From positions 1 through 64,000 of the forward strand of contig NZ_JAUXXP010000058.1 in the NCBI RefSeq assembly GCF_030684895.1: a stretch of DNA of 64,000 nt. Reading direction: 5' to 3'. Below the pieces are notes generated by a model, which was given only the letters and a program-made list of their open reading frames with translations, was not told the origin of the DNA and did no database searches. This DNA comes from Pseudomonas sp. (GTDB lineage Bacteria; Pseudomonadota; Gammaproteobacteria; Pseudomonadales; Pseudomonadaceae). The translations under genes were made by a program, and so were the position numbers. This document shows, one piece after another, positions 1-64,000 of the stretch (position 1 is its first letter; each line of letters opens with the position of its first letter).

Positions 1-71
1 AGCGGACGGGACTCGAACCCGCGACCCCCGGCGTGACAGGCCGGTATTCTAACCGACTGAACTACCGCTGC
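1..71 (-). tRNA. tRNA-Asp (anticodon GTC), 3' end cut by window edge
   Basis: Reverse complement GCAGCGGTAGTTCAGTCGGTTAGAATACCGGCCTGTCACGCCGGGGGTCGCGGGTTCGAGTCCCGTCCGCT; GTC anticodon and canonical D and T arms; last acceptor bases lie outside the window. Confidence 0.93.
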
Positions 72-104
72 GCGTCGGTGGACTTTCGTCCGGTTTCACA
101 AGAG

Positions 105-180
105 TGGTGGGTGATGACGGGATCGAACCGCCGACCCTCTGCTTGTAAGGCAGATGCTCTCCCAGCTGAGCTAATCACCC
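105..180 (-). tRNA. tRNA-Val (anticodon TAC)
   Basis: Reverse complement GGGTGATTAGCTCAGCTGGGAGAGCATCTGCCTTACAAGCAGAGGGTCGGCGGTTCGATCCCGTCATCACCCACCA. Confidence 0.96.
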
Positions 181-305
181 GCTGCTTGCGAGGCGCGAAA
201 TTTACGCAAGGGCCGCACCTAAGTCAACACCCTGCTTCAAGTTTTTCTAAAAAAATGCAAAAAACGCTGCCCTCGCCAGGTGCTATCACAGGGCACGCCG
301 CACCA

Positions 306-827
306 TTACTGCGCCACCCGCAGGCTTAACCGAGCGGCCACCTTATTGTCTTCGGCACGATCCAGCCCGGCTTCGGCGATTTGCACACCCTGTTCCTGCA
401 GCACAGTGAACCAACGCAGCAACTGGGCAAAAGGCGCCGGCTGCAAATTGAGCTGCACGGCGCCGTCGCCAGCGTTGTCCAAACGCTCGATGGTCAGGCC
501 CTGGGTCGCAGCCGTGGCCGTGACCATGCCTTGCAGTCGCGCCGGATCAATCGCCTGTTGCGGGGTGCTGGCCACATTGCGCGCTGCGGGCGCCTGGCTA
601 TGCAGGTAGGCATTCAACTCGCGCTGCGTTTCAAACGCACTGCGCGCTGCGGCCAGACGCTCCTGCGCAGGCTGCCAAAGCGTCAAGTAAAGCAGCACCA
701 ACAGCAGAAACGCCCCCAGACTGCCGAGCGAGAACTGCTCACGCGGCGCCAGGGCACGCCAGCGTTGCAGCAACAGCGAATTATCCAGCTGCGCGGTAAA
801 ACCTTTGCCTTGCGAGACCATACTCAT
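306..827 (-). CDS. gspM: Type II secretion system protein GspM (XcpZ-like)
   Basis: 173 aa, single N-terminal TM, last gene of gsp cluster, overlaps gspL. Confidence 0.9.
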   Translation of the reverse strand: MSMVSQGKGFTAQLDNSLLLQRWRALAPREQFSLGSLGAFLLLVLLYLTLWQPAQERLAAARSAFETQRELNAYLHSQAPAARNVASTPQQAIDPARLQGMVTATAATQGLTIERLDNAGDGAVQLNLQPAPFAQLLRWFTVLQEQGVQIAEAGLDRAEDNKVAARLSLRVAQ

Positions 828-1960
828 CCTCCGATCACCACGCGCGCGCTGACGCCTGCACCTTCCCGGCTGGCCGAGCCCAGTTGCACCGCCAAGCCAC
901 TTTCCTGCAAGCGCTCACGCAGGCGCTCCAACTCGGCAAAACCTGCAGCCTGTACCTGCATGGCCAGATCGCCACGCACCTCGCTGAAATCCACCTGACT
1001 GATCTGCACCTGACCGCCCTCGGCAGCTAGCGCGCCGCTGACCTGGGCGAGCAAGCCGAGCAAACGAGCTTGCCCGCTGCCCGTTCCGGCCTGCAGATGC
1101 TGATCAAACTGCGCACGCAGGTTGACCAGCTTGCTGTCCTGCGGAAACAGCTCCTTGTACAACGCGGCGCTGGCAGCGGCGTATTCATCGGCCTGCCGCT
1201 GCAGGTGCCAGCCCTGCGCCAGATTGAAGCCCCACTGCAGCACCAGCCACATGCCTACCAGCCCCAGCAAGGGCCGCCAGCGTTGCCATTGGCCATTACT
1301 GCTCTGCACAGCGAACTCGCCTTGGGCCAGGTTATTGCGCAGCGGCTGCTGGGCCAGCCAAACAAAGGGCTCGGCCACCGCCATGCTTTCATCCATGGGT
1401 TGCGGCGCTGGGTGCTGCGGGTCACACCAGGCAACCTGCGGCTGCACACACAAGGGGCTCAGCTGCGGCCAGTCCTGGGCCTGCAAGGCCATCCGCGTGA
1501 CATTCTCGCCGCCCAACAACCAGCGGCCGTGCAGCGGCAAGAGCGCAGTGCCCTGCCCTGGCAGCAGATCGGCATCCACGGCAATCGCCTGCGGCGCTGT
1601 GGGGCACAACGCCAGCCAGCCGGCCAGCCAGCTGCGGCGCACGGCAAACACCCGGTGACGGCCATCGGCCAATTGCTCGCCCAACGCCAGATGCATCAGC
1701 TCGACCTCTTCGGCGAGCAGCTCTTCCACCGCAAACGGCAGCGCCTGACGCAACCAGCGGGCTTTGCGCGTCGGCAGATTGACCGCGCAGGAGGTCACCG
1801 CCTCAACGGGCAGGACCAGGGTCCAGCTGCCGCCCACCTGCGCCTGCACTTCGCTGAACGCCAGGGATTCACTGCCCCCATCGACCACCCACTGTACGGG
1901 TAGCTCCGCCTGCGCACCGGCACAAGCCGCGGGCGGCAGAAATACATAGGTCTGACTCAT
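824..1960 (-). CDS. gspL: Type II secretion system protein GspL (XcpY-like)
   Basis: 378 aa, cytoplasmic actin-like domain plus TM, cluster position. Confidence 0.92.
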   Translation of the reverse strand: MSQTYVFLPPAACAGAQAELPVQWVVDGGSESLAFSEVQAQVGGSWTLVLPVEAVTSCAVNLPTRKARWLRQALPFAVEELLAEEVELMHLALGEQLADGRHRVFAVRRSWLAGWLALCPTAPQAIAVDADLLPGQGTALLPLHGRWLLGGENVTRMALQAQDWPQLSPLCVQPQVAWCDPQHPAPQPMDESMAVAEPFVWLAQQPLRNNLAQGEFAVQSSNGQWQRWRPLLGLVGMWLVLQWGFNLAQGWHLQRQADEYAAASAALYKELFPQDSKLVNLRAQFDQHLQAGTGSGQARLLGLLAQVSGALAAEGGQVQISQVDFSEVRGDLAMQVQAAGFAELERLRERLQESGLAVQLGSASREGAGVSARVVIGG

Positions 1961-2922
1961 GGTTCGACTTCCTCAACGGGCGTGGGCGGCATACCGCCCT
2001 GCCCCAAATCACGGGCTAGAACATACAGCTGACCATCGCTGGCGCGCTGCAAGGTGCTGCGTAAAACCTGACGGCGCTCGCCAACAGTCACTTCACTGAG
2101 CACCTGAAAATACTGACTGCCGACCGCCAAGCCCTGGCTCTGCACCTGCAAGCCACTGAGCTGCGCGGTAAAGCTCGGGAGATCACGATAGCCCTCACTG
2201 CCCCGTGCGGCGACCAGGCCCTGAGCGGTGCTCAGCGGCAACCCTTCGGCCACGCTGGCCAACACCCGCGCGCTGGCGGTATTAACGTTAAGCGTGGCAT
2301 CCGCCGGCAAAGCACTGACATAGGGCGACAGACGCTGGTAATCCGCTTCGGTCATTTCCAGCAACAGGCGCAGCTCGGAGACGTCCTTTAACTCGCGGTT
2401 GCCCGCGCGATAAGGCGGCTGCGCCAGCAGGTATTGATTGTCTTCCGCGCCGTAACCGCCGCTGGGCTGATCATCGGCATCCAACCAATCAAGCAGACGC
2501 TCGGCGTAGGGTGCTTCGATTTGCAGCCCCAGCAGCAGACGACGAAATTGCGCCACGGCGGCTTCGTTGGGCTGGCCCTGGCGCAGCAAGCTGTTGAGGT
2601 TGAAACGCGCGGTCAGATCGGTGATCTGTACACGCAAGGCGCCGCCTTCATCCAGGGCAAAGGGTGCACGGGCTTTGGCCCAGGCCTCGCCTGGATGATC
2701 CACCGGCGCACGCGGGTCACCCTCGCGCAAGTCGCGCTGCAGAATGGCCTTGGCCAGCGTCTCGCCGCCTAGGGCGTAATGCCAGGCCTGGCGCACATGC
2801 AGCTGATTGGCGCTGCTGCGGATCGACAGTTGCTGACGGGCGATAATCCCGGCGCTGACCACCGTCACCACCGCCACCACCAGCAACACGGTGATCAGCG
2901 CCATGCCGCGCTGCCGACTCAT
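1957..2922 (-). CDS. gspK: Type II secretion minor pseudopilin GspK (XcpX-like)
   Basis: Prepilin-like N-terminus RQRGMALITVLLVVAVVTV; 321 aa; cluster position. Confidence 0.93.
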   Translation of the reverse strand: MSRQRGMALITVLLVVAVVTVVSAGIIARQQLSIRSSANQLHVRQAWHYALGGETLAKAILQRDLREGDPRAPVDHPGEAWAKARAPFALDEGGALRVQITDLTARFNLNSLLRQGQPNEAAVAQFRRLLLGLQIEAPYAERLLDWLDADDQPSGGYGAEDNQYLLAQPPYRAGNRELKDVSELRLLLEMTEADYQRLSPYVSALPADATLNVNTASARVLASVAEGLPLSTAQGLVAARGSEGYRDLPSFTAQLSGLQVQSQGLAVGSQYFQVLSEVTVGERRQVLRSTLQRASDGQLYVLARDLGQGGMPPTPVEEVEP

Positions 2923-3605
2923 GAGCGCGGCTCCTCAGGAATATCTTCACCGGGATCATCCGGACTCGGCTCAGGTGCTTGCTGCAGGCGCTCTGGCAGA
3001 CCTTCAGGCAGGCGCAGCACACGGCGCAGCTCACCAAAACGGCGATGTTCCAGCACCAGTTCAACGGCCTGCGGCAACAGTTTGAGCGCATCGTCCGGCT
3101 TATTGCCCAGCGGCGGCCAACTGGTCTGCCAGCTGCCCTGCTGATCCAGATAACGCAATTGCAGTCGGGTCACCCCATCAAGCGCCTGTTGCACCTGCGG
3201 CTGGCTGTCCTGCGCCTGATCCAGCACCGTCCAGTAGTGGCGCTGCCACTGCTCGCCACTGAGCTGCCAGCGCACCCGCTGCAAGCCGGAGCGTGACTGT
3301 CCCAAGGGATTGCGCCAACCGCTGCGGGTCAGTTCCAGGGTTGGGTTATCCAGGTCTTCACCAACCAAGGCGGCACGCGGATCACCAAAGGGATCGCGCG
3401 TGGGCCGGGCCTGTACCTGCAACACATCGCGCTCGAATGCGGCCATGGCGCGCACCAGCTCGCGCAGCTGCATTTCATGGGCACGGGTGACCTTATCGGT
3501 TTGCAGCACGCTGTCGAGCATGCGGTAGGTGCCCAGCCCCAGCAGCGCAAAGATGGCGATGGCGATCAGCAATTCGAGCAGGGTAAAGCCGCGCGCCGTC
3601 CTCAT
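2919..3605 (-). CDS. gspJ: Type II secretion minor pseudopilin GspJ (XcpW-like)
   Basis: ARGFTLLELLIAIAIFALLGL prepilin motif. Confidence 0.93.
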   Translation of the reverse strand: MRTARGFTLLELLIAIAIFALLGLGTYRMLDSVLQTDKVTRAHEMQLRELVRAMAAFERDVLQVQARPTRDPFGDPRAALVGEDLDNPTLELTRSGWRNPLGQSRSGLQRVRWQLSGEQWQRHYWTVLDQAQDSQPQVQQALDGVTRLQLRYLDQQGSWQTSWPPLGNKPDDALKLLPQAVELVLEHRRFGELRRVLRLPEGLPERLQQAPEPSPDDPGEDIPEEPRS

Positions 3606-3991
3606 TGCATCACCCCGAGAAAACCATTCAGGCTGACCACCGCGCGCTCACGCACATCACCGCCCGAACGCCCCTGCTCTGCCGGCGCGACCCACAGGGT
3701 GACGCGGCGCATATCCGCCTCGCTGGTGGCCAGCACCTCGCTTTGCCACTGCCAACGCCGCCCCGCGAATTCCACCTCGCCCTGCTCACGACCATCGGCG
3801 ACCGGACTCTTCGACAGTTGCAGTTCAGCCAGGCGATTGTCGGCGACCCACATGGCCAAGGTCTTTTCTTCCAAACGCGAAGCGGTCTGCAGGCTGCGCG
3901 CAGTGGCGGTGAGCACACTGGCGGCAACCATGGCAAAAATCGTCAAGGCGATGAGCACCTCAAGCAGGGTAAAACCGCCCGCGCGCCTCAT
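3602..3991 (-). CDS. gspI: Type II secretion minor pseudopilin GspI (XcpV-like)
   Basis: AGGFTLLEVLIALTIFA prepilin motif. Confidence 0.93.
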   Translation of the reverse strand: MRRAGGFTLLEVLIALTIFAMVAASVLTATARSLQTASRLEEKTLAMWVADNRLAELQLSKSPVADGREQGEVEFAGRRWQWQSEVLATSEADMRRVTLWVAPAEQGRSGGDVRERAVVSLNGFLGVMQ

Positions 3992-4530
3992 CGTTTGTGT
4001 CCTGCCGGCTGCTCGCTCTCGACCTTGGGTAACTGAAAACCATCGCTGACCAACTGCAGGCGCAACCCATCGGCGCGGCGCTCGGCCAGGCGAAGACGAA
4101 ACGGACTGATTTCCCCGCTCGACAGCAACAACAACTGCGGCGTCAGTGCGCCTTTGCTCGGTTCTTTGCCCTCAGGCGGCGTCAGTTCCAGCGCCGCGCC
4201 TTCCAGCTCGACACTTAGCTCGGCCCAGTCGGGCAGTTTATGAGGTTTGGCCGACAAGGCCTGCCAGCTCTGCTTGGCCGAGTCGTAGCGCAGCACCTGA
4301 TAGGCCTCACGACTGAGCAGCAGGCCGTATTCCTGGTTATCCAACACCGCTTCCTCGGCCAGCACGCCAATCAATCCGGCCAGCCGCTCGGCTTCGTTAT
4401 GCAGCTCGCGGCCAGGACCGGCGATGCCCACGCTGAGCACCGCGATACCGATCAGGCTGCCGAGAATCACCAGCACCACCAGCAGTTCGATCAGGGTAAA
4501 GCCCCCAGCCTGGCTCGGTTGCTGGCGCAT
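3988..4530 (-). CDS. gspH: Type II secretion minor pseudopilin GspH (XcpU-like)
   Basis: AGGFTLIELLVVLVILG prepilin motif. Confidence 0.93.
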   Translation of the reverse strand: MRQQPSQAGGFTLIELLVVLVILGSLIGIAVLSVGIAGPGRELHNEAERLAGLIGVLAEEAVLDNQEYGLLLSREAYQVLRYDSAKQSWQALSAKPHKLPDWAELSVELEGAALELTPPEGKEPSKGALTPQLLLLSSGEISPFRLRLAERRADGLRLQLVSDGFQLPKVESEQPAGHKR

Positions 4531-4535
4531 GGGAA

Positions 4536-4961
4536 TCAGAGGTCCCAGTTACCGATGTCGGCAGCCTGATCGCTGCCGCCTTCCTTGCCATCGGCGCCCA
4601 GCGAATACAGGTCGAAAGCTCCCTTGGTGCCCGGAGCCAGGTATTGGTAGACATTGCCCCACGGATCGACCGGCATACGTTTGAGGTAGCCGTCGCGGTT
4701 CCAATTCTTCGGCTGCGGGTTACCGGAAGGCTTCTTCACCAGCGCCTCCAGGCCCTGCTGGGTGCTCGGGTAGGCGTGGTTGTCCAGCTTGTACATATCC
4801 AGCGCGGCGGCCACGGCCTTGATATCACCCTTGGCAACGGTGACCTTGGCCTGATCGGGGCGGCTCATTACCTGTGGCACCACCAACGCGGCGAGGATGC
4901 CGAGGATCACCACCACCACCATGATTTCGATCAGCGTAAAACCTGATTGACGCTTGTTCAC
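4536..4961 (-). CDS. gspG: Type II secretion major pseudopilin GspG (XcpT-like)
   Basis: QSGFTLIEIMVVVVILGILAALVVPQVM and conserved GspG C-terminal region. Confidence 0.97.
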   Translation of the reverse strand: MNKRQSGFTLIEIMVVVVILGILAALVVPQVMSRPDQAKVTVAKGDIKAVAAALDMYKLDNHAYPSTQQGLEALVKKPSGNPQPKNWNRDGYLKRMPVDPWGNVYQYLAPGTKGAFDLYSLGADGKEGGSDQAADIGNWDL

Positions 4962-4964
4962 TGC

Positions 4965-6182
4965 TTACCCCACCAACTGATTGAGAGACAGAATCGGCAG
5001 CAGAATGGCCAGTACGATCACCAGTACCACCGCCCCCATAAAGACCAGCATAAAGGGCTCAAACAGCCCCACCAGCAGCGCCACCTGGGCACCCAAATCG
5101 TTTTCCTGATTGCGCGCGGTGCGTGCCAGCATCTGGTCCAGCTCGCCCGAGCGCTCACCGCTGGCGATCATGTGCAGCATCATCGGCGGAAACTGGCCGC
5201 TGGCTTCCAGCGCACGGGTCAGGCTGCCGCCCTCGCGCACCTTCTGTGCGGCGATTACCACATCGGCGCGAATCACCCGATTGGCAATCACCTGTGCGCC
5301 GATGCCTAGAGCCTCCACCAACGGCACACCGCTGCGGGTCAGAATCGCCAGGGTCGAGGCAAACCGCGCGCAGTCGGTGGCGCGAATCAAACGCCCCACC
5401 AGCGGGATGCGCAGCAGAAAGCCGTGCCAGCGCGCTTTGACGGCATCATCGCGCAACGCCCAGCGCAGGGCGAACACGCCCAGGATCGCGATAATCACCG
5501 CCAGCCAACCCCACCCCTTGACCCAGTCACTCAGGGCAATCAAACCGCGTGTTAGCGCCGGCAGGGTTTGCCCGGAGTCGACAAACACCCGCACCACGTC
5601 CGGCACCACATAACCAAGCAGAAAGCCGACGATCAGTAGCGAGGCGCACATCAGAATCAGCGGATAGAGCAGTGCCAGCTGGATTTTCTGCCGTGACTGC
5701 TGGCGTTGCTCGGTGTAGTCGGCCAATTGTTCCAGCACCGGACCAAGATGGCCGGCATGCTCGCCCGCTGCGACCGTGGCGCGGTACAGCTCAGGGAAAG
5801 CCGAGGGAAATTCTTTCAGGCTACTGGCCAGGTCATGGCCTTCCAGCACCCGCGCGCGCACAGCCAGCAACATGCTTTGAATACGCGGCGAACTGGCTTG
5901 CGCGGCCGCCGCGCGCAAAGACTCTTCAATAGGTAAGGCAGCCTGCACCAACGTCGCCAACTGCCGGGTGATCAGTGCCAGATCGCGGGCGGAAATGCCC
6001 CGGGCAAAACTGAAATGTGAGCCTGCGCCAGCATTTTCACGGGTGCGAGTGGCTTTCACATCCAGCGGCGCCAGTTGCCGCTCACGCAGAATCTGCCGCA
6101 CCTGGCGCGCGCTGTCAGCCTCCAGCACGCCTTTCTGCTGGCGGCCTTTGCCATCGAGGGCGAGGTATTCGAAGGCGGCCAT
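4965..6182 (-). CDS. gspF: Type II secretion inner membrane platform protein GspF (XcpS-like)
   Basis: 405 aa, GspF family with C-terminal TM. Confidence 0.96.
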   Translation of the reverse strand: MAAFEYLALDGKGRQQKGVLEADSARQVRQILRERQLAPLDVKATRTRENAGAGSHFSFARGISARDLALITRQLATLVQAALPIEESLRAAAAQASSPRIQSMLLAVRARVLEGHDLASSLKEFPSAFPELYRATVAAGEHAGHLGPVLEQLADYTEQRQQSRQKIQLALLYPLILMCASLLIVGFLLGYVVPDVVRVFVDSGQTLPALTRGLIALSDWVKGWGWLAVIIAILGVFALRWALRDDAVKARWHGFLLRIPLVGRLIRATDCARFASTLAILTRSGVPLVEALGIGAQVIANRVIRADVVIAAQKVREGGSLTRALEASGQFPPMMLHMIASGERSGELDQMLARTARNQENDLGAQVALLVGLFEPFMLVFMGAVVLVIVLAILLPILSLNQLVG

Positions 6183-6195
6183 TATTCTTCCCTGC

Positions 6196-7683
6196 TCATT
6201 CTTCGCGAGTCACGCGCAGTACTTCCTCGACCGTGGTCGCCCCTTCCAGCACCTTGCGCCGGCCATCCTCGCGGATGCTCGGGCCTAGGGTGCGGGCGTG
6301 GCGGGTCATGTCCTGCTCGGAGGCGGCGTTATGAATCAGGGTGCGCAGGTGGTCATCGAACACCACCAGCTCGTAGATACCGGTACGGCCGCGGTAGCCC
6401 TGCTGATGGCACTCAGCGCAGCCGCGAGCGTGGTACAGGGTCGGCGGCTGGGCGAACGGTACGCCGAGCAATTTGCACTCAGCCTCGTCGGCCTGGTAGG
6501 CCTCTTTGCAATGCGGACAGAGCACCCGCACCAGGCGCTGAGCCAGCACGCCAAGCAAGGACGAGGACAACAGAAACGGCTCGATGCCCATGTCCACCAG
6601 ACGAGTAATCGCGCCGATGGCACTGTTGGTGTGCAAGGTCGAAAGCACCAAGTGACCGGTCAACGAGGCCTGCACGGCGATTTCGGCGGTTTCCTTGTCG
6701 CGAATCTCGCCAACCATCACCACGTCCGGGTCCTGACGCAGGATCGCGCGCAGACCGCGGGCGAAGGTCATATCGACCTTGGAATTGACCTGAGTCTGGC
6801 CAATGCCCTCAAGGTGATACTCGATCGGGTCTTCGACGGTCAGGATATTGCGCGTGCGGTCATTCAAGCTGACCAGGCTGGCGTACAGCGTGGTGGTCTT
6901 ACCCGAACCGGTAGGTCCGGTGACCAGCAGAATGCCGTGGGGCTTGCGCACGGTGGCTTCCATCTGATCGCGATCGCGCGCGCTCATGCCCAGATGCTGC
7001 AGGTTGAGGCGCCCGGCTTGTTTATCCAGCAAGCGCAGCACCACCCGTTCGCCATTGGCCGACGGCAGGGTCGAAACCCGTACATCCACTTCGCGACCGC
7101 CGACTTTCAGAGATATTCGTCCATCCTGAGGAATACGTTTTTCGGCAATATCCAGACGCGCCATCACCTTGATCCGCGACACCAGCAGAGCCGCCAGTTC
7201 GCGTTTGGGCTCCAGCACTTCACGCAGAATACCGTCCACCCGGAAGCGTACAACTAAACGTTTCTCGAAGGTTTCCAGGTGAATATCCGAGGCGTTTTCC
7301 TTGATCGCCTCACCGAGGATGGCGTTGATCAGGCGAATGATCGGCGCGTCGTCTTCCTGCTCAAGCAGGTCTTCGGTTTCCGGTACCTGCTCGGCCAGGG
7401 CAGCCAGATCGAGGCTGCCGCCGATGTCCTCGGCCAACTGCATAGACGCAGAATCATGCTGATAGGCCTTGGCCAGGGCCTGTTCGAAGGCCTCCACCGA
7501 CAGCGCCTGCAACGGCAGCTGCGCACCGACAAAGCGCTGCGCCTCGCTCAGCGCCACCAGCTCAACGCCGACACGGTAAACCAGACAAGGCAAGCCGCCC
7601 TCCACGACGAGGACCACACCATGACGCCTGGCAAAGCTGAAGGGTAAACGCCGTGATGGCACTTCTGTAAGCAACGCATTCAT
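6196..7683 (-). CDS. gspE: Type II secretion ATPase GspE (XcpR-like)
   Basis: Walker [16 protein letters not shown], Walker [17 protein letters not shown], tetracysteine CPHC...CAEC. Confidence 0.98.
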
Positions 7684-7757
7684 CCGTAATATGCCTTAAG
7701 CACAGAAAGCTGATGATGAACCCGAGAATATCAAGCAAGGGCTCAAAAACTGGGGTT

Positions 7758-7777
7758 TTGCAACATAGTTGTTGTAA
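7758..7777. promoter_or_regulatory. Candidate operator dyad TTGCAAC-ATAGTT-GTTGTAA in gspE/gspC divergent region
   Basis: Near-perfect inverted repeat (6 of 7 per arm). Confidence 0.4.
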
Positions 7778-7855
7778 GTTAGCCGCAATAGAGCGAAAAA
7801 CAGCGCGCTATCTTTAGCACATTGAACTGGTCTATACACTACCCCAACCAGGGGC

Positions 7856-7871
7856 TGCCAAATGCTTGGCA
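7856..7871. promoter_or_regulatory. Candidate operator palindrome TGCCAA-ATGC-TTGGCA upstream of gspC
   Basis: Perfect 6+4+6 inverted repeat about 50 bp upstream of gspC start. Confidence 0.4.
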
Positions 7872-7921
7872 AATGTCTATGATCAGCGCGCGAACCACAC
7901 CACATAATAATAAGTTACGGA

Positions 7922-8578
7922 GTGACGCCCCCCTTGCAGCTTAAGGCTCCCCAACGCTGGCTACAGCACCAGGCCACTTCCCTTGCTGGCATCGTGCTGA
8001 TTCTTGTTATGAGCGTCAGCCTGGCCTGGCAGAGCGCCGACTGGCTGCGCTTGCTACGCACGCCGGTGGCAGCCAGCAACAACAGTTCAAACGAAGCGCC
8101 CATGGCGGCAGTCAACCCCGAGATCGGTCAACTGTTCGGCACCAGCAGCGCCGCCAACGATGGCCCCGCCCCCAGCACCAACCTGCGCCTGACCCTGCTC
8201 GGCAGCTTTGTGCATGCTGACCCGCAGCGCTCCACTGCCATCATCCTCAGCGAAGGCAGCACGGCCCAGCGCTACAGCGTCAACAGCGAAATCAGCAGCG
8301 GCGTGCGCCTGCATTCGGTGGCTCCCGACCGCGTCGAACTGCTGCGCAATGGCCGCCGTGAAAGCCTCAGTTTCCCGCTCAACAGCTCGACCACCAGTAG
8401 CCTACAAAGCAACACCCAGGAGGTTATGGTCGACCCGCTTGAGCAGCTCAGCGAGATGGAGTCCGATGACCTGAGCCAACTGCGTGAACGTATGGATGCT
8501 TTACGCCAGCAGATGCAAGCCTCGGACAGCGTGCCTAGCGACGCAGAACCCACCGAACAGCCCACGGAAGAAAACTGA
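7922..8578 (+). CDS. gspC: Type II secretion protein GspC (XcpP-like)
   Basis: 218 aa, N-terminal TM, C-terminal coiled-coil-like region instead of a PDZ; GTG start at 7922, or TTG at 7934, uncertain. Confidence 0.85.
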   Translation: MTPPLQLKAPQRWLQHQATSLAGIVLILVMSVSLAWQSADWLRLLRTPVAASNNSSNEAPMAAVNPEIGQLFGTSSAANDGPAPSTNLRLTLLGSFVHADPQRSTAIILSEGSTAQRYSVNSEISSGVRLHSVAPDRVELLRNGRRESLSFPLNSSTTSSLQSNTQEVMVDPLEQLSEMESDDLSQLRERMDALRQQMQASDSVPSDAEPTEQPTEEN

Positions 8579-8582
8579 CACG

Positions 8583-10532
8583 ATGACCCCCACTCTCTCG
8601 CGCCTTACCTTTGCCCTACTGGCCGCTGGCCTGGCCTGCAGTTCGCTGCCACTGAGCGCTGCTGTTACCGCCGTCGCACCGAGCGCCAGCCAGCAGGAAG
8701 AAAGCTGGACCATCAACCTCAAGGGAGCCGATATACGTGAGTTTATCGATCAGGTCGCGCAGATTAGTGGGCAGACCTTTGTTGTCGATCCACGGGTCAA
8801 GGGCCAGGTCAGCGTGGTGTCCAACAGCCCGTTGACACTAACTGAGGTGTATCAACTGTTTCTCTCGGTGATGGCCACCCACGGTTTCAGTGTGATTACC
8901 CAGGGCGACCAGGCGCGCATCGTACCCAATGCCGAGGCCAAGTCCGACGCGGATGCTGGGCGCAGCGCGCCAGACCGCCTGGAAACCCGCTTGATTCAGG
9001 TGCAGCACGGCTCGGCCACCGAGCTGATTCCGCTGATTCGTCCACTGGTGCCACAGTACGGCCATCTGGCAGCGATCAGCAGCGCCAATGCGATCATCAT
9101 CAGCGACCGCACGGCCAATATCGAACGCATCGAAGACCTGCTGCGCCAGCTCGACCAGAAAGGCCAGAATGACTACAGCGTGCTCAACCTGCAGCATGCC
9201 TGGGTCATGGACACCGCCGAAGTGCTACGCAGCGCCGTGGATCGCGGCCAGGCCAAGGGCGCGTCCGGCACCCAGGTGATTGCCGACGGCCGTACCAATC
9301 GCCTGATTCTGCTCGGCCCACCGGCAGCGCGGGCCAAGCTGGTGGCCCTGGCGCAGTCGCTGGACACCCCCACCAGCCGCTCGGCCAATACCCGAGTCAT
9401 CCGCCTGCGCCATAGCGACGCCAAGAGCCTGGCGGAAACCCTCGGCGAGATTTCCGAAAAACTCAAACCGGAAGCCGGCGGCGAAACCACCGGTAAACCG
9501 CAGACCGTGCTGATTCGTGCTGACGAAAGTCTCAACGCTCTGGTGCTGCTGGCTGAACCGGATGTGGTGGCAACCTTGGAAGACATCGTGCGCCAGCTCG
9601 ATGTACCACGCGCGCAGGTGATGGTAGAGGCAGCGATTGTCGAAGTGTCCGGCGATATCAGCGATGCACTGGGCGTGCAGTGGGCCGTGGATGCCCGCGG
9701 CGGCAGCGGTGGCCTGGGCGGCACCAATTTCAGCGGCACCGGGCTGTCGATTGGCCGGGTGCTGCAGGCGATTCAGGACAGGGACAACGGCACCGACAAC
9801 AACACCCTGAACAACCTGCCGGACGGCGCAATCATCGGCCTGGGCACCGACAGCTTTGGTGTGCTGATCACCGCGCTATCGGCCAACAGCAAAAGCAACC
9901 TGCTGTCGACGCCGAGTCTGCTGACCCTCGATCACCAGAAGGCGGAAATCCTGGTCGGGCAGAACGTGCCATTCCAAACCGGCTCCTTTACCACCAGCGG
10001 TTCAGGTGCCGACAACCCCTTCACCACCATCGAGCGTCAGGACATCGGCGTGACCCTGAAGGTCACCCCGCATATCAACGATGGCGCCAGCCTGCGCCTG
10101 GAAATCGAGCAGGAAATTTCCTCCATCGCCCCCACCAGCCAGGGCGTAAATGCCGTCGACCTGATCACCAACAAGCGCTCGATCAAAAGCACCATCCTCG
10201 CTGAAAACGGCCAGGTTATCGTACTCGGCGGGCTGATTCAGGATGACGTGACCCAGGCTGACTCCAAGGTACCGCTGCTCGGTGATATCCCGCTGCTCGG
10301 CCGGCTGTTCCGCTCAACCAAGGAAACCCGGATCAAACGCAACCTGATGGTCTTCCTGCGCCCGACGGTGATCCGCGACGCGGCCGGTATGGCGGCGTTG
10401 TCCGGGAAGAAATACAGCGACATCCGCGTGCTTGGCGATATCCGCGAGAACTACCGCCCCGGCATCCTGCCGCGTAACCCGGTACAGCTGTTCGACCAGG
10501 CCGCGCCTGAGGCTATCGATCTGCGCGAATAA
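8583..10532 (+). CDS. gspD: Type II secretion secretin GspD (XcpQ-like)
   Basis: Signal peptide, N0-N3 domains, secretin motif VPLLGDIPLLGRLFRST; ATG at 8583. Confidence 0.97.
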   Translation: MTPTLSRLTFALLAAGLACSSLPLSAAVTAVAPSASQQEESWTINLKGADIREFIDQVAQISGQTFVVDPRVKGQVSVVSNSPLTLTEVYQLFLSVMATHGFSVITQGDQARIVPNAEAKSDADAGRSAPDRLETRLIQVQHGSATELIPLIRPLVPQYGHLAAISSANAIIISDRTANIERIEDLLRQLDQKGQNDYSVLNLQHAWVMDTAEVLRSAVDRGQAKGASGTQVIADGRTNRLILLGPPAARAKLVALAQSLDTPTSRSANTRVIRLRHSDAKSLAETLGEISEKLKPEAGGETTGKPQTVLIRADESLNALVLLAEPDVVATLEDIVRQLDVPRAQVMVEAAIVEVSGDISDALGVQWAVDARGGSGGLGGTNFSGTGLSIGRVLQAIQDRDNGTDNNTLNNLPDGAIIGLGTDSFGVLITALSANSKSNLLSTPSLLTLDHQKAEILVGQNVPFQTGSFTTSGSGADNPFTTIERQDIGVTLKVTPHINDGASLRLEIEQEISSIAPTSQGVNAVDLITNKRSIKSTILAENGQVIVLGGLIQDDVTQADSKVPLLGDIPLLGRLFRSTKETRIKRNLMVFLRPTVIRDAAGMAALSGKKYSDIRVLGDIRENYRPGILPRNPVQLFDQAAPEAIDLRE

Positions 10533-10544
10533 CTCACAGTAATA

Positions 10545-10578
10545 AAAAGGCCCTGCTTAATTAAAAGCAGGGCCTTTT
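10545..10578. terminator. Bidirectional intrinsic terminator between gspD and metZ
   Basis: AAAAGGCCCTGCTT-AATTAA-AAGCAGGGCCTTTT, 14-bp perfect stem with A/T flanks. Confidence 0.93.
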
Positions 10579-10609
10579 CTTTAACGCTGACAATATCGCC
10601 TCAGAGCGC

Positions 10610-11821
10610 TTAGAGCGCCGCCAGGCCGCGCGCCAAATCCGCTTGCAGGTCAGCCAAGTCTTCCAGGCCCACCGCGACGCGGATCAAATTGTCGCGAATA
10701 CCGGCGTTAGCACGCTCGGCCGGGCTTAAACGACCGTGAGAGGTGGTCGCAGGATGAGCGATGGTGGTCTTGGTGTCACCGAGGTTGGTGGTGATCGAGA
10801 TCACCCGCGTGGCATCGATAAAACGCCAGGCCGCCTCTTTACCGCCCGTGACCTCAAAGCTGACCACCGCACCGAAGGCGCTCTGCTGACGCGTGGCCAG
10901 CTCATGCTGCGGGTGGCTGGGCAAACCGGCGTAGTACACATGCTCGATGCCCGGCTGCTGCTGCAGCCACTGCGCCAATTGCAGCGCGCTGGCGCAATGC
11001 GCCTGCATACGAATGCGCAGGGTTTCCAGGCCTTTGAGAAAGATCCAGGCATTAAACGGGCTAAGCGTCGGCCCGGCGGTACGCAGAAAACCCACCACTT
11101 CGGTCATCAGCTTGGCACTGCCAGCCACTACGCCGCCCATGCTGCGGCCCTGACCGTCGATATATTTGGTCGCCGAGTGCATCACCACATCAGCACCGAG
11201 CTTGAGCGGTTGCTGCAGCGCCGGGGTGCAGAAGCAGTTGTCCACCGCCAATAGCGCGCCTTTGCTGTGGGCGATGTCCGCTAGTGCAGCGATATCCACC
11301 AGCTCAGCCAACGGGTTGGACGGCGACTCGACAAACAGCAGCTTGGTATTGGGCTTGAACGCTGCGGCCCAGCCATCAAGATCCGCCAGCGGCACGTAAT
11401 CAACCTGCACACCAAAGCGCTTGAGGTACTTCTCAAACAGGCTGATGGTCGAACCGAATACGCTGCGCGACACCAGCACATGATCGCCGGCACTGCACAG
11501 GCTCATGACAATGGCCAGGATCGCCGACATCCCGGACGAGGTAGCAACCGCCTGCTCGGCCCCTTCCAGAGCCGCGATACGCTCCTCGAAAGCACGCACA
11601 GTCGGGTTGGTGTAACGCGAGTAGACGTTGCCTGGCACTTCGCCGGCAAAGCGCGCCGCAGCATCAGCTGCAGTGCGGAATACGTAGCTGGAGGTTGGGT
11701 AGATCGCCTCGCTGTGCTCGCCTTCCGGCGAGCGGTGTTGACCAGCGCGCACCGCCAGGGTATCGAAGCCGACGCCATCGAGATCGCTGTCCAGACGCCC
11801 GGCTTGCCATTCTTGACTCAT
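10610..11821 (-). CDS. metZ: O-succinylhomoserine sulfhydrylase
   Basis: PLP Cys/Met metabolism family, SATKYIDGQGR lysine motif; start MSQEWQ; synteny with purF and xcp. Confidence 0.95.
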   Translation of the reverse strand: MSQEWQAGRLDSDLDGVGFDTLAVRAGQHRSPEGEHSEAIYPTSSYVFRTAADAAARFAGEVPGNVYSRYTNPTVRAFEERIAALEGAEQAVATSSGMSAILAIVMSLCSAGDHVLVSRSVFGSTISLFEKYLKRFGVQVDYVPLADLDGWAAAFKPNTKLLFVESPSNPLAELVDIAALADIAHSKGALLAVDNCFCTPALQQPLKLGADVVMHSATKYIDGQGRSMGGVVAGSAKLMTEVVGFLRTAGPTLSPFNAWIFLKGLETLRIRMQAHCASALQLAQWLQQQPGIEHVYYAGLPSHPQHELATRQQSAFGAVVSFEVTGGKEAAWRFIDATRVISITTNLGDTKTTIAHPATTSHGRLSPAERANAGIRDNLIRVAVGLEDLADLQADLARGLAAL

Positions 11822-11868
11822 ACCTACCTCATCACAGCTGTAGCCCGGATGAAATCCGGGTTGCACGC

Positions 11869-13377
11869 TTAGTTGTTGTACAGATCGATAATCGCGCTGA
11901 CGGCCTGGGACTTGACCTTGGAGGCATCGTTGCGTGCCTGCTCAATCTTATCCAGGTAAGCCTCGTCGATATCGCCGGTCACGTATTTACCGTCAAACAC
12001 CGCGCAGTCGAAATTGTCGATCTTGATCTTCTTGCTACCACTGACCGCTTCGATCAGATCCGGCAGATCCTGGTAGATCAACCAGTCGGCGCCAATCAGC
12101 TCGCAGACTTCTTCCGTGGTACGGCCGTGCGCAATCAGCTCATGGGCGCTGGGCATGTCGATGCCGTACACGTTCGGATAACGCACTGCCGGCGCGGCCG
12201 AACAGAAATACACGCTCTTCGCCCCCGCTTCGCGGGCCATCTGAATGATCTGCTTGCAGGTGGTGCCACGGACGATGGAGTCATCCACCAGCATCACGTT
12301 CTTGCCGCGGAACTCCAGCTCAATGGCGTTGAGCTTCTGTCGTACGGATTTCTTGCGCGCTGCCTGGCCCGGCATGATGAAGGTACGGCCGATATAACGA
12401 TTCTTGACGAAGCCTTCGCGGAACTTCACGCCCAGATGGTTGGCCAGTTCCAGCGCCGCGGTACGGCTGGTATCCGGAATCGGGATAACCACATCGATAT
12501 CATGCTGCGGACGTTCACGGAGGATCTTGTCGGCGAGCTTCTCGCCCATGCGCAGGCGTGCCTTGTACACCGAGATGCCATCCATGATCGAATCCGGGCG
12601 CGCCAGATAGACGTGCTCAAAGATGCACGGCGCGTACTTCGGATTCGCCGCGCATTGGCGGGTGAACAGTTTGCCTTCCTCGGTGATGTACACCGCTTCG
12701 CCCGGCGCGAGGTCGCGAATCAGGGTGAAGCCAAGCACGTCGAGGGAGACGCTTTCCGAGGCGATCATGTATTCCACGCCTTCGTCGGTATGGCGCTGGC
12801 CGAAGACGATCGGGCGGATACCGTTGGGGTCGCGGAAACCGACGATGCCGTAACCGGTGATCATCGCGACTACCGCGTAACCACCCAGGCAGCGCTCGTG
12901 CACGTCAGTCACAGCGGCGAACACGTCTTCTTCAGTGGGCTGCAGCTTGCCGCGCTGGGCCAGCTCGTGAGCGAACACGTTGAGCAGCACTTCCGAATCA
13001 GAATTGGTGTTGACGTGGCGCAGGTCGGACTCGTAAATTTCCTTGGCCAGCTGCTCGACGTTGGTCAAATTGCCGTTGTGCGCCAGGGTGATGCCGTAGG
13101 GCGAGTTGACGTAGAACGGCTGCGCTTCGGCCGAGCTGGAGCTGCCCGCCGTCGGGTAGCGCACGTGGCCAATGCCCATATGACCGACCAGGCGCTGCAT
13201 GTGGCGCTGTTGGAACACGTCACGCACCAGGCCGTTGTCCTTACGCAGGAACAGGCGGCCATCATGGCTGGTGACAATACCGGCAGCATCCTGGCCGCGG
13301 TGCTGGAGGACGGTGAGCCCGTCATACAGCGCCTGATTGACGTTCGATTTACCGACGATACCGACAATGCCGCACAT
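11869..13377 (-). CDS. purF: Amidophosphoribosyltransferase
   Basis: [10 protein letters not shown]-terminal nucleophile Cys; PRPP loop [13 protein letters not shown]. Confidence 0.98.
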
Positions 13378-13422
13378 GTGACGCAACCCCTACTCAATGA
13401 AACACGATAATTCGCAATGCAC

Positions 13423-13977
13423 TTACGGCAGTTTAGGCTGCTGCAGCGCCTCTTTGAACGGTAACTCCACCGGCGCACTAACGCCGCTGGCCAGCCACTC
13501 ACTGGACAGACCCAGGATCAGGTTTTTCGACCAGTCAGCAACCATCAAAAAATGCGGTACAAGTGCCGACTCCTGCCACCAGCTGTCTTGCTGCACTGGG
13601 GCCAGGCTGATCAGACCAACCAGCACCACGACTAGCAGGCCGCCGCGCGCCGCGCCGAAGACCATGCCGAGAAAACGATCGGTACCTGACAGCCCGGTCA
13701 CCCGAATCAACTCACCAATCAGGTAATTGACCAGGGCACCGACCAGCAAGGTGACCACAAATAGAATCGCGCAACCTGCAATCACGCGCGCCGAGGGCGT
13801 CTCGATAAAATCCACCAGGTGCTGCGACAGTGCGCCGCCGAACATCCAGGCGACCACACCAGCAATGATCCAGGTAAGCAATGACAGGGCTTCCTTAACG
13901 AAGCCTCGGCTCAGACTGATCAGACTTGAAACGGCGACAACGGCGATAATCGCCCAATCGACCCAGGTGAATGCCAC
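13423..13977 (-). CDS. cvpA: CvpA family membrane protein
   Basis: 184 aa, 4 TM helices, upstream of purF. Confidence 0.94.
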   Translation of the reverse strand: MAFTWVDWAIIAVVAVSSLISLSRGFVKEALSLLTWIIAGVVAWMFGGALSQHLVDFIETPSARVIAGCAILFVVTLLVGALVNYLIGELIRVTGLSGTDRFLGMVFGAARGGLLVVVLVGLISLAPVQQDSWWQESALVPHFLMVADWSKNLILGLSSEWLASGVSAPVELPFKEALQQPKLP

Positions 13978-14125
13978 GATGCAGGTTACCGACGGGAAAG
14001 GCGCTGCATTTTAGCAGAGCACCTGCGTGAGGCGTAAGCAAAGGATTCGCCAACCGCTGAAATGCCCGGCCCGCCTAGTGACGGGCCAGGCAGCTCGGCT
14101 TGGCGAGGCACACCAAGCCGCTTGC

Positions 14126-14734
14126 TCAGCGCGCTTCGGGCTGAAAACGCACCACAAAACCATTGAGTTTGTGCTGACGATTGAGCTGATCACGCAGGCG
14201 ATCCGCCTCGGCACGCTCGATCAGCGGCCCGACAAACACCCGGTTCATGCCATCGACGCTGCGGATATAGGCGTTGTAGCCTTGGCTGCGCAGGGTTTTC
14301 TGCAGTTTCTGCGCACCATCGCTGCTGGACAGACTGGCCAACTGCACCGACCAACTGATTGGCAGGCTGTTGGCATCCAGCTTACTCGGCGCGGTCTGAG
14401 CTGGCTTTGGGGAAGACTCAGGCGCTGCAGTCGGCGTTGCCGGAGTGATTGGCGCTGTCGGCGACTCACTCATAACAGGCTCACTTGGCTCCAGACTCTG
14501 CGCAGCGTCGGCACCGATAGGCTCATCAGGTAGCAGCTGTGGCTCAGGCACCACTACCGGCTGTAATTCGACCTCAGGGGCCTCGGGCGCTGCCGGCATT
14601 GCCGGTGCATCAACCTGAACCCGCTGCGACTCATCTTCACGCGACAGCAACATCGGCAGGAAAATCACTGCCAGCGCCAGCAACACCAACGCACCGACCA
14701 TGCGCTGTTTCAATCCCTTATCCAGCAAAGCCAT
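14126..14734 (-). CDS. SPOR domain-containing protein (DedD-like)
   Basis: N-terminal TM (LKQRMVGALVLLALAVIFLPML) and C-terminal SPOR domain; start MALLDKG. Confidence 0.9.
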   Translation of the reverse strand: MALLDKGLKQRMVGALVLLALAVIFLPMLLSREDESQRVQVDAPAMPAAPEAPEVELQPVVVPEPQLLPDEPIGADAAQSLEPSEPVMSESPTAPITPATPTAAPESSPKPAQTAPSKLDANSLPISWSVQLASLSSSDGAQKLQKTLRSQGYNAYIRSVDGMNRVFVGPLIERAEADRLRDQLNRQHKLNGFVVRFQPEAR

Positions 14735-16025
14735 CCTGCACGCCCCCATTGGCTTGGCGGGCCAGCCAATCCAGGGCCTCGGCCACGCAGTAGAAAGATC
14801 CAAACAGCAGCACTTCATCCCCAGCCGAAGCTTGCTCACACTGAGCCTCGAGCGCTGCCTGCACACTGGCATAAGCGGTCACTTGCGCCCCACTGTTCTG
14901 CAGATGCGCCTGCAACTCGGCAGCAGCACGCGTGCGACTGGTCGGCAAAGCCGCCACCGCCCAACCGTCCACTTCACTCAACAAAGGCGCCACCACACCG
15001 GGCAGATCCTTATCAGCCAGCAAACCAAACACGGCCAGGCGCTTGCCTGACAACGCCCGACTGGCCAAACGCTGTGCGAGGTACTCGGCAGCATGGGGAT
15101 TATGCCCAACATCGAGCAGCAGCGTGAGTGACTTGCCCTGCGAATTAATCATTCGGCGGTCCAATCGCCCGGTCACCCGCGTTTGCTGCAATGCCTGACT
15201 GATCGCCTCGGGGTGCCAGGGCAATTGCATCACCGCGTATGCCTGTAAGGCCAATGCAGCGTTTTCCATGGGCAGGTCGAGCAACGGCAAGTGCGTCAGA
15301 CTCAGCACTTCGCCCTGATGGTTGAGGCCGTACCAGGACCAATCCTGCGCAGTGATGCTCAGGTCATAGTCACGACCACGCAGGAAGAACGGAGCGTCGA
15401 GCAGCGCGATCTGATCAAGCAAGGGCTGCGGCGGCTCAAGATCGCCACACAGGGCAGGCTTACCCGCGCGAAAGATACCGGCCTTCTCGAAGGCCACCGA
15501 CTCACGGGTATCACCCAGCCAGTCGGCGTGATCGATACCGATACTGGTGACAAGGGCGATGTCGGCATCCAGCAGATTAACCGCATCCAGCCGACCACCG
15601 AGGCCGACTTCCAGCACCAGCGCATCCAGACCGGCCTGCTGAAACAGCCAGAACGCTGCCAGGGTGCCCATCTCGAAATAGGTCAGCGAGGTGTCGCCAC
15701 GCGCGGCCTCGACCACGGCGAAGGCTTCGCAGAGCATGGCATCCGTGGCTTCGACGCCCGCAATCCGCACCCGCTCGTTGTAGCGCAGCAGGTGCGGCGA
15801 GCTGTAAACACCGACCTTAAGCCTCTGCCCTTGCAGCAGCGAGGCAATAAATGCGCAGGTCGAGCCCTTACCATTGGTTCCGGTGACGGTAATCACCCGC
15901 GGCGCCTGCTTGGTCAAGCCAAGACGCTGCAGCACTATCCGGGAGCGCTCCAGCCCCATATCAATGGCGCTCGGATGCAGCTGCTCCAGATAGCTCAGCC
16001 AATCGGCAAGGGAGCGCTCGGTCAT
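14718..16025 (-). CDS. folC: Bifunctional folylpolyglutamate/dihydrofolate synthase
   Basis: [19 protein letters not shown]-loop; Mur ligase family. Confidence 0.96.
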
Positions 16026-16906
16026 GCAGTCGCCGGCAAGGCTACAGGCGACGGCAGCCCCATAAACTGAGCCAGTAGACGCGCCAGACGCGGACGCAAT
16101 TCGGCACGGTGAATGATCATATCGATGGCACCGTGCTCCAGCAGGAACTCGCTGCGCTGGAAGCCTTCCGGCAGTTTCTCGCGCACGGTCTGCTCGATCA
16201 CGCGCGGGCCGGCAAAACCGATCAGCGCGCGAGGTTCGGCAACAATCACATCACCGAGCATGGCCAGGCTGGCAGATACGCCGCCATACACTGGATCAGT
16301 CAGCACGGAAATAAACGGAATACCTTCTTCACGCAGACGCGCCAGCACAGCCGACGTCTTGGCCATTTGCATCAGCGAGATCAGCGCTTCCTGCATACGT
16401 GCGCCGCCGGATGCGGAGAAACACACCAACGGGCATCGCTGCTCCAGGGCTGCGTTGGCCGCGCGGACAAAACGCTCACCAACGATGGCGCCCATCGAAC
16501 CGCCCATAAAAGAGAATTCGAACGCGCAGGTCACAATCGGCATGCCTTCCAGGGTGCCACGTATGGCCACCAGGGCATCTTTCTCGCCGGTCTGCTTCTG
16601 CGCACCAGCGAGGCGATCCTTGTACTTCTTGCTGTCGCGAAACTTCAGGCGATCGACCGGCTCAAGGTCGGCCCCCAGTTCTTCACGACCTTCGGCATCC
16701 AGGAAGATATCCAGGCGCGCGCGTGCATCGATGCGCATGTGGTGATTGCACTTGGGGCAAACATCCAGGGTCTTTTCCAGCTCGGGCTTGTACAGCACCG
16801 AATCACAGGACGGGCACTTGTGCCACAGGCCTTCGGGTACCGAACTCTTTTTGACCTCAGAACGCATGATCGATGGGATCAGTTTATCTACCAACCAGTT
16901 GCTCAT
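16022..16906 (-). CDS. accD: Acetyl-CoA carboxylase carboxyltransferase subunit beta
   Basis: Zinc finger CPSCDSVLY...CPKCNHHMR; carboxyltransferase domain. Confidence 0.98.
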
Positions 16907-17123
16907 GCTCTTGACTCTCCAAAGCTGTTAACCGGACGGGCTGCGCTAAATGCGACCAGGCCTAACCGGGAAAATTCATGGGTACAGTCGTTTCAGGGGC
17001 CGGTGCCTGCCATCAGCATTTACGCACCCGCCGCCTCGAACGACCGCCTGCAGCGCTTATCCAACCTGCAACAGGGTTATGGACGGCCAAGCCCGCAGCG
17101 TCGTCACATCAACCCGGCACACC

Positions 17124-17744
17124 TCAAGCAGCCTTCACCGCCTGCATAAAAGCACGAATCTTCTCGGCGTCCTTGATGCCCTTGGCTATTTCTACGCCAC
17201 CACTGACATCCACGGCATAGGGACGCACCTGAGCGATGGCCTGTGCAACGTTCTCAGCCGTCAGGCCACCCGCCAGAATAATCGGCTTGCTCAAGTTTGG
17301 TGGCACCAGCGACCAATCGAATGCTTCGCCTGTGCCGCCAGGAACACCTGGCACATAGGTGTCCAGCAGTACGCCACTGGCATTTCTGTACAGCGCCACC
17401 TGCGCAGCAATGTCATCACCCGGCTTGACCCGCAGCGCCTTGATATAGGGCCGGCGGTAGCCATCACAGTCTTCCGGGCGCTCATCACCATGAAACTGCA
17501 GTAGATCAAGTGGCACTGCGTCGAGAATTTCGCCCAGCTCGCAGCGGCTGGCATCGACAAACAGGCCCACCGTGGTCACAAAAGGTGGCAAGGCGGCAAT
17601 GATCGAGCGCGCCTGCTGCGGCGTGACGGCTCGCGGGCTCTTGGCATAAAACACCAGGCCAATCGCATCCGCACCCGCCTCGACAGCCGACAATGCATCC
17701 TCTATGCGGGTAATGCCACAAATCTTGCTGCGAACGGCTGACAA
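17124..17744 (-). CDS. trpF: Phosphoribosylanthranilate isomerase
   Basis: [12 protein letters not shown]...DAIGLVFY...[16 protein letters not shown]. Confidence 0.97.
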
Positions 17745-17795
17745 CAGGATTACCTCGATAAATTCAGTGAAAGCCGGATGCTAGCAAATAGCCTT

Positions 17796-18662
17796 TCAGG
17801 CGTCAGCCGCCACATCCGGCAAGCCAGAAAGAAAGTGCGGACCCAGATAGCGCTTGGGCAAGTCGAACTCCTCGGGGTAATCAACCTGCACCAGGTACAA
17901 GCCATAGGGATGCGCAGTCACTCCACCGGTACGCCGCACGCGGGTTTCCAGCACTTCCTGCGCCCACTCAACCGGCCGCTCGCCCGTGCCAATGGTCATC
18001 AGTACCCCGGCGATATTGCGCACCATATGATGCAGAAAGGCATTGGCGCGGATATCCAGCACGATAAAGCGCCCGTACTGCAGCAACTCCAGGTGGTGCA
18101 CGGTCTTGATCGGCGACTTGGCCTGACACTGCCGCGCGCGGAAGGCGCTGAAATCATGGGTGCCGATAAATGCGCGGGAAGCCTGACGCATGCGCTCGAC
18201 ATCCAGCGGCCGATGATTCCAGGTGACTTCTTCAGCCATATGCGCCGGGCGAATCTGGTCGTTATAAATCACATAACGGTAGCGCCGTGCCTGGGCGCAG
18301 AAGCGCGCATCAAAGTGCGCCGGCATCGACTTGGCCCAGGTCACACTGATATCACCGGGCAGATTCATATTCGCACCCATAACCCAGGCATGCATGGAGC
18401 GCTCGACCGGGGTATTGAAATGCACCACCTGGGCACTGGCATGCACCAGTGCATCGGTACGCCCGGCGCAGCTCAGGGTCACGGGAACACCACCAGCTAC
18501 TTTCGCCAGGGCTTTTTCCAGCGATTCCTGAATTGAAGGCACACCAGCGCGCTGGCGCTGAAAGCCGCGATAACGCGAACCTTTGTACTCGACACCCAGG
18601 GCTATCTTGAAAACGCCAACGGCAGCCGAATCGGCTGCCGTTGTAGTAAGACCATCAGACAT
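17796..18662 (-). CDS. truA: tRNA pseudouridine(38-40) synthase
   Basis: YKGSRYRGFQRQ and CAGRTDALVHASAQVVHF (catalytic Asp). Confidence 0.96.
   Translation of the reverse strand: MSDGLTTTAADSAAVGVFKIALGVEYKGSRYRGFQRQRAGVPSIQESLEKALAKVAGGVPVTLSCAGRTDALVHASAQVVHFNTPVERSMHAWVMGANMNLPGDISVTWAKSMPAHFDARFCAQARRYRYVIYNDQIRPAHMAEEVTWNHRPLDVERMRQASRAFIGTHDFSAFRARQCQAKSPIKTVHHLELLQYGRFIVLDIRANAFLHHMVRNIAGVLMTIGTGERPVEWAQEVLETRVRRTGGVTAHPYGLYLVQVDYPEEFDLPKRYLGPHFLSGLPDVAADA
18619..18641 (-). promoter_or_regulatory. Perfect hairpin inside 5' coding region of truA (possible fimV terminator or attenuator)
   Basis: ACGGCAGCCG-ATT-CGGCTGCCGT on minus strand, followed by TGGCGTTTTC. Confidence 0.5.
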
Positions 18663-18665
18663 GTA

Positions 18666-21491
18666 TCAGACCAATTTAGCGATCAGCTCACGCGCTTCAT
18701 TTTGCTGACCTTCGTTACCTTCGGTGATGACTTCATCGAGGATATCGCGAGCACCTTCGGTATCGCCCATGTCGATGTAGGCGCGAGCCAGATCGAGCTT
18801 GGTTGCCGTCTCGTCGGTACCCGAGAGGAAGTCGAAGTCATCGTCATTATCCATGCCGGACGAGGCAGTACTTGCCGGCATACCCAGATCAGCAGGCTGA
18901 TCCAGATCATCAGACAGCAGATCCAGTTCGGCGCTGACTTCATCCAACTGAGCTGCGAAGCTGTCGCTGGATGGCTGCGCAGGCGCCTCATCATTCAGCG
19001 ACAGATCGAAATCAGCCGACAGGTCGAAATCACCGCCCGCCTGCTCACTCGGCAGATCAAAACCTGGCTCAGCCGCTACCGGCGATGCACTTGGCTCGTC
19101 ATCCAGACTCAGCAGGAAGTCATCTTCAGCAGCCGCAGCTGGCTTGGCCGGGGCATCCAGATCCAGGCTGAAATCAGCCAGATCACCACTCAGATCCAGA
19201 CCGCTATCGCCGCTATCAGCCAGACTCAGGTCAAAACCCAGGTCGTCGTCTTTGTTATCGGCTTGCTCAACTGGCGAGCTGAAATCCAGATCGCTATCGA
19301 GCGACAGGCTGTCCAGATCATCAAGGGACGCATTGTTACCGGCAGCTTGCAGATCGCGATCCAGCTCGGACTCAAGATCATCCAGGCTCAGATCGAATGC
19401 ATCGTCCTGATCGCCAGCAACGGCTTTCGGGCTCGGCTCGTCCAGGGCCAGATCGTCCAGACTGAAGCTGTCCAGATTTTCTTCAGCTGCCGCCGCGGCA
19501 AAACCGGCGCCAGCAGCAACGGCCATGGCTGGGTAGCGGGCCTTGATCTGATCAAGCTCAGCGGCACTGCCACCGATCTCACGCAGCTCGTTGTCCTGAC
19601 GGGCGAAACCATTGCGGTCGCCCATCTCGGCATAGACTTCCATCAATTTCAGGCGCAGATCACTGCGCTGCGGCTCATCATTGATAGCGCCTTGCAGCAG
19701 CTCAGCAGCCTGAGGGAAACGGCCATAGGCGATGTAGATATCCGCCTCGCCCAGCGCATCACCGGTTTGTGCGGTCACACGTTCTTCGCTCGGCAGATCG
19801 CTTTGCTGACCACCCAAGTCATCAGCCACACCGGCAAAGCTGTCATCCGGCATATCCAGGCCAGCGCCCAGATCGGACGAGCCATCATCAGCCGCCAGAC
19901 TCTCCTGCAACTCGGCTTCTTTCAACGCATTGCGGCGCGACAGCATCATCAGCGCAATCAGCAATATCAGCAGCGCACCACCACCTGCAGCGCCCAGCAA
20001 CATCGGGTTGGCCAGCAGATCATCAATAGTGCTGCTTTCAGCTTGCGGCTCGGCCACTACCGGTGCTTCGACAACTGGGGCAACGGGGGTTACCGGCGCT
20101 GGCTCGGGAGCAGCAACCGGGGCTGGCTCAGGCACCGCTACTGGCGCAACGGCTTCCGGCTGAGCAGCAGGCTCTTCACTGTAATTAAAATCCGTCTCGC
20201 CAGTTGCGGCAGGCACTACGGGAGTAGCAGCAGCTGGATCTTGTGGCGCGGATTGTGGGGCAGACTCAACTGGAGCAACCGGTGTTGCTTCTGGAGCGAC
20301 AGGGACAGCAGGGGCAACAGCCGGAGCCTGACCTTGCGCAGCAAGATCAGCCTGCAGCTTGGCCATCTGGTCGTCTTTTAACTGGATCAGACGCTGCAGT
20401 TTGTCGAGTTGGCTCTGCAGATCCGTCATGCGGCCTTTCAGCTCAGCGTTTTCACGACGGCTGGAGTCCAGGCTTTCCTGGGTTACGGCTAATTTGTCGG
20501 TCAGTGCTTTGCTGTCGGCGGCACCCTTGTCGCTGCCAGCAGTGGCTTTACCGCTATCAGCAGCAACCAGTTTCAGGCTATCGCCGGCTTCAACCTTGGC
20601 TGGAGTCGCGGCGGCGCTGGTGCGTTTGGTGGCATCCAGCTGACGAGCGCTGGCGGCAACACTGCGCCCTTCACGCCAGGCGGCATTCTGTTCGGTAACC
20701 TGAGCCAGGGCTTCGCCCTGAGCACGGCTCTTGACCTGCTGCTCATCCGGCAGGCGCAGTACCTGGCCGCTTTTCAGGCGGTTGATATTGCCGCCGATAA
20801 AGGCATCCGGGTTCAGATCCTGGATCGCCAGCATGGCCTGATGCACACTACCGCCAGCACGCGCACGCTGGGCAATTTCCCAGAGAGTGTCGTTGGCAGT
20901 GGTTTTGTATTCATTGCCTTGCAGCGGTTTGACCGCTGGCGCAGCAGGTGCTGCGGGAGCCGCAGGCGCTGCTGGCTGGGCCGCAGCAGTCGCTGGGCGC
21001 GGCGCAGGGGCTGGGGCTGGGGCTTGTACACGTGGTACCGGCGCGGCTACAGGCATCTGCGCGGCTGCAGGAATAACGCTTTGCGGGGTATACAGCGGCG
21101 GATCAAGCAACAGGGTGTATTCACGCAGCAAACGGCCATTCGGCCAGAGCACTTCAACCAGGAAGTTCAGGTAAGGCTCACGCATAGGTTTGCTGGAGGT
21201 CACCCGAATGACGCTTTTGCCATTGGGCTTGAGTACCGGGGTGAATTTCAGGTCAGTCAGGAAGAACTGACGATCAACGCCGGCTTTATTGAATGCTTCT
21301 GGGGACGCCAAGGTCGGTATAACTTCATTGGAAGCCAGGTCACGCACCTCCAGCAACTCAATTTCAGCCACCAACGGCTGATTGAGCGCCGATTGCAGGG
21401 TCACTTCACCCAGCCCCAGCGCGTGCGCCATACCGGATGACAGCGCCGAAGCAGCTGCGATTGCCAGCACCAGTTTGCGAACCCGAACCAT
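18666..21491 (-). CDS. fimV: FimV-type LysM/TPR pilus assembly and polarity protein
   Basis: N-terminal FimV domain, LysM, Pro/Ala-rich linker, TM, acidic Asp-rich region, C-terminal TPR; start MVRVRKLVLAIAAAS. Confidence 0.94.
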   Translation of the reverse strand: MVRVRKLVLAIAAASALSSGMAHALGLGEVTLQSALNQPLVAEIELLEVRDLASNEVIPTLASPEAFNKAGVDRQFFLTDLKFTPVLKPNGKSVIRVTSSKPMREPYLNFLVEVLWPNGRLLREYTLLLDPPLYTPQSVIPAAAQMPVAAPVPRVQAPAPAPAPRPATAAAQPAAPAAPAAPAAPAVKPLQGNEYKTTANDTLWEIAQRARAGGSVHQAMLAIQDLNPDAFIGGNINRLKSGQVLRLPDEQQVKSRAQGEALAQVTEQNAAWREGRSVAASARQLDATKRTSAAATPAKVEAGDSLKLVAADSGKATAGSDKGAADSKALTDKLAVTQESLDSSRRENAELKGRMTDLQSQLDKLQRLIQLKDDQMAKLQADLAAQGQAPAVAPAVPVAPEATPVAPVESAPQSAPQDPAAATPVVPAATGETDFNYSEEPAAQPEAVAPVAVPEPAPVAAPEPAPVTPVAPVVEAPVVAEPQAESSTIDDLLANPMLLGAAGGGALLILLIALMMLSRRNALKEAELQESLAADDGSSDLGAGLDMPDDSFAGVADDLGGQQSDLPSEERVTAQTGDALGEADIYIAYGRFPQAAELLQGAINDEPQRSDLRLKLMEVYAEMGDRNGFARQDNELREIGGSAAELDQIKARYPAMAVAAGAGFAAAAAEENLDSFSLDDLALDEPSPKAVAGDQDDAFDLSLDDLESELDRDLQAAGNNASLDDLDSLSLDSDLDFSSPVEQADNKDDDLGFDLSLADSGDSGLDLSGDLADFSLDLDAPAKPAAAAEDDFLLSLDDEPSASPVAAEPGFDLPSEQAGGDFDLSADFDLSLNDEAPAQPSSDSFAAQLDEVSAELDLLSDDLDQPADLGMPASTASSGMDNDDDFDFLSGTDETATKLDLARAYIDMGDTEGARDILDEVITEGNEGQQNEARELIAKLV

Positions 21492-21645
21492 AGCGTTATC
21501 CCTTGTTTTATCTTTTTTTCTCGACCAGCGAGAGGATGTTGAACATTGCTGCCTGCCACGTCCGAAAACGCAACCCCATTCAGCAATCAACTCAGCCAGT
21601 ATTGCCAAGCTCGAAAGATTCTTCAAATTTCTAGGTAAGTATCTT

Positions 21646-22656
21646 TTACAGATAGTGTTTTATCAACAACTCGGCTAATTGCACAGCATTTAGCGCTGCG
21701 CCTTTTCTCACGTTATCAGACGCAATCCACAAATTGAGTTCGGCTGGATCAGCCAAACCGGCACGCACCCGGCCAACATAGACCACATCCTGGCCGACGG
21801 CGTCGCCGACGGCGGTTGGATAATCATCCAATTCCACCAATTCCAGAGCCGGCGCGGCGTCCAGAGCGGCGTACACCTGCTTCAGGTCGATGGCCGACTC
21901 GGCCTGCAGTGAAACGCTCAGGCTGTCGCCAAAAAACACCGGAACCTGAATACAGGTCACTGCAACCTGCAAATCGGGCAATGCCAGTAACTCCTTGAGC
22001 TCGCCGGCAATCTGCCGTTCCAGCGCTGCGTGCCCTGCGCTATCGGTCTGCTCGACCTGCGCCAGCAGATTGAAGGCCATTTGCCGATCAAACAGCTGCG
22101 GCTCGAATGCTCGCCCATTGAGCAGCTCGGCGGTTTGCCGCGCCAACTCGGACACCCCTTCCCGCCCGCGACTGGAGACAGCCAGGCAGGCCGTCACGCT
22201 CACCCGCTGAATGCGGACTTTTTCAGGCAAAGCCGCCAGCACGGCGGCCAGCGCAATACCCGGGGCACTTGGACTGGTCAGCAGATAGGGCGCGGACAGA
22301 CTCGCTAATACGGCAGGATTTACCTCGGGAATCACTCGTGGCGCCTGCGCAGCGGGCAAACCACTGGCCAGATCAATTACCGCGCAGCCCGCCGCAGCGG
22401 CCTGGGCCGCGTACTTCTGGGTCACCTTGCTACCGGCAGCCAAGAACACCAGTCGCACACTGGCAAAGTCGAAGGTTTCCAGATCACGTACGCGCAGGTT
22501 CTTGCCCTTATAGGACAAGGAGCGCCCGGCCGACTCACCGCTGGCCACCAGATGCAGATTGGCCACCGGGAACTCGCGCTCTTCCAGCAGCTGCACCAGG
22601 GTTTCGCCAACGCTGCCGGTGGCGCCAATAACGGCAATATCGAAGGTACGGGTCAT
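21646..22656 (-). CDS. Aspartate-semialdehyde dehydrogenase-like protein (Usg-1 type)
   Basis: MTRTFDIAVIGATGSVGETLVQLL; Asd fold but catalytic Cys motif not conserved (TSPSAPG). Confidence 0.88.
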   Translation of the reverse strand: MTRTFDIAVIGATGSVGETLVQLLEEREFPVANLHLVASGESAGRSLSYKGKNLRVRDLETFDFASVRLVFLAAGSKVTQKYAAQAAAAGCAVIDLASGLPAAQAPRVIPEVNPAVLASLSAPYLLTSPSAPGIALAAVLAALPEKVRIQRVSVTACLAVSSRGREGVSELARQTAELLNGRAFEPQLFDRQMAFNLLAQVEQTDSAGHAALERQIAGELKELLALPDLQVAVTCIQVPVFFGDSLSVSLQAESAIDLKQVYAALDAAPALELVELDDYPTAVGDAVGQDVVYVGRVRAGLADPAELNLWIASDNVRKGAALNAVQLAELLIKHYL

Positions 22657-22800
22657 GACAAGGCTCGAACAAATAAGCCCAGCACTGTATAGACGCACCA
22701 GACAAATGCAAAGGAGCGGACTGCTGAACGCTCGATTTGATTCGAACACCCAGCAGTCCGCCCCTCTTGGACAGTTTGCTTACCTATCAGCGCAGCGCGA

Positions 22801-23913
22801 TCAACGCTCCAGCAGGATGCGCAGCATACGCCGCAGCGGCTCAGCCGCGCCCCACAACAGCTGATCGCCGACGGTGAACGCGCCGAGGTACTGCGAGCCC
22901 ATATTGAGTTTGCGCAGACGACCAACCGGCACACTCAGGGTGCCCGTCACAGCAGTCGGGCCCAGCTCGCGAATACTTGCTTCACGCTGGTTCGGCACCA
23001 GCTTGACCCAAGGGTTGTGCTGGCTGATCAGGCCTTCGATGTCCGACAGTGGCACATCCTTGTTCAGCTTGATGGTCAGCGCCTGACTGTGGCAACGCAT
23101 CGCGCCGATACGCACGCACAGACCATCGACCGGAATCGGGTTCTTGAAGCGACCGAGGATCTTGTTGGTTTCCGCCTGGCCCTTCCACTCTTCACGGCTC
23201 TGGCCGTTCGGCAGTTCCTTGTCGATATAGGGGATCAGGCTACCGGCCAGCGGCACGCCAAAGTTGTCGACCGGGAACGATTCACCACGCATGGCTTCGG
23301 CCACTTTGCGGTCGATATCCAGAATGGCGCTTGCTGGGTCAGCCAGCTCATCAGCCACAGAAGCATTGATCGCGCCCATCTGCTTGATCAGCTCACGCAT
23401 ATTCTGCGCGCCGGCGCCGGATGCCGCCTGGTAGGTCATGGCGCTCATCCACTCGACTAGGCCGGCTTCATACAGACCGCCCAGGGCCATCAGCATCAGG
23501 CTGACGGTGCAGTTGCCACCGATGTAGTTCTTGGTGCCGGCATCCAGCTGCTGATCGATCACCTTGCGGTTGACCGGGTCGAGCACGATAACCGAGCTGT
23601 CGTCCATGCGCAGGCTGGAGGCAGCATCAATCCAGTAACCCTGCCAACCGGCTTCACGCAGCTTGGGGAAGACTTCGCTGGTGTAGTCGCCACCTTGGCA
23701 GGTGAGAATCACGTCCAGGCTTTTCAGCTCGTCAATGCTGTAGGCGTCCTTCAAAGGCGCCGTCTCCTTGCCAATCGCCGGGCCTTGGCCGCCGACATTG
23801 GAGGTGGTGAAGAACACCGGCTCGATCAAGTCGAAATCCTGTTCTTCCAGCATGCGTTGCATCAGCACGGAACCGACCATGCCGCGCCAACCGATCAGAC
23901 CTACACGTTTCAT
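22801..23913 (-). CDS. asd: Aspartate-semialdehyde dehydrogenase
   Basis: [18 protein letters not shown]; catalytic [10 protein letters not shown]. Confidence 0.97.
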
Positions 23914-23967
23914 AACCACTACACCTATATAAGCTGACCACCGGAGTCCTCCGGCGGGCCAGGAAGA

Positions 23968-25050
23968 TTACAGACTACGCAGCGCTTCGACTACCGCGTC
24001 ACCCATCGCCGCGGTGCCGACCTTGGTTGTACCCGCGCTGTAGATATCGCCGGTGCGCAGGCCCTGATCGAGCACCTTGCTCACGGCCAGTTCGATGGCA
24101 TCAGCTGCAGCCGTTTGATTGAAGCTGTAACGCAGCATCATCGACACCGACAGAATGGTCGCCAATGGGTTGGCAATGCCCTGCCCGGCGATATCCGGCG
24201 CGCTGCCGTGGCACGGCTCATACATGCCTTTGTTGTTGGCATCCAGCGACGCCGACGGCAGCATGCCGATGGAGCCAGTGAGCATCGAGGCTTCATCCGA
24301 GAGGATGTCGCCGAACATATTGTCGGTCACCATCACGTCGAACTGCTTCGGCGCACGTACCAGCTGCATCGCAGCGTTGTCGACGTACATGTGGCTGAGT
24401 TCGACGTCCGGATAATCCTTGGCCACTTCAATCACTACGGCGCGCCACAACTGGCTGGAGGCCAGTACGTTGGCTTTGTCCACCGAGCAGAGCTTCTTGC
24501 CACGCACGCGGGCCATGTCGAAGCCGACGCGGGCGATACGACGGATTTCGCTCTCGCTGTACGGCAGGGTGTCGTAGGCCATGCGCTCGCCGTTTTCCAG
24601 CACCTTGCTCTCGCGCGGCTGACCGAAATAGATGCCGCCGGTCAGCTCACGCACGATGAGGATATCCAGGCCAGCAACGATTTCGCGCTTGAGGCTGGAA
24701 GCATCGGCCAGCTGCGGGTAGAGAATCGCCGGACGCAGGTTGCCGAACAGGCCCAGCTGCGAACGAATTTTCAACAGACCACGCTCCGGACGAATCGCCG
24801 GATCAATAGCGTCCCACTTCGGGCCGCCTACGGCGCCGAGCAGAATGGCATCGGCCGCCTTGGCGCGCGCCAGGGTTTCGTCAGCCAGCGGCACGCCGTA
24901 ACGGTCGATGGCCGCGCCACCGAGGTCATCGAAACTCAGTTCGAAACCCAGGTTGTACTTATCGTTGGCCAGTTCCAGCACCTTGACCGCTTCGGCCATG
25001 ATTTCCGGGCCGATACCGTCGCCGGGGAGAATCAGAATCTGCTTGGACAT
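23968..25050 (-). CDS. leuB: 3-isopropylmalate dehydrogenase
   Basis: [35 protein letters not shown]. Confidence 0.98.
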
Positions 25051-25100
25051 ACTTTTCTCAACTCATTGATCGGCGAGTGACGCATGCACTCGCCCACTGA

Positions 25101-25748
25101 TTACTTGATTGCGCCGAACAGCCAAGGGCTGCGCTGCTGATAGGTGGTTTCAAAGGTCTTGATCGCGTCACTGTCCTGCAGGGTCAGGCCGATATCGTCC
25201 AGACCATTGAGCAGGCAATGCTTGCGGAAGGCATCGACCTCAAAGCTGTACTGCACGCCATCCGGACGGGTCACGGTTTGCGCGGCCAGGTCGACGGTCA
25301 GCTGATAGCCGACCGTGGCTTCCGCCTGCTGGAACAGCGCGTCGACCTCGTCTTCCTTAAGGATGATCGGCAGCAGGCCGTTCTTGAAGCTGTTGTTGAA
25401 GAAGATATCGGCAAAGCTCGGCGCGATGATGGTGCGGAAACCATATTCCTCAAGCGCCCAAGGCGCGTGCTCGCGGGATGAACCGCAACCGAAGTTCTCC
25501 CGCGCCAGCAGCACGCTGGCACCCTGGTAACGCGCAAAGTTCAGTACGAACTCCTGATTCACCGGGCGCTTGGAGTTGTCTTGGTTCGGCTGGCCAACAT
25601 CGTGGTAACGCCACTCATCGAACAGGTTCGGGCCGAAGCCTGAGCGCTTGATCGACTTCAAGAACTGCTTGGGGATGATCTGGTCGGTGTCGACGTTGGC
25701 ACGATCCAGTGGAGCGACCAGGCCGGTGTGTTGAGTAAAGGCTTTCAT
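25101..25748 (-). CDS. leuD: 3-isopropylmalate dehydratase small subunit
   Basis: [27 protein letters not shown]. Confidence 0.98.
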
Positions 25749-25758
25749 CGTCAGCTCC

Positions 25759-27186
25759 TTAGGCCTGGATCAATTCGCGGACATCGATAAAGCGGCCGGT
25801 CACTGCCGCCGCCGCCGCCATGGCAGGGCTGACCAGGTGCGTACGCCCACCGGCACCCTGACGGCCTTCGAAGTTGCGGTTGGAGGTGGACGCGCAATGC
25901 TCGCCACTGCCGAGTTTGTCCGGGTTCATCGCCAGGCACATGGAGCAGCCCGGCTCGCGCCATTCAAAACCGGCTTCGATAAAGATGTGGTGCAACCCTT
26001 CCTGTTCCGCCTGGGCTTTGACCAAGCCGGAGCCCGGCACCACCATCGCCTGTTTGATGGTGCTGGCGACCTTGCGGCCCTTGGCCACTTCAGCAGCAGC
26101 GCGCAGGTCTTCAATCCGCGAATTGGTGCAGGAGCCGATAAATACGCGATCCAGCTGGATATCAGTGATCGCCTGATTGGCCTGCAAACCCATGTATTTC
26201 AGGGCGCGGGTAATCGAGTCCTTCTTCACCGGATCGTTTTCGGCGGCCGGGTCCGGCACGTTCTGATCGACAGCCAGCACCATTTCCGGCGAAGTACCCC
26301 AGCTCACTTGCGGCTTGATGTCTTCGGCACGTAATTCGACCACAGTGTCGAAATGCGCATCAGCGTCGGACACCAGGTCCTGCCACTGCGCCACGGCGGC
26401 GGCCCAATCGGCGCCTTTCGGGGCAAACGGACGGCCTTCGACGTAGGCGATGGTCTTCTCATCTACCGCCACCAAGCCGACGCGGGCACCGGCTTCGATG
26501 GACATATTGCAGATGGTCATGCGCCCTTCCAGCGACAGGTCGCGGATTGCGCTACCGGTGAACTCCAGGGCATGGCCATTGCCGCCAGCGGTGCCGATCT
26601 TGCCGATTACCGCGAGGACGATGTCTTTGGCGGTCACGCCAAACGGCAGCTTGCCTTCGACCGCAACCTTCATGTTCTTCATCTTCTTGGCCACCAGACA
26701 CTGGGTCGCCAACACATGCTCGACCTCGGAGGTGCCGATGCCGTGAGCCAGCGCGCCGAATGCGCCGTGGGTCGAGGTGTGCGAGTCGCCGCAGACCACG
26801 GTCATGCCCGGCAAGGTGGCACCCTGCTCCGGGCCGACCACGTGGACGATGCCCTGGCGGATGTCGTTCATCTTGAACTCGAGGATGCCGAAGTCATCGC
26901 AGTTCTCATCCAGGGTTTGCACCTGAATGCGCGACACTTCATCAGCAATGGCTTCCAGACCGCCCTGACGCTCGGCCTTAGTGGTCGGCACGTTGTGGTC
27001 CGGGGTGGCGATGTTGGCGTCGATGCGCCACGGTTTGCGGTTGGCCAGACGCAAGCCCTCAAAGGCCTGGGGCGAGGTCACTTCGTGGAGGATATGCCGG
27101 TCGATGTAGATCAGCGACGAACCATCGTCGCGGCGCTTCACTTCGTGCATTTCCCAGAGCTTGTCGTACAGCGTTTTGCCAGCCAT
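25759..27186 (-). CDS. leuC: 3-isopropylmalate dehydratase large subunit
   Basis: Aconitase family; [40 protein letters not shown]. Confidence 0.98.
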
Positions 27187-27298
27187 CCGCTTTCCCTCAT
27201 CAACCTGTTTCTATGCCTGGGCAAATAGCCCTTTGGCTTATGGGGTAATCCTATGGGCTTGAATTAAATTACTCAAATTCATATTTTTCATCCAAAGG

Positions 27299-27313
27299 AT
27301 TCCTAACTGGAAT
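27299..27313. promoter_or_regulatory. Candidate LysR-type operator ATTCC-TAACT-GGAAT
   Basis: Perfect dyad with T-N11-A in the leuC/lysR divergent intergenic region. Confidence 0.5.
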
Positions 27314-27367
27314 ACAAGTAAGCTTGAGCAGCGCCTATTGCACTCACCCACTGCCAGGAACAGCCGC

Positions 27368-28261
27368 ATGGATCTCGCCACCCTCAATGCCTTTATTGCC
27401 ATCGCCGAGCTGGGCAGCTTCTCCGAGGCAGCGGAACGCCTGCACCTGACCCAACCGGCGGTGAGCAAACGCATCGCCAGCCTGGAGCAGCAGCTGAGTG
27501 TGCGCCTGTTTGATCGCCTGGGCCGCGAGGTGAGCCTGACCGAGGCCGGCCGCGCCCTGCTGCCGCGGGCCTACCAGATTCTCAATGTGCTCGATGATAC
27601 GCGCCGCGCGCTGACCAACCTGAATGGCGAGATCAGCGGTCGCCTGACCCTCGCCACCAGCCACCATATCGGCCTGCATCGCCTGCCGCCGCTGCTGCGC
27701 GCCTTTACCCGGGCGCACCCGCAGGTGGCGCTGGATATTCAGTTCCTCGATTCAGAGGTGGCCTATGAAGAAGTCCTGCATGGCCGCGCTGAGCTGGCAG
27801 TCATCACCCTGGCCCCGGAAACCCGTGAGCCGGTGCATGCGGTGGCCGTGTGGGACGATCCGCTGGACTTCGTCGCCGCTCCCGAGCATCCGCTGGCACG
27901 CAGCCAGCTCATCAGCCTGGCCGATGTGGCGCATCACCCGGCGGTCTTTCCCGGCGGCAACACCTTTACCCACTATATTGTGCGGCGCCTGTTCGAGGCC
28001 CAGGGGCTGACGCCGAATATCGCCATGAGCACCAACTACCTGGAAACCATCAAGATGATGGTGTCCATCGGCCTGGCCTGGAGCGTACTACCGCGTACCA
28101 TGCTCGACGATCAGGTCGCACGCCTGCCGTTGCCGGGCATCCAGTTGACCCGCCAACTGGGCTATATCAGCCACACCGAACGCACCCTTTCCAACGCCGC
28201 GCGGGCCTTTATGAACCTGCTGGATGCCCAGCGTGATGGCCTTGCAATGGCCAGCGACTAA
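27368..28261 (+). CDS. LysR family transcriptional regulator
   Basis: N-terminal HTH MDLATLNAFIAIAELGSFSEAAERLHLTQPAVSKRIASLEQQL; divergent from leuC. Confidence 0.95.
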   Translation: MDLATLNAFIAIAELGSFSEAAERLHLTQPAVSKRIASLEQQLSVRLFDRLGREVSLTEAGRALLPRAYQILNVLDDTRRALTNLNGEISGRLTLATSHHIGLHRLPPLLRAFTRAHPQVALDIQFLDSEVAYEEVLHGRAELAVITLAPETREPVHAVAVWDDPLDFVAAPEHPLARSQLISLADVAHHPAVFPGGNTFTHYIVRRLFEAQGLTPNIAMSTNYLETIKMMVSIGLAWSVLPRTMLDDQVARLPLPGIQLTRQLGYISHTERTLSNAARAFMNLLDAQRDGLAMASD

Positions 28262-28358
28262 GGGCTAACGTGGGCTTATAACGATAAGAAAGGTTTCTGC
28301 ATGACTCAGCCCCGTTGCTCAGCCAAAGGCCAGGAAACCCACGCATGCAAAGGAAGCG

Positions 28359-31300
28359 TTGGTCGTGGCTAAATCCAGTGATCGCCGTCCGCCACTGCCG
28401 TTTATCCCGGCACTGGACCCTGCCGAATTCGAAAGCACCTGGAACGATGCCCCACGCCTGTTGCGTGCCCTCAACGGCGCCAAACTGGGCACCTGGTACT
28501 GGGACATCGAAAGCGGCCGGGTCAGCTGGTCACGCGGCGCCCAGGCCTTGTTCGGCCTCGACCCCAAGCAGCCGCTGGAAAAACGCATCGACTACATCGA
28601 GCTGATTCCCGAGGAAGACCGCCCCGATGTACTGCGCCTGTTCGAGCAACTGCTCGCCGGCAACCCGAGCAACCGCGCCTTTCGCCACCGTATTCGCTGG
28701 CCAGATGGCAGCCTGCATTGGCTGGAAATCAGTGGCAGCCTGCAGTTGGATGCCGATGGCAAGCAGCGAGTTATTGGCGTCATCCGCGACATCAGCAACC
28801 AGCAAGCCCGCGAGCAGGCGCTGCGCAGCAGCGAGGAAAAATTCGCCCAGGCCTTCAACTACAGTCCCGACGCGGTGGTCATCACCGAGAAATCCAGCGG
28901 ACGCTTTATCGAGATCAATGCCGGCTTCGAGCGACAATTTGGCTGGACCAGCGAACAGACCCTGGGCCGCACCTCGCTGGAAATGGGTATCTGGGCCTGC
29001 CTGAAAGACCGCCAGCGGATGATGGATGCGGTCAAAAGCAACACCCTCAACGGCCTGGAAGTACCGCTTTACCACCGCGATGGCAGCATCCGCAGAAACC
29101 TGCTGTTTGGCGGCGAAATACTTCTGGAAGGTATCCCCTGCCTGGTCCTGTCGCTGCGTGATATCACCCAACAGCGCCAGCAGGAACAGGACCTGCACGA
29201 CAGCCAGGAGCGCCTGAATCTGGCCCTGGACTCGGCCGACCTCGGCACCTGGGACTGGCACATCCCCAGCAATATGCTGTTTGGCTCGGCCCGCGCCTCA
29301 AAGCTGCACGGTCTGGCGGACGAGCCCTTTCATGACGACTTCCGCAAGTTCTTCAGCTTTGTTCCGCTGGAAGACCGCCACGCCATGCGCAAGCACTTTA
29401 ACAACCTGGCGCTGGGCCTGACCGAGGAATACCAGGTCACCTACCGCGCGGTGTACGGCAACCAGGACGTGCATTACCTGGAAAGCACCGCCAAGCTCTA
29501 CCGCGATGCCGATGGCAAGCCCGAGCGCATGGCCGGCATTCTTATCGACATCAGCGAGCGGGTGCGCCGCGAACAGAGCCTGGCCGCCTCCGAAGCCAAA
29601 TTCGCCAACCTGTTCCAGGCCAGCCCCGACCCCGTCGCCCTGACCACCCTGCCGGACGGCGTGGGCATGGAAATCAACGCAAGCTTCAGTCAGACCTTCG
29701 GCTGGCAGCCCGAGGAAGTGATTGGGCACACAATGACTGAGCTGAACTTCTGGGCTGACCTTAAGGTGCGGGCCGCGCTGTACGACAAGCTCGAACGCGA
29801 CAAAAGCCTGCACAACGAAGTAGCGGATTACCTCGATAAACAGGGCCGAGTGATCACCTGCGTGGTTTCATCCAGGCCCATGCTGCTGAACAACCAGCGC
29901 TGCATCCTCACCACCTTCCGCGACATCAGCGAGCGGCAGAAAGCCCAGGCTGCACTGCAGGCCAGCCAGGAAAAGTTTGCCCTGGCGTTCCACTCCAGCC
30001 CCGACGCCATCACCATTACCGAACGCGACAGCGGCCGCTATATCGAAGTCAACGAAGGCTTCGGCCGCCTGACCGGTTACACCCCCGACGAGGTGATCGG
30101 CCGCAGCGCCATGGAGCTCAATGTCTGGGCAGACCTGGCTGAGCGTGATGCGATGGTGCAGAAGCTGCAGCGCGACGGCCATGTCTACCACATGGAAATG
30201 CACGGCAAGCACCGCGATGGCACGGTCAAGCTGGTCGAGGTGTCGGTTGAACCCATCGAGCTCAACAAAACCCCCTGCCTGCTGCTCACCGCACGCGACA
30301 TCAGCGAGCTCAAGGCAGCCCAGGCCCAGGTGCAGCACCTGGCCTACCACGACTCGCTGACCAACCTGCCCAACCGCGCCCTGCTGCTCGACCGCCTGAC
30401 CCAGCAGATATCCCTGCTCAAGCGCCACGAACTGCGCGGCGCCCTGCTGTTTATCGACCTCGATCACTTCAAGCACATCAATGACTCACTCGGCCATCCG
30501 GTCGGTGATGCCGTGCTCAAGCTGGTCACCGCACGCCTGGAAGCCAGCGTGCGCCAGGAAGACACCGTGGCGCGCCTGGGCGGTGACGAATTTGTCGTGC
30601 TGATCTCCGGCCTGGAAGGCAAACGCTCGAAAGTAGTCCAGCAGGTCCGCGCTCTGGCAGAAAAACTGCGCCACCTGCTGGCCGAACCGATGCTGCTCGA
30701 CGGCCATCAACTGCAAGTCACCCCGAGCATCGGCATCGCCTTGATTCCCGACCATGGCGACACCCCCTCGGATCTGCTCAAGCGCGCCGATATCGCCCTC
30801 TACCGGGCCAAGGATTCCGGGCGCAACTGCATCCAGCTGTTTCGCAACACCATGCAGAAAGCCGCCAGCGAACGCCTGCGCCTGGAAAACGACCTGCGCC
30901 TGGCGCTCGCCCGAGGTGAGTTCGAGCTGCACTTTCAGCCCCAGGTGGATGCGCGCAACAACCAGATCATTGGCGCCGAAGCCCTGCTGCGCTGGATGCA
31001 CCCGACCCTGGGCGCGCAGTCACCGGCGCTGTTTATCCATGTGCTCGAAGAAAGCGGGCTGATTCTCGAAGTCGGCGGCTGGGTGCTCGCCGAAGCCTGC
31101 CACGCCTGCGCCCAACTGCTTGAGCAGGGCATGGTCAGCGCCGCGCAGTTCAGCCTGTGCGTGAATATCAGCCCTCGGCAATTTCGCCAGAATGATTTTG
31201 TCGAACGGGTGGAAAGCAGCCTGACCAGCAGCCACCTGCCGCCGCACATGCTCAAGCTGGAAATCACCGAAGGCATCGTGATCCAGAATATCGACGACAC

Positions 31301-31664
31301 CATCGCCAAGATGAACCGCCTCAAGCGCCTCGGCGTGACCTTTGCCATGGACGATTTCGGCACCGGCTACAGCTCGCTGACCTACCTCAAGCGACTGCCG
31401 GTGGATGTGCTGAAGATCGACCAGTCCTTCGTGCGCGACGCCACCCTGGATGCCAACGACGCGGAAATCATCCGCGCCATCGTCGCCATGGCCCGCAGCC
31501 TGGGCCTGGACATGATTGCCGAAGGCGTCGAGCAAACCGACCAGCTGGAATTCCTCCAGCAACAGGGCTGCCATCACTACCAGGGCTACCTGTTCAGCCG
31601 GCCAGTGCCGCTGCCGCAGTTCCGCCAGCTGTTGCACGACAACCGCATACCGGCGCCCCTGTAA
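28359..31664 (+). CDS. Multi-PAS/PAC sensor diguanylate cyclase and phosphodiesterase (GGDEF-EAL)
   Basis: Several PAS repeats; RLGGDEFVVL with RQED I-site 5 aa upstream; EAL domain (GAEALLRWMHP, FAMDDFGTGYSSL); exact start uncertain. Confidence 0.95.
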   Translation: MVVAKSSDRRPPLPFIPALDPAEFESTWNDAPRLLRALNGAKLGTWYWDIESGRVSWSRGAQALFGLDPKQPLEKRIDYIELIPEEDRPDVLRLFEQLLAGNPSNRAFRHRIRWPDGSLHWLEISGSLQLDADGKQRVIGVIRDISNQQAREQALRSSEEKFAQAFNYSPDAVVITEKSSGRFIEINAGFERQFGWTSEQTLGRTSLEMGIWACLKDRQRMMDAVKSNTLNGLEVPLYHRDGSIRRNLLFGGEILLEGIPCLVLSLRDITQQRQQEQDLHDSQERLNLALDSADLGTWDWHIPSNMLFGSARASKLHGLADEPFHDDFRKFFSFVPLEDRHAMRKHFNNLALGLTEEYQVTYRAVYGNQDVHYLESTAKLYRDADGKPERMAGILIDISERVRREQSLAASEAKFANLFQASPDPVALTTLPDGVGMEINASFSQTFGWQPEEVIGHTMTELNFWADLKVRAALYDKLERDKSLHNEVADYLDKQGRVITCVVSSRPMLLNNQRCILTTFRDISERQKAQAALQASQEKFALAFHSSPDAITITERDSGRYIEVNEGFGRLTGYTPDEVIGRSAMELNVWADLAERDAMVQKLQRDGHVYHMEMHGKHRDGTVKLVEVSVEPIELNKTPCLLLTARDISELKAAQAQVQHLAYHDSLTNLPNRALLLDRLTQQISLLKRHELRGALLFIDLDHFKHINDSLGHPVGDAVLKLVTARLEASVRQEDTVARLGGDEFVVLISGLEGKRSKVVQQVRALAEKLRHLLAEPMLLDGHQLQVTPSIGIALIPDHGDTPSDLLKRADIALYRAKDSGRNCIQLFRNTMQKAASERLRLENDLRLALARGEFELHFQPQVDARNNQIIGAEALLRWMHPTLGAQSPALFIHVLEESGLILEVGGWVLAEACHACAQLLEQGMVSAAQFSLCVNISPRQFRQNDFVERVESSLTSSHLPPHMLKLEITEGIVIQNIDDTIAKMNRLKRLGVTFAMDDFGTGYSSLTYLKRLPVDVLKIDQSFVRDATLDANDAEIIRAIVAMARSLGLDMIAEGVEQTDQLEFLQQQGCHHYQGYLFSRPVPLPQFRQLLHDNRIPAPL

Positions 31665-31698
31665 AACAACAAGGGCACCCGTAGGTGCCCTTGTTGTT
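31665..31698. terminator. Bidirectional terminator between GGDEF-EAL gene and hsp20
   Basis: AACAACAAGGGCACC-CGTA-GGTGCCCTTGTTGTT, 15-bp perfect stem. Confidence 0.9.
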
Positions 31699-31712
31699 AA
31701 AGGCGTGGCAGC

Positions 31713-32159
31713 TTAACTCTGCAGCACGGTGCGGCTGCCCCCAATCGGAATGCGCTTGGCTTTGGCCTCTTCCGGCACGATGCGTACCAGGTCGATATTC
31801 AGCAGGCCGTTGACCAGGCTGGCGGCCTTGACCTCGATATGGTCGGCCAGGCGGAACGACAGCTTGAACGCACGCTGGGCGATGCCTTGGTACAGATAGG
31901 TGACGTTCTCGGCACTGGTGTCGCGCTTGCCGCCGGTAACGGTCAGCACCCCGCGCTCGACCTGCAGCTCCAGGTCATCTTCCTGGAAGCCCGCCGCGGC
32001 GACCACGATGCGGTATTGATCGTCGGCATACTTCTCGACGTTGTAGGGTGGGTAGCTGCTGCCCGCCTCGTTGCGCATGGCCGACTCGAACAAATCATTG
32101 AAACGGTCGAAGCCAACGGACTGACGGAACAGCGGGGTCATGGAAAATGCAGTGCTCAT
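31713..32159 (-). CDS. Hsp20/IbpA-type small heat shock protein
   Basis: Alpha-crystallin domain YRIVVAAAGFQEDDLELQVERGVLTVTGGK. Confidence 0.96.
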   Translation of the reverse strand: MSTAFSMTPLFRQSVGFDRFNDLFESAMRNEAGSSYPPYNVEKYADDQYRIVVAAAGFQEDDLELQVERGVLTVTGGKRDTSAENVTYLYQGIAQRAFKLSFRLADHIEVKAASLVNGLLNIDLVRIVPEEAKAKRIPIGGSRTVLQS

Positions 32160-32220
32160 AATTAAATCTCCTGAAAATCAGCGAGTGGTTAATCGCGAGA
32201 CCCGACTTCGGCATCCCGCA
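32160..32220 (-). promoter_or_regulatory. ROSE-like RNA thermometer in hsp20 5' UTR
   Basis: SD hairpin CUCGCUG-AUUUU-CAGGAG with a single bulged G opposite the SD, preceded by hairpin GCGGGA...CCG-AAGU-CGG...UCUCGC. Confidence 0.7.
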
Positions 32221-32227
32221 TGACTAA

Positions 32228-32255
32228 AAATGTGGCTATTCAGGTAGATTTCAAG
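32228..32255 (-). promoter_or_regulatory. Sigma-32 (RpoH)-type promoter for hsp20
   Basis: CTTGAAA-13 nt-CCACATTT on minus strand; close to consensus CTTGAAA...CCCCATNT. Confidence 0.65.
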
Positions 32256-32288
32256 CCTCTGCAAAATTTTCTTACAGGGAGCAATTCG

Positions 32289-33035
32289 ATGAGCAAGGTC
32301 ATGCTGATCACCGGCGCCAGTCGCGGCATTGGCGCCGCCACCGCCAGGCTGGCGGCCGCTCAGGGCTACGCGCTGTGCCTGAATTACCACCGGCAACAGG
32401 CAGCGGCCGAGGCGCTGGTGGGCGAGATCACCCAGGCGGGCGGTCAAGCCATCGCCGTACAGGCCGATGTGGCCGATGAAGGCCAGGTAATGCAACTGTT
32501 CACCCGCCTCGATCAGCACTTTGGCCGCCTCGATGTACTGGTCAACAACGCCGGCATACTGGAAACCCAAATGCGTTTGCAGCAGATGGCGCTGGCGCGC
32601 TGGCAACGGGTATTCGCCACCAATGTGTTCGGCAGTTTTCTCTGCTGCCGTGAGGCGATCAAACGCATGTCGACGCGCCAGGGCGGCAACGGCGGCGCCA
32701 TCGTTAATCTGTCCTCGGCGGCCGCGCGGCTCGGCGCACCCGGCGAGTACATTGACTACGCAGCCGCCAAAGGCGCGATCGACAGCATGACCCTGGGCCT
32801 GGCCAAGGAAGTTGCGGCCGAGGGTATTCGCGTCAATGCGGTGCGCCCAGGGGTGATTGAGACTGAGATTCACGCCAGCGGCGGTGAGCCGGCGCGGGTC
32901 GCGCGGGTCAGCCAGAGTGTACCCATGGGCCGTGGCGGTTTGGCCAGTGAAGTGGCTGAAGCGATTCTCTGGTTGGCCAGCGAGCAGGCGTCCTACACCA
33001 GCGGCGCGCTGCTGGATGTTAGCGGCGGGCGCTAA
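32289..33035 (+). CDS. SDR family oxidoreductase
   Basis: TGASRGIG, NNAG, YIDYAAAKGAID motifs. Confidence 0.94.
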   Translation: MSKVMLITGASRGIGAATARLAAAQGYALCLNYHRQQAAAEALVGEITQAGGQAIAVQADVADEGQVMQLFTRLDQHFGRLDVLVNNAGILETQMRLQQMALARWQRVFATNVFGSFLCCREAIKRMSTRQGGNGGAIVNLSSAAARLGAPGEYIDYAAAKGAIDSMTLGLAKEVAAEGIRVNAVRPGVIETEIHASGGEPARVARVSQSVPMGRGGLASEVAEAILWLASEQASYTSGALLDVSGGR

Positions 33036-33086
33036 CCGCGACGATGGCGTGCGCCGCACTGAATACCGTTTTCGGTCTGGCACTAT

Positions 33087-33170
33087 GTAGCCCGCCTAAA
33101 TTCATAGAGCAGGCCCTGGTGCAATCCGGGTTAGCGAACTCCCGGATTGCGCTGCGCTTATCCGGGCTAC
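33087..33170. repeat. REP/BIME-like palindromic element
   Basis: Outer arms GTAGCCCG/CGGGCTAC (33087-33094 and 33163-33170), inner arms CAATCCGGG/CCCGGATTG (33122-33130 and 33141-33149). Confidence 0.75.
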
Positions 33171-33191
33171 AGGCTCAGGCTCGATAAAGAG

Positions 33192-34172
33192 TCAGGCGCT
33201 CGCCTGCTCGGCACGCTCAGGCTCGATAAAGTCGATACCGAGCAGACCATCGATACGCAGGCAGTCGCTTTCACGGCGCAGCAGGTTGAACAGCTCGGTG
33301 GCTTCGGGGTAGCTGCGGGTCAGCATGGCCAGCCATTGCTTGAGCCGCCCCGGTGCGTAGCGTGGCGACATCTTGCGCCGCGCCTGCAGCCAGAAATCCG
33401 CCAGCAGCGGCTGCAGTTCGGCCCAACTCATGGGCACAACATCCTGCCCGGCCTTGGCGGCAGCGATCTGCCGGGCCAGGTCCGGGCGCGCGACCAGGCC
33501 ACGGCCAAGCATGATGTCCTCAACCCCGCTGACCTCACGGCAACGCCGCCAGTCACCCAGGGTCCAGATCTCGCCATTGGCAAATACCGGCACCTTCACC
33601 GCTTCCTGCACCCGCGCCACCCACTCCCAATGCGCCGGCGGCTTGTAGCCTTCGACCTTGGTCCGCGCGTGCACCACGATCTGCGCTGCGCCGCCATCGG
33701 CCAGCGCCTGGGCGCACTCCAGGGCGTAATCCTTGTGATCAAAACCCAGGCGCATCTTCGCCGTGACTGGAATCGCTGCCGGCACCGCACGGCGCACCTC
33801 GCGGACGATGGCATGCAGCAGTTCGGGCTCTTTCAGCAGTACAGCGCCACCACGGGATTTGTTCACGGTCTTGGCGGGACAACCGAAATTGAGGTCAATC
33901 ACCGGCGCGCCCAGGGTGCAGGCAAAGGCGGCGTTATCGGCCAGGCAGGCCGGATCGGAGCCGAGGAACTGCACGCGCAGCGGCGTGCCAGCGGCCGTTT
34001 GCGCGCCGCTGAACAATTCCGGTGCGAGCTTCTCGTAGCTACTGACCGGCAACACCCGCTCGGTGACCCGAATAAATTCTGTCACGCACCAGTCGATGCC
34101 GCCGACCTGGGTCAGCACATCGCGAAGGATTTCGTCGACCAACCCCTCCATCGGGGCCAGGGCGATTTGCAT
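33192..34172 (-). CDS. dusC: tRNA-dihydrouridine(16) synthase
   Basis: [40 protein letters not shown]. Confidence 0.95.
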
Positions 34173-34318
34173 AGGACACACTCTCAAGAAAAACGCGCGA
34201 CAGTTTAAGCTCAGTTACATCCGCTGGCACGCTACAGGCTGATAACAGCCTACAAATGGGGAACATCCAAGCGTTGTTGACGTCCACCAAAGGGTCAGTC
34301 AGCCAAAGGAGAGTTCTG

Positions 34319-34705
34319 ATGCATCGCTTTGCCCTACCCGTCGCCCTCTATCTGAGTATGGCCATCGCCCATGCAGAAACCCAGGACGGCAGTCCATCGC
34401 AAAGGACCGAAAATAAACGCGCAGAGGTGACGCTCAGCCGGGATGACAGCGTGCCTCAAGGCTGCACAGCGGTGCTGAGCATCGACGAGGATGAAGTAGC
34501 CACCTTGAACAATGGCGACTCGGCCAGCCTTAGCCTGCCCGCTGGCAGTCCCTATCTGCGCGCCACCCTGAAAGAAGACCCAGCCTGTTCCTTGCAAGGC
34601 CTGGGCAGTGGTCAATCATTGCTGTTGGAACCTGGCAAGCAACTCAGCTTTACCCTGATGTATGGCAATGGTGCCTTGTTCTTTGCCCCGCAGCACGACC
34701 AGTGA
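34319..34705 (+). CDS. Small secreted/periplasmic protein of unknown function
   Basis: Signal peptide MHRFALPVALYLSMAIAHA; 128 aa; no recognised domain. Confidence 0.6.
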   Translation: MHRFALPVALYLSMAIAHAETQDGSPSQRTENKRAEVTLSRDDSVPQGCTAVLSIDEDEVATLNNGDSASLSLPAGSPYLRATLKEDPACSLQGLGSGQSLLLEPGKQLSFTLMYGNGALFFAPQHDQ

Positions 34706-34708
34706 ATC

Positions 34709-35158
34709 TCAGAGCTGCATAGGGAAAGGCAGCTGCAGCGCCGCGCCATAACCCTCAACAAACTCTGGCGGCATGCGCTTGGGTTTACCGCTGGACAGCT
34801 CGATGCAGACAAAGGTGGTTTTCGCCCGTAACAGGGTCACGCCGTCTTCCGGGCGAATCAGCTGGAAGCGCCGGTCCATCTTCAGGCGCTGATCCGACTC
34901 GACAATCCAGGTGGCCATCTGCAGTTGCTGGTCTTCGTAGGCGCTGGCCAGGTAGTCGATCTCATGGCGCAGCACGGCCATGGCGCGGTCGAGGCGGCGG
35001 TACTCGGCCAGATCCAGCCCGAGAAACTGCGAATGGCGCCAGGCGCAGCGCTCCAGCCAACTGACGTAGACGGCGTTGTTGGCATGACCGAGGCCATCGA
35101 TATCCTCCGCCGTGACCTGGATATCGATGACAAACGGATTGCTCAGCTCCCAGCTCAT
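34709..35158 (-). CDS. Acyl-CoA thioesterase (4HBT hotdog family)
   Basis: DIDGLGHANNAVYVSWLERCAW; start overlaps eda stop (ATGA). Confidence 0.88.
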   Translation of the reverse strand: MSWELSNPFVIDIQVTAEDIDGLGHANNAVYVSWLERCAWRHSQFLGLDLAEYRRLDRAMAVLRHEIDYLASAYEDQQLQMATWIVESDQRLKMDRRFQLIRPEDGVTLLRAKTTFVCIELSSGKPKRMPPEFVEGYGAALQLPFPMQL

Positions 35159-35805
35159 GCCGGCTGCTCCAGGCTACCGGCCAGGGCGCGGGCCTCGGCC
35201 GCCAATTGAGTGATCTGGTCCCAGGCGCGGGCGCGTACCAGGTTGCTTGGCGCGATCCAGGTGCCGCCAACGCAGGCCACGTTGGGCAGACGTAGGAAGC
35301 TCAGCAGGTTATCCGGGGTGACCCCACCGGTTGGGCAAAAACGAATGCCGGTGAACGGCCCTTTGAAGCTCTTGAGCATCTTGATGCTGGTGGCGCCATT
35401 GGCCGGGAACAATTTCAGCGAACGATAGCCGTACTCCAACGCCAGCAGCACTTCGGAGGGCGTCATCACCCCCGGCAAATAGGGCAAGCCGGAGTCTTCC
35501 GCCGCAGCGGCCAGGCGCTCGGTGCAGCCAGGGCTGACAGCGAACTGCGCCCCGGCGTCGCGGGCTTCGCTGAACTGCTCGGCATGAATCAGGGTGCCGG
35601 CGCCCACTAGCAGGTCCGGTAATTCCTTGCGCATCGCCGCCAGGGCATCCAGCGCGCCGGGGGTGCGCAGGGTTACTTCCAGCACGCGAATACCGCCGGC
35701 GTGCAGCGCACGGGCCAGGTCCACCGCCAGGCTGATATCGTCGATCACCAACACCGGCAACACCGGGCGGGCCTGTTGCAGCACCACATCCATCGTCAGG
35801 CTCAT
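35155..35805 (-). CDS. eda: 2-dehydro-3-deoxy-6-phosphogluconate aldolase
   Basis: KDPG aldolase family; LKLFPANGATSIKMLKSFKGPFTGIRFCPTGGV. Confidence 0.97.
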   Translation of the reverse strand: MSLTMDVVLQQARPVLPVLVIDDISLAVDLARALHAGGIRVLEVTLRTPGALDALAAMRKELPDLLVGAGTLIHAEQFSEARDAGAQFAVSPGCTERLAAAAEDSGLPYLPGVMTPSEVLLALEYGYRSLKLFPANGATSIKMLKSFKGPFTGIRFCPTGGVTPDNLLSFLRLPNVACVGGTWIAPSNLVRARAWDQITQLAAEARALAGSLEQPA

Positions 35806-35841
35806 GCCTTGCTCCCCGCTCTCAAGATTCAATCGTCGCGT

Positions 35842-37653
35842 TCAGTCTTCAAACAGGCTGCTGGCGCCCTGCTCAGCCGAGCTAACCAGACGCCGCTGCG
35901 CGGCGAACATTTCCAGACCATAGCCCAACTCCAGCTCAGTACTGGCACAGGCCAGTGGCCGCGCGGCCAGTTGCTGCGCGCTCAACTCCACCTGCAGCAG
36001 CCCGTTTTGCGCATCCAGCACCAGCCAATCACCGTCCTGCAACCGCGCAAGGGCACCGCCTGCCGCCGCCTCCGGGGTGACGTGCAGGGCAGTGGAAACC
36101 TGCCCGGATGCGCCGGACATGCGCCCATCGGTAATCAGCGCGACACGCTGGCCGGCTTGCTGCAGATTGGCCAACAGCGGCATCAGTTTGTGCAGCTCAG
36201 GCATGCCATTGGCTTGTGGGCCTTGGAAGCGCACCACCAGCACCAGGTCACCTTGCAGCTCGCCAGCGCTGTAGGCGGCCTGCACGGCCGCTTCCGAATC
36301 GAAAATGCGCGCCTGGGCGCGGATTTGCCAGAACGCCGGGTCCACCGCCGAGGTTTTCAGGATGGCGCGGCCCAGGTTGCCGGTCAGCAGCACCAGCCCG
36401 CCCTCCTCGGCAAACGGCTCGGCGACCGGCCGGACAATATCGGGCGCAGGGCTCTGCGCCGGCAGCTCGCGCCAGGCCAAGCACTCGCCTTCCAGCCAGG
36501 GCTCGCGGGTATAAGCGTGTAAACCATGCCCGGCGGCGGTGGCGACATCGTTATGCAACAAGCCGGCGCCGAGCAGCTCACGCAGCAACCAGGCCGGCCC
36601 ACCGGCGGCCTGAAACTGATTCACATCCGCCGCACCATTGGGGTAGACGCGCGCCAGCAGCGGTACGACCTTGGACAGTTCGGCGAAATCATCCCAGCTC
36701 AATTCATAACCAGCCGCCCGGGCAATGGCCGGCAGGTGCAGGGTGTGGTTGGTCGAACCGCCGCTGGCGAGCAAGGCCACCACCGCATTGATCAGCGCCC
36801 GCGCATCAATCTGTTGACCGACCGGTAAGTAACGTTCGCCCTGGCGGCTGTTGTGCGCCACCAGCCGCGCGGCTTCATCGGTCAGCGCATCACGCAGCGG
36901 CGTGTAGGGATGGATAAAGGCGCTGCCCGGTACGTGCAGGCCCATGGCTTCCATCAGCAGCTGATTGGTATTGGCGGTGCCGTAAAAGGTGCAGGTGCCG
37001 GCCTGGTGATAAGCAGCCAACTCGGCAGCCAGCAGCTCATCACGGCTGGCTTCGCCACGGGCGTAACGTTGGCGGACGGCGGCTTTTTCCTTGTTCGGCA
37101 GGCCCGACTGCATGGGCCCGGCCGGGACGAACACCGCCGGCAGGTGACCGAAATGCAGCGCGCCGATCAGCAAGCCGGGGACGATCTTGTCGCACACGCC
37201 GAGATACAGCGCGCCGTCAAAAATGCCGTGGGTCAAACCGATGGCAGCGGCCTGGGCAATCAGGTCACGGGAGAACAGCGACAGCTGCATGCCAGCCTCA
37301 CCCTGGGTGATGCCATCACACATCGCCGGCACCCCGGCGGCGAACTGCGAGGTCGCGCCTGCCTTGGCCAGCGCCACTTTCAGGCGCTCGGGATACTCCC
37401 TGAGCGGTGAATGGGCCGAAAGCAGATCGTTATAGCTGGAGATGATCGCGACATGCGGTGAGCCGCCCTGCTTCATGATCAGCCGCGCATCCTCAGGCTG
37501 CGCGGCCAGGGCATGGGCCAGGTTGGAGCAACCCAGCGCCTGATGCGCGGTGCGCCCGGCGGCCAGGGCCAGGCGCTGCAAATAACGCTCGCGGCGTTTG
37601 GCCGAACGCGTTTCCAGTGCGGCGGTAACCTGCTCAACAACCGGATGCAACAT
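35842..37653 (-). CDS. edd: 6-phosphogluconate dehydratase
   Basis: IlvD/Edd family; 603 aa; VPAMCDGITQGEAGM; TDGRMSGASG. Confidence 0.97.
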   Translation of the reverse strand: MLHPVVEQVTAALETRSAKRRERYLQRLALAAGRTAHQALGCSNLAHALAAQPEDARLIMKQGGSPHVAIISSYNDLLSAHSPLREYPERLKVALAKAGATSQFAAGVPAMCDGITQGEAGMQLSLFSRDLIAQAAAIGLTHGIFDGALYLGVCDKIVPGLLIGALHFGHLPAVFVPAGPMQSGLPNKEKAAVRQRYARGEASRDELLAAELAAYHQAGTCTFYGTANTNQLLMEAMGLHVPGSAFIHPYTPLRDALTDEAARLVAHNSRQGERYLPVGQQIDARALINAVVALLASGGSTNHTLHLPAIARAAGYELSWDDFAELSKVVPLLARVYPNGAADVNQFQAAGGPAWLLRELLGAGLLHNDVATAAGHGLHAYTREPWLEGECLAWRELPAQSPAPDIVRPVAEPFAEEGGLVLLTGNLGRAILKTSAVDPAFWQIRAQARIFDSEAAVQAAYSAGELQGDLVLVVRFQGPQANGMPELHKLMPLLANLQQAGQRVALITDGRMSGASGQVSTALHVTPEAAAGGALARLQDGDWLVLDAQNGLLQVELSAQQLAARPLACASTELELGYGLEMFAAQRRLVSSAEQGASSLFED

Positions 37654-37751
37654 GACGATTCCCTTTATCGGCGAGGTACAAGCTTGCAGTGTAACGGCTT
37701 AGCGCCTGCTTTAACGCAGCCGACCTACATGCAGCTGACCTTAATATCCGC

Positions 37752-38438
37752 TCAGGGTGCCCAGTAAATATTGACCGGCAACGGGCTGCGCTGCAGCCAG
37801 GCATACAGCGGTAACTCACGCGACGCGGGCTGATCGGCCAGCACCGCATCAATCAGCTCGCGCTTGCGCTCGCCGAACGCCAGCAAACCCAGCCACTGGC
37901 CACGCTGCAGCATGGCCAGATTTAGCGACAGTCGTTCTCGCGGTTCCTGCGGCGCCAGGGCTGGCAAGGCTGCAGGTTTAGCCAGCGGATCAAGCGCGCC
38001 CGCCAGGTCAGGCATAGCGGGAAACAGCGAGGCGATATGGCCGTCTTCACCCATACCCAGCAGCACCGCGCTAAACGGCGGCCACTGCGCCAGTTGCTCA
38101 CCCCAGGTCAACGCCGCCTGCGCCAGCGTTTCGCCCTGGCGTGGGTCCAGGCAATTAGCGTTCGGTAGCCCCTGATGCAACAGCAGCCAATTACTCTCGG
38201 CTGCCTGCGCCGCCACCCAGCGTTCATCACTGGGGCTGAGGTCGATGCGTTGACTCTCCAGTTGCTGCGCCAGCAAAGGCAACAAGGCTTGCGGACTGCT
38301 GCCGCCGGGCAGGATCAGCCCGGCGCGGGGCTGTTGCGCCAGCGTGGCCTGAATCTGCGCCAGCAGGTCGGCGGCCAGCGCATGCAGACAAGCGTCGCGC
38401 TGAGCATGGCAATGCAGCAAATTTTGGCTCATAAGCAA
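37752..38438 (-). CDS. pgl: 6-phosphogluconolactonase
   Basis: SDERWV; LLGMGEDGHIASLFP. Confidence 0.95.
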   Translation of the reverse strand: MLMSQNLLHCHAQRDACLHALAADLLAQIQATLAQQPRAGLILPGGSSPQALLPLLAQQLESQRIDLSPSDERWVAAQAAESNWLLLHQGLPNANCLDPRQGETLAQAALTWGEQLAQWPPFSAVLLGMGEDGHIASLFPAMPDLAGALDPLAKPAALPALAPQEPRERLSLNLAMLQRGQWLGLLAFGERKRELIDAVLADQPASRELPLYAWLQRSPLPVNIYWAP

Positions 38439-38478
38439 CCCCGGCTAAGCTATCGGTATGTCATAAGGCCGCGCAATA

Positions 38479-40389
38479 ATGCACCTTTGTCGTGTCCGCC
38501 AACATCCTTGCCATGGAATGCCTCTTTTGATTGTGTTGCTGCGCGTACTTCTACTGCTGTTGCTGCCGGCACTGGCGCAGGCCACCAGCCTGCCGCTGCT
38601 GGCCAGCGACACGCCGCTGCTGCCTGGCCCAGTTATGCAGGTGTGGGCCGACCCCGAAGGCCTGGCGGACATCCACAGCGTTCGCCAGTTACCTGAATCG
38701 GCCTGGCAGCCGGTGGCCCGTCGCGATGCCAGTTTCGGCTACAGCACACACGCCTACTGGCTACGTTTCAGCCTGCACAACCCGGCGGATAACGCCATCA
38801 ACTGGGTGCTGTTGATCGGTAATCCACTGCTCGACACCCTGGACGCCTACGGCCTGGACGACGGCCGGGTGTATCAGGCCGGCGACCAGCGGCCATTCCA
38901 CCAGCGCTGGGTCAATCACCGCCAACTGGTGCTGCCATTCAGCCTGGCAGCCGGAGAAGAACGCGAGCTGATCCTGCGCATGCAGACCGACGGCTCGGCC
39001 AACCTCAGCGCCAGCCTGATGAGCGCGCAAGCGTTCAACCAGCACGAACAACGCATGCTGCTGTTACAGGGCCTGTTTTTCGGCGCGCTGCTGGTGATGA
39101 TGATCTACAACCTGTCGATCTTTATCATCACCCGCGACCGTAATTACCTGTGGTACAGCCTGTTTGTCGCCAGCTTTAGCCTCTACCAGTTCATCCAGCT
39201 GGGTTTTGCCCTGCAGTGGTTCTGGCCCGAGTCACTGGCCTGGCAGCAGATGAGTTTCCCGTTCAGCTCGGCGCTGGCGACGCTGTTCGGCGTGTTGTTC
39301 GCCTATGGCGTACTCGACCTCAAGAACCAGCACCCGGCTTACAGCAGGATCTGCCGCGGCCTGATTGGCAGCAGCCTGCTGGTAATGGCGCTGGCGTTGG
39401 TTGCGCCTTATCTCGTGGCTCTGATCGGCAGTTTCGTACTGCTGCTGGTCTGCGCGATTTTCGGCTGCATCTTCACGGTGCTGCGCTGGCGCGACGGCTA
39501 CCCGCCGGCCAAGTTGTTCGCCCTTGGCTGGTCTGCCCTGATTATCGCCAGCCTGTTCAGCGTGCTCAGCGGCACCGGCCTGATCGCCAACTCCCTGCTG
39601 ACCCTGCACGCCCAACAAATCGGCAGTCTGATTGAGCTGGTGATCTTCTCGATTGCCCTCGGTTCACGCATCCGCCTGGCGCAACACGCCCAGCAACGGG
39701 CTCAAGAGCAGCTATACGCCAATGAGCACCAACTGCGACTGGAACAGGCCAAGAGCCTGGATCTGCAGCAACAGATCAATGAAGGCCTGGAAGCCCGCGT
39801 AGAGGAGCGCACCGCGTCCTTGCAGCAGGCCCTGCAAGAGCTTTCTACCGCCAACCGCCAACTGGCCGAACTCAGCCGTCGTGACAGCCTGACTGGCCTG
39901 TTCAACCGCCAGGTGCTCAACGAAGAACTGGAGCGCATGCTCGCCCAGGCCAAACGCAGCCAGCGACCGCTCGCCATGCTGATGATGGACCTGGACCACT
40001 TCAAGAAGGTCAACGACCAGCACGGCCACCTGGTCGGCGACGCCTGCCTGCAGCACGCTGCCCTGCGCATGCAGCAGCGCATGCGCAGTAACGATCTGCT
40101 GGTGCGTTTTGGTGGTGAAGAGTTTGCCGCCGTGCTCTGCGACACCGAGCAAACTGGCGCGATGGACCTGGCCGAGCAGCTGCGTGCAGACCTGGCCAGC
40201 CACCCTTGCATGCACCAGGGCCTGAGTATCGACCTGAGCCTGAGCATCGGCGTCTATGCGCTGATTCCGGATGCAGGCAGCGACCGCGAACAGCTGCTAC
40301 GCCACGCCGACCAGGCGCTGTATCAAGCCAAGGCCGCCGGGCGTAACAAGGTCATTGGTTACGAAACCAGCGCCTTGGACGATGCCTGA
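38479..40389 (+). CDS. 7TMR-DISM diguanylate cyclase (GGDEF)
   Basis: Periplasmic 7TMR-DISM extracellular domain, seven TM helices, coiled coil, VRFGGEEFAAVL with RSND I-site; start may lie downstream at 38518. Confidence 0.94.
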   Translation: MHLCRVRQHPCHGMPLLIVLLRVLLLLLLPALAQATSLPLLASDTPLLPGPVMQVWADPEGLADIHSVRQLPESAWQPVARRDASFGYSTHAYWLRFSLHNPADNAINWVLLIGNPLLDTLDAYGLDDGRVYQAGDQRPFHQRWVNHRQLVLPFSLAAGEERELILRMQTDGSANLSASLMSAQAFNQHEQRMLLLQGLFFGALLVMMIYNLSIFIITRDRNYLWYSLFVASFSLYQFIQLGFALQWFWPESLAWQQMSFPFSSALATLFGVLFAYGVLDLKNQHPAYSRICRGLIGSSLLVMALALVAPYLVALIGSFVLLLVCAIFGCIFTVLRWRDGYPPAKLFALGWSALIIASLFSVLSGTGLIANSLLTLHAQQIGSLIELVIFSIALGSRIRLAQHAQQRAQEQLYANEHQLRLEQAKSLDLQQQINEGLEARVEERTASLQQALQELSTANRQLAELSRRDSLTGLFNRQVLNEELERMLAQAKRSQRPLAMLMMDLDHFKKVNDQHGHLVGDACLQHAALRMQQRMRSNDLLVRFGGEEFAAVLCDTEQTGAMDLAEQLRADLASHPCMHQGLSIDLSLSIGVYALIPDAGSDREQLLRHADQALYQAKAAGRNKVIGYETSALDDA

Positions 40390-41204
40390 CTCAGCGAGCC
40401 CAACAGCTCCAGCACCGCCTGCACCACCCGCGGATCAGCCAAGACACGCTGATGTCCACCGTTTTCCAGGCGCAGCAAGCGACTGTCAAACCAGCTCTGA
40501 TGAATCGCCTCCGCCTCGCTGAACGGCACCATCGGATCGTCCACTGCATGCACGATCAAGCCGGGAAAATCCAGTTGGTAATGCGCGCTATCAAGCTGCC
40601 CAGCAGGAATCCCGGCCTTCTCCTCGACCAGCCGGACAAAGTGCGCGCGCGCCTGACGCGGCAGGCCCATATAGCGCGAGAAGCGCCGCAGCATGGTCAG
40701 AATCCGGCTGGGCGCGGCAATGCTCACCAACGCCTCGGTACGCAAGCCCAACTGGGTGGCCAGCAAGGCACTGGCGCCGCCCATGGAATGGCCAATCACC
40801 GCTTTCAGCGGTGGCAGCTCGCTGGCGGCCTCCAGCAAGGCGCGTGCAAACAGCACCACATTAGCTTCACGCCCAGGCGAACGACCGTGGGCCGGGGCAT
40901 CCAGCGCCACCACACCGTAGCCGGCATTGACCAAGGCCTTGATCAGCTCGGCGAACTGCGTCGGCCGCCCTTCCCAACCATGCATCAGCAACACGGCCGG
41001 TCCGCTGCCCCAACGCAGCGCTGACAAACCGAAGCGCAGGGTGATGCGCTCGGCCTGCGCCAGCAATGGCAACTCCCAATCCCGCGGCGGCGAGGTGTGC
41101 GGCGTCATAAACTCCCGGCGCAACTTGCTGGCCAGGGCATGCGGTGCCAGCAGACCAATCGACGTATTGAAACCACGAACCCAGCTCATGCTATTCATTG
41201 CCAT
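40359..41204 (-). CDS. Alpha/beta hydrolase
   Basis: LLMHGWEG; GHSMGGASALL nucleophile elbow; start MAMNSMSWV. Confidence 0.9.
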   Translation of the reverse strand: MAMNSMSWVRGFNTSIGLLAPHALASKLRREFMTPHTSPPRDWELPLLAQAERITLRFGLSALRWGSGPAVLLMHGWEGRPTQFAELIKALVNAGYGVVALDAPAHGRSPGREANVVLFARALLEAASELPPLKAVIGHSMGGASALLATQLGLRTEALVSIAAPSRILTMLRRFSRYMGLPRQARAHFVRLVEEKAGIPAGQLDSAHYQLDFPGLIVHAVDDPMVPFSEAEAIHQSWFDSRLLRLENGGHQRVLADPRVVQAVLELLGSLSQASSKALVS

Positions 41205-41208
41205 ACCC

Positions 41209-41748
41209 TCAGACGATTGCCGATTTAGCAGCACGCAAGACTCGATCAGACAACTCACCGGAGCCCAGCGCGCGTGCCAGCGCCAGCCCTCCGACCATCA
41301 AGGCGATATCGGCCAGCGCCTGCTCAGCCTCCTCAGGGCTGCCCGCCAGCAGCGCCGTCATCAGCTCGATATGCTCCGCCAGCACCGCACGAAAACCATC
41401 CGGCATCCGCGCCAGCTCGCCTAACGAGCTGGGCAGCGGGCAGCCCTGCTCGCGGGCATCGCGGTGCTTGCGAGACAGATAGAAAGCAGCCAACAGCACG
41501 CGGCGGTCTTGGCCAGTCAGCGCCAGATCAAGCTGCGCGACCCGCTCCCGACGCTGGCAGAGCATCTGCTGAAATACTTCCAGCATCAGCGCTTCCTTGT
41601 TCTCAAAATGCGCGTAGAAGCCGCCTACCGTCAGGCCCGCAGCACCCATCACCTCGCCCACACCGGGTTCGACCAGGCCACGCTGCAGCAGCGCCTCACC
41701 GGCAGCGGCCAGAATGCGTTCGCGGGTTTGCGCCTTCTTCTCGCTCAT
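41209..41748 (-). CDS. TetR/AcrR family transcriptional regulator
   Basis: N-terminal HTH RERILAAAGEALLQRGLVEPGVGEVMGAAGLTVGGFYAHFENKEALM. Confidence 0.93.
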   Translation of the reverse strand: MSEKKAQTRERILAAAGEALLQRGLVEPGVGEVMGAAGLTVGGFYAHFENKEALMLEVFQQMLCQRRERVAQLDLALTGQDRRVLLAAFYLSRKHRDAREQGCPLPSSLGELARMPDGFRAVLAEHIELMTALLAGSPEEAEQALADIALMVGGLALARALGSGELSDRVLRAAKSAIV

Positions 41749-41988
41749 GTTCGCCTCCTTAAGATTACGATAATAATATTATAAGCGAAATATAATTAGG
41801 CAAGCCTGCGCGGCAACCGCTGATCGGCTGGAGAAATAATGTTCAGGAGGTAGAAAAAATTGCCTGGAGCAATTTTTAACGTCGCGTAGTGACGGCCCGC
41901 AGGGTGGCGCCAGGGATGACAGGCCATAAAAACAAAAGGGCCATTCAATAATGAATGACCCTTCAAAATCCCGCAGAGCGGGCAAAAA

Positions 41989-42064
41989 TGGCGTCCCCTA
42001 GGGGACTCGAACCCCTGTTACCGCCGTGAAAGGGCGGTGTCCTAGGCCACTAGACGAAGGGGAC
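41989..42064 (-). tRNA. tRNA-Glu (anticodon TTC)
   Basis: GTCCCCTTCGTCTAGTGGCCTAGGACACCGCCCTTTCACGGCGGTAACAGGGGTTCGAGTCCCCTAGGGGACGCCA. Confidence 0.97.
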
Positions 42065-42128
42065 AAAACCTTCGAAGAACAAGGCCAGCTTTACGCTGGC
42101 CCCGTGGCAGTTGCTACTACTGCAAAAT

Positions 42129-42204
<76 letters not shown>

Positions 42205-42255
42205 GGATTTATCGCCTCTCGGCTCACAGCCCAAACTAGCACTGCTTTTTGAAAC

Positions 42256-42331
42256 TGGCGTCCCCTAGGGGACTCGAACCCCTGTTACCGCCGTGAAAGG
42301 GCGGTGTCCTAGGCCACTAGACGAAGGGGAC
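42256..42331 (-). tRNA. tRNA-Glu (anticodon TTC), second copy
   Basis: Same 76-nt sequence as at 41989-42064. Confidence 0.97.
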
Positions 42332-42394
42332 GTAACCCTTCTACAACCAACCAGCTACAAGAGCTGATTGTGGCAAGCCTTGCGGCTTTGAAGA

Positions 42395-42470
<76 letters not shown>

Positions 42471-42616
42471 ATCTCAAGGACGGGGCGCATGTTAAGAGCA
42501 CGCCCCACACCTGTCAACAAAATTTTTACCGGCACCAGCATTCTTTATGCTGACAGAACAACCACTTACCCCATCCCGGCACGCCAAAACGACGGCCGGA
42601 CGGGGCATTCAGCTGC

Positions 42617-44098
42617 TTAGGCAATAGCTGCCAGCAGCTTCTCCCACTCTTTGTTTTCTTTCTTCGACACGCCGCCGAGCAGTTCGATGGCCTGACGCAG
42701 ACGGAAGCGCGTCAGGTCCGGGCCGAGAATTTCCATGGCATCCAGCACCGACACCGAGCTGGCCTGCCCGGTGACAGCGGCAAACATCAGCGGCATGGCG
42801 TCGCGCAGTTTCAGCTCCAGGTGCTCGACCACCGCCTGGATGCAGCCGGTGATCTGGTCCTTTTCCCACTGACGCAGCGCTTCGAGCTTCCACAGAATCA
42901 ACTGCATCAGCTGACGCACCTGCTCGGCCGAGAGTTTCTTGTGCTCGAACAACGCGGCATCCGGAGCTACCCCGCCGGCGAAGAAGAAGCTGGCCAATGG
43001 CGCGATCTGGCTAAAGGTTTCCACCCGCCCCTGCACGTGCGGCGCAATCTGCATCAGGTAGTTGCTGTTGAACGCCCATTTCTGCGCACCGGCGGCGAAC
43101 TCTTCGACGCTCAGCTCGCGCATCCACTGACCGTTGAGCCAGGACAGTTTCTCCAGATCGAAGATCGGTCCACCGAGGGAAACTCGGTTGATATCGAAGT
43201 GCTCAACCATCTCGTCGAGGCTGAACTTCTCGCGCTCGTCCGGCATCGACCAGCCCATACGGCCGAGGTAATTGAGCATGGCCTGCGGCAGGAAGCCCAT
43301 GCGCTCGTAGAAGGTGATCGAAGTCGGATTTTTGCGCTTGGACAGCTTGCTCTTGTCCGGGTTGCGCAGCAGCGGCATGTAGCACAGCTGCGGCTTGTCC
43401 CAGCCGAAGTACTCGTAGAGCAGAATCAACTTGGGCGCCGACGGCAGCCATTCTTCGCCGCGCAGCACGTGGGTGATGCCCATCAGATGGTCATCGACCA
43501 CGTTGGCCAGGAAGTAGGTCGGCAGACCATCGGTCTTCATCAGCACCTGCATGTCCATGCGATCCCAGGGGATCTCCACTTCGCCGCGCAGCATATCCGG
43601 TACCACGCACACGCCTTCAGTCGGCACCTTCATGCGCACCACATTCGGCTCGCCGGCAGCCAGGCGCTGTTGCACCTCTTCAGCAGAGAGGTGCATGCAG
43701 TGGCCGTCATAACGCGGCGTCTGCTTGGCTTCCATCTGCTCGGCGCGCAGCTTGTCCAGGCGCTCGGCACTGCAGAAGCAGTGGAAGGCATGACCCTTCT
43801 CCACCAGCTCGGCACTGTATTTCTGGTAGATATGCCCGCGCTCGCTCTGCCGATACGGGCCGTGCGGGCCGCCGACGTCCGGGCCTTCGCTCCACTCGAT
43901 ACCCAGCCAGCGCAGGGCATCGTAAATCTGTTGTTCCGACTCGCGGGTCGAGCGCACTTGATCGGTATCTTCGATACGCAGGATAAATTCGCCACCGTGC
44001 TGACGGGCAAAGCACAGGTTGAACAGGGCGATATAGGCAGTGCCTACGTGCGGATCACCAGTGGGCGACGGCGCGATACGGGTACGAACGGTGGTCAT
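42617..44098 (-). CDS. gltX: Glutamyl-tRNA synthetase
   Basis: [28 protein letters not shown] (HIGH-like); [10 protein letters not shown] (KMSKS-like). Confidence 0.98.
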
Positions 44099-44342
44099 GG
44101 CGGCTCTCAGAGAATGTGCAACGGGCAATCTTTCAAGCCCGCGATATTAACAGGCTGGCCGCCGCCGGCTCCAGCCAGCGCGGTTATTTCAGCTGCGTCA
44201 GCGCCCGCAGCGGGTCAACGCTTTGTCTTGTAGTGCGTAGCAGGCTGGACAACAACGCCAGCCCGCTTAGACTGACGCCCTCTACTGCGGGCCTTGCCGC
44301 TTTTTCCAGGCGCCCGCCCTGCCCTCGTCAACTCAGATCGCC

Positions 44343-45239
44343 ATGCCTACCCCATCACGCACCCGCAGCCTGCTGCTGATCGTCGCCTTTGCCACTATTT
44401 ATATCGGCTGGGGCACCACCTACCTGGCCAACCACTTCCTCCTGCTGGAGCTGCCGCCGTTCGTCATCGGCAGCCTGCGCTTCTCGATTGCCGGCCTGCT
44501 CGCCCTGGCCTGGGTGGTGCTCAGCGGCCAACTGCGCATGCAGCGCAGCGACTGGGGCGGCGTGCTGATCGGCAGCCTGGCGCTGATTGCGGTCGGCCAG
44601 GGCGCGCTGATCTACGCCAACCAGTATTTGCCGACCGGCATGCTGGCGATGCTCTACACCACCCTGCCGCTGTGGAGCGTGGCGCTGGAATGGCTGCTCG
44701 GCGAGCGACCGCCACTATGGGTGATGTGTGGGCTGGCGCTGGCCTGCAGCGGGATTGTGCTGCTGATGAACAACGGCCTGGATCACAGCGCCTCTATCGA
44801 ACAGTGGTTCGCCGGCCTGCTGGTGGTGTTCGCCACCCTGCTCTGGGCCGGCGGCGCCTGGCTGATGCGTCAGCGCCCACCGTTTCGCTCCAGCTGGCTG
44901 GGGCTGAGCCTGCAGATGTTGATCGGTGCATTGCTGCTGGCACTGTTCGGCCTGTGGCACGGCGACTGGCAAGCACTCGACCTGCGCGCGATGAGCGCTA
45001 ATGCCTGGCTGTGGCTGGCCTACCTGGTGCTACCGGTCAGCCTCGGCGTGTATCCGGCGTATTTCTGGCTGCTGCGCGAAGTGCGGCCGAGCCTGGTATC
45101 GACCTTCGCTTTCGTCAACCCGGTGGTGGCACTGCTACTGGGCTACCTGCTGCTGGGTGAACGCCTCAGCCTGATGGCCATGCTGGCCTGCGGCATTACT
45201 CTGGGCGGCGTGGTGTTGATTATCTTCGGCCGACGTTAA
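44343..45239 (+). CDS. EamA/DMT family transporter
   Basis: About 10 TM helices, two EamA repeats. Confidence 0.93.
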   Translation: MPTPSRTRSLLLIVAFATIYIGWGTTYLANHFLLLELPPFVIGSLRFSIAGLLALAWVVLSGQLRMQRSDWGGVLIGSLALIAVGQGALIYANQYLPTGMLAMLYTTLPLWSVALEWLLGERPPLWVMCGLALACSGIVLLMNNGLDHSASIEQWFAGLLVVFATLLWAGGAWLMRQRPPFRSSWLGLSLQMLIGALLLALFGLWHGDWQALDLRAMSANAWLWLAYLVLPVSLGVYPAYFWLLREVRPSLVSTFAFVNPVVALLLGYLLLGERLSLMAMLACGITLGGVVLIIFGRR

Positions 45240-45248
45240 GCGCAAACC

Positions 45249-45341
45249 TGTGGAAGGGGCTGGGCGGCACTCCGCTTTAGCCGCGAACAAGTAGTCCCCC
45301 TGTCGCGGCTAAAGCCCCTCATACGCGATGCCCCTCCCACA
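45249..45341. repeat. REP-like palindromic element
   Basis: Outer TGTGGAAGGGGC...GCCCCTCCCACA and inner perfect CTTTAGCCGCGA/TCGCGGCTAAAG (45275-45286 and 45303-45314). Confidence 0.75.
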
Positions 45342-45350
45342 TTTACCTAA

Positions 45351-47366
<2,016 letters not shown>

Positions 47367-47543
47367 GACGGACCTCGACAAGCGGCTGTGACGCGGCCTG
47401 AAAGCCTACGTCAAAACCGGTGAAAAGCGTGTGCCTGCTGTCGCAGCACAGGTTATGCGTCGGTATACTACCGGCCCACTTACGCAACCCCTAGCCGGGT
47501 GTTGCCCGACACTCAACTTCTCCTCTTCAGAGCTGCCGCATCC

Positions 47544-48740
47544 ATGAGTCTGTTCTCTGCCGTCGAAATGGCTCCGCGCGATCCCATCCTGGGCCTCAAT
47601 GAAGCATTCAACGCCGATACCCGTGCGACCAAGGTCAACTTGGGCGTGGGCGTTTACTACAACGAGGAAGGCCGCATCCCATTGCTGCGCGCCGTAGCCG
47701 AAGCCGAGAAAGCCCGCATTGAAGCCCACGCCCCGCGTGGTTACCTGCCGATTGAAGGCATTGCCGCCTATGACAGCGCCGTGCAGAAACTGTTGCTGGG
47801 CGCCGACTCCGAGCTGATTGCCGCTGGCCGGGTAATCACCACTCAGGCCGTGGGCGGCACGGGCGCACTGAAAACCGGCGCCGACTTTCTCAAGCGCCTG
47901 CTGCCCAACACCGTGGTGGCGATCAGCGACCCGAGCTGGGAAAACCACCGCGCGCTGTTCGAGTCCGCCGGCTTCGCGGTGCACAACTACCGCTATTACG
48001 ACGCAGCCAGCCACGGCATCAACCGCGCCGGCATGCTCGAAGACCTGAAGAACCTGCCAGCGCGCTCGGTTGTCGTGCTGCACGCCTGCTGCCACAACCC
48101 AACTGGCGTCGACCTGTCGCTGGACGACTGGAAAGCCGTACTGGACGTGCTGCGCGAACGCGAGCACGTGCCCTTCCTCGACATCGCCTACCAGGGCTTT
48201 GGCGACGGTATCGAGCAGGACGCCTTTGCCGTGCGCCTGTTCGCCGCCTCCGGCATCCCGTTCTTCGTCTCCAGCTCGTTCTCCAAATCCTTCTCGCTGT
48301 ACGGCGAGCGCGTCGGCGCGCTGTCGATCGTCACTGGCAGCCAGGAAGAGGCCGGCCGCGTGCTGTCGCAAGCCAAGCGCGTGATCCGCACCAACTACTC
48401 CAACCCGCCAACCCACGGCGCCACCGTGGTGGCCAGCGTGCTGAACAGCCCTGAACTGCGCGCCCTGTGGGAAGAAGAACTGGCCGGCATGCGCGAGCGT
48501 ATTCGCGGCATGCGCATGGCCATGGTCGAGCAGCTGGCGGCGCTCAATTGCAAACGCGATTTCGGCTTCGTCGCCCAGCAGCGCGGCATGTTCTCCTACT
48601 CGGGCCTGACCGCCGAGCAGGTCGAGCGCCTGAAAACCGAGTTCGGCATCTACGCCGTCAGCACCGGACGCATCTGCGTCGCCGCGCTGAACCAGCGCAA
48701 CCTGCCTGCCGTTACTCAGGCGATTGCGGCGGTTCTCTGA
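47544..48740 (+). CDS. Aromatic amino acid aminotransferase (PLP class I)
   Basis: MSLFSAVEMAPRDPILGLNEAFNADTRATKVNLGVGVYYNEEG; SSFSKSFSLYGERVG. Confidence 0.95.
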   Translation: MSLFSAVEMAPRDPILGLNEAFNADTRATKVNLGVGVYYNEEGRIPLLRAVAEAEKARIEAHAPRGYLPIEGIAAYDSAVQKLLLGADSELIAAGRVITTQAVGGTGALKTGADFLKRLLPNTVVAISDPSWENHRALFESAGFAVHNYRYYDAASHGINRAGMLEDLKNLPARSVVVLHACCHNPTGVDLSLDDWKAVLDVLREREHVPFLDIAYQGFGDGIEQDAFAVRLFAASGIPFFVSSSFSKSFSLYGERVGALSIVTGSQEEAGRVLSQAKRVIRTNYSNPPTHGATVVASVLNSPELRALWEEELAGMRERIRGMRMAMVEQLAALNCKRDFGFVAQQRGMFSYSGLTAEQVERLKTEFGIYAVSTGRICVAALNQRNLPAVTQAIAAVL

Positions 48741-48746
48741 ATCACA

Positions 48747-48779
48747 GGGGAAGTCGATCAGGTATTGACTTCCCCTTTC
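48747..48779 (+). terminator. Intrinsic terminator downstream of aminotransferase
   Basis: GGGGAAGTC-N11-GACTTCCCC followed by TTTCT. Confidence 0.8.
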
Positions 48780-48804
48780 TAATCAGTAGGATACGCGCCA
48801 TTGT

Positions 48805-48880
48805 TCCGCGATAGCTCAGTCGGTAGAGCAAATGACTGTTAATCATTGGGTCCCTGGTTCGAGTCCAGGTCGCGGAGCCA
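48805..48880 (+). tRNA. tRNA-Asn (anticodon GTT)
   Basis: TCCGCGATAGCTCAGTCGGTAGAGCAAATGACTGTTAATCATTGGGTCCCTGGTTCGAGTCCAGGTCGCGGAGCCA. Confidence 0.97.
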
Positions 48881-48889
48881 GTAGTACAT

Positions 48890-48966
48890 CGGGGTATAGC
48901 GCAGTCCGGTAGCGCGCCTGCTTTGGGAGCAGGATGTCGGGAGTTCGAATCCCCCTACCCCGACCA
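48890..48966 (+). tRNA. tRNA-Pro (anticodon TGG)
   Basis: CGGGGTATAGCGCAGTCCGGTAGCGCGCCTGCTTTGGGAGCAGGATGTCGGGAGTTCGAATCCCCCTACCCCGACCA. Confidence 0.97.
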
Positions 48967-48970
48967 TTTT

Positions 48971-49046
48971 TGGTCGTTGGCTCAGTTGATAGAGCAGTTG
49001 GTGTTTAACCGATTACTCATGGGCCAGAAAGCCACATGCACCACCC
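48971..49046 (+). pseudogene. Degenerate tRNA-Lys-like sequence
   Basis: TGGTCGTTGGCTCAGTTGATAGAGCAGTTGGTGTTTAACCGATTACTCATGGGCCAGAAAGCCACATGCACCACCC; D and anticodon arms match tRNA-Lys(TTT), but U33 is G, T-loop TTCGAAT is CCAGAAA, acceptor stem broken. Confidence 0.7.
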
Positions 49047-49065
49047 TTTCAAGCCTGCTTGAAAG

Positions 49066-49093
49066 TAAAAACCCGCCTAGTGCGGGTTTTTTA
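49066..49093 (+). terminator. Intrinsic terminator downstream of tRNA cluster
   Basis: AAAAACCCGC-CTAGT-GCGGGTTTTT; preceded by a second perfect hairpin CTTTCAAG-CCTG-CTTGAAAG (49046-49065). Confidence 0.9.
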
Positions 49094-49231
49094 TTGCCCA
49101 TCAACTGGGCGAGCATCGCGAAAAAAAATCACCAAAAACTATTAGATCCATTCAATCCAAACATTTCACCAATCACACTTTCACCACTAGGCTGCACCTC
49201 AATAAAGAATAATTCTCACTCGAGGTGCGTC

Positions 49232-49456
49232 ATGCTCAAGACTGTAACCTTCACCCTGATGCACTTCTGCATCGCCTTCGGCGTCACTTACGCGTTGACC
49301 GGCAGTATTGCGGCGAGCGGCCTGGTGGCGGCTATCGAACCGCTGTGCAACTCGGTGGGTTTCTATTTCCATGAGAAAGTCTGGCGGCGCATCGAAGGTC
49401 GCTCGACAACTGCCGCCGCGCGCGCCAAGCATGCCTGGCTGCATCACCAGGCATAA
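49232..49456 (+). CDS. DUF2061-type small membrane protein
   Basis: MLKTVTFTLMHFCIAFGVTYALTGSIAASGLVAAIEPLCNSVGFYFHEKVWRRI. Confidence 0.88.
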   Translation: MLKTVTFTLMHFCIAFGVTYALTGSIAASGLVAAIEPLCNSVGFYFHEKVWRRIEGRSTTAAARAKHAWLHHQA

Positions 49457-49552
49457 GACTTGAGGCCAGTTGCGTAGGACGTAGAAACAGCCCGCGCGGT
49501 GCCGAGCCAATCCGCTACTATGCGCGGCTCAGCCAACCATACGCGCCCGATC

Positions 49553-51112
49553 ATGCCTGCTACTTCTCGCTTCCCTGCTGCGCCTTACCTATTTGCCTGC
49601 CTGCTTGGCCTGCTGGCGCTTTTCGGCCTGTGGTTTGGTATTGGCCAACCGGTCGAACTGGCAGATGCCGCAACGCCCACGCACAAGCTGCAGTGCGCTT
49701 CATACACGCCGTTCGACAAAGACCAGTCGCCCTTCGATCAACCGATGCAGCTGCGCCCCGAGCGCATGGACGCCGACCTCGCGCTGCTCGCCGAACGCTT
49801 CGAGTGCCTGCGCACCTACTCGGTGACCGGTCTGGAAGAGCTGCCAAACATGGCGCGCAAACATGGCCTGAAACTGATCGTCGGCGCCTGGGTTAGCCGT
49901 AACCCGGCCGACACCGCGGTTGAGATTGCCGGTTTGGTGAAAATCGCCAACGCCCACCCGGATGTGGTGCAAGCGGTGATCGTTGGTAACGAGGCGCTGC
50001 TGCGCAAAGAAGTCACCCCGCAGCAACTGGTGGCGTTGATTGAGCAGGTCAAGGCGCAGATCAAGCAGCCGGTGACCTATGCCGATGTCTGGGAGTTCTG
50101 GCTCAAGCACCCGGAAGTCGCCCCGGTAGTCGACTTCATCACCATCCACCTGCTGCCCTACTGGGAAGACAACCCCGCCGGCATCGAAAGCGCGCTGCAT
50201 GAAGTCGCCGAGGTGCGCCAGACCTTTGCCAACGCTTACGCGCCTAAAGACATCCTGATTGGCGAAACCGGCTGGCCCAGCGAAGGCCGCCAGCGTGAAA
50301 CAGCAGTGCCAAGCCTGGTCAACCAGGCCAAGTTTATCCGTGGCTTTGTCGCCATGGCCGAGCAGAACGGCTGGCGCTACAACCTGATCGAGGCGTTTGA
50401 TCAGCCATGGAAGCGCGTCAGCGAAGGCGCCGTGGGCGGTTACTGGGGCCTGTATGACGCTGATCGCCAGGACAAGTCGATCCTCGCCGGCGCCGTATCC
50501 AACCTGCCGCACTGGCCGACCTGGCTGAGCTTCAGCTTGGTCATTGCAGCGGCCACCCTGCTGCTGGCCGGCCGCCCGCACTCGCCCCGTGCCGCGCTGC
50601 TGTTGCCGCTGCTGGCGGCGCTGGGCGCCGGTTGTATCGGTCTGTTTGCAGAGTTGACGCTGATCACCAGCCGCTATCTCGGCGAATGGCTCTGGGCCGG
50701 TGTGCTGATTGTGTTGAATCTGCTGGTGTTGAGCCATGCCGCGTTGTTACTCAGCAGCCGCAATGGCTGGCGCGCACGCGCGTTCAACATGCTGCACAGC
50801 AAGGGCGCACTGTGGCTGGCGCTAAGCGGCTTTGCCGGGGCGGTGATGATGCTCGCGCTGGTGGTGGACGCACGCTACCGCAGCTTCCCCAGCGCCGCGC
50901 TATTGCTGCCAGCACTGGTTTACCTGTGCCGTCCGGTGGGCGGCTACCGCCGTGAGGTCGCCCTGCTCGCCCTGCTGATCGGCGCCTGTATTGCGCCGCA
51001 GCTGTACCAGGAAACCCTGAGCAACTGGCAGGCCCTGGGTTGGGCGCTGACCTGCGTGCTACTGGTGGCGGCGCTGTGGCGCAGCCTGCGGGTTAACGCG
51101 CAAACCACCTGA
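49553..51112 (+). CDS. Glycoside hydrolase family 17-like membrane protein (beta-glucan related)
   Basis: GH17-like fold (VIVGNEALLR, LIGETGWPSEGRQR) followed by several C-terminal TM helices. Confidence 0.85.
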   Translation: MPATSRFPAAPYLFACLLGLLALFGLWFGIGQPVELADAATPTHKLQCASYTPFDKDQSPFDQPMQLRPERMDADLALLAERFECLRTYSVTGLEELPNMARKHGLKLIVGAWVSRNPADTAVEIAGLVKIANAHPDVVQAVIVGNEALLRKEVTPQQLVALIEQVKAQIKQPVTYADVWEFWLKHPEVAPVVDFITIHLLPYWEDNPAGIESALHEVAEVRQTFANAYAPKDILIGETGWPSEGRQRETAVPSLVNQAKFIRGFVAMAEQNGWRYNLIEAFDQPWKRVSEGAVGGYWGLYDADRQDKSILAGAVSNLPHWPTWLSFSLVIAAATLLLAGRPHSPRAALLLPLLAALGAGCIGLFAELTLITSRYLGEWLWAGVLIVLNLLVLSHAALLLSSRNGWRARAFNMLHSKGALWLALSGFAGAVMMLALVVDARYRSFPSAALLLPALVYLCRPVGGYRREVALLALLIGACIAPQLYQETLSNWQALGWALTCVLLVAALWRSLRVNAQTT

Positions 51113-51481
51113 TCAGGCGGTTTGCGGCGCGCGCACCCAGCGCAGCAGTGCCAGCACCACGGCAAATACCGCGAGGCTGGCGCTGTACAGCACCAGCGCC
51201 GGCAGGCCGAGCAACAGTGCCGGCACCGCCAGGCGCTTGCCCCAGGCACCCGGCAGCACAAAAGCCAGCACAGCAATAATCAGCGCAGCCCAGGCCAAGA
51301 TGCGGAAGTGGATCAACCAACCAAGGCTCGCACGCACCTGGCAGGCCAACTGCTGCGGGGCGTCGACACACAGGCCGACCCATTGCGCGCCTTCCATCAG
51401 CTGGTAACGCAGCGCAAAGCTCAGCGCCAGACACAGGGCTGCAGCGCTCAGCAGAGCAGTCAGAGGTAGATAACGGGACAT
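51113..51481 (-). CDS. Hypothetical inner membrane protein
   Basis: Start MSRYLPLTALLSAAALCLALSFALRYQ; about 4 TM; convergent with GH17 gene. Confidence 0.6.
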   Translation of the reverse strand: MSRYLPLTALLSAAALCLALSFALRYQLMEGAQWVGLCVDAPQQLACQVRASLGWLIHFRILAWAALIIAVLAFVLPGAWGKRLAVPALLLGLPALVLYSASLAVFAVVLALLRWVRAPQTA

Positions 51482-51585
51482 GGGCAACTCAGGCAGATAA
51501 ACAGGCTGCGCAGGATAAGCCACCGCGTCACGGATAACACCCTCCAGTGATCGCCCCTTGCAGCCTCCCCAGCTAGAATCCAGCC

Positions 51586-52158
51586 ATGCTGATACGTCGC
51601 CTGATACTGATCGCCGCAAGCCTGCTCGGCCTCTGGATGCTGTGGGTCATACTGTTGCCCGCGCCCAGCGGCCTGCCGCCCACTACGCCGCTGTCCAGCG
51701 GCAGCTGGCGCGTGGCGGAGCACACGGTCAGCAGGTTGGAGAGCTTCCAACTCGAAGCACGTATTCTCGGCCGTGAAGACTACTACCTCGACCGCGGCGC
51801 CAAACTCTCGCCGACCGACCTGGCGCTCGGCTGGGGGCCGATGGCTGATCCCGAGGTGCTGCGCCATATCAGCATCAGCCAACGCAACCGCTGGTATTTC
51901 TGGCGCGCCGAACAACTGCCGATCGAGCGCCGGCAGATAGAGATCCACAGCGCCAATATGCACCTGATACCTGCCACCCCTGAAGTAGCCAGCACCCTGG
52001 CCGGGCTCAAAGCAGGTCAGCAGATTCGCCTGAGCGGGCAACTGGTACGAATCGACGGTGACGATGGCTATCGCTGGGTCAGCTCACTCAGCCGCGAAGA
52101 CACCGGCGACGGTGCCTGCGAGCTGATCTGGGTCGAGCAACTGCAGGTGCTGCCCTAA
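51586..52158 (+). CDS. Conserved hypothetical protein with N-terminal TM anchor
   Basis: 190 aa ORF, N-terminal hydrophobic segment. Confidence 0.75.
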   Translation: MLIRRLILIAASLLGLWMLWVILLPAPSGLPPTTPLSSGSWRVAEHTVSRLESFQLEARILGREDYYLDRGAKLSPTDLALGWGPMADPEVLRHISISQRNRWYFWRAEQLPIERRQIEIHSANMHLIPATPEVASTLAGLKAGQQIRLSGQLVRIDGDDGYRWVSSLSREDTGDGACELIWVEQLQVLP

Positions 52159-52301
52159 GTCAGCTCATACACCACATGGCACTTTTGCTTGAAAAACTGC
52201 AGGTCTATAACTAAACGGCACTTAACCTGACTTATGTGGTCAAATCGTTCCGCATCTGACCCGCTCCAGCAGCATCAGTCCTAGCTCTCAGAGATTTCGC
52301 C

Positions 52302-53600
52302 ATGTCGCATGTCCCTCGTCTGCTTGCCCTTCTCAGTTGCCTAGCCCTGATTGCACCCGTCAGCGCGGCCGATATTGATGCCAGCAGTTATGGCTACCCC
52401 ATCAGCAATGCATTCGAAGCCACCCTGGCGACTACGCCGCCGGAGCTGCGCCCTACGCTTCCGGCCGACGCCGACATCAACCAGAGTGACTACCAGATCA
52501 AATTGCGCCCTGAGCGCGAGTTTGAGCTACCGGACAACTTCTGGCCGGTCACCAAGATGCGCTACCGCCTGGCCAAACAGTCCGGTGAAGCGCCGCTGAT
52601 CTTTATCATCGCCGGCACGGGCGCGCATTACGCCAGCAGTACCCCGGAATACCTGAAGAAGCTGTTCTACGGCGCCGGTTATCACGTGGTGCAACTGTCG
52701 TCGCCGACCAGTTATGACTTTATGACCTCAGCCTCGCGCTTTGCCACGCCCGGCATTACCCGCGAAGACGCCGACGACCTGTACCGCGCCATGCAAGCCG
52801 TGCGTGCGCAGCATCCGCGCCTGAAAGTCAGCGAATACCACCTCACCGGCTACAGCCTGGGCGCGCTGCAGGCGGCCTTTGTCAGCGAGCTGGATGAAAC
52901 CCGGCGCAGCTTCAACTTCAAGCGCGTGCTGCTACTCAACCCGCCGGTCAACCTCTACACCTCAATCACCAACCTCGACCGCATGGTGCAAACCAAGGTT
53001 GAGGGCATCGACAACAGCACCACCTTCTATGAGCTGGTACTGGGCAAGCTGACCCGCTACTTCCAGAACAAGGGCTACGTCGATATCAACGACGCCCTGC
53101 TCTATGACTTCCAGAACTCCGGCGAACAGCTCAGCGACGAGCAGATGGCCATGTTGATCGGCGCGGCGTTCCGCTTCTCTTCCGCCGATATCGCCTTTAC
53201 CTCGGACCTGATCAACCGCCGTGGCCTGATCACCCCAATCAACTACCCAATCAGCGAAGGCACCAGCCTTACGCCGTTCTTCAGGCGCGCCCTGCAGTGC
53301 GATTTCGACTGCTACCTGACCGAACAGTTGATTCCCATGTGGCGCGCACGCACAGACGGCGGCAGCATTGCGCAGCTGATCGATCAGGTCAGCCTATATG
53401 GCGTGGCCGATTACCTGAAAAACAGCAGCAAGATCGCCGTTATGCACAACGCCGATGATGTCATCCTCGGCCCCGGTGACCTGGGCTTTTTGCGCCGCAC
53501 TCTGGGTGATCGCCTGACCGTTTACCCGCTGGGTGGCCATTGCGGCAACCTCAACTACCGCGTCAATAGCGACGCCATGCTGGAGTTCTTCCGTGGCTAA
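52302..53600 (+). CDS. Exported alpha/beta-hydrolase-like protein overlapping mlaA
   Basis: Signal peptide LLALLSCLALIAPVSA; GYSLGALQAAF (GXSXG); candidate Asp (NADDVILGPGDL) and His (LGGHCGNL). Confidence 0.85.
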   Translation: MSHVPRLLALLSCLALIAPVSAADIDASSYGYPISNAFEATLATTPPELRPTLPADADINQSDYQIKLRPEREFELPDNFWPVTKMRYRLAKQSGEAPLIFIIAGTGAHYASSTPEYLKKLFYGAGYHVVQLSSPTSYDFMTSASRFATPGITREDADDLYRAMQAVRAQHPRLKVSEYHLTGYSLGALQAAFVSELDETRRSFNFKRVLLLNPPVNLYTSITNLDRMVQTKVEGIDNSTTFYELVLGKLTRYFQNKGYVDINDALLYDFQNSGEQLSDEQMAMLIGAAFRFSSADIAFTSDLINRRGLITPINYPISEGTSLTPFFRRALQCDFDCYLTEQLIPMWRARTDGGSIAQLIDQVSLYGVADYLKNSSKIAVMHNADDVILGPGDLGFLRRTLGDRLTVYPLGGHCGNLNYRVNSDAMLEFFRG

Positions 53601-54369
53601 GCCCATTTCCCTTGCCGTGTTTTTCGCCCTGTTGCTCGGTAGCAGCCTGGCGCATGCCCAGCACGCCGTTGATGACGACGGTTTCAAGCAGCCGTTGCAG
53701 CACCTGCAGTTCAACCCGGGGCTGGATCAGCGCGAGTTCGAGCGCTCGACCCTCAGCGCGCTGCAAGTCTATGACCCGCTGGAGTCGTGGAACCGCCGCG
53801 TCTATCACTTCAACTACCGCTTCGATGAGTGGGTGTTCTTGCCGATTGTCGACGGCTACCGCTATATCACCCCCAACCTGGTGCAAACCGGCGTCAGCAA
53901 CTTCTTCAGCAACCTGGGTGATGTGCCCAGCCTGCTCAACAGCGCGCTGCAGCTCAAGGGCAAGCGCGCCATGCAGACAACCGGGCGCCTGCTGCTCAAC
54001 ACCACCCTGGGGGTCGCCGGTCTGTGGGACCCGGCCACGCGCATGGGCCTGTCCAAGCAGCGCGAAGACTTCGGCCAAACCCTCGGCTATTACGGCACAC
54101 CGGCCGGGCCTTACCTGATCCTGCCGCTGCTGGGGCCGTCGAACGTGCGTGATACCGGCGGTCTGGTGGCGGATTTTGCGGCGAAAAGCCAGGTCAACTG
54201 GCTGAATGTCGCCGAAGCCAGCGTTAGCCACCCGGAAATCACCCTGCTGGAAGTGGTCGACCAGCGCTCCACGGTGAACTTCCGTTACGGCCAGCTCAAC
54301 TCACCGTTCGAGTACGAGAAAATTCGCTTCTTCTACCACGAGGCGCGCAAGCTGCAGATCGCCGAATAA
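53593..54369 (+). CDS. mlaA: MlaA/VacJ family phospholipid-binding protein
   Basis: VYDPLESWNRRVYHFNYRFDEWVFLPIVDGYRYITPNLVQTGVSNFFSNLGDVPSLLNSALQLK; GTG start overlaps upstream stop. Confidence 0.95.
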   Translation: MAKPISLAVFFALLLGSSLAHAQHAVDDDGFKQPLQHLQFNPGLDQREFERSTLSALQVYDPLESWNRRVYHFNYRFDEWVFLPIVDGYRYITPNLVQTGVSNFFSNLGDVPSLLNSALQLKGKRAMQTTGRLLLNTTLGVAGLWDPATRMGLSKQREDFGQTLGYYGTPAGPYLILPLLGPSNVRDTGGLVADFAAKSQVNWLNVAEASVSHPEITLLEVVDQRSTVNFRYGQLNSPFEYEKIRFFYHEARKLQIAE

Positions 54370-54445
54370 ACCTGCGAGCTTGACCCAAGGGCCGCCCCCA
54401 GGTTTTAACCTGGCGCGGCCTTTGTCTTTTCCGGAGTCTTTATCT

Positions 54446-54889
54446 ATGCGCGTAGCCCAACTGGCCAAAGCCGCCGCAGTCAGCAGTGAGACCGTGCGCC
54501 ACTACACCGATCTTGGCCTGCTCCGGCCCACGCGCAACCCGGATAACGGCTATCAGACGTATTCCAGCGTCGATCTGCAACGCCTGCGCTTTATCGCCCG
54601 CGCGCGCCGTTTGGGCTTTAGCCTGAAAGACAGCCAGCAAATACTCGCCAGCGCCGATAACGGCCACGCCCCCTGCTCTGAAGTGCGCGACCTGCTGAGT
54701 GAGCGCCTGGCGGCGCTACAGGCGCATATCGAGGAGTGCCAGCGCCTGGCGCTGGTGATGCAGAACGCCTTCGACGACTGGGCCGACAAGGGCGAATGCG
54801 CCCCCGATGGTCAGGCCATCTGCCGCTTGATCGAAGATTTTGAGCCTGATATCGAGCGCCGCCCAGCGACGCCCTGCCCCGCGCACTAA
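54446..54889 (+). CDS. MerR family transcriptional regulator
   Basis: MRVAQLAKAAAVSSETVRHYTDLGLLRPTRNPDNGYQTYSSVDLQRLRFIARARRLGFSL; C-terminal Cys set APC/GEC/AIC. Confidence 0.94.
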   Translation: MRVAQLAKAAAVSSETVRHYTDLGLLRPTRNPDNGYQTYSSVDLQRLRFIARARRLGFSLKDSQQILASADNGHAPCSEVRDLLSERLAALQAHIEECQRLALVMQNAFDDWADKGECAPDGQAICRLIEDFEPDIERRPATPCPAH

Positions 54890-54896
54890 AAACTGC

Positions 54897-55223
54897 TTAC
54901 TGCGCGTAGCGACGATTCAGGCCGGGCGGCACGCCGCTGCTGTCGGTCGGCAACCAGGGACCCTGCGGGTTACTGGCCCAGCTCCAACCAGAATTCCAGC
55001 GGTAATAGGTGCGCTCGCGGTAGTACAGGTGAGGCGCGCCACCGACCACATACACCCCTAATTGCCCATTCCACTGGCTGTCCACCCCAGGTGGTGGGGC
55101 AAAGCGTGGATGGTTGCTGCTGCCACTCGGGCTGGTAACCGGCGCCGTGGCAAGCGGGGCCTGCACGCAGGCACCGAGCCCCAGCAGGCCAACCAGCAGC
55201 GCACCACGCAGTAACGGCCTCAT
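54897..55223 (-). CDS. Small putative lipoprotein, unknown function
   Basis: [19 protein letters not shown] lipobox; start overlaps ccmI stop by 4 nt. Confidence 0.7.
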
Positions 55224-56422
55224 GGTGCTTTGCTGTCGGCGCTGTCGATCAGTAGTTGCTGCAGCTCGGTGGTCTTGCTGGCCAGCGGCTGGCTGCTGCC
55301 AATCCACTCGCCGGCCGTGGCGTTGCCGCTGCGCGAAATCCGCGCGACCAGTTGCACCTGCTCGAAGCCGGAGATCTTCAGCTGCGGCATCATCGCATCG
55401 CTGTCCGACAGGCTGACTTTGGCCGGCAAATCCGCCACGGTGAGGCGCTTGACCGCCAGCGGCATCGGCGGCCCGGAGACGGCGCGGGCAAAGATAAATA
55501 CCGCATCGCCCGGCTGCACCTTGGCCTGCAGTTCGGTGGCCAATGCGACCCGTACGGTCAGGCCCTGATTGGTTGCAGGCGCAGCATCGGCCGCAGGCGC
55601 GCCAAGCTGCTCACGGGCGCGATCAATACCGCCCTGAATCGCCATACGCGAAGGGTCTTCCGCCGGCAGCACTGCCACCAGCTGTTGCCAGCGCTCAATC
55701 GCCTGCTGGAACTGCCCGGCTTCATAGGCGGCAATACCGAGCAGGCCGAGGCTGGTGACTTCCGCCGGGTCGGCTTTCAGTGCTTCATCGGTGAGCGCCT
55801 GCAGTTGTTCAGTCCATTGTTTGTCGCCGGAAAAATACAGCGCCTGCGCCCACTGCCCGAGCAGCTCCGGCTCACGTCCGGCTACGTCGATAGCGCGCTC
55901 GAAGGCCACGGCAGCGTCAGTGGCACGCTCCTGAGCCATATAGGTACGGCCGAGGAAGTACCAGCTTTCGGCGGACTTGGGATCGTTCTTCACCGCCGCT
56001 TCCAGGCGTGCAGTCATTTCCTCGATGGTCTTCGGCTGCTGGGCAAAAGCGTGCGCGCGCTCGACATCATCGATGGCGCCCCACTGCTGATACAGGCCAT
56101 AGCCCAGCAGCGGCATCAGCAGTGCAGCAATCAGCGGAATCTTGCTGCCCAACGTGCGCTGGGTCCGCTGCGCCTGCGCGCCTTCGGTATCGGCGAGCAG
56201 CTCGCGGGCTGCCTCATCACGGCCATTGGCCAATTGCTCGGCATTCAGCGCACCCGCGTCGTGCTGGCCTTGCAGATCCAGCAAACGTTCCTGATACAGG
56301 GTCACGTTAAGGGCGGTACGGTCTTCTTCGGCCTGCACCTTGCGCGCACGCAGCACCGGGATCAGCAGAAACGCCAGGGCCGTCAGCAACAGCAGGCCGG
56401 CACATAACCAGAATTCAATCAT
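55220..56422 (-). CDS. ccmI: c-type cytochrome biogenesis protein CcmI
   Basis: N-terminal TM, TPR region, operon position. Confidence 0.94.
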
Positions 56423-57048
56423 CAGTCTTTCTTATCCACAGGCGTTTGATTAAGCAGAGCAGCCAGACGCTGCTGTTCATCAGCAGTCAGGCCACTGGCG
56501 ACGGCACCCGGCTTGCGGCGACGACGCAACAGAATGCCCCCAAGCAGGACGAAACCACCGACCAGCAAACCGCCCGGGCCATACCACAGCAGCACAGTGC
56601 GCGGCGTTACCGGCGGTTTGTAGAGGACGAAATCGCCATAGCGGCTGACCAGAAAATCAATGATCTGCTCATTGCTCTGGCCTTCCTCCAGCATGCGGAA
56701 GATCTGCGCACGCAGGTCCATGGCAATCGGCGCATCGGAGTCGGCAATGTTCTGGTTCTGGCACTTGGGGCAGCGCAGCTCTTCCACCAGATTACGGTAG
56801 CGCTGGCGCTCGGCCTCAGTGGCAAACTCGTAGGTGTCGATGGCTGCTTGGGCAGTGCCAAGCAAGGCCAGGCCCAATACCGCAGCAACCAGCAAGCGCT
56901 TGAACAAGCCGCTTGAGAGCGTAGCGAGCGAAGGATAGGCAAGGCGAAAGCAGGCGAGGAAGCGGAGTTTACGGGTTGTAAATGAGCATTCCGAGCCTGC
57001 TTTCAACGCAGCATGGCCGAGCGCAGTAGCTCTCATGCGACTTGTCAT
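56422..57048 (-). CDS. ccmH: Cytochrome c-type biogenesis protein CcmH (N-terminus possibly extended by inserted element)
   Basis: [26 protein letters not shown] heme-handling motif; C-terminal TM; translation start uncertain. Confidence 0.92.
56915..57034. repeat. Structured MITE/REP-like insertion of about 120 bp at 5' end of ccmH
   Basis: Imperfect terminal inverted repeats beginning GAGAGC; internal 10-bp perfect arms GAAAGCAGGC/GCCTGCTTTC (56946-56955 and 56995-57004); inner TTTAC/GTAAA stem. Confidence 0.6.
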
Positions 57049-57581
57049 GGCTGCACCTCATCGACCAACTCCTGATACAGCGGCGCCAGCTGTTCGCGCC
57101 AGACGCGCTCATCGATCACCCCGACAAACTTGTGCCGGATGATGCCGGCCTTGTCGATCAGGAAGGTCTCTGGCGCGCCGTATACCCCCAGGTCCAGACC
57201 CAGAGTGCCGCGCGCATCGTTAATGTTCAGCTGATAGGGGTCATGGAATTCCACTAACCACTTCTGCGCGGCGCCGTTGTCATCCTTGTAGTTGACCCCA
57301 TAAATGGTCACGCCCAGCTTGGCCAGCTTGTTCAGCACCGGGTGCTCAACGCGGCAAGCCACACACCAGGTGGCCCAGACGTTGACCAGCGCCGGCTTGC
57401 CCTTGAGGTCGGCCTCGGTGAGCGTCTTACCGTCCTGCACCGATGGCAGGGAGAACGCCGGCAACGGTTTGCCGATCAGCGCCGAAGGCAACTCGGTAGG
57501 ATCGAGGAACAGCCCACGATAGAGAAACACCGCCACGCCAAGAAAGACCAACAGCGGTAACAGCAGCAGTAAACGCTTCAT
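57045..57581 (-). CDS. ccmG: Thiol:disulfide interchange protein CcmG/DsbE
   Basis: Thioredoxin fold; VNVWATWCVACRVEHP (WCVAC). Confidence 0.96.
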   Translation of the reverse strand: MKRLLLLLPLLVFLGVAVFLYRGLFLDPTELPSALIGKPLPAFSLPSVQDGKTLTEADLKGKPALVNVWATWCVACRVEHPVLNKLAKLGVTIYGVNYKDDNGAAQKWLVEFHDPYQLNINDARGTLGLDLGVYGAPETFLIDKAGIIRHKFVGVIDERVWREQLAPLYQELVDEVQP

Positions 57582-59551
57582 GCCTGCGCCCCTGCCATGC
57601 CCAGTGCATCACGCACGCGGGTGCGCACCTTCATGCGGTAGCGCTTATCACTGGCAGCCAGAAAGCCACCGAAGCCCATCAGCAACGCGCCGAACCAGAT
57701 CCAGCGCACGAAGGGTTTGATATGCACGCGCACTGCCCAGGCGCCATCTTCCAGTGGCTCACCGAGGGCGACGAACAGGTCGCGGGTGATCCCGGCATCG
57801 ATACCGGCCTCGGTCATCACCGACTGCTGCACGGTATACAGACGCTTCTCCGGGTGTAGCACGGCAATCTGCTTGCCGTCTTCGAGGATGCGCACCGTGC
57901 CTTTGTCGGAGGTAAAGTTCGGCCCCTCGAAGTGCTCGGCGCCCTCGAAGATAAACTGATAGCCACCAATATCCACCGACTCACCCGGCGCCATACGCAT
58001 ATCGCGCTCGAAGCTGCCCATGCTGGTCAGCACCACGCCCAGGGCGCATACCGCCATGCCCAGGTGCGCGGTCTGCATGCCCCAGTAGCTGCGGGTCAGG
58101 CTCGGAAGACCACGGAAAAAGCCCTTGTGGCGGTTTTTTTCGACGATGTCGCGCAGCCCGGCCAGTACCACCCAGGCAGACAGCAGGCACACGCCGAGCA
58201 CCGCCCAGTTGAAGTCGCCGACCAGGAAGGTGGCGATCACTGCCAACACCACGCTGCCAATCAGCACCGGGGCGAGCATGCTCAGCAGCCACTGCAGCGG
58301 CGTGTCTTTCCAGCGCACCAGCACGCCGACCGCGATCATCGCCATCAGCAGGCCCATCAGCGGCACAAACAAGGCGTTGAAGTACGGCGGGCCGACCGAC
58401 AGCTTGGCCCCGGTCATGGCGTCCAGCACCAGCGGGTAGAGGGTACCGAGCAGAATCATCGCCGCGGCCACCACCAGAATCAGGTTATTGACCAGCAGCA
58501 GGGTTTCCCGCGACCACAGAGCAAAGCCGACCTGGCTCTTGACCACCGGCGCACGCACGGCGAACAGCGCCAAGGAGCTGCCCACCACCAACAACAGGAA
58601 GGCCAGGATAAACACGCCGCGCTCAGGGTCGCTGGCGAAGGCATGCACCGAAGTCAGCACGCCAGAGCGCACCAGGAAAGTCCCCAACAGGCTGAGGGAG
58701 AATGCGGCAATCGCCAGCAGCACGGTCCAGATTTTGTACCCGCCGCGTTTTTCCGTCACGGCCAGGGTGTGGATCAGCGCAGTGCCGACCAGCCAGGGCA
58801 TAAAGGAAGCGTTTTCCACCGGGTCCCAGAACCACCAGCCGCCCCAGCCAAGTTCGTAGTAGGCCCACCAGGAGCCCAGGGCGATACCGATACCAAGGAA
58901 GGCCCAGGCGACGATGGTCCACGGCCGCGACCAGCGCGCCCAGGCAGCGTCCAGCTTACCGCCGAGCAAGGCGGCAATGGCAAAAGCGAAGGCCACAGAA
59001 AAGCCGACATAGCCCATATAGAGCATCGGCGGATGGATGATCAGGCCGAAGTCCTGCAGCAGCGGATTGAGGTCGCGGCCATCAACCGGGGTATTGAACA
59101 GCAGGCGCTCGAACGGGTTGGAGGTGATGATCAAAAACAGCAGAAAACCGATGCTGATAATGCCCATCACCGCCAGCACGCGGGCGAGCATCTCTTCCGG
59201 CAGTTGGCGCGAGAAGATCGATACGGCAAAGGTCCAGCCCGCGAGGATCAGGCCCCAGAGCAGCAGCGAACCTTCGTGGGCACCCCACACAGCGCTGAAT
59301 TTGTAGTACCAGGGCAGTGCGCTGTTGGAGTTGTTGGCCACGTAGGCGACGCTGAAATCGTCGACCATAAAGGCGTAGGTCAGGCAGATAAAGGCAAACA
59401 GCATAAAGCTGAACTGCCCCCAGGCGGCAGGCTGGGCCAGGCTCATCCATTGCCGATCACCACGCCAGGCACCGATCAGCGGCAGTGTTGCCTGCACCAG
59501 CGCCATGCACAGCGCAAGAATCATCGCCAGATGGCCAAGTTCGGGGATCAT
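57578..59551 (-). CDS. ccmF: Heme lyase subunit CcmF
   Basis: Multi-[21 protein letters not shown]. Confidence 0.98.
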
Positions 59552-60036
59552 TGTGCGTACTCCGATGGGGACGCCTGCTTGGCCGCTTTGGCCGCGTCGT
59601 GTTTCTGCTGCATACCGCTCTGCTCCAGGGCCTGCATGACTTCCGGCGGCATATAGTTCTCATCGTGTTTGGCCAGCACCTCATCGGCGATCAGCACACC
59701 ATTGGCGTCGAGCTTGCCCATGGCGACGATGCCCTGCCCTTCGCGGAACAGGTCCGGGAGGATGCCGGTAAAGCGAATGGTCACGCTCTTGGCGCCGTCG
59801 GTGACGACAAAGTCGGTTTCCAGCGAATCGCTTGAGCGCGTCACCGAGCCCTCTTCGACCAGGCCACCCGCGCGGATACGGGTGTCCTGTGGGGCTTCGC
59901 CGTTGGCGATCTGCGTGGGGGTGTAGAACAGGTTGATATTCTGCTGCAGCGCACTGAGGGCCAGGGCCACGGCAATGCCGACACCGGCAATGATGGCCAG
60001 GACGATATACAGGCGTTTTTTACGCACGGGGTTCAC
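59548..60036 (-). CDS. ccmE: Cytochrome c maturation heme chaperone CcmE
   Basis: [13 protein letters not shown] heme-binding His motif. Confidence 0.98.
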
Positions 60037-60209
60037 TTCGACTCCTCCCGGCGCAAACGACGCGCCTCGTCTTGCAGAAAACGGCGACGCGCCAGGATTG
60101 GCAGCGCCACATTCAGCCCCAGCACGGCCAGGCTGATGGCATAACAGGACCAGACATAAGGCCCGTGGGTGCCCATGGCGAGAAACTCGCTAAAGCTGGC
60201 GAAACTCAT
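60033..60209 (-). CDS. ccmD: Heme exporter protein CcmD
   Basis: [30 protein letters not shown]; short TM protein in ccm operon. Confidence 0.93.
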
Positions 60210-60973
60210 TGGCCTTTCTCCACCAGCGCCTTGACCTCGGCTTTGGCCCAACTGCTGCGCGCCTCACGTTTGAGCACTTCCAGGCGCATGCGCAGCAGCA
60301 GCACCGCGCCAAAGAAGCAGTAGAACCCCAGCACCATGATCAGCAACGGCATCCACATCTCGAACGGCATGGCCGGTTTGGACACCACGCTGAAGGTGGC
60401 GGGCTGGTGCAGGGTATTCCACCACTCCACCGAGTATTTGATGATCGGGATATTCACCACGCCAACAATCGCCAGCACCGCACAGGCCTTGGCCGCGCTG
60501 TCGCGGTTGGTGATGGCATTGCCCAGGGCAATTACACCGAAATACAGGAACAGCAGAATCAGCATCGAGGTCAGGCGTGCATCCCAGACCCAGTAGGTAC
60601 CCCAGGTCGGCTTGCCCCACACGGCACCCGTTATCAGCGCAATCACGGTCATCCAGGCACCGATGGGCGCCGCCTGCTGCAGAGCGACGTCAGCCAGTTT
60701 CATCTTCCACACCAGGCCGACTATGCCGGCCACCGCCAGCATCACGTAGATCGACTGAGCGAGAAAGGCTGCCGGCACATGGATATAGATGATGCGAAAG
60801 CTATTGCCCTGCTGGTAATCCGGCGGCGCAAAGGCCAGCCCCCAAACCAGGCCAACCACCAGCAGCAAGGCAGCGGCCAGGGCTAACCAGGGCAGCCAGC
60901 GGCGGCTGATTTCATAGAACCACTTGGGCGAGCCGAGCTTGTGAAACCACGTCCAGTTCATCAGGTTACTCAT
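60206..60973 (-). CDS. ccmC: Heme ABC transporter permease CcmC
   Basis: [23 protein letters not shown]. Confidence 0.97.
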
Positions 60974-61037
60974 CAGTGCTAGGGCTGATCAGGGTGCAGG
61001 CAGGCACCCGGTTCAACCGGCCATTCAGGCTTATTGT

Positions 61038-61709
61038 CTACTCAGCGACACTGATCGTCAGACCAGCGGCGATGGCAAAAGGTGTCAAGGTCACCGCCAG
61101 TGCGGTGAGGCTGGCCAACCACAACAGGTGGCCGACCGCCGGCAGTCCTTGCAGGCTGGCTTGTAACGCACCGCTGCCGAGAATCAGCACCGGGATGTAC
61201 AACGGCAAAATCAGCAGCGCGAGCAGCAGGCCGCCGCGCTTGAGGCCCACGGTCAGCGCCGCGCCGACCGCGCCCAACAGGCTCAGCACTGGCGTGCCGA
61301 GTAGCAGGGAGATCAGCAGCACCGGCAGGCAGCGCCCCGGCAAACCGAGCATTAGCGCCAGCAATGGCGCCAACAGTACCAGCGCCAGGCCGGAGAACAG
61401 CCAGTGTGCCAGTACCTTGGCCAGAACCAGAAGAGCCAGGGGGTGCGGCGAAAGGACCCACTGCTCCAGCGAGCCATCCTCAAAATCACTGCGAAACAGC
61501 CCGTCCAGCGAGAGCAGCACGGCCAATAGGGCCGCTACCCACACCAGCCCAGGCGAAAGGCTTTGTAACAACTGCGTCTGTGGCCCCACCGCCAGCGGGA
61601 ACAGGGCAATCACAATGGCAAAAAACACCAGTGGGTTGGCCAGCTCGGCCGGACGACGAAACAACAGACGCGCCTCACGGGCCAGCAATAGGCTAAAGAC
61701 ATTGCTCAT
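61038..61709 (-). CDS. ccmB: Heme exporter protein CcmB
   Basis: Six-TM CcmB family, operon position. Confidence 0.96.
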
Positions 61710-62368
61710 AACGGACGCTGCCCCAGATCAAGCTCGCGGTAGCCGGCCGGCTTGACCGTCAATTCATGGTGCGTGGTCAGCACCACCAGGCCGCCCTGCT
61801 GACAATGCGCGGTCAGATGGTTCTCCAACTGCGCAACCGCCGCTTTATCCAGCGCGGTAAATGGCTCATCCAGCACCCACAGCGGTGGCCCAGGCAGGTA
61901 CAGACGCGCCAGCGCGACACGGCGCTGCTGCCCAGCGGACAGCGTGTGGCAAGGCACATCTTCAAATCCACGCAGCCCCACCGCTGCCAGCGCCTGCCAG
62001 ATGGCCTCGCGCTCGGCGGGCTGATGCAGGGCGCAGAGCCAGGCGAGATTCTCCTCGGCAGTGAGCAAGCCTTTGATGCCCGCGGCATGGCCGATCCACA
62101 ACAGATTGCGCGCCAGCTCAGCGCGCTGCGCCGCCAACGGTCGGCCGTTCAGGCGAATCTCACCGGCAGTCGGTTGCATCAACCCGGCCAACAAGCGCAG
62201 CAGACTGGTCTTGCCACTGCCGTTGGGGCCAGCCACCTGCAGCATCTCACCAGGAACCAGACGCAGCTCCAGCCGCTCGAAGAGCATGCGCCAGTCTCGC
62301 TCACAGGCGAGCGCCACGGCTTCGAGAAGAGGACTGGTCAAGGCATCGGTACCTAAGATGGATGGCAA
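61706..62368 (-). CDS. ccmA: Heme ABC exporter ATP-binding protein CcmA
   Basis: Walker [18 protein letters not shown]; signature [15 protein letters not shown]. Confidence 0.97.
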
Positions 62369-62506
62369 AAGCTGTTCAAGTCGGCAGAGTCTTGGCCGCT
62401 ATACTGTGACGCAAGTGGAATGCGCAGCCGAACCAGACGGGGCGCGATTATACATGCCCAACCTCGCCTCCCGCAGTGGGCATTTTCGACAGGGTGTAAC
62501 CCGCCA

Positions 62507-64000
62507 ATGAGCGAAATCAGCAGCCCGCGGCCTATTGCGCCAACGCCCCCCAGCACTCGCCCCAACGCCGTAGCGGCTGATCTGGCGGTGAAACTGCTGC
62601 AGCCCATGCAAGGCCTGCTGGCCAGCGGTGAAACCGCCAAGGCCGAAGTCATTGCCCTCAAGGAAGTGGCGCAGAGCTTTCAGATACTGCTCAAGCTGAC
62701 CCTGAATAACGGCAGCCAGACCACCCTGGAAGCCAGTAGCCCGCGCCCGCTTGCCCAGGGCACATCCCTGGCCGTAACCGCCCTGTCGGAAACTCGCCTG
62801 GCCCTGTCCGTACTGATGGGCGGTGAAAAACCCCTGACTAGCCTGGACCTTGATCAGTTACCGGTTGGCACCCTGCTACAGGGCAAGGTGGTGGCGCGCG
62901 AGCAACTGCTGCAAACCCGCTCGCAGCAAGTGATCTACAAGGTGCTGGTCAGCCTGCTCAACACGCCGCTGGCTGGCAGCAAGCTGTCTCTGGAAACCCC
63001 CTTGGCACTCCCTTTGGGCAGCCTGCTCAGCGCTCAGGTACAAGGCAGCCAGGCGTTGAACTTCTTGCCGCTAAGCGGCCGCCTGGATCAGCTCGCGCTG
63101 AGCCAGCAACTGGGCAGCCAAAGCAACCGCCAAGGCTCCCTGGAGGGCTTGTTTAGCGCTCTGCAAGGGCTGCGCGGCAATGCCGAGATGAGTGAAGGCC
63201 TGCGCACCAGCATCGATAAACTCTTCGGCGCCCTGCCCGACGCCGCTCAATTGAGCACCGCCAAAGGCCTGGCCACTGCCCTGGAAAACAGCGGCATCCT
63301 GCTGGAAAGCAAATTGCTCGGTGGCCAGGGCCAGGCGCTGCCAAGCGACCTGAAAGCCAACCTGCTGCGCCTGATCACCCAATTGCTGCCCAACCTGTCA
63401 GCCGGCACACCACTGGCCGCGGCCAATGCCGGCTCAGCCCTGGCCCAGGCGATGCCAGCACTGGCCCGCGACCTGCTCGGCAGCCTGGGCAAAGCCACCA
63501 GCCGCCAGCAAGCGTTGAACTTCCCCCTGCCCTCACGCCTGCTGCAGGCGATGGAAGGTGAAGCCGATCTGGAAACCCTGCTGAAGCTCGCCGCTGCAGC
63601 CATCTCACGCCTGCAGACCCACCAGCTCTCCAGCCTGGCGCAGAGTCAGGTCGGCCCGGACGGCAACCTGTTGACCACCTGGCAACTGGAGCTGCCCATG
63701 CGCAACCAACAGGAGCTAGTGCCACTGCAGGTAAAAATCCAGCGCGATGAAAGTAACCCGCAAGGCAAGCCCGAGAAAAAGGAAACCCTGTGGAAAGTCG
63801 AGTTGGCCTTCGACCTTGATCCGCTGGGGCCCCTACAAGTGCAGGCGCAACTGGCCCACGGTCGCCTTTCGAGCCAGCTATGGGCCGAACGCAGCAGCAC
63901 CGTCAGCCTGATCGATGCGGAACTGGACAACCTACGCCAGCGCCTGAACGCCGCCGGTGTGCAGGTTGGCGAATTGGCCTGCAGCCAGGGCACGCCGCCA
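62507..64000 (+). CDS. Flagellar hook-length control (FliK-like) protein, truncated at window edge
   Basis: Open frame of 498 codons with no stop before the edge (MSEISSPRPIAPTPPSTRPNAVAADLAVKLLQPMQ...); FliK C-terminal-like region LQVQAQLAHGRLSSQLWAERSSTVSLIDAELDNLRQRLNAAGVQVGELACSQG; absent from ORF track because it has no stop codon. Confidence 0.85.
   Translation, partial: MSEISSPRPIAPTPPSTRPNAVAADLAVKLLQPMQGLLASGETAKAEVIALKEVAQSFQILLKLTLNNGSQTTLEASSPRPLAQGTSLAVTALSETRLALSVLMGGEKPLTSLDLDQLPVGTLLQGKVVAREQLLQTRSQQVIYKVLVSLLNTPLAGSKLSLETPLALPLGSLLSAQVQGSQALNFLPLSGRLDQLALSQQLGSQSNRQGSLEGLFSALQGLRGNAEMSEGLRTSIDKLFGALPDAAQLSTAKGLATALENSGILLESKLLGGQGQALPSDLKANLLRLITQLLPNLSAGTPLAAANAGSALAQAMPALARDLLGSLGKATSRQQALNFPLPSRLLQAMEGEADLETLLKLAAAAISRLQTHQLSSLAQSQVGPDGNLLTTWQLELPMRNQQELVPLQVKIQRDESNPQGKPEKKETLWKVELAFDLDPLGPLQVQAQLAHGRLSSQLWAERSSTVSLIDAELDNLRQRLNAAGVQVGELACSQGTPP

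Follow-up and report, generated by a model that had tools for sequence, protein, structure and literature searches.

A decayed tRNA-Lys between tRNA-Pro and a terminator in Pseudomonas, and its probable origin in a tRNA array copied from the ndh locus

The tRNA array and its tRNA-Lys relic

The window, by which we mean the whole stretch of 64,000 nucleotides of Pseudomonas sp. DNA that was analyzed, carries a short tRNA array surrounded by open reading frames for aminotransferase, DUF2061-like, and GH17-like genes. The features of the array are listed in Table 1. An inverted repeat located 3' of the aminotransferase gene (GGGGAAGTC..GACTTCCCC) overlaps the −35 element of the promoter-like site and recurs in relatives; possible roles are those of an operator or of a terminator for the aminotransferase gene. 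The intrinsic terminator at the end of the array was recognized from its sequence and fold. It is missing from the output of the consensus scan, possibly owing to a stem that continues into the T tract. Elsewhere in the window, two tandem tRNA-Glu/tRNA-Ala pairs were seen on the minus strand.

Table 1. Features of the tRNA array and of its surroundings, in window positions.
Feature	Position	Strand	Remarks
Two tandem tRNA-Glu(TTC)/tRNA-Ala(GGC) pairs	41989-42470	-	
Inverted repeat	48748-48776		recurs in relatives
Sigma-70-type promoter-like site, before tRNA-Asn	48765..48792	+	TTGACT, 16 nt, TAGGAT; motif recurs in relatives
Duplicated tract (Asn-Pro-Lys-palindrome-terminator)	48803..49098	+	90% identical to C73:8960-9258 (ndh locus)
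tRNA-Asn(GTT), intact	48805..48880	+	T stem CTGG/CCAG, usual type for the locus
tRNA-Pro(TGG), intact	48890..48966	+	CCA ends at 48966
Pseudo-tRNA-Lys (decayed tRNA-Lys(TTT))	48971..49046	+	orthologous relics in G493, G335, G110, G076, G014, and P. guineae
Relic, acceptor stem	48971-48977 / 49036-49042	+	standard pairs at 4 of 7
Relic, D stem	48980-48983 / 48992-48995	+	GCTC/GAGC, intact
Relic, anticodon stem	48997-49001 / 49009-49013	+	GTTGG/CCGAT, paired
Relic, anticodon loop	49002-49008	+	TGTTTAA; position 33 is G, UUU anticodon retained
Relic, T loop	49024-49030	+	CCAGAAA
Anticodon-arm hairpin	48992..49018	+	GAG c AGTTGGT gttta ACCGATT a CTC; sole arm with folding kept across most relics
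Palindrome	49046..49065	+	CTTTCAAGCCTGCTTGAAAG (TTTCAAGC..GCTTGAAA); in the copied tract, present also in the ndh-locus source array
Intrinsic terminator	49067..49092	+	AACCCGC CTA GTGCGGGTTTTTT; ACCCGCCTAGTGCGGGT; common to the source array; from sequence and fold

The relic aligns with intact tRNA-Lys(TTT) almost without gaps over its full length and is identical to it at 57 of 75 positions. An earlier note had described it as a decayed full-length tRNA-Lys, and the sequence, coordinates, and arm lengths given there were confirmed. The features of a functional tRNA-Lys are missing: there is no cloverleaf scored by a detector, and U33, a T loop of the TTCRANT type, the CCA end, and a paired acceptor stem are absent, the 3' tail being ACCC where ACCA is expected. 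The change of G1 to T can equally well be read as the deletion of one G after TTTTT. Neither of the tRNA detectors called the relic: ARAGORN called the Asn and Pro of the array but no Lys, and the Rfam tRNA model gave no match to it in a search of 2 kb, even with the threshold relaxed to E ≤ 5. For the other Rfam families only sub-threshold matches were obtained, mostly with leader- and sRNA-type models aligned to the terminator hairpin.

The earlier note had named a base-call error, or unrelated sequence at this locus in relatives, as what could overturn its reading. Neither was found. The sister genome G493 carries the same defects, which are therefore not due to a base-call error, and the sequence at this locus in the closest relatives that carry the block is homologous.

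An intact array in the same genome

The genome that contains the window is 4.4 Mb in 92 contigs and gave 55 matches to the tRNA model. Two intact tRNA-Lys genes were counted in it, as the earlier note had suggested should be done. The first belongs to an intact Asn-Pro-Lys array on contig C73 (8962-9204) at the ndh locus, followed by the same palindrome and terminator, and the second is a solitary tRNA-Lys on contig C70 that is identical to it. From their translations, we take the neighbors of the C73 array to be a DUF1631-like gene and an NADH-dehydrogenase-like (ndh) gene. A 96-bp segment with the relic matched the intact C73 copy with an E-value of 6.6e-17 and the C70 copy with 1.4e-9, a resemblance far greater than chance would produce.

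The whole window array matched C73 with an E-value of 1.6e-110, over a tract of ~296 bp. This tract begins in the first bases of tRNA-Asn and ends about 6 nt past the T run of the terminator, and the flanks on both sides are unrelated. To judge from the alignment, the window array is a copy of the Asn-Pro-Lys-terminator array of the ndh locus of the same genome. The T stem of the window tRNA-Asn is of the type of the locus, in contrast to CAGG/CCTG in the Asn of C73; the exchange would therefore have spared the body of the resident Asn or switched near the Asn 3' end.

Pace of decay and the anticodon-arm hairpin

The Asn-Pro block with a decayed Lys was found in the genome of the window and in the six relatives named in Table 1 (P. 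guineae being strain LMG 24016), the Lys being dead in 7/7 examined clade members carrying the block. The relics are 61-76% identical to Lys (mean 0.69), and their pairwise divergence between lineages is 0.30-0.45, compared to 0.31-0.51 at the fourfold sites of neighboring genes. For the segment with the palindrome and terminator, the pairwise divergence within the clade is 0-0.17. A simulation run at the fourfold rate, with death of the gene near the root of the clade, predicted an identity to Lys of 0.67-0.74, in agreement with the observed mean. By these comparisons, the relic drifts at about the pace of fourfold sites, which is what lost or relaxed selection gives. The view of the earlier note that this is a dead tRNA produced by point decay is thus upheld by the two intact Lys genes elsewhere, by this pace, and by the death of the same locus in six relatives.

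One comparison departs from this pace. Between the window and G493 the relics differ at 4 of 75 sites, while 25.6% (0.256) of the fourfold sites and 16% (0.162) of the downstream spacer differ, so the relic has changed more slowly than under free decay. The whole tRNA block is, however, nearly identical between the two genomes, and therefore allele exchange through the tRNA genes explains the slow change as well as constraint does. Two features of a tRNA pseudogene were examined, and the relic shows both: homology to an intact tRNA gene across its length (at 57/75 positions and in the array alignment to C73) and loss of selection (neutral pace and redundant intact copies), apart from the slow change between the window and G493 and from the anticodon hairpin.

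In the folds of the relics, a stem-loop appears to persist at the site of the anticodon arm, in G335, G076, and G014 with different letters. Three double-sided changes keep the pairs, U-A to C-G in both G335 and G076, and G-C to A-U in G014, whereas the hairpin is lost in G110 and only weakly kept in P. guineae. The energy of the arm was compared with that under random decay with an equal number of changes in six lineages. It was below neutral decay in four of the six at P < 0.06 (Fisher P = 1.5e-4), in a post hoc test that was chosen after the folds had been inspected and that covers few sequences. The same test revealed no excess stability for the D arm (0.84) or the T arm (0.31), and a weak combined signal for the structure of the whole relic (Fisher 0.03). 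When decay was simulated along a tree, so that the lineages shared ancestry, no more than 1 of 2000 runs attained the observed mean of -8.2 kcal/mol in any of four settings (P about 0.0005-0.001, also post hoc). Counts of pairs point in the same direction, as 77.5% of the cells of the anticodon arm were paired, against at most 46% when the arm was slid along, and three changes were double-sided; shuffles of columns and pairs matched these values in 31-44 of 500 trials, a borderline result. The tRNA-Asn of G014 (L100) has decayed too, and its anticodon hairpin (AATGACT-GCT-AGTCATT) has seven perfect base pairs, above a basal stem (GCGACAT/ATGTCGC) that is long; this pseudo-Asn folds rather well (P = 0.065).

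The stability of the anticodon hairpin beyond plain decay may be due to template-switch mutation or to its retention as a trailer hairpin. In the first case, template switching at quasi-palindromes would repair or lengthen inverted repeats without selection, and the origin and persistence of RNA hairpins have been ascribed to such events (PMC8794818). The relic of G335 contains several nested near-perfect inverted repeats within 73 nt (TCGCAC/GTGCGA, GCAGCTG/CAGCTGT), as these events would leave behind. On the other hand, no single event can be reconstructed from the relatives at hand, and the excess is seen in the anticodon arm only, although inverted repeats make up the D and T arms as well. 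We therefore regard a mutational origin of the excess as a tentative possibility, and one that is compatible with the decay of a redundant copied tRNA-Lys, the reading that we prefer.

In the second case the relic would have been reused: the 3' trailer of the Asn-Pro transcript would retain its anticodon arm as a stem-loop, which would aid 3'-end processing of tRNA-Pro or form a stable trailer RNA. The energy excess of this arm, which the D and T arms do not share, the pair-keeping changes in three lineages, the slow change between the window and G493, and the folding of the G014 pseudo-Asn all agree with such reuse. For the tRNA-derived RNA, still processed from the transcript, that the earlier note had named as one possibility, the excess stability of this hairpin is the sole pointer. 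Yet the test was post hoc with few sequences, the pair-shuffle controls were borderline, G110 has no hairpin, that of P. guineae is weak, and the primary sequence drifts about neutrally, which makes reuse rather unlikely in our opinion. We consider unlikely also the more general proposal that the dead tRNAs in the tRNA operons of this clade turn into single stem-loops, which selection would keep in the tRNA-Pro 3' trailer as a hairpin for processing or as a trailer RNA, their sequence being free to drift.

The locus in other Pseudomonas and the origin of the relic

The aminotransferase gene was present in 399 out of 400 sampled Pseudomonas genomes, and the downstream DNA was read at 90 loci and in further named genomes. 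Nearly all of the loci with a tRNA call had a single tRNA-Asn, without Pro or Lys. A block with an intact Lys was present at the aminotransferase locus of G041 and P. segetis. The trailers of these two are of the type found in the ndh-locus array of G041, while those of the window clade are of the type of its own ndh-locus array, and therefore at least two separate transfers have taken place. An Asn-Pro-Lys block that was ancestral at the aminotransferase locus and lost in most Pseudomonas would account for its presence in two separate groups, but it is very improbable given that the trailers of the two groups differ, each being that of an ndh-locus array within the group, and that a solitary Asn is widespread across the other sampled branches.

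G471 has a chromosomal rearrangement located at tRNA-Asn (L072 / L237, contig C47), by which an intact Asn-Pro-Lys array and then ndh follow the aminotransferase gene, and tRNA-Asn is therefore likely to have provided the homology for the exchange. A private T-to-C change is common to both tRNA-Pro copies of G014, an indication of concerted evolution in which one array later converted the other. The close relatives G231, G396, and G200 have tRNA-Asn alone at the locus. A gyrB tree calculated without G200 placed G231 and G396 among the block carriers with weak support (72/77 and 53/11); on this placement, a single gain of the block requires later loss or allele exchange or replacement, otherwise the gain was repeated. 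The third genus sample of Pseudomonas added no clade member beyond G493.

A separate observation was made at the loci with a solitary tRNA-Asn. Tandem units of ~148-150 bp follow this gene in 33 of 96 aminotransferase loci from many Pseudomonas (L055, L058, L061, L064, L069, L094, L099, L102, L148, L151, and others). In each unit, an intrinsic-terminator-like hairpin comes after the final ~20 nt of tRNA-Asn, and 2-4 copies of the Asn 3' end were counted. The Rfam search of four of these loci gave no family except tRNA. The units resemble the tyrT/rtT repeats of E. coli, and a search of the literature on rtT-type repeats found nothing useful. These units merit a study of their own.

The integration of a mobile element at a tRNA gene commonly leaves a partial tRNA copy (PMC9897764), but an attachment-site scar of this kind is extremely improbable here, as the relic is full length, the tract holds two more whole tRNAs and a terminator, it stems from elsewhere in the chromosome (C73), and no integrase was noticed among the neighboring ORFs (aminotransferase, DUF2061-like, and GH17-like). 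The earlier suggestion of a recombination scar at a tRNA site holds insofar as an exchange between two chromosomal tRNA-Asn loci is likely, whereas no sign of adjacent mobile-element integration was seen.

It is very likely that the relic is a redundant tRNA-Lys copy that decayed after the Asn-Pro-Lys array had been copied by recombination from the ndh locus. The source, the copied tract, the redundancy, the dead copies in relatives, and the near-neutral pace of decay are all observed. As to the mechanism of recombination and the order of events, non-reciprocal recombination, either gene conversion or crossover, probably came first and placed a copy of the ndh-locus array, terminator included, at the lone tRNA-Asn that follows the aminotransferase gene; the near identity of the two tRNA-Asn genes would have supplied the homology. 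The Asn and Pro would then have remained functional and would have been kept partly alike through further conversion. As two intact copies made the third tRNA-Lys redundant, it would have lost selection and decayed via point changes and small indels to an extent that varies among the descendants. At present, the relic is most likely mere trailer RNA between tRNA-Pro and the terminator that would be removed during the 3' maturation of tRNA-Pro.

RNA in a similar position is known from E. coli, where the 3' external transcribed spacer of leuZ lies between the last tRNA of the operon and the terminator. The pseudo-tRNA tRNA-Other of Bacillus cereus has been reported to be expressed in larger RNAs and to have a deletion phenotype (PMC3399842). 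It is a tRNA-like sequence inactive in translation, as is predicted for the relic. The bacterial tRNA pseudogenes flagged by tRNAscan-SE have been surveyed (PMC9858662); like the relic, they are derived from tRNAs, incapable of forming a cloverleaf, and found in genomes with redundant functional copies. The relic differs from them in that its origin, its source copy, and the parallel decay in relatives are resolved, and in being too decayed for ARAGORN and the Rfam tRNA model. New tRNA gene copies have also arisen by within-genome duplication during laboratory evolution of Pseudomonas fluorescens SBW25 (PMC7661048). The duplications in SBW25 were large and in tandem, in contrast to the window, where an array of ~300 bp would have been placed at a distant locus through tRNA-Asn homology and then partly lost.

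In kind, the relic is ordinary, with a well-documented history, and represents mostly ordinary genome decay. It provides a natural case of the evolution of a tRNA gene set, covering the origin of the extra copies, the maintenance of Asn and Pro, and the death of Lys, and the group of G041 and P. segetis is a replicate in which Lys survives. The retention of the hairpin, if true, would offer a chance to watch a tRNA relic become another RNA element.
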